A DNA stretch of 21,356 nt, from assembly GCA_004524515.1 (NCBI GenBank), contig SDNV01000039.1, forward strand, positions 1-21,356. Reading direction: 5' to 3'. The DNA is from Promethearchaeota archaeon (GTDB lineage: Archaea; Asgardarchaeota; Lokiarchaeia; Sigynarchaeales; SOKP01). Both the position numbers and the translations under genes were made by a program. The notes beneath the pieces are model-generated. The model was not told the DNA's origin, did not search any database, and was given only the letters and a program-made list of their open reading frames with translations. Position 1 is the first letter of the stretch, and each line of letters begins with the position of its first letter. This document shows positions 1 to 21,356 of this stretch, one piece after another.

Positions 1-500
1 ATGGCTTTCATATTTAAGATCTCAGAATAGATTTCAGCATCCTTAATCGCTTCTACTAAAAGCTCCGGATCAATTACCCATTTAGAAGCATATTCAATTT
101 TTAATAGATTATCCATAGGAATTTCTTCATATTCTATATCTAATAATGCTAAACTAAAGTTTCGAGAGCGTGAACTGCCTTCTCGAGTCATTTTTATCTT
201 AATTTTCTGGTCTTCTTCATTAAAATCTATCTCAATGGCGTCATTCGCTGCACTTCTTTTCAAAATTTTATCCAAATCATCCAAATTTATTCCTACTTTA
301 GATTCTTTTTTGCATTTATAATCATCAAAATTTTCTTTCTTTATTGAGAGCTTTAGTAAGCAAATTCTACTTGGATCCATCGCAGAGATTGTAAATTCAG
401 ATGGGCTTACCCGAAATTCTGTCTCATCAATAATGCTTGAAAGAGTTTCGATTATACCTTTTAAAATCCGACTATTTTCTATTTTTAAAGTAAAACTCAT
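1..500 (-). CDS. pcn: DNA polymerase sliding clamp PCNA, N-terminal part (runs off the window)
   Basis: This is the 5' two thirds of a PCNA gene, about 166 codons of a usual ~245. The product forms a trimeric ring on DNA and tethers replicative polymerase, FEN1, ligase and other partners. It starts at an ATG (500-498) giving MSFTLKIENSRILKG. The family signature AMDPSRI lies near residue 40, followed by LDDLDKILKRSAANDAIEI, the usual helix and strand of the first clamp domain. SLALLDIEYEEIP near residue 125 leads into the interdomain connector. The reading frame stays open to base 1, so the second domain and the C-terminal partner-binding groove are outside the window. It is divergent from the OB-fold/TFS pair. 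The family assignment is firm. Confidence 0.95.
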   Translation of the reverse strand, partial: MSFTLKIENSRILKGIIETLSSIIDETEFRVSPSEFTISAMDPSRICLLKLSIKKENFDDYKCKKESKVGINLDDLDKILKRSAANDAIEIDFNEEDQKIKIKMTREGSSRSRNFSLALLDIEYEEIPMDNLLKIEYASKWVIDPELLVEAIKDAEIYSEILNMKA

Positions 501-555
501 AATTTATTTGCTCTTTTATAGAATTCTATTTTCGATAATAATGTTTTAATGACAC

Positions 556-566
556 TTTTTATAAAA
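556..566 (-). promoter_or_regulatory. Candidate TATA box for pcn
   Basis: Read on the minus strand, TTTTATAAAAA resembles the archaeal TATA element. It lies about 60 bases upstream of the pcn ATG, which would put the transcript start near 536 and give a leader of roughly 35 bases. In a region this A/T rich, chance matches are common. Confidence 0.3.
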
Positions 567-784
567 TTTGATATTAGTCTTTTAATAACTCCTAATTCTT
601 AGTTTTGAATTAGTTATTTATACTAAACTTAATTTGATAATATCTGATTTTAGTATAATTTACCTAAGTATTTCTTAATTTCTATAATTTATTGAGTTAG
701 ATTTAAGTGTATTTTATTTAAAAAAAAAAATGATAGTGAAAAAAAAATTAAATTATTTAATGCCAATTTTTTTTTTTAATTTAG

Positions 785-794
785 TATTTTATAT
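785..794 (+). promoter_or_regulatory. Candidate TATA box for the OB-fold/TFS operon
   Basis: TATTTTATAT is centred about 29 bases upstream of the first ATG at 819. At normal archaeal TATA-to-start spacing the mRNA would begin within a few bases of the ATG, so the gene may be leaderless. This fits the absence of any Shine-Dalgarno-like sequence before it. Confidence 0.3.
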
Positions 795-818
795 CTTTAA
801 GATTTTAGATTCATAATA

Positions 819-1151
819 ATGATAAATATGGAAACCAAATTTGCGAAGCAACGAATAATAAAAGATATTAAAAACACGGATGAAAGGATCCAAGTAACCG
901 GTTATATAAAAAAATTTGAAGAAAACTTAATTACATTAGATGACGAATCAGGTCAAATTCAAGTAAATATAACCAATGTTGATTTTAAATTCAAAGTAAA
1001 TGATTTGGTTAATATTATAGGAAATATTGAATTAAAAAGTGATGGCAAATATATACTCCAAGCTGATATTATTCAGGATATGAATAACCTGAACTTCAAA
1101 TATTATCAACAATTATATCAACTAAAGAAAGAACTTGAAAGTTCAGAATGA
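819..1151 (+). CDS. Small OB-fold nucleic-acid-binding protein (RPA14/Ten1-sized)
   Basis: The product is 110 residues and predicted to be a single OB-fold. The strand pattern is visible: ERIQVTGYIKKFEENLITL (residues ~22-40), DDESGQIQVNITN, then the FKVNDLVNIIGNIE turn and strand, then GKYILQADIIQDM. It ends in a helix (NFKYYQQLYQLKKELE), as in RPA32- or RPA14-like subunits. There are no cysteines and no extra domain. It lies 12 bases before tfs on the same strand and opposite pcn, so a role in replication or repair ssDNA binding is a reasonable inference. Two starts are possible (ATG 819 or ATG 828); neither has a clear ribosome binding site. The fold is fairly safe. The exact family (RPA subunit, Stn1/Ten1-like, or an unrelated OB protein) is not decided by what I can see. 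Confidence 0.75.
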   Translation: MINMETKFAKQRIIKDIKNTDERIQVTGYIKKFEENLITLDDESGQIQVNITNVDFKFKVNDLVNIIGNIELKSDGKYILQADIIQDMNNLNFKYYQQLYQLKKELESSE

Positions 1152-1163
1152 GATAAAGAAAAA

Positions 1164-1502
1164 ATGGTTGAATTTTGTCCAGAATGTTCTAATCTTTTAA
1201 GAAAAAAACGCATAGATGAAAAAACCTACTTAGTTTGCAAATGTGGATATCAAATAGAAATTCAAACAGATGATGATCAATTAGAAAAAACAATTCAAAA
1301 AAAGAAAGCAGTTTTAGATAAGAAATTAATAGTTGTTTCCAGTGATGATAAGATATCTGGTAATATGAAAGTGATTAAGATTTGTCCAAAATGTGAGAAT
1401 AAAGAAGCGGAAACATGGCAAGTGCAGATTAGAAGCTCAGATGAACCCAGTACGATTTTTTTTAGATGCACAAAATGTAAGTATACATGGAGAGAAAATT
1501 AA
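1164..1502 (+). CDS. tfs: Transcription factor S (TFIIS-like RNA cleavage factor)
   Basis: The 112-residue product enters the RNA polymerase secondary channel and stimulates cleavage of backtracked transcripts. The N-terminal zinc ribbon has C5-x2-C8 and C25-x-C27. The C-terminal ribbon has C74-x2-C77 and C102-x2-C105. The catalytic hairpin reads RSSDEPST (residues 90-97), with the invariant acidic pair D93-E94 that coordinates the second metal. Length matches archaeal TFS (~110). It sits 12 bases behind the OB-fold gene and is probably co-transcribed with it. All key residues are present, so it should be an active cleavage factor and not an inhibitory paralogue such as Sulfolobus TFS4. Confidence 0.95.
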   Translation: MVEFCPECSNLLRKKRIDEKTYLVCKCGYQIEIQTDDDQLEKTIQKKKAVLDKKLIVVSSDDKISGNMKVIKICPKCENKEAETWQVQIRSSDEPSTIFFRCTKCKYTWREN

Positions 1503-1565
1503 AGATCAGCTTCCTAAATGTTATCTGAATATTTTCTAACTATTATTGAGATATATTAAAATGAA

Positions 1566-1593
1566 CGTGAAAGAGATGTTTCACGATCTTTTT
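1566..1593 (+). terminator. Hairpin plus T-tract between convergent tfs and rps27e
   Basis: A perfect 7-bp inverted repeat (CGTGAAA 1566-1572, TTTCACG 1579-1585) with a 6-base loop is followed by T5 at 1589-1593. It lies 64 bases past the tfs stop and before the convergent rps27e end. The arrangement looks like an intrinsic terminator for the tfs transcript. The hairpin could also act on the opposite strand, though the T-run there is weaker. Confidence 0.5.
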
Positions 1594-1636
1594 ATTAAAA
1601 TCTCATTTAAGAAATAATGTTGAAAATTTAAGCAAT

Positions 1637-1852
1637 TTATGATAATACTTCTAAAATTTTTGTAAGAATTCGCGCTTTACCGCCAGTAGATTGAAGTAAA
1701 ATTTTTCCACATACTAAACAATTTACGTCAGTAGCAGAACATCCAAAAATTATTTGCTGATTTCCACAATTTAAGCATTTCACTCTTAAAAATCGAGATT
1801 TAGGTTGGGGGATAAGATCTTTAGTTTTTTTATTATGAACCATATTTTCCAC
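1637..1852 (-). CDS. rps27e: Ribosomal protein eS27
   Basis: This is a small-subunit ribosomal protein of the archaeal/eukaryotic type, 71 residues. The family core [13 protein letters not shown] is followed by the four zinc ligands C26-x2-C29 and C45-x2-C48, and then the conserved STGGKARI segment and KILEVL tail. The open frame begins with GTG at 1852 (MENMVHNKK). An in-frame ATG at 1843 would give a 68-residue product, and no Shine-Dalgarno sequence separates the two. It follows the eL42 gene after only 7 bases, the usual archaeal gene pair. The aIF2-alpha and Nop10 genes that often follow in euryarchaea are absent. Confidence 0.93.
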
Positions 1853-1859
1853 TTAATTT

Positions 1860-2141
1860 TTATTTTTCTTGTAACTCAACTTTCTTTACGCGATAAGACT
1901 TTCCATAATGTTTTTTTCCGCATTCAGAACACTCAAGTAAAGGCGTTGTTCTTTTATTTATTTTCGCGTTTTTATGAAAGATTTCTTTTGGAAAGGAACC
2001 ATAACCTTTCTTTTTTCTTTCAAGTCTCCTTCTACCATGATTTAACATCCTCTCTTTTCCTTTTTTATAAATTGAGACATTGTGGATAGTATGTGATCGG
2101 CATGTCGGACAGTATCTATTGATTGTTCTAGGAAACTTCAA
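1860..2141 (-). CDS. rpl44e: Ribosomal protein eL42 (L44e)
   Basis: This is a large-subunit protein near the ribosomal E site, 93 residues from the chosen start. Zinc ligands are C11-x2-C14 and C71-x2-C74, and the basic GRRRLERKKKGYGSFPKE stretch is typical. The frame opens at TTG 2150, but TTG at 2141 gives MKFPRTINRYCPTC, which matches the usual family N-terminus, and AAAGG lies about 10 bases upstream of it. I therefore prefer 2141; the alternative only adds three residues. No ATG is available near the N-terminus, which is notable for a ribosomal gene. It is first in a pair with rps27e. Confidence 0.92.
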   Translation of the reverse strand: MKFPRTINRYCPTCRSHTIHNVSIYKKGKERMLNHGRRRLERKKKGYGSFPKEIFHKNAKINKRTTPLLECSECGKKHYGKSYRVKKVELQEK

Positions 2142-2180
2142 TTTTAACAAACCTTTACTTTTTAAATTAACCTAACTAGT

Positions 2181-2190
2181 TATTTATAAA
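2181..2190 (-). promoter_or_regulatory. Candidate TATA box for rpl44e-rps27e
   Basis: On the minus strand the sequence reads TTTATAAATA, close to the archaeal TATA consensus. It is centred about 45 bases upstream of the preferred TTG start, which would leave a leader of about 20 bases containing the AAAGG ribosome binding site. Confidence 0.4.
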
Positions 2191-2275
2191 TTTTAAATTT
2201 TTTGAGTTCTCAACTAAATAACCGAATTTTTTTAAAAAAAATTAAGAAAATGTTTTTTAAATCGAATAAGATTTT

Positions 2276-2295
2276 GTTTAAATTTCATTTTAAAC
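2276..2295. repeat. 7-bp inverted repeat in the rpl44e/pyrB divergent spacer
   Basis: GTTTAAA (2276-2282) and TTTAAAC (2289-2295) are perfect inverted arms around a 6-base spacer. It sits about 110 bases upstream of pyrB in the 264-base spacer between two divergent genes. It could be an operator, but A/T composition makes chance repeats likely. Confidence 0.25.
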
Positions 2296-2405
2296 TTAAT
2301 ATTTAAATTTCAGTGTATTATTTTTCAAAGCAAGTATCAGTTTAATAAAAAATAATTTAAAGTACTTTTACATAAATTTATTAAAATAGAGTTAGACGAA
2401 TTTTT

Positions 2406-3326
2406 ATGTTTAAGGAGAAATTTAAAGAAGGAATAATAAGCGCCAAACAATTCAATAGAGAGGATATTGAGTACATTTTAAAAAAAGGGAAAGAAATGAT
2501 AAAACATACAAATCCAAAATTACTTACAGGAAAGATTTTGGCTACTTTATTCTTTGAACCCTCCACTAGAACTCGTTTTAGTTTTGAATCTGCTATGTAT
2601 AGATTAGGAGGAAATGTAATAGGTTTTCAATCCGGGGATGTTTCCTCAATTAAAAAAGGAGAAAGTATCGCAGACACAATTAGAACTGTAGAGAATTATT
2701 GTGATTGTATTGTAATGAGACATCCATTAGAAGGTTCCGCTAAATTAGCATCCAAATTTGCTAAAATTCCAATTATTAATGCGGGGTCAGGCAGTGGTGA
2801 GCACCCTACACAGGGATTACTTGATTTACTTACTATTTCTGAAGAGTGTGGAACCTTAGATGGTTTAAACATTGGAATTATGGGAGACTTAAAATATGGG
2901 AGAACAGTACATTCGCTTTCAATATTATTATCGAATTTTGAAGTGAACCTTTATTTTATAAGTCCTCCAGAATTGATGATGCGAAACAGATATAAAGAGT
3001 TCTTAATTAATGAACGAGCTACTAAATTTAAAGAAATAACTCAATATAGAAAAGTACTTGAAATTTTGGATGTACTTTATGTAACACGGATTCAGAAAGA
3101 AAGATTCGTAGATCAGGAGGAATATGAAAGAGTTAAGGAATTCTATGTATTTAATAAAGATGATCTCACAGCAACAAAAAATAGCTTTAAAATAATGCAT
3201 CCTTTACCTCGAATCACAGAAATCTCTCCAGATATTGACGAATCAGAAAAAGCAATCTACTTTAAGCAAACAAATTATGGGTTACAACTTAGAAAAGCAC
3301 TTTTGGCTGAACTTTTAAAAGATTAA
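2406..3326 (+). CDS. pyrB: Aspartate carbamoyltransferase catalytic subunit
   Basis: The enzyme catalyses the committed step of pyrimidine synthesis, carbamoyl phosphate plus aspartate to carbamoyl aspartate. The 306-residue length is normal. The carbamoyl-phosphate loop reads FFEPSTRTRFSFESA (residues 49-63). The 80s loop SIKKGES (81-87) supplies the lysine contributed across the trimer interface. HPLEGSA (106-112), GSGSGEHPTQ (127-136), GDLKYGRTVHS (160-170) and HPLPR (265-269) complete the active site. The ATG lacks an obvious ribosome binding site and may be leaderless, with a TATA-like TTTATTAAAA about 25 bases upstream. The regulatory partner pyrI, which usually follows pyrB in archaea, is absent here; the next gene is on the other strand and the two stop codons overlap. 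Confidence 0.96.
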   Translation: MFKEKFKEGIISAKQFNREDIEYILKKGKEMIKHTNPKLLTGKILATLFFEPSTRTRFSFESAMYRLGGNVIGFQSGDVSSIKKGESIADTIRTVENYCDCIVMRHPLEGSAKLASKFAKIPIINAGSGSGEHPTQGLLDLLTISEECGTLDGLNIGIMGDLKYGRTVHSLSILLSNFEVNLYFISPPELMMRNRYKEFLINERATKFKEITQYRKVLEILDVLYVTRIQKERFVDQEEYERVKEFYVFNKDDLTATKNSFKIMHPLPRITEISPDIDESEKAIYFKQTNYGLQLRKALLAELLKD

Positions 3327-5320
3327 TATTTTATGGTAAAGGCTTGTAGATTAGATTCTAATAAATTTTTTAACTCTTCTTTGTTTGGATATTCAGCCCT
3401 ATCTGGAATATAAGTAAAAAGATTTCCACCATCAAGAATTTTTTCAAACTTTTTGAATAGCATTATTTTTTTATCTAAGGCTAAATTAGAATTACTCCTT
3501 ATAATTTCTAACGGATTTTCTGATAGATCATTGTAATTTACTGGAATTTGTATATTTTTAATACCATTTATGAGATTAAAATTGTGAGGTTGCGTTAAAA
3601 TGAAACATTCATTCTCATCTTCATTTTTTTCTCGAATCAACTCACTTAAAAAGGAGAAGAAATTTATCGCAAAATGTTCACTTTTCTCAGTTCTCTCCAG
3701 TTCAATGCCACAATGGTGGACAATTGCCTCATTTAGTCCTATGAAACTTATTGATTTTAATGCTTGTTCTTTCCAATTATATATATCTTTCTTTAAGAAA
3801 CGGTGGATAATATATTTCCACTGCTTTGAATTATGTAATTTTTTCAATATTAGTTCCAATTTCCACTTAAAGAGTTCAAAAACCGATTTTAATTCATCCT
3901 CAATTAAGCTATAAAACAGAGAATCATTTTGATTTGCTTTTTGGGCAATTTTATATAAATTAATTAATATTTTATCTACGATTATTCTATTTTCATTGAA
4001 ATTTTGGCTTTTTACCTTAATATTTGCCGAGTTTAGTAGGCTAAAGCTTTTTTGATCATAAAATATTATGTTTTTTAAAATAGGTATTGAAATCAGTTCA
4101 TTTAGGTTATTTTGAGAATTATTTGGTTTAAAATGATTAATATAATCGAAAAGAATCAAAGGATTTTGATAATACCGATTCAAGATATCCGCATTATGAA
4201 ATTTTTCTAGAAATAATTTATCTTTTTGAAACAGAGAAACGTTTCCACTTTGTAAATAAGCATTATTATTATAACTAAAATCCAAGGAGAGATGAGACCT
4301 TTTATCCCCATAAAAATCACTATATTCTAAGATTTGAGAAATTAGTAGTTCAAAAAGAAATTTTAGTTTTTCCTCTTCATACTCATAAAAATAAGTTAAA
4401 AATTTTGAATTAAATTCATTTAATAAGATATCTTCAGAGAAGTAAGGTCGTAAGACTTTTAAATTTTCCATAAATTTTAGAACAAATAAAACCAAATCAC
4501 TCAATTTTTTAGAGTTGGTTTTTAAATACGAATTTTTATCATAAAGTTCTTCCAAAATCGTTTCAGTGTGTAAATAGATACTCAGTGGTCTTAATGCCCA
4601 ATAATCTAAATGAAGTAAAATAATCTCGCCAGATAAATACAAATCAGCTAGATTTTTTGGTATCAAGTTCAATAGGAGATATTGTTCAGAAACATCTGAT
4701 CCTAAGATTTTGATAAAGTTAAAAGGATTAATTTTAGAATTTTCAAAATAATTCGAAACTTCAGAAGGAGGTGTGCCTAAACGTGTAAGCCTATGTCTAA
4801 CTTCTTCCAGATCATTTTCTAAGAGAATAACATTAATATACTCTCGCATTAAAGGAGCAGTTAAATAGTTTATTTTGGTGCTATTTAGTCTTTTTTGAAC
4901 TTGTTTTGCAATTTTTTTTGCCAATTGACTTTCCAATTTCCCTTCCTGAATCAAATATTCTTCGATTTTTTTTATATCAAATTTTTCTTTAGAATATTTA
5001 GAAGTTCTTATCATAATTGGCTTGTTAATCTCGTTGAGAACATGCTCCATATCGAAAAGGTATTTTAATATTTTTTTACCCAAATTAGTGATAAAATATC
5101 CCTCCTCTTGAGAAGAAATCAGAGTTAAATCTTTCAGGGAATTTAAATGAAACGAAAAGTTAACGGAATTTGAATTAGTCCCTAAAACCTCTTTTTGAAG
5201 AGCCGAAAATGAAAAAGGAATATTAATATCATTCAATTTTCTTAAAATTTCCCTTCTAATAGGCTGCTGTAAGACTTTTAAAAATTTTCCTAAATCTTTT
5301 GAATTTTTGTCGGAACTCAT
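3323..5320 (-). CDS. Winged-helix / ATP-cone / inactive class III ribonucleotide reductase-like protein; putative nucleotide-sensing regulator
   Basis: The 665-residue product has three visible parts. Residues ~10-95 look like an ArsR-type winged helix (QQPIRREILRKL, the FHLNSLKDLTLI recognition region, YFITNLGKKIL wing). Residues ~100-190 form an ATP-cone (MIRTSKYSKEKFDIKKIEE through IAKQVQKRL), then RHRLTRLGTPPSEV. Residues ~195-665 follow the class III reductase NrdD: ADLYLSGEIILLHLDYW (225-241), ISFIGLNEAIVHHCGIEL (524-541), and DGGNLFTY (630-637). It stops there, before the zinc-binding CxxC pairs and glycyl-radical loop of true NrdD. Only two cysteines exist in the whole protein (C537, C572), so the thiyl-radical cysteines are also missing and catalysis is ruled out. 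The inferred role is transcription control by ATP/dATP, analogous in logic to NrdR. It converges on pyrB with overlapping stops and has its own upstream A/T-rich spacer. Confidence 0.75.
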   Translation of the reverse strand: MSSDKNSKDLGKFLKVLQQPIRREILRKLNDINIPFSFSALQKEVLGTNSNSVNFSFHLNSLKDLTLISSQEEGYFITNLGKKILKYLFDMEHVLNEINKPIMIRTSKYSKEKFDIKKIEEYLIQEGKLESQLAKKIAKQVQKRLNSTKINYLTAPLMREYINVILLENDLEEVRHRLTRLGTPPSEVSNYFENSKINPFNFIKILGSDVSEQYLLLNLIPKNLADLYLSGEIILLHLDYWALRPLSIYLHTETILEELYDKNSYLKTNSKKLSDLVLFVLKFMENLKVLRPYFSEDILLNEFNSKFLTYFYEYEEEKLKFLFELLISQILEYSDFYGDKRSHLSLDFSYNNNAYLQSGNVSLFQKDKLFLEKFHNADILNRYYQNPLILFDYINHFKPNNSQNNLNELISIPILKNIIFYDQKSFSLLNSANIKVKSQNFNENRIIVDKILINLYKIAQKANQNDSLFYSLIEDELKSVFELFKWKLELILKKLHNSKQWKYIIHRFLKKDIYNWKEQALKSISFIGLNEAIVHHCGIELERTEKSEHFAINFFSFLSELIREKNEDENECFILTQPHNFNLINGIKNIQIPVNYNDLSENPLEIIRSNSNLALDKKIMLFKKFEKILDGGNLFTYIPDRAEYPNKEELKNLLESNLQAFTIKY

Positions 5321-5450
5321 TAAATAATTATCAGATTCATTACAATCTTTTATTTCTAATTATAAAATAATAAGTTCATCAATAATATAAAAATTAGGGA
5401 AGATTTGATCTTTTTTACTATTTTAAGTAATATATAGGTGATATCCAAAT

Positions 5451-5467
5451 AAAAAATATGCAAAAAA
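5451..5467 (-). terminator. T-tract terminator after rps7
   Basis: On the minus strand two T6 runs (5467-5462 and 5456-5451) begin 9 bases after the rps7 stop codon. Repeated U-tracts are the usual archaeal termination signal, so this probably ends the rpoA1-to-rps7 transcript. Confidence 0.4.
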
Positions 5468-5475
5468 TAGATATG

Positions 5476-6093
5476 CTACCTAGCAGAAACCGCAATTCTT
5501 TCGACTTCGTCCTTTCTCTTAATCGCTTTTGATTCTTGAGAATTTTTTGAAGCCATCATTAACTCTTGTGCGAGATTTTCTTCAAAATTATACAGATTAC
5601 CATGAGATCTAGAACCGACTGCTTGAACTAAGTATTTAATTGCTAAATCAACCCTTCTCTGAGGAGCGATGTCAACAGCTGAGGCATAAGAAATGCCGCC
5701 CATAGCTATTCTTGTAGTTTCTTCACGGGGAGAAGTATTTACTATCGCATCTACTAAAACTTGAATCGGATTTTCTCCAGTGATATGTTCTATTAATATG
5801 AATGCGGTTTTAGTACTCTTTATTAACTTACTTTTCTTTCCAGAATTGTAAGAACTTTTATGCCCTTTTATTTTACTACCAATAAATCCAGGTGATAATA
5901 ATCTATTAAGTAATCTTTCAACAATAGAAATGTTGGACTTCCAGAATCTTTTATGTTCATGACGTCCACAGCTATGTGGAACAATTATAGGTCTTAAATT
6001 AATGTAATTTTCTAGAGTAGGATCTCTTATTTCTATATCATCAAAAGACCACTTATTAAAGAGTTTTACGTCTAACTTACTTTTACTCATCAT
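5476..6093 (-). CDS. rps7: Ribosomal protein uS7
   Basis: This is a 205-residue small-subunit head protein that binds the 3' major domain of 16S rRNA and contacts E-site tRNA. Typical archaeal segments are KFWSD-like WSFDDIEIRDPTLENYI near the N-terminus, HSCGRHEHKRFWKSNISIVERLLNRL in the middle (stated here as two adjoining segments), TGENPIQVLVDAIVNTSPREE, and the C-terminal KDEVERIAVSAR. It begins 2 bases after rps12 ends. GAGGT, which overlaps the rps12 stop, lies 4 bases before ATG 6093 and 7 before ATG 6090, so the start may be either of the two adjacent ATGs. No elongation-factor gene follows, unlike the classic archaeal order. Confidence 0.95.
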   Translation of the reverse strand: MMSKSKLDVKLFNKWSFDDIEIRDPTLENYINLRPIIVPHSCGRHEHKRFWKSNISIVERLLNRLLSPGFIGSKIKGHKSSYNSGKKSKLIKSTKTAFILIEHITGENPIQVLVDAIVNTSPREETTRIAMGGISYASAVDIAPQRRVDLAIKYLVQAVGSRSHGNLYNFEENLAQELMMASKNSQESKAIKRKDEVERIAVSAR

Positions 6094-6095
6094 AA

Positions 6096-6530
6096 TTACC
6101 TCATCGGCTTTTCTCTCTTTCCAGTTAATAAAGCTTGTAGGCTAACACCATTGACACTTACCACTCTCCATCGAACTCCAGGGAGGTCGCCTACGGCGCG
6201 TCCTTTGGCTCCCCCAATTCCTTCAACAATTACACGATCGTGTTCCTCTATAAAATTAAGCGCACCATCACCGGGTAAAAATGCGGTAACACCTTTCCCA
6301 TTTTTTTTTAATTGGACTCTAACACACTTTCGAATTGCAGAATTCGGTTGTTTACTTTCCCTACCTACTTTTTGTAATACAATTCCTAAAGCCTGAGGTG
6401 AACCTTCAAGTGGATCTGCTTTTTGTTTTAATTTTAATTTCTTTCTTTTATATTTTGTCTTACTCCATTTGAACTTCTTGCGGTTCTTTTTCAGTTGTCT
6501 AGCTGCATATAATCCTTTTGGCTTTCCGAT
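6096..6530 (-). CDS. rps12: Ribosomal protein uS12, apparent ATC start
   Basis: The decoding-centre protein uS12 is read in full from the minus strand, 144 residues. It begins [19 protein letters not shown], continues with the conserved [15 protein letters not shown], then [18 protein letters not shown] and [14 protein letters not shown], and ends [12 protein letters not shown]. No ATG, GTG or TTG occurs in frame between the upstream stop (TAA, seven codons before the first plausible start) and the body of the protein. ATC at 6530-6528 sits exactly where the family has its initiator Met before GKPKG, and GGTG (6541-6538) lies 7 bases upstream. ATT at 6536 is the other candidate. Either this is a rare non-AUG start or there is a base error. 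Standard gene finders would miss or truncate it. Confidence 0.9.
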
Positions 6531-6537
6531 TTTAATA

Positions 6538-6541
6538 CACC
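6538..6541 (-). promoter_or_regulatory. Ribosome binding site that points to the ATC start of rps12
   Basis: GGTG on the minus strand ends 7 bases before ATC 6530 but only 1 base before ATT 6536. The spacing favours ATC as the initiation codon. Confidence 0.45.
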
Positions 6542-6566
6542 AAAAATCTTCGTTTTAATAATAATG

Positions 6567-6580
6567 ATTAATAAAGTAAT
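6567..6580 (-). promoter_or_regulatory. Candidate internal promoter for rps12-rps7 (shared 14-base element)
   Basis: On the minus strand ATTACTTTATTAAT lies about 40 bases upstream of the rps12 start, in the 80-base gap after nusA. The identical 14-mer occurs upstream of rpl30e. Its TATA-like core and its distance would put a transcript start near 6545, just before the GGTG ribosome binding site. Confidence 0.4.
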
Positions 6581-6610
6581 ATTTCCTTTAACTTAAAATT
6601 TGGGATCTTA

Positions 6611-7084
6611 TTAGTTTTTAGTATTAATAATAACATTATCAACATCAAAATGCCTAAGAACTAATAATTTTATTTTACGAATCATACTACCATCCTTTCC
6701 AATCGCTTTACCACGATCCTGAGGTCGAACAGATATAATTACCGTTCTTTTTTGGTTTTTACTTTCTTTTATTTCAATATTTTGCACTTTTATTGAATTT
6801 TTTGTAGTATTTAAGATATATTGGATAAATTCATTCAGATTTTCAGAGAAAGGAATGACATCAATTTTCTTTTGAAGTTTTGTCATTAGATCTTTGACAT
6901 GTTCTCCGGCTTTCCCGATCGCTTTTCCAACATCCTCTTTCTTTACAAGGAAAATTATTATCTCGGAATGATTTTCTGGAGATTTGAAGATTAAACAATC
7001 TTTTATAATTGCTCCAGAAATGTTATTAAATAACGAGATAAGTTCCATTGAATCTCTATCAATTTTAATATTCTTTTTTAGCAT
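6611..7084 (-). CDS. nusA: NusA-like transcription factor, two KH domains
   Basis: Archaeal NusA lacks the bacterial N-terminal polymerase-binding and S1 domains and consists of two KH RNA-binding domains; this 157-residue protein fits. The GxxG loops are GKAIGKAG (residues 53-60) and GKAIGKDG (125-132), each within a typical KH helix-turn-helix. The C-terminus VDNVIINTKN is the usual last strand. It follows rpl30e by 21 bases in the conserved polymerase/ribosomal protein series. Its role is taken to be RNA binding during transcription elongation or termination; this is family inference. Confidence 0.93.
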   Translation of the reverse strand: MLKKNIKIDRDSMELISLFNNISGAIIKDCLIFKSPENHSEIIIFLVKKEDVGKAIGKAGEHVKDLMTKLQKKIDVIPFSENLNEFIQYILNTTKNSIKVQNIEIKESKNQKRTVIISVRPQDRGKAIGKDGSMIRKIKLLVLRHFDVDNVIINTKN

Positions 7085-7105
7085 CTCTTAATTTCCAGGT
7101 TTAAA

Positions 7106-7486
7106 TTAATTTCTTTTGCTTTTTAAAGATAATAAATCAGAATCTCCCGCATCAATAACTCCAATTACAGATATCATATATGGTTTAGCACAAGCTAACC
7201 CGAGATCCCAACTTGAACCCTTATATTGATGGATGAAGAGTTCATTTTTCATTATAGAATTATAATAATTAAATTGACTTACTAATTCTTTCGGACAATT
7301 ATTAGCAATAATTAACATTTTAAACGGATTTTGCCTCAATTGCCTTAGAATTTGATTTTTTCCATATACTATTTTTCCCGTCTTATAAGCTACTTTAATA
7401 TTTGTATCTATATCAAATTCTTTTTGTTTTTTACGTGTTTTGTCTACAGAAGTTTCAACCGTTTTAACCTTCTTTTTCTTCGCCAT
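7106..7486 (-). CDS. rpl30e: Ribosomal protein eL30
   Basis: This is a large-subunit protein of the L7Ae/L30e RNA-binding fold. The core GKIVYGKNQILRQLRQNPFKML, split by the usual strand, is followed by IIANNCP, YKGSSWDLGLACAKPYMISV and VIDAGDSDLL, all diagnostic. At 126 residues it is ~25 longer than usual because of a lysine-rich N-terminal extension (MAKKKKVKTVETSVDKTRKK). The ATG at 7486 is preceded by AGTGG, a fair ribosome binding site. A 106-base gap separates it from rpoA2 and holds a T8 run and a candidate promoter, so it may be transcribed separately from the polymerase genes as well as with them. Confidence 0.93.
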   Translation of the reverse strand: MAKKKKVKTVETSVDKTRKKQKEFDIDTNIKVAYKTGKIVYGKNQILRQLRQNPFKMLIIANNCPKELVSQFNYYNSIMKNELFIHQYKGSSWDLGLACAKPYMISVIGVIDAGDSDLLSLKSKRN

Positions 7487-7534
7487 TAAAAGCCACTTTT
7501 TTAATTTCTAATAATTTCCTTTTACTGTAAATTA

Positions 7535-7548
7535 ATTAATAAAGTAAT
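7535..7548 (-). promoter_or_regulatory. Candidate internal promoter for rpl30e (shared 14-base element)
   Basis: ATTACTTTATTAAT on the minus strand is identical to the element before rps12. It is centred about 52 bases upstream of the rpl30e ATG, giving an expected leader of roughly 25-30 bases. Confidence 0.4.
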
Positions 7549-7549
7549 T

Positions 7550-7557
7550 AAAAAAAA
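7550..7557 (-). terminator. T8 tract between rpoA2 and rpl30e
   Basis: A run of eight T on the minus strand lies 36 bases after the rpoA2 stop and immediately before the shared promoter-like element. It could partly terminate the rpoA1-rpoA2 transcript. Confidence 0.3.
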
Positions 7558-7592
7558 GCATTATCATTTTAATTTTTTTGCCCTATTATATA

Positions 7593-8789
7593 CTACTTCT
7601 TTTTTTTTAATATTTCCAAATTAGCGTCTAAGTCGAACATTATAGAAACTCTGCCAGTGCCTATCGGAGAGATTTGTCCAATTATAACATTTTCTGGTAT
7701 TCCAAGAAGTTTTTCCTCCTCTCCATAAAGCCCTGCGTCAAGTAATTGATTTACAGTCACCTCGAACGCCGCTCTTGCAAAAACACTTGATTTTGATCCC
7801 GATATTCCGTGCCTACCAATGGATTGTATAGTTCCAGATACACACATCAAATCAGATAATATAAGTAAATGTCGCATGTCTACGTCTAAACCTTGTTGTT
7901 CAAGAACTTTCTGAGATTCTCTAATTATCATGCTTCGGGCTGCCTCAATCCCATATAGTTTTTCAACTTCATGAATATGATTAGTAACGGTTCTTGCAGC
8001 ATCCACCCCTTCGATTTGGACGACTCCTTGTAAATTAGTCCCCTCCGTTTTAATCATCCATTCTTTCCTCCCCTCTTCTAAAGGCATTAGTAACCCTCTT
8101 TTTACCCCTCTAATGCCCTTTACGACTTTTTTTAATATTTTTTCTCGTATTTTTTGTAAACTCTGCAAATCTTCAATTCCGGGGTCAATAATCACAGAAT
8201 TGCCCTCTCTTTTAATAGTGCCTTTTTTCTTATACCTTTTTAAAATCTCAGGAATCTCATCGATATCTATTCCTTTTTTTTCACAGATTTCAGGTATCAG
8301 GTTTATAATTAAATTCCAATCAACATAATCTAAATCAACATCATGAGTGATATTTTCAATCCTGATTTGTTCTATACGGTTATGAACTTTAATTGCGGTC
8401 TCTTCTGATTCATTATATCCTTTTTCCAAAAAGACTTCCATTTGGGGAGTAGAAGGGAATCTTCTTGCATCAACAATCTCGATTAAACGAGGAAGACCTT
8501 GAGTAACAGAAAATTCTTCAACTCCAGCATAATGAAATGTTCTTAGTGTCATTTGAGTTCCAGGTTCTCCAATACTTTGTGCGGCAACTACCCCACATGC
8601 CTCTGAAACTTCGATCTTTGCATTATTATAATTAATAAATATCTTATTTAATAGATATTCCAATTGCTCTTCTTGTAAATCTTCATCTTTTACTTTTTCT
8701 CTTATTTTTTCTATTAAATCTTCTGGAATACCATCATCTTGTAGTTGTTTTAAATTTTCTTCTAAAATTTTTGTAGTTACTTTTGCCAT
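7593..8789 (-). CDS. rpoA2: DNA-directed RNA polymerase subunit A'' (C-terminal part of the largest subunit)
   Basis: The subunit supplies the trigger loop and the C-terminal jaw/clamp of the largest polymerase subunit. From ATG 8789 the product has 398 residues, the normal size. The trigger-loop region reads [20 protein letters not shown] followed by RTFHYAGV (residues ~63-90). Later landmarks are [46 protein letters not shown] and the ending [14 protein letters not shown]. The frame also opens at TTG 8807 (six more residues), but MAKVTTK is the better start. The gap to the rpoA1 stop is 31 bases (13 with the TTG). Together with A' it makes the complete beta'-equivalent. Confidence 0.96.
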
Positions 8790-8820
8790 TTTTAATATAC
8801 CATTCAATTTTTAAAATAAT

Positions 8821-11775
8821 TTATCCAAATTTTTCGGCTTTCCATTCAAGATATCCTTTTGTAACTTTTCCACGCCAAATTGCATTCTTACCGGTTTCCT
8901 TTTCATATTGTTCTTGTGTAGCCTGTTCATCACTTGCTTCTTCAATTTTTTCTTCTTTTTTGCTGGGTTTTTTAGCTTTCTCCTTTTGAATGGGAGCTTT
9001 CTCAGCAGGAGGGGCTTTTTTCTTTTCTGGTTTTTTTTTGATCTCTTCTTGAATTTCATTAACGTCTAACGCTTTTGCTTTTAATAATAGTACATCCAAA
9101 TTAACGGCATTTCCATGATCGGTGTGCATTGGATCTATGCCATCATCACCGAAACAAAACTGTATTATATTTTTATCTGAGTTACGAACTGTACCATCAT
9201 TTTCAATGACCATATCTTGTAGAGCATTTACTAACCTCCTTTGCATATATCCACTTGTTGAAGTTCTAACAGCAGTATCGACTAGCCCTTCACGACCCCC
9301 CATTGCATGAAAGAAAAATTCTTCAGGACGTAACCCATTTCGATACGATGATTCCACAAAACCCCGAGATCTTGGACTAAGATCGTTTATTTTAAAGTGA
9401 GGAAGAGTTCTTAAACTATATCCTCTATTAATTCTTTCACCTCTAATTGCTTGCTGTCCAACAACAGCAGACATTTGCCCTAAATTTAAAATATTACCTC
9501 GCGCTCCTGATTTTGTCATAATAACAGAATGAGCTTCATCTCCGATAAAATGTGCGGCGGTCTCTTCTGCTGTTTTTCGAGCTTCTGCTAAAACTTGTCG
9601 AATTCTTAACTCCAATGTTTCACGCATTGATCGTCCAGGAGCTCTTTTCAAAATTTTTGTATTATTTTCATAAAAGGCTTTTATCAGTCTTTCCGATTCC
9701 TTATTCGCATCATCCAATATTTTTTGAATTTCTTCATATGCACTCCCCTTCACATAAACTTCATCTAAACCCATGGTCATTCCATTCTGACGAATTACAT
9801 ATAGGAGCATTTTAGTTGCATTATCTAAAAATTCTCTTCCTCTCGCATTGCCATGATCTTTTATTATTCTCGCTAAAATACTATTTGATTGCATCGCACC
9901 AAAAGAATTTTCATCTATTGTACCTGTTATTAATTCTCCATTTTTAATCATCACATATGCATCAAATTCACAATCTTGTTCTTTACATGTTTGTCCTGGT
10001 TTTATAAAACATTTTTTGCAAAACTTCGACCTTACTCTTATATTTAAATCATCTGGAAATAATGTACTAAATATCTGTTTTCCAGAATACAAAGGTTCGG
10101 GATCTTTAACCACTGGTTTTAAATGGTCTAAACGAAATTCGGGATTATTATCAAAGATACCCCCCATATATAATAATTTTAAAGCATCTTTTTTTGTATA
10201 TAATGAATCTTTACTTGTAAATTGAAATACGGAGGAGATGAAATCTTGGATTCCTCCTAAAATGGGGCCTCCAAATCTAGGCGATAAAATGTGTTCTTGG
10301 ACCTTAAGTAATAATTCTGCTTCTGTACGAGCTTCTTCACTTTGAGGTACATGTAAATTCATTTCATCTCCATCAAAATCAGCATTATATGGAGGACATA
10401 CCGTTAAATTTAATCTAAAAGTTTTTTCATCCATAATTTTTACTTCATGGGCCATGATTGACATTCTATGGAGAGAAGGTTGCCGATTAAATAATACTAA
10501 GTCTCCATTATTTAGATGCCTCTCCACCGTAAAGCCAGGAGCTAGCATATCCGCAATGATTTTTCTGTTTTTCACATATCGAAGATCAATTCTCCTTCGA
10601 TCATTTCTAATGATATAGTTTGCACCAGGATGTCTAATAGGACCATTCAGTACTAGTTGTTTCATCTCTTCAATATTCCAATCATTCACATTAGTTGGAA
10701 TGGTAAGAATTTTTGCTATTTCTTTTGGTACTCCTACATCATTCACACTAATATATGGATTAGGTGATATAACGCTCCTTGCGGAAAAATCCACTCTCTT
10801 CCCACTTAAATTACTTCTAAATCGGCCTTCTTTTCCTTTAAGTCTTTGAGTTAAAGTTCTTAAAGCTCTTCCAGAACGATGTCTAGCAGGAGGAATACCT
10901 GAAACTTGATTATCAAAGTATGTTGTTATGTGATATTGAAGCAATTCCCATAAATCTTCCACAATTAGATGGGGAGCTCCCGCATCGATATTTTCTCGTA
11001 AACGTTGATTTATTCTAATAACGTCTACTAATTTATGGGTCAAATCATCTTCTGATCGAATTCCACTATCTAATGTAATGGATGGTCTCGCACAAACCGG
11101 TGGGATAGGTAATACAGTGAATATAACCCACTCAAGTCGTGCATTCTCCGGTGAAATTCCTAAGATTCTAAGATCAGAATCACCAACTTTCTTTAATCTT
11201 TCTAATATTTCAATGGGAGTCAGTCTACGGGAACCTTTATTTTCTTCTTCCTCATAAAAAGTGGTGGGCTTCTCAATGATAATTTTTTTCTTCATTGCTC
11301 CACAATAGGGGCATATTTTAGCTTTTCTTGCCCTCTTGAAAACTATTTTAGTAATATCTTCTTCTCCTTCAGCAGAGATTTCACGATGTTTTATTTGTTC
11401 CTCTCGAACTGTTTCTTTTTCTTCTTCAGTAAGCATTAATTTGGAGCATTCAGGACAAATGGATCTTAGTACTTTTAATACTTTTTTAGCATAACCTACG
11501 TGAATAACAGGTCTTGCTAACTCTATATGTCCAAAATGGCCCATGCAATTACTAACAAGGTTTCCACAGGTTTGGCAACGTTGTCCCGGCTCAATTGTCC
11601 CCAATCTTTGGTCCATTAACCCAGAAGGAATTGGTAATCCATCTTCATCATAAGTGTCTGCCGTAATTATACGAGCAGCAGACATTTTTCGAATCTCATC
11701 CGGACTTAATAATCCGAATTTGATTTTTTCAATCATTTTTGTTCTAGAAAACGTATAACTCATAGGAGATAACAT
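8821..11775 (-). CDS. rpoA1: DNA-directed RNA polymerase subunit A'
   Basis: This is the catalytic N-terminal part of the largest RNA polymerase subunit. Zinc ligands lie at C67-x2-C70-x6-C77-x2-H80 and C107-x2-C110 with C155-x2-C158. The catalytic magnesium motif NADFDGDEMN is at residues 464-473. RFRSNLSGKRVDFSARSVIS (318-337), LFNRQPSLHRMS (428-439) and the bridge-helix and funnel region through FFHAMGGREGLVDTAVRTS (821-839) are intact. It has 984 residues, about 80-100 more than many archaeal A' chains. The excess is mainly a Lys/Glu/Pro/Ala-rich linker (~908-958) before the conserved TGKNAIWRGKVTKG tail. A Cys cluster (C586, C589, C597, C602) could bind one more zinc. The start is ATG 11775, with GTGG just before it; ATG 11763 is possible. 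Confidence 0.97.
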   Translation of the reverse strand: MLSPMSYTFSRTKMIEKIKFGLLSPDEIRKMSAARIITADTYDEDGLPIPSGLMDQRLGTIEPGQRCQTCGNLVSNCMGHFGHIELARPVIHVGYAKKVLKVLRSICPECSKLMLTEEEKETVREEQIKHREISAEGEEDITKIVFKRARKAKICPYCGAMKKKIIIEKPTTFYEEEENKGSRRLTPIEILERLKKVGDSDLRILGISPENARLEWVIFTVLPIPPVCARPSITLDSGIRSEDDLTHKLVDVIRINQRLRENIDAGAPHLIVEDLWELLQYHITTYFDNQVSGIPPARHRSGRALRTLTQRLKGKEGRFRSNLSGKRVDFSARSVISPNPYISVNDVGVPKEIAKILTIPTNVNDWNIEEMKQLVLNGPIRHPGANYIIRNDRRRIDLRYVKNRKIIADMLAPGFTVERHLNNGDLVLFNRQPSLHRMSIMAHEVKIMDEKTFRLNLTVCPPYNADFDGDEMNLHVPQSEEARTEAELLLKVQEHILSPRFGGPILGGIQDFISSVFQFTSKDSLYTKKDALKLLYMGGIFDNNPEFRLDHLKPVVKDPEPLYSGKQIFSTLFPDDLNIRVRSKFCKKCFIKPGQTCKEQDCEFDAYVMIKNGELITGTIDENSFGAMQSNSILARIIKDHGNARGREFLDNATKMLLYVIRQNGMTMGLDEVYVKGSAYEEIQKILDDANKESERLIKAFYENNTKILKRAPGRSMRETLELRIRQVLAEARKTAEETAAHFIGDEAHSVIMTKSGARGNILNLGQMSAVVGQQAIRGERINRGYSLRTLPHFKINDLSPRSRGFVESSYRNGLRPEEFFFHAMGGREGLVDTAVRTSTSGYMQRRLVNALQDMVIENDGTVRNSDKNIIQFCFGDDGIDPMHTDHGNAVNLDVLLLKAKALDVNEIQEEIKKKPEKKKAPPAEKAPIQKEKAKKPSKKEEKIEEASDEQATQEQYEKETGKNAIWRGKVTKGYLEWKAEKFG

Positions 11776-11804
11776 CCACTAATTAGTATTTGAAAATTAA
11801 TTAA

Positions 11805-11812
11805 TTTATAAA
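11805..11812 (-). promoter_or_regulatory. Candidate TATA box for the rpoA1 operon
   Basis: TTTATAAA (palindromic) lies about 33 bases upstream of the rpoA1 ATG, implying a very short leader. The following ATTAATTAATTT resembles the sequence just after the shared element before rpl30e. Confidence 0.35.
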
Positions 11813-11977
11813 AATAAGTTAACGACTCTTGCACTGTGATGTAAAAAATCATATAAAAAATAAAAATTTTTTGGTTTTAGAGCGACTATTTCTGTTTTTT
11901 AAATTTAAAATTTGCGAGGATTTATTTGAACAATGAAATTAATGAATCTGTAAAAAATTTAAACTTAATTAATCGTT

Positions 11978-11985
11978 TTTAAATA
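11978..11985 (+). promoter_or_regulatory. Candidate TATA box for alaX
   Basis: TTTAAATA is a perfect match to the archaeal TATA consensus. It lies about 70 bases upstream of the alaX ATG, which would give a leader of about 40 bases ending in the GGAG ribosome binding site. Confidence 0.45.
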
Positions 11986-12042
11986 TAATTTAATGAGATA
12001 TTAAGTCTCAAAATGATTAATTTAATATGTTTATTTTTACAC

Positions 12043-12046
12043 GGAG
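12043..12046 (+). promoter_or_regulatory. Ribosome binding site that fixes the alaX start
   Basis: GGAG lies 6 bases before ATG 12053 and directly abuts TTG 12047. The spacing selects ATG 12053 over the longer TTG-initiated frame. Confidence 0.6.
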
Positions 12047-12052
12047 TTGAAG

Positions 12053-13222
12053 ATGACAAAAAAACTATTCTGGGAAAATTCTTATAAAACTGAATTTGAA
12101 GCCAAGATTATTGAATTAACAAAAGAAGGAGTAGTCCTTAATCAAACGTTATTTTATCCCAAAAGTGGTGGTCAAGTTAGTGATCATGGCTTTTTAAAAG
12201 CAGGAGATACTATATTTGAGGTTGATTATACAATAAAAAAAGAAGATGAGATTATTCATCATATAAAATCAGATTTTAAAGAAGAACTTAAAATTGGTAA
12301 AATTGTTAAGGGAAAGATTGACTGGGAATATAGATATGGGATTATGAAGGCACACACTTCTCAGCACCTTTTTTCCGCTCTAATTCTTAATAAATATAAT
12401 ATTGAGACCTCAAAAGTGTATATTGATTTTGAAGAAGTTGTTCTGGAACTTGCTCAAAATATGGATTATACACAATTAAAATCAGTTTTTAATGAAGTTA
12501 ATAGTATATGTATATCAGATAATCAAAAAATAGAAGTAAAAACCATGAACTATGAAGAGGCAAAAAAGTGTTCAAATGAAATTAGGGGATTTGTTCCAGA
12601 ACATAGTAAAATAAGATTAGTTCAAATTGAATCCAATGATTTAGTATGTTGTGGAGGAACTCATGTACACAATTCTATTGAAATAGGGCCTCTTTTAATT
12701 GATTCATTCAAGAAAAACCGAGAAATTAGATACTATCTCGGAAAAAAAGCCGTGAATATGCTTTCTGATATAAATATAGACTTATTAATTTCAGCAGAAT
12801 TATTAAATCAACCGACTCTAAAGCTTAAACAAGCAACCGAGAAAAATTTGAATCTAATTTCAAATCTTCAACAAGAAAATAAAAATTTAATTATAAGAAC
12901 ATTAAATTTAATCTCTCAAATACCAACAACATCCATTAATAACATCTCGATTTATATTATTGATATGAATATTGAAAATAAAATTCTAACTAAAGAATTT
13001 AAAAATTTTCCATCTAATTCATTACTTATTGCTAATTTGAGCAATAATAAGTTCAGGGTGTTTTCAAAATGTAAAGATGTAAAAGCAAATGAGATAGTCC
13101 AATATTTAATAGAAAAGTTCGGTGGAAAAGGTGGAGGTTCAGACAACTCTGCTCAATGTTCTATAGATTACGAGTCTATGGATATTTTAAATGAAATAAG
13201 AATAGTTCTCAATCGGAAATAA
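12053..13222 (+). CDS. alaX: Alanyl-tRNA editing protein AlaX, long form with C-Ala domain
   Basis: AlaX hydrolyses Ser- or Gly-tRNA-Ala in trans, correcting mischarging by alanyl-tRNA synthetase. The 389-residue product begins with the AlaRS-like small barrel (TLFYPKSGGQVSDHG, ~32-46). The editing site follows, with zinc ligands in HTSQH (H101, H105) and CGGTH (C200, H204). SNEIRGFVPEH (~174-184) is also typical. Residues ~255-389 hold a coiled-coil stretch and a C-Ala/DHHA1-type domain ending in the KFGGKGGGSDNSAQ motif that binds the tRNA elbow. This makes it the long AlaX class, not the short editing-only type. It is divergent from rpoA1 and convergent with the transporter gene, so it is probably monocistronic. 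Confidence 0.93.
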   Translation: MTKKLFWENSYKTEFEAKIIELTKEGVVLNQTLFYPKSGGQVSDHGFLKAGDTIFEVDYTIKKEDEIIHHIKSDFKEELKIGKIVKGKIDWEYRYGIMKAHTSQHLFSALILNKYNIETSKVYIDFEEVVLELAQNMDYTQLKSVFNEVNSICISDNQKIEVKTMNYEEAKKCSNEIRGFVPEHSKIRLVQIESNDLVCCGGTHVHNSIEIGPLLIDSFKKNREIRYYLGKKAVNMLSDINIDLLISAELLNQPTLKLKQATEKNLNLISNLQQENKNLIIRTLNLISQIPTTSINNISIYIIDMNIENKILTKEFKNFPSNSLLIANLSNNKFRVFSKCKDVKANEIVQYLIEKFGGKGGGSDNSAQCSIDYESMDILNEIRIVLNRK

Positions 13223-13294
13223 AAAGAGTATAATAAAAAAAATTAAAGATTTGAGATTTATTAAATTAATCATCAATAGTTGAATGATTTCCGT

Positions 13295-14710
13295 TTACTT
13301 ATGTAGATCTTTAGCCCTTAGTTGCTCTTCGAGCCAAGACTTTTTCTCTCCTTTGATATCATAAGTGAGCGCGAATAATATGGTGAAAACAGCTGTGCCA
13401 ATAATAGGAATCAGTGCGAAAGTGATTATAATCCCCATTTCTGCTAGTGGAGTTTGTTGACCCTTACCTGCTGGTGCTGCCGCATTGAATCCCGTAGCAG
13501 CGTGAACCATGACCATTAAAAACGTAAATAATATAATTGCTAAACGTCCGAAAAACACATAAATTCCTACGTAAACCCCTGAATCGCGTTTACCTGTTTG
13601 AATTGATAGACTATCTAGAGATTCTGCTAAGATTGGAGATAGCATGACCCACATCGCTCCATTTCCAAAACCCAATATATAGAAGAAAATAAGCCCTATA
13701 CCTATTGGTAAATCACTAATAAATAATAGTGGAATAGTACACACACTTTCCATTAAGCCTCCAATAATAGCAGTTTTTCGGAATCCTACTTTTTTTGATA
13801 TATAAGTAAATACTGGAACAGCTGAAAAAATCCCGAGAATAATACATGCATATATTAATGTTAAATCGCTAGCAGGAATACCTAAGATCCATTTTGCATA
13901 ATAATTTGCGTTACCCATTACAAATAAGTCCCATACTTTATTTCCAAAATATAACAATATGTATCCAACGAAGGCTTTGTTTTTTAATCCCTCTTTGAAT
14001 GAACCTATAAATGCTTCCTGTTTTATCAGTCCTTGTTCAACTTGCTGTGCTTTTCGGGCAGGATCTTCTCGACCACCATACATGACAAAAATGGCAGCTA
14101 TGCATCCAATTACCAAAATAACGGCAGCCATAGCGGCATATGACTCGACAACATCATACTTATAAATTTGAGGGGGTACTAAAGTCCCAACTAAAACGCT
14201 TGAAATTGCTAAAATTAATTTCCAAACGTTTCCTTTTCTGATTGCGTCATCCGATCTATATTTTTCGGGAAACATTCCTTGCCAATTGACGAAAAAACCA
14301 GAATAGAAAGTATCAGCAAGGACTAACATGACAACCATCCACAAAAACAATACAAAAGGACTTGCTCCTACAGGTGGCGAAAATAGTAAGAAATAGCTTA
14401 TATACATGGGTATTAGCATTGTGCAAAGCCATGGATAGCGTTTTCCCCATTTTCCCCAGAATTTACGTGGCTTTTCCGCAATGTAGCCAATTAAAGGATC
14501 ATTCACCGCATTCCATAGCGCAAATATTGTGTTTGCTATAAGCAGAAATATTCCTGGAAGTAATAACTCTGTTTCATAGAAAAAGAAATAAAGCCCAGCG
14601 AATGCATTTCCTACTAATTCTATTCCAAAAGAACCAAAACTAAAAGCAAACATTGATTTTTTGGATTCATGCCAATCTTGCCAATCGTCTAATTTTACTT
14701 CGCTCGTCAT
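13295..14710 (-). CDS. GPH/MelB-type major facilitator transporter
   Basis: The 471-residue integral membrane protein has about 12 hydrophobic segments and fits the glycoside-pentoside-hexuronide:cation symporter family (MFS_2). The family motif after the second helix reads WNAVNDPLIGYIAEKPRKFWGKWGKRYPW, given here as WNAVNDPLIGY (66-76) and FWGKWGKRYPW (84-94). In MelB two aspartates in this helix bind the coupling cation; here the first is Asn67 and only the second, Asp71, remains. Another typical segment is GNGAMWVMLSPILAESLDS. Substrate cannot be told from sequence; sugars or sugar-like compounds are the family norm. The gene looks somewhat richer in G+C than its neighbours. It stands alone on its strand, converging with alaX. 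Confidence 0.85.
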   Translation of the reverse strand: MTSEVKLDDWQDWHESKKSMFAFSFGSFGIELVGNAFAGLYFFFYETELLLPGIFLLIANTIFALWNAVNDPLIGYIAEKPRKFWGKWGKRYPWLCTMLIPMYISYFLLFSPPVGASPFVLFLWMVVMLVLADTFYSGFFVNWQGMFPEKYRSDDAIRKGNVWKLILAISSVLVGTLVPPQIYKYDVVESYAAMAAVILVIGCIAAIFVMYGGREDPARKAQQVEQGLIKQEAFIGSFKEGLKNKAFVGYILLYFGNKVWDLFVMGNANYYAKWILGIPASDLTLIYACIILGIFSAVPVFTYISKKVGFRKTAIIGGLMESVCTIPLLFISDLPIGIGLIFFYILGFGNGAMWVMLSPILAESLDSLSIQTGKRDSGVYVGIYVFFGRLAIILFTFLMVMVHAATGFNAAAPAGKGQQTPLAEMGIIITFALIPIIGTAVFTILFALTYDIKGEKKSWLEEQLRAKDLHK

Positions 14711-14780
14711 TTTAATCTCTTTTAGAGTATTTATTATTGAAAATTTTTATTAAAAATTATATTAAGATTTACATTTAATA

Positions 14781-14790
14781 TTTATAAATA
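14781..14790 (-). promoter_or_regulatory. Candidate TATA box for the transporter gene
   Basis: The minus strand reads TATTTATAAA, centred about 75 bases upstream of the transporter ATG, giving an expected leader of around 50 bases. Confidence 0.3.
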
Positions 14791-14889
14791 TTTTATTATT
14801 TAGAAAGCAACCCTAAAAACGAAAAATCGGATATAAAAGGTCTTAAGAATCATTCTTTACACTTCACTCAAAAACAGCCTGAGCAGTAA

Positions 14890-15003
14890 CTTGGAGGAAA
14901 TCTTAAGGTAGCGATTCATTATGATCTTGTTCTTTGGCATCCAACTATTAAGCTTGATGACGAAATAGTAATCGAAAATGGAAAGCTTAAATTTGCACTA
15001 TAA
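14890..15003 (+). pseudogene. Remnant of the 3' end of an M29-type aminopeptidase gene
   Basis: This 37-codon open stretch has no start codon and is cut off on the left by an in-frame TAA at 14887. Its translation contains LGGNLKVAIHYDLVLWHPTI, then KLDDEIVIENGKLKFAL and a stop. The arrangement GG-N, IH-x-D, PT-I, DDE-x-IIE-x-GKL matches what I know of the C-terminus of M29 metallo-aminopeptidases, where the His and Asp of IHxD bind metal. Codon-like composition and conserved-looking residues suggest recent decay or a deletion that removed the rest of the gene. The family call is from memory of the motif and moderately uncertain. Confidence 0.45.
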
Positions 15004-15141
15004 ATGCTTAAAATTCAATTTTATTTGTATAGAAAATGTTCAATTTTCAAAAAATAAAGCACCAACTTTTTTAATACCCTATTTCTTTTTAAAGCTATTT
15101 TTAAAAGAATTTAATTTGATGTTATAATTTATACAAATATT

Positions 15142-15753
15142 ATGAATAAACTTGGATTGTTAAAATTCAAATTTGTGAATTTCGTTATTCAAATTTTAAT
15201 TTTGAGTTTATTCATCTATGTTTTTAATCACAAATTTACAATAAAGTTTGATGCAGGTATATTAAAAGAGCGGCAAGAGATAATTCAATTTCTTGCTAAT
15301 TATGTAATGTACGATAGGGATGAAATATCAGGAATGAGCTTTATTTTTTCTATTTGGATAATCGTAGCATTGATCCCGGTTATAAACTTTGATGATTATA
15401 AATCTGCATATTCTACAAATCTCTATACATTTTTTTTCCCTAATTTCTTTTTTTATATTTTTTTGAATAGATATTCACCAAATTCATTTAATTCCTATTT
15501 TCCACCTTATATAATAAATACTTTGATTTTAGGATTGTTTTTATTAATATTTACAATTGGTATTTCCATTCTATTAAATAAAACCATAAGAAATAAGAAG
15601 AAATCTCAATTGGAAGATTTTAAAAAGATTGCAGAAAAAATTGAATATACTTGTCCTAATTGCGGGACAAAATTCAATTCTATACCTGTATATTGTTTTA
15701 ATTGTTTAAAAGAATTAACTGTAGATGAAATTTCTAATGGCAACAGACAATAA
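15142..15753 (+). CDS. Membrane protein with C-terminal zinc ribbon, function unknown
   Basis: I do not recognise a family. The 203-residue product has four hydrophobic segments (about 11-28, 65-82, 95-108, 124-145). A basic stretch (IRNKKKSQ) follows the last, then a cytoplasmic-looking zinc ribbon with C171-x2-C174 and C185-x2-C188. Its 3' end overlaps the 5' end of the next gene by 17 bases (29 if the earlier ATG is used), which suggests translational coupling with the first acyl-CoA synthetase-like gene. It may therefore anchor or regulate those proteins at the membrane; that is speculation from position only. Confidence 0.75.
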   Translation: MNKLGLLKFKFVNFVIQILILSLFIYVFNHKFTIKFDAGILKERQEIIQFLANYVMYDRDEISGMSFIFSIWIIVALIPVINFDDYKSAYSTNLYTFFFPNFFFYIFLNRYSPNSFNSYFPPYIINTLILGLFLLIFTIGISILLNKTIRNKKKSQLEDFKKIAEKIEYTCPNCGTKFNSIPVYCFNCLKELTVDEISNGNRQ

Positions 15754-17212
15754 TAAGATATCTTTAGATGGTTTGTTTAAACCTAAAAATGTAGCAATAT
15801 ATGAAGCAAAAGAAAAGTTTGCATATTTTATTGAGGGGTTTAAAACTCAAGGCTTCAATCTAGAAAATTTATATTTAATATCTCCTACAGAAGAGGAATT
15901 ATTTGGGATAAAATGCTATAAATCAATTGATGATATCCCAACTGGCACGATAGATTTATTAATCTTAGCTGTAAGAAGAGAAATACTTATTCAAACCTTA
16001 AAAGAAATTTTATCGAAAAAAAAAGTAAATTTTATTCACTTTTTCACCGCAGGTACTGGAGAATATGATGAAATAGGATTGAAAATTGAGGATGAGTTAA
16101 AACACCTTTTAGATTATAAATATCGCGATGTAAAAGCAATCGGACCAAATTGTATGGGGGTGTATTGTCCAAAAGGAAAAAATTCGTATTTACCGATATT
16201 TCCTACAGAGAGTGGTATAATCGCGTTAGTTTTTCATTCCGGTGATTTGTGTTCTAGGACCATAATGTATGGGAATATTAGATATAATCTCAAATTCTCT
16301 AAAGGAGCGAGTATTGGCAACTGTGTTAGTTTACAAGTCTCTGATTTTTTAGAATTTCTTAATCAAGATGATGAAACTGAGATAATATGTATATATTTTG
16401 AAGGTTTTACTCGTTATACAGATAAGGAAGGGAGGAAATTATTTAATATTCTAAAAAATATGAGAAAACCGGTTCTATTCTTGAGAGGAGGCAAAACTAA
16501 AAGAGGACAAACTGCGGTATTAACCCATACGGGGTCATTAGGTACTGATGAAAGTATATGGCAGGCAATATATAAACAAACCCCGTTAATTGAGGTAGGA
16601 AGTTCATTAGATGAATTAATAGATTATATATTTATGTTTAATACATTTTACAAAAATAATCGAAATTTAGCATTAAAGGAACAAATTAATATTTATCCAA
16701 AAGGAAAAAATGCTTTGGTAATATTATGGTCAGGAGGCTTAGGAATCATTGATACTGATACCCTTATAGAATTAGGAGTGAATTTACCTTTGTTTAATGA
16801 TAAAACTAAAGAAAAATTATTGAAGATATATCCCGTAAAAATAGGATCTCTTTCTAATCCCCTTGATTTACCATGGATTTCAAGATCTGAAGGGTATCTT
16901 GATTTATGTAAGGCCGCAATTTCAGAAAATGTAGATCTTATTATAATGCATTCAGATCCTCGGCGTCGAGACAAGAAAAGTTTTGAAGATTACTATAGTC
17001 TATTAAAAGAAATTAAGGAGCATGTAGAATCGCTAAAAAAAACATTAATCTTAATTGTCCCTGAATATCCTGATAACTGGAGAAAAAAATATTATCAAAT
17101 GCTCATAAGAGATGGATTTATTGTTTATCCTGAACTCGAAAGAGCTGCGAAATCATTCTTAGCGTTTTATGAACATGGACAAAAATTAAGAAGATTAAAG
17201 AATAGAGATTAG
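15737..17212 (+). CDS. Acyl-CoA synthetase (NDP-forming) alpha-subunit-like protein, paralogue 1
   Basis: The 491-residue protein follows the alpha subunit of ADP-forming acetyl/acyl-CoA synthetase. It has a CoA-binding Rossmann domain (LFKPKNVAIYEAKEK, ~13-27), then GPNCMGVY (136-143), HSGDL (167-171), FSKGASIGN (187-195), and a third domain with GSLSNPLDLPW (370-380). The catalytic phospho-histidine position is kept as LTHTGSLGT (His264). In typical members the Rossmann loop reads GAS; here Gly is replaced by Glu (YEAK), so CoA or nucleotide binding may be altered. The ATP-grasp beta part is neither fused nor adjacent. ATG 15737 gives the N-terminal length seen in the two paralogues; ATG 15725 is the alternative. 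It is first of three tandem copies. Confidence 0.85.
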   Translation: MATDNNKISLDGLFKPKNVAIYEAKEKFAYFIEGFKTQGFNLENLYLISPTEEELFGIKCYKSIDDIPTGTIDLLILAVRREILIQTLKEILSKKKVNFIHFFTAGTGEYDEIGLKIEDELKHLLDYKYRDVKAIGPNCMGVYCPKGKNSYLPIFPTESGIIALVFHSGDLCSRTIMYGNIRYNLKFSKGASIGNCVSLQVSDFLEFLNQDDETEIICIYFEGFTRYTDKEGRKLFNILKNMRKPVLFLRGGKTKRGQTAVLTHTGSLGTDESIWQAIYKQTPLIEVGSSLDELIDYIFMFNTFYKNNRNLALKEQINIYPKGKNALVILWSGGLGIIDTDTLIELGVNLPLFNDKTKEKLLKIYPVKIGSLSNPLDLPWISRSEGYLDLCKAAISENVDLIIMHSDPRRRDKKSFEDYYSLLKEIKEHVESLKKTLILIVPEYPDNWRKKYYQMLIRDGFIVYPELERAAKSFLAFYEHGQKLRRLKNRD

Positions 17213-17221
17213 GCGTAAAAA

Positions 17222-18697
17222 ATGTCAAAGAATGTAGAAAAATCTAACTTTTTAGATTCGCTTTTTAAACCAAAAACAGTTGCTATTTATGGAGCGAGTG
17301 AAAAATCAAAGCATTTTTTTGGTGGTTTAAAAATCCAAGGATTTGATATAAATAAAATCTACTTAATAAACCCCTCAAGAGCGGAATTATTCGGTTTAAA
17401 GGTATATCACTCACTCAAAGAGGTTCCAGAAGATGTTATAGATCATCTCATAATAACAATAAGAAGAGAAAAATTAGTTGATAGCTTAAAAGATATCTTT
17501 TCACAAAAAAAAATAAACATAATTCATATTTTTACCGCTGGAACCGGAGAATTTGATGAGGAGGGAGTAGATATTGAAAGAGAAATTAAAGGTCTACTAA
17601 ATGATGATAAAATTAAAACTAGGATTATCGGCCCTAATTGTATGGGAGTGTATAGTCCAAGCGGACATATTGCCTATTTAAAAAGTTTTCCTCAAGATCC
17701 CGGAAATGTTAGTTTAATATTCCAATCTGGTGATTTACATACTAGATTAATTAAATTTGGAAATTTAAGATATGGACTTACCTTTTCAAAAGGAGTTAGT
17801 ATAGGTAATACTATAGATCTTCAAGTATCTGAAGTGTTAGAATATTTTAATAATGATGAGGAGACTGATATTATTGCAGTATATTTCGAAGGCTTTTCTA
17901 GTTTCCACCCAAATGAAGGCCGAAATTTAATAAATATGCTAAAAAAAATGAAAAAACCCGTTCTTTTTATGAGAGGGGGTGAGACACAAAGAGGACAAAC
18001 GGCTGTTTTAACCCATACGGGGACAATAGGAACAGAGCAAAAGATATGGGATGCTGTATATAAGCAAACCCCTATAATCAAGGTTCCTACATCTCTGGAT
18101 TCTATTTTAGATTATATTTATATTTTTTATGCATATATTAATAGATATAAAAAAGTTGGAATCAAAGCTAAAGATATTCCATATCCATCGGGAAAAAGAA
18201 CTCTTGTAATTTTATGGTCAGGAGGTTTCGGTATATTAGCTACTGATACGCTTACCAAATTAGGGTTAGAGTTGCCAACTTTTAAAGGTGAAACTTTAGA
18301 AAAACTAAGAAAAATATATCCGATCAAAATTGGGAGCTTATGTAACCCTTTAGATTTGCCCTGGATTGAACATACTGAAGAATATCTAGAAATTAGCAAA
18401 GCGGCTATTTCTGAAAATATTGATCTTATTTTAATTGAAACAGATGTTTCTTCTAACTTTATGCAATCAAAACATTTTCAAGGTTATTATTCCAATTTAA
18501 AAAAAATCAAAGAATATGCAGAATCTTTAAACAAACTACTCATCTTGATTTTGTATCAATATCCAAGTCCCAGTCGAGAAGAATATTATAATATGCTTAT
18601 TGAGGAAGGATTTATAGTATATCCTACTCTTTCACAAGCCGCTCATGCCTTCTTAGCATTATCTGAATATGGGCAGAAAAAAAATACTAAAATCTAA
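17222..18697 (+). CDS. Acyl-CoA synthetase (NDP-forming) alpha-subunit-like protein, paralogue 2
   Basis: This 491-residue protein is collinear with paralogue 1 along its whole length. It is the only one of the three that keeps the canonical Rossmann loop, VAIYGASEK (20-28). Other landmarks are IFTAGTGEFDEEG (103-115), GPNCMGVYSP (137-146), FQSGDLH (167-173), FSKGVSIGN (188-196) and LTHTGTIGT with the candidate phospho-histidine His265. The SxSGA signature of common members is SGD here. It starts 9 bases after the paralogue 1 stop and so is almost certainly in the same transcript. If one copy is a working catalytic alpha subunit, this is the best candidate. It would need a beta (ATP-grasp) subunit from elsewhere in the genome. 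Confidence 0.87.
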   Translation: MSKNVEKSNFLDSLFKPKTVAIYGASEKSKHFFGGLKIQGFDINKIYLINPSRAELFGLKVYHSLKEVPEDVIDHLIITIRREKLVDSLKDIFSQKKINIIHIFTAGTGEFDEEGVDIEREIKGLLNDDKIKTRIIGPNCMGVYSPSGHIAYLKSFPQDPGNVSLIFQSGDLHTRLIKFGNLRYGLTFSKGVSIGNTIDLQVSEVLEYFNNDEETDIIAVYFEGFSSFHPNEGRNLINMLKKMKKPVLFMRGGETQRGQTAVLTHTGTIGTEQKIWDAVYKQTPIIKVPTSLDSILDYIYIFYAYINRYKKVGIKAKDIPYPSGKRTLVILWSGGFGILATDTLTKLGLELPTFKGETLEKLRKIYPIKIGSLCNPLDLPWIEHTEEYLEISKAAISENIDLILIETDVSSNFMQSKHFQGYYSNLKKIKEYAESLNKLLILILYQYPSPSREEYYNMLIEEGFIVYPTLSQAAHAFLALSEYGQKKNTKI

Positions 18698-18756
18698 AGA
18701 TGAAAAATAATTTGAAAATTTATACTCATTATGAATAATTAGAATTGATTCTATAC

Positions 18757-20226
18757 ATGATAAGTGAAAAAAAAAATTCTTTAGATGCTTTATTTTATCC
18801 TAAGAACCTTGCGATTTATGAGGCAAGTGAAAAATTATGGTATTTTATGATGGGTTTGGAACAGCTTAAATATGATAAAACTAAAATATATTTAATCAAC
18901 CCATCAGAGCAGAATCTATTTGGTTTAAAATGCTATAAATCTTTAGATGACGTGCCTGATAAAACTATTGATCTTCTTATATTAGCTGTTGGAAGACATC
19001 GACTAACCGAAAGTCTAAAGAAATTATTAACTCAAAAACCTATTAAGGCTATTCATATCTTTACTGCGGGTACCGGAGAATCTGATAATCAAGGAGCAGA
19101 AATTGAAAAAGAAGTCTTTAATTTATTAAAAAACAATAACGGCAGCACTAGAGCCATAGGACCAAATTGTATGGGAGTTTATTCAGCTAAAGGACGCTTA
19201 GCATATGAACCTTTATTTCCAAGAGAACCTGGAAATATTTCTTTAGTGTTTCAATCAGGGGATCTCCATTCCCAAACGCTCAGACTTGGTTCGGAACGTC
19301 ATAGTCTAAAATTTTCTAAAGGGGTTAGTATTGGAAATTGTGTTGATCTTCAAATTTCTGATTTTCTGGAATATTATAATAACGATATTGATTCAGATTT
19401 GATTTTGGTTTACTATGAGGGTATTAACTCACTTCATCCAAATGAAGGAAAAAGATTATTTAAAACCTTAAAAATGATGAAAAAACCTGTTTTATTTATG
19501 AATGGAGGAATGACAAAAAGAGCACAAACCGCAGTATTAACCCACACTGGCTCAATTAGTACGAATCAAAAAATATGGGAAGGAATATTCAAGCAAACTC
19601 CCATAATTCAGGTTCCAAGCTCTCTAGATGATATGCTTGATTATACATATCTTTTTAATGAAGTAATTAAAAGATACAAAAGAAATAAAAAGGAGATAAA
19701 ATATCCAAAAGGTAAAAATGTCTTAACCATTCTCTGGTCCGGAGGATTTGGAATTATCGCAACAAATACTTTAACGGAGTTAGGTTTAAATGTACCTTAC
19801 TTTCAAGGTGAAACTTTAGAAAAATTAAGAAAAATATATCCTGTAAAAATCGGTAGCCTCTCCAATCCTTTAGATTTACCATGGATATCTTTTTCAGATA
19901 AATACCTTGAAGTTGCGTTAGCTGCAATTTCAGAAGAGATGAACCTTGTAATGATATTAACCGATGCATGGGATGATTTTGAGGGTGATCGTTTTAATAC
20001 CTACTATAATAACCTATTAAAAATAAGGGACCATACAGAATCGCTGAATAATGTCTTTATTTTAATTCTTCCTGAATATCCCGCTCGAAGACGTAAAAGA
20101 TTTATGGATAGGTTAATGAAAGACGGATTCATCGTGTTTCCCTCTATTAGAAGAGCAGCAAAAGCCTATTTAGCGCTTTATGAATATGGCAGAAAGAGTA
20201 AAACTCTAAATGATAATCAAAGTTAG
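18757..20226 (+). CDS. Acyl-CoA synthetase (NDP-forming) alpha-subunit-like protein, paralogue 3
   Basis: The third copy has 489 residues from ATG 18757; the frame also opens at TTG 18745. It shares the full domain order of the other two: ALFYPKNLAIYEASEK (11-26), GPNCMGVYSAKGR (135-147), FQSGDLHS (165-172), FSKGVSIGN (186-194), LTHTGSIST with His263, and the later GSLSNPLDLPW. Like paralogue 1 it has Glu in place of the Rossmann-loop Gly (YEAS). It also has NGGMTKRAQ where paralogue 2 has RGGETQRGQ. A 59-base gap separates it from paralogue 2. Retention of all three, with changes clustered in the ligand loop, suggests different ligands and not simple redundancy. Confidence 0.85.
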   Translation: MISEKKNSLDALFYPKNLAIYEASEKLWYFMMGLEQLKYDKTKIYLINPSEQNLFGLKCYKSLDDVPDKTIDLLILAVGRHRLTESLKKLLTQKPIKAIHIFTAGTGESDNQGAEIEKEVFNLLKNNNGSTRAIGPNCMGVYSAKGRLAYEPLFPREPGNISLVFQSGDLHSQTLRLGSERHSLKFSKGVSIGNCVDLQISDFLEYYNNDIDSDLILVYYEGINSLHPNEGKRLFKTLKMMKKPVLFMNGGMTKRAQTAVLTHTGSISTNQKIWEGIFKQTPIIQVPSSLDDMLDYTYLFNEVIKRYKRNKKEIKYPKGKNVLTILWSGGFGIIATNTLTELGLNVPYFQGETLEKLRKIYPVKIGSLSNPLDLPWISFSDKYLEVALAAISEEMNLVMILTDAWDDFEGDRFNTYYNNLLKIRDHTESLNNVFILILPEYPARRRKRFMDRLMKDGFIVFPSIRRAAKAYLALYEYGRKSKTLNDNQS

Positions 20227-20273
20227 ATTTGTTATATCAAAATATTAAATGAGTATTTTTAAATCAAAAATAT

Positions 20274-20291
20274 TTATTTTTTAAAAAATAA
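20274..20291. repeat. 18-bp perfect A/T palindrome after paralogue 3
   Basis: TTATTTTTTAAAAAATAA is its own reverse complement and lies 48 bases past the paralogue 3 stop. It contains T6 on both strands and may end the transcript. With only A and T it has low information and may be chance. Confidence 0.35.
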
Positions 20292-20372
20292 GTCAACTCA
20301 TTGGTACAAATTTTGAGGAGACATCTCTTACTACATAATGATTTTTGGTTTCATCACTAATTTTTGAGAGTG

Positions 20373-20387
20373 TTTTAATATAAATAG
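20373..20387 (+). promoter_or_regulatory. Candidate TATA box for the 20417 gene pair
   Basis: TTTTAATATAAATAG lies 30-44 bases upstream of the first ATG (20417). The expected transcript start is near 20405, giving a leader of 12-24 bases depending on which ATG is used. Confidence 0.4.
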
Positions 20388-20416
20388 AGAAAATTATATT
20401 CAATTACTAAATTTAA

Positions 20417-21001
20417 ATGAAATTAACAATGGCGGTTGCAAAAACTACTAATAACACTGAACTGGCTTCTGATAAGCTTATTCTCATACGGTTTATCTGC
20501 CCAGTTTGTAAGACCGAAAAAGAGCTACCAATTAATAAATCAGTGATTAATCAAGCAAAACAATTAACCACTCTATCCATTCCTAAAAATAAAGTCTGTT
20601 TACATCATTTTCAAGCATTTATAGATAAGAATTTTAAAGTAAGAGGATATCAAAAGGTTGATTTTGTGTTTGAACTTGATGATGTGGAGGAACAAAAATT
20701 TCCTATATACACTATTAAGTTAAACGACGAGGAATTACTTAACAATCTAAAATTAGACAAAAATCATCTTGAATACAATCCAAAATCAGAGAAAAATCAT
20801 AAGAAAAAAACACCAGCTCAAATAAAGAATAATTACCAAAACAAGAATAAAGAGATTCCTAAAGTAAAAAACGTGAAATTTGAAAAAAAAGAAATGACTC
20901 TAGAAGAGATTTATGAACAATTCTGGGAATTTATTGATGAAACTAATCAGGAATTTAGAGAATTGATTTTAAAAGATTCAAGAAGAGGAAATAAAGGATA
21001 A
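20417..21001 (+). CDS. Zinc-binding protein of unknown function, C-x2-C / C-x-HHF type
   Basis: The 194-residue product has an N-terminal conserved-looking domain and a charged tail. Residues ~22-85 contain C28-x2-C31 (ICPVCKTEKELPI), SVINQAKQLTTLSIP, then VCLHHFQAFIDKNFKVRGYQ followed by KVDF. The Cys pair and the C-x-H-H cluster could form one zinc site. I associate this domain with Asgard archaeal hypothetical proteins but know of no assigned function. Residues ~110-160 are low-complexity Lys/Asn, and the C-terminus (MTLEEIYEQFWEFIDETNQEF) is a likely amphipathic helix suited to protein contact. ATG 20429 (MAVAKTT) is an alternative start. Its stop overlaps the start of the next small gene. 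Confidence 0.75.
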   Translation: MKLTMAVAKTTNNTELASDKLILIRFICPVCKTEKELPINKSVINQAKQLTTLSIPKNKVCLHHFQAFIDKNFKVRGYQKVDFVFELDDVEEQKFPIYTIKLNDEELLNNLKLDKNHLEYNPKSEKNHKKKTPAQIKNNYQNKNKEIPKVKNVKFEKKEMTLEEIYEQFWEFIDETNQEFRELILKDSRRGNKG

Positions 21002-21171
21002 TGACAGAAAGTCTTATTAAAAACAATCTCTTAACACAGCATATTTTAAACTGCGCATTTTATGGAAAATGTACTTTACCAAAGCGAAGAAATTTATGCT
21101 TCCAGTTTCCAGATTTTACAATCTGCCCAGAATTTCAGATAAAAAGAGTCAAATTAACTTACAAAAAATGA
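21001..21171 (+). CDS. 56-residue four-cysteine protein, translationally coupled
   Basis: The ATG shares its A with the preceding gene's stop (TAATG), a standard coupling arrangement. The 56-residue product has four regularly spaced cysteines: C18-x5-C24 (NCAFYGKC), C33 (NLCFQF) and C42 (TICPEF), ending in a basic tail. The pattern C-x-YGKC...C...CP-x-F looks like a small zinc knuckle seen in other archaeal short proteins, but no function is known to me. It probably works with the upstream zinc-binding protein. The coupling and the cysteine spacing are the reasons for calling so short a frame real. Confidence 0.65.
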   Translation: MTESLIKNNLLTQHILNCAFYGKCTLPKRRNLCFQFPDFTICPEFQIKRVKLTYKK

Positions 21172-21218
21172 TATTATTTTTATTTCATTTCTTTCATTAT
21201 TTTGATTAATAAAATGCC

Positions 21219-21356
21219 TTAACCGGATTTAACAGGATCAATTCTTTTTAGTCTTTTTATCTTATCAAAATCTTTATCATGAGAATATATTTTTTTTATA
21301 TCATATTCTAAAAGACTAGCAGCAATTAATGAATCTCGACCACCAGTTTTATATTC
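21219..21356 (-). CDS. PIN-domain nuclease (VapC-like), C-terminal fragment at window edge
   Basis: Only the last 45 residues are inside the window; the 5' end lies beyond base 21356. They read TGGRDSLIAASLLEYDIKKI followed by YSHDKDFDKIKRLKRIDPV. The GRD-S-IAA helix and the SHDKDFDKI segment carry the conserved acidic residues of the PIN-domain metal site. PIN proteins of this size and type are usually ribonuclease toxins of VapBC modules, though some act in rRNA processing. The antitoxin, if any, would be upstream and out of view. It is on the strand opposite to the neighbouring operon. Confidence 0.8.
   Translation of the reverse strand, partial: EYKTGGRDSLIAASLLEYDIKKIYSHDKDFDKIKRLKRIDPVKSG

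Follow-up and report, generated by a model that had tools for sequence, protein, structure and literature searches.

The window, as the whole stretch of 21,356 nucleotides of archaeal DNA analysed here is called, contains beside pyrB a gene for a protein that consists of a winged helix, an ATP-cone and a body resembling class III ribonucleotide reductase (NrdD). Is this protein, for which REG is used as a working name, a reductase, a truncated copy of one, or a regulator built from one? Because a dead reductase joined to a nucleotide-sensing domain and a DNA-binding domain is encoded mostly beside a pyrimidine-synthesis gene, REG is probably an unrecognised nucleotide-responsive regulator. We know of no general regulator of transcription for dNTP supply in archaea. 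REG would be a ready candidate for this role, because a match to it is found in 82 of 227 genomes of the Asgard phylum (E≤1e-50), and because it offers a candidate ligand (ATP/dATP), a candidate element and a suggested target.

Architecture and conservation of REG

The features of the locus are listed in Table 1. The winged helix is detected by the DUF7347 profile and stands where NrdR has an N-terminal zinc ribbon, which is not found in REG. It is followed by an ATP-cone of the kind present in NrdR, the bacterial RNR repressor, which binds paired boxes at RNR promoters in dependence on ATP/dATP. The cone of the window protein scores under the Pfam cut-off; the cones of its relatives are detected by profile. 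A search of the window protein against the PDB with phmmer gives no true match. In the structure, both the ATP-cone and the NrdD barrel are found, and the fold matches those of known NrdDs. The domain order proposed in the preliminary description is supported. The body has the barrel fold of class III ribonucleotide reductase, and the thiyl and reductant cysteines (C125, C329 and C330 of Thermotoga maritima NrdD), the zinc motif CxxC...CxxC and the glycyl-radical tail are all absent from it. The window protein contains two cysteines only, none of them before C537, in agreement with the earlier statement that all catalytic and zinc cysteines are gone. According to excerpts of PMC4493059, the C329A and C330A variants of T. 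maritima NrdD show background activity only, and C125 has a role in the reductive half-reaction. The window gives no matches in scans for RNA and tRNA. Elsewhere in the window, three tandem paralogues of about 490 aa each, which form one cluster, are encoded on the forward strand (15725-17212, 17222-18697 and 18745-20226); by eye, they resemble parts of NDP-forming acyl-CoA synthetase.

Table 1. Position of REG, its domains and the adjoining features in the window
Feature	Position	Strand	Basis or remark
pyrB, aspartate carbamoyltransferase	2406..3326	+	Pfam; convergent with REG, 4-bp overlap with the end of REG
REG gene, 665 aa, winged helix, ATP-cone and NrdD-like pseudoenzyme	3323..5320	-	
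NrdD-like barrel, REG residues 200-665, lacking the catalytic cysteines and the zinc/glycyl tail	3326..4723	-	
ATP-cone, REG residues 100-190, most conserved region	4751..5023	-	Pfam match below cut-off, relatives, structure
Winged-helix domain, REG residues 12-96, DUF7347/ArsR-like	5033..5287	-	Pfam
TATA-box-like TTTTTATATTA, downstream of the element	5383..5393	-	by eye
Conserved upstream element TATCACCTATATATTACT (family consensus TATCACCTACATATTATC), candidate operator	5426..5443	-	between S7 and REG

The window protein is matched by 440 proteins at E≤1e-3, of which the best 120 were taken. Together with the window protein, these 121 close proteins are 561-675 aa long, and all but one have at least 638 residues. 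The counts for the close family refer to 119 aligned proteins (638-675 aa), from which P0002, identical to P0001, and P0012, with 561 aa, were dropped. C537 is invariant in these 119 proteins, cysteine occurs in at most 24 sequences at every other column, and neither a CC pair nor a CxxC motif in the last 120 residues is present in any of them. The DUF7347 and NRDD profiles match 47 of 47 close relatives, and the ATP-cone profile matches 40 of 47. A profile search gives 2509 proteins at E≤1e-20, and the names among the best 120 of these are Lokiarchaeia, Hel-, Odin-, Baldr-, Jord-, Njord-, Frey- and Hodarchaeota and Methanomethylicota. Where database names are given among the best 120 of the 440 and the best 120 of the 2509, they read reductase, ArsR or HTH regulator, or both.

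A longer branch of the family comprises 84 sequences from Asgard archaea and Methanomethylicota. All three domains are detected in 53 of 53 longer relatives, with HTH_5 in 39 and HTH_20 in 33 of them, and the HTH signature of the winged helix is kept in REG relatives. All four zinc cysteines are present in 78 of the 84 sequences and the radical glycine in 69. In one canonical Lokiarchaeal NrdD, the columns of T. maritima C125, C329 and C330 are all occupied by cysteine. In the longer relatives, cysteine is found at the C125 column in 0/84, at the C329 column in 0/84 and at the C330 column in 1/84, and the CCR motif in 0/84. HxH, named as the NrdD substrate-triphosphate motif in the part of PMC11226230 consulted, is missing, by the pattern used, from all 84 longer and from six of seven close proteins. 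The ten canonical NrdDs used for comparison were those caught by a pattern (690-730 aa, from 20 loci and from L002, L003 and L005), so that canonical NrdDs with inteins or missed by the pattern lie outside this set. By eye, the canonical nrdD frames of L002/L005 (G001) and L071 (G134), about 1187 aa long, carry an intein-like long insertion at RPF/C.

The preliminary description held that orthologues with an intact glycyl-radical tail would mark this copy as merely truncated. Such orthologues exist as far as the zinc cysteines and the glycine are concerned; however, none of the 84 longer relatives has cysteine at the C125 or C329 column or a CCR motif. This result indicates a long-dead family rather than one truncated copy. 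Truncation of a normal nrdD is ruled out by the constant length, by the separate, fully supported group described below and by selection. The reuse of a reductase scaffold, suggested earlier for the window protein, is supported, as is the loss of the catalytic residues. Many Asgard proteins named 'anaerobic ribonucleoside-triphosphate reductase' are consequently unlikely to be reductases, which bears on the reconstruction of Asgard metabolism.

The tree contains 50 rows, namely 21 of the 84 longer sequences (every fourth), seven close REG proteins, 18 NrdDs and four members of a second dead group. REG occupies one side of a branch with 100/100 support and is called one group in this unrooted sense; two REG rows have long branches. 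The CC pair is present in 12 of the 12 NrdDs added to the tree, as CCR in nine and as CCA in three. The NrdDs in which CCA replaces CCR at the radical-cysteine motif (L083, L089 and L102) are grouped at 100/100 and include the one encoded beside REG in G003. The second dead group is an independent Lokiarchaeal NrdD paralogue of 599-602 aa (L003:1186-2994, L072, L073 and L075), which has an ATP-cone and a body, lacks the winged helix, CCR and tail, and forms its own clade inside the canonical Lokiarchaeal NrdDs.

In nine close pairs, dN/dS is 0.19-0.39 for the whole REG gene, and the NrdD body is under purifying selection. For the ATP-cone, eight pairs give 0-0.15 and the ninth gives 0.42; in one of the nine pairs the cone is not the most constrained part. 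Among 119 relatives, at least 99% identity is found at 35 of 91 ATP-cone positions vs 10 of 85 winged-helix positions, and at 17/106, 2/142, 20/136 and 3/85 positions in successive blocks of the NrdD body. The ATP-cone is the best-kept part of REG, and purifying selection is usually strongest there.

Linkage to pyrB and the promoter element

Gene neighbourhoods were compared at 42 loci (40 fetched stretches, the window and L001), which represent a subset of the REG genomes. At the 25 close loci, pyrB lies within 300 bp of REG in 25 and is convergent with it every time, and S7 lies within 300 bp in 18. At the 17 longer-branch loci, some of which are closely related (L137/L138, L140/L142 and L151-L153) and therefore not independent, pyrB lies within 300 bp of REG in eight, within 1 kb in ten and within 5 kb in 12, whereas the next commonest neighbours are found within 5 kb in six. 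At five of the 17, two of them on contigs shorter than 10 kb, pyrB was not found in the fetched stretch. The pyrB neighbour pointed out in the preliminary description is thus a recurrent one. Because convergent genes share no promoter, the linkage in the close family could be inherited gene order.

This leads to the strongest alternative, in which REG is a DNA-binding, nucleotide-sensing autoregulator, its linkage to pyrB is ancestral only, and its real targets lie elsewhere, among RNR, replication or purine genes. The close-family neighbourhood, which is mostly kept as a block of rpo, nusA, S7, pyrB and eL42, agrees with this alternative, as does the near-confinement of the element described below to the promoter of REG itself. 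However, the block is reshuffled at the 17 longer-branch loci, and yet pyrB still exceeds every other neighbour within 5 kb by the counts given above. The order of the two genes also varies there: it is convergent, pyrB-first, as at L137 and L138 (G091 and G092; one strand, 6 bp between the genes), or REG-first, as at L148 and L150. In G003, REG is flanked by pyrB on one side and by a convergent canonical nrdD on the other. We therefore consider this alternative rather unlikely.

The sequence TATCAC(C/G)NNN(A/G)TA(T/A)(T/C)A is found upstream of REG in 31 of 31 close-family genes (the window and 30 genomes), 94-123 bp before the REG start, with the start codon taken as the start of the match. 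It is not an obvious palindrome. In the window, it gives one match at up to three mismatches vs 0.07 expected. By eye, the downstream TTTTTATATTA resembles the archaeal TATA-box consensus. When the loci are scanned with a matrix at a threshold of 13 bits, a copy is detected before REG at 21 of 25 close loci, seven of which were not used in building the matrix; no copy at or above this threshold is found near REG at the other four or at any of the 17 longer-branch loci. The scan of all 42 neighbourhoods (704 kb) gives three sites other than those before REG. One of these three, a weak match of 14.1 bits, precedes pyrB, on the pyrB strand, at L135, and the element is not found at the other 23 of the 24 close-family pyrB promoters. 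Before seven further neighbour genes, with 13-23 promoters for each, no match exceeds 3 bits, and the only match of at least 14 bits at the nrdD loci lies about 1.2 kb past the nrdD 3' end, at L077. In eight genomes, 11 sites with at most one mismatch are found, five at REG (in five of the eight genomes) and six elsewhere, and the reversed pattern used as a control gives 12 sites in the same genomes. No regulon defined by the element was found in these eight genomes, at the nrdD loci or in the 42 neighbourhoods. Because the element is confined mainly to the REG promoter and the control gives a similar number of sites, the element fits autoregulation by REG without a regulon, with a hint at pyrB in one genome.

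Other upstream sequences were noted. A 14-bp palindrome, ATTAATCGATTAAT, precedes the pyrB-REG operon in G091 and G092 and occurs once per genome; these two genomes are related, and about 0.3 sites per genome are expected by a rough reckoning from base composition. By eye, the regions upstream of canonical nrdD (L059, L061, L062, L064, L065, L068 and L069) contain a TATA-like TTTTTATATC, followed by an AT-rich near-palindrome, TATTAACG(A/T)TAATA, and later by a CCGACAAAAT block, possibly a candidate operator.

Distribution of REG, NrdR and reductases

Bacterial-type NrdR, described as rare in archaea in the part of PMC9110341 consulted, is detected above cut-off in seven of the 227 genomes (G056-G062), none of which carries REG. 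In four genomes, G088, G089, G091 and G092, REG is present, PF13597 gives one weak match or none, PF02867 gives none, and class II RTPR is detected above cut-off in all four. In G088 and in G091, the one weak match to PF13597 is presumed to be REG itself. REG of G088 is located on a contig of 4.36 Mb; the four assemblies may be incomplete. Because these genomes contain REG and a class II reductase yet show no class III, REG seems to outlive the class III reductase, allowing for assembly gaps.

These genomes bear on the alternative that REG acts at the protein level, as a dead subunit on catalytic NrdD or on aspartate carbamoyltransferase, with the winged helix as a protein-interaction module. 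Pseudoenzyme subunits are common, and the linkage to pyrB and the location of REG in G003 are compatible with such a role. However, REG is kept in the four genomes although no catalytic NrdD is detected there, which weakens the case for an obligatory NrdD subunit, and PyrI, the usual regulatory chain of aspartate carbamoyltransferase, is found in 183 of the 227 genomes, so that REG as a general substitute for PyrI is rejected. In addition, the winged helix is conserved together with its HTH signature. This alternative is therefore improbable. It is even less probable that REG has kept an enzymatic activity towards a nucleotide, through chemistry that dispenses with the usual cysteines, the winged helix providing feedback as in a trigger enzyme, because, for all the zinc sites and radical glycines of the longer branch and the purifying selection on the NrdD body, the C125-column cysteine, CCR and, by the pattern used, HxH are missing from all 84 longer relatives, and the branch of the window lacks both the tail and the catalytic segment.

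Proposed role of REG and comparison with known systems

From the computed architecture, catalytic loss, single supported group, selection, pyrB linkage and promoter element, we infer the DNA binding, ligand, switch and targets of REG as follows. In Asgard archaea and some Methanomethylicota, REG would act as a transcription factor derived from a class III reductase that has lost catalysis. Its N-terminal winged helix would bind DNA, its ATP-cone would bind ATP/dATP and report the nucleotide state, and its dead NrdD body would serve as a dimer scaffold, perhaps keeping an effector site. Known ATP-cones answer ATP/dATP by a change in oligomeric state, according to the portions of PMC11226230 and PMC9110341 consulted. 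Nucleotide binding to REG may similarly alter the packing of the subunits, in such a way that the paired winged helices either fit the operator or do not. REG would act on its own promoter and, very likely, on genes of pyrimidine and dNTP supply, with pyrB first in line. We consider it fairly probable that REG is a pseudo-reductase transcription factor that senses through its ATP-cone, regulates itself and is tied to pyrimidine and dNTP supply. The zinc site and glycine kept in the longer branch count against this reading, because a pure scaffold does not obviously need them. Whether REG proteins represent a third kind of ATP-cone protein, namely archaeal pseudo-reductase transcription factors that couple pyrB to dNTP supply where NrdR is rare and that persist after the exchange of class III for class II, is in our estimation evenly balanced. 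In searches of the open-licence literature of PMC, no paper recognisable as an account of an NrdD pseudoenzyme with an HTH or winged helix was listed, and the term 'helix-turn-helix' is absent from the text of PMC9669993 and PMC3019208.

REG resembles NrdD in that an ATP-cone precedes an NrdD barrel, and its fold matches those of the P. copri, T. maritima, T4 and S. thermophilus enzymes. It differs from NrdD in its additional N-terminal winged helix, in the lack of thiyl and reductant cysteines and in its separate position in the tree; in the branch of the window, the zinc/glycyl tail is lost as well. Archaea also contain regulators in which an enzyme is joined to an HTH domain, of the RbkR riboflavin kinase type and the ThiR/ThiN type. 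As in these proteins, a pathway enzyme domain would be reused in REG as the sensor of a fused HTH protein; REG differs from them in that it is derived from a reductase, has a dedicated ATP-cone and contains a dead enzyme part.

In five of the seven NrdR genomes, and at all five loci read, one reading frame encodes a complete NrdR joined to an NrdD with CCR, which may be regarded as a natural parallel to REG. At these loci (L178-L182, from G057-G060 and G062), NrdR (zinc ribbon and ATP-cone), an apparent second ATP-cone and NrdD with CCR occupy one frame, which ends inside the C-terminal zinc ribbon. Downstream translation of L178, L179 and L182 places the glycyl-radical part (CPxCxS...RVVGYF) in an ORF of its own, about 80 aa long and in a different frame, which is followed by an NrdG-like gene. 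The reductase at these loci may be split, with a tiny subunit carrying the radical. In NrdR, as in REG, a DNA-binding domain is joined to an ATP-cone, with autoregulation by REG as a candidate only; the switch of REG would resemble that of NrdR in manner, and would operate through an unrelated DNA-binding domain, because a winged helix replaces the zinc ribbon in REG, to which a dead reductase body of about 470 aa is added.
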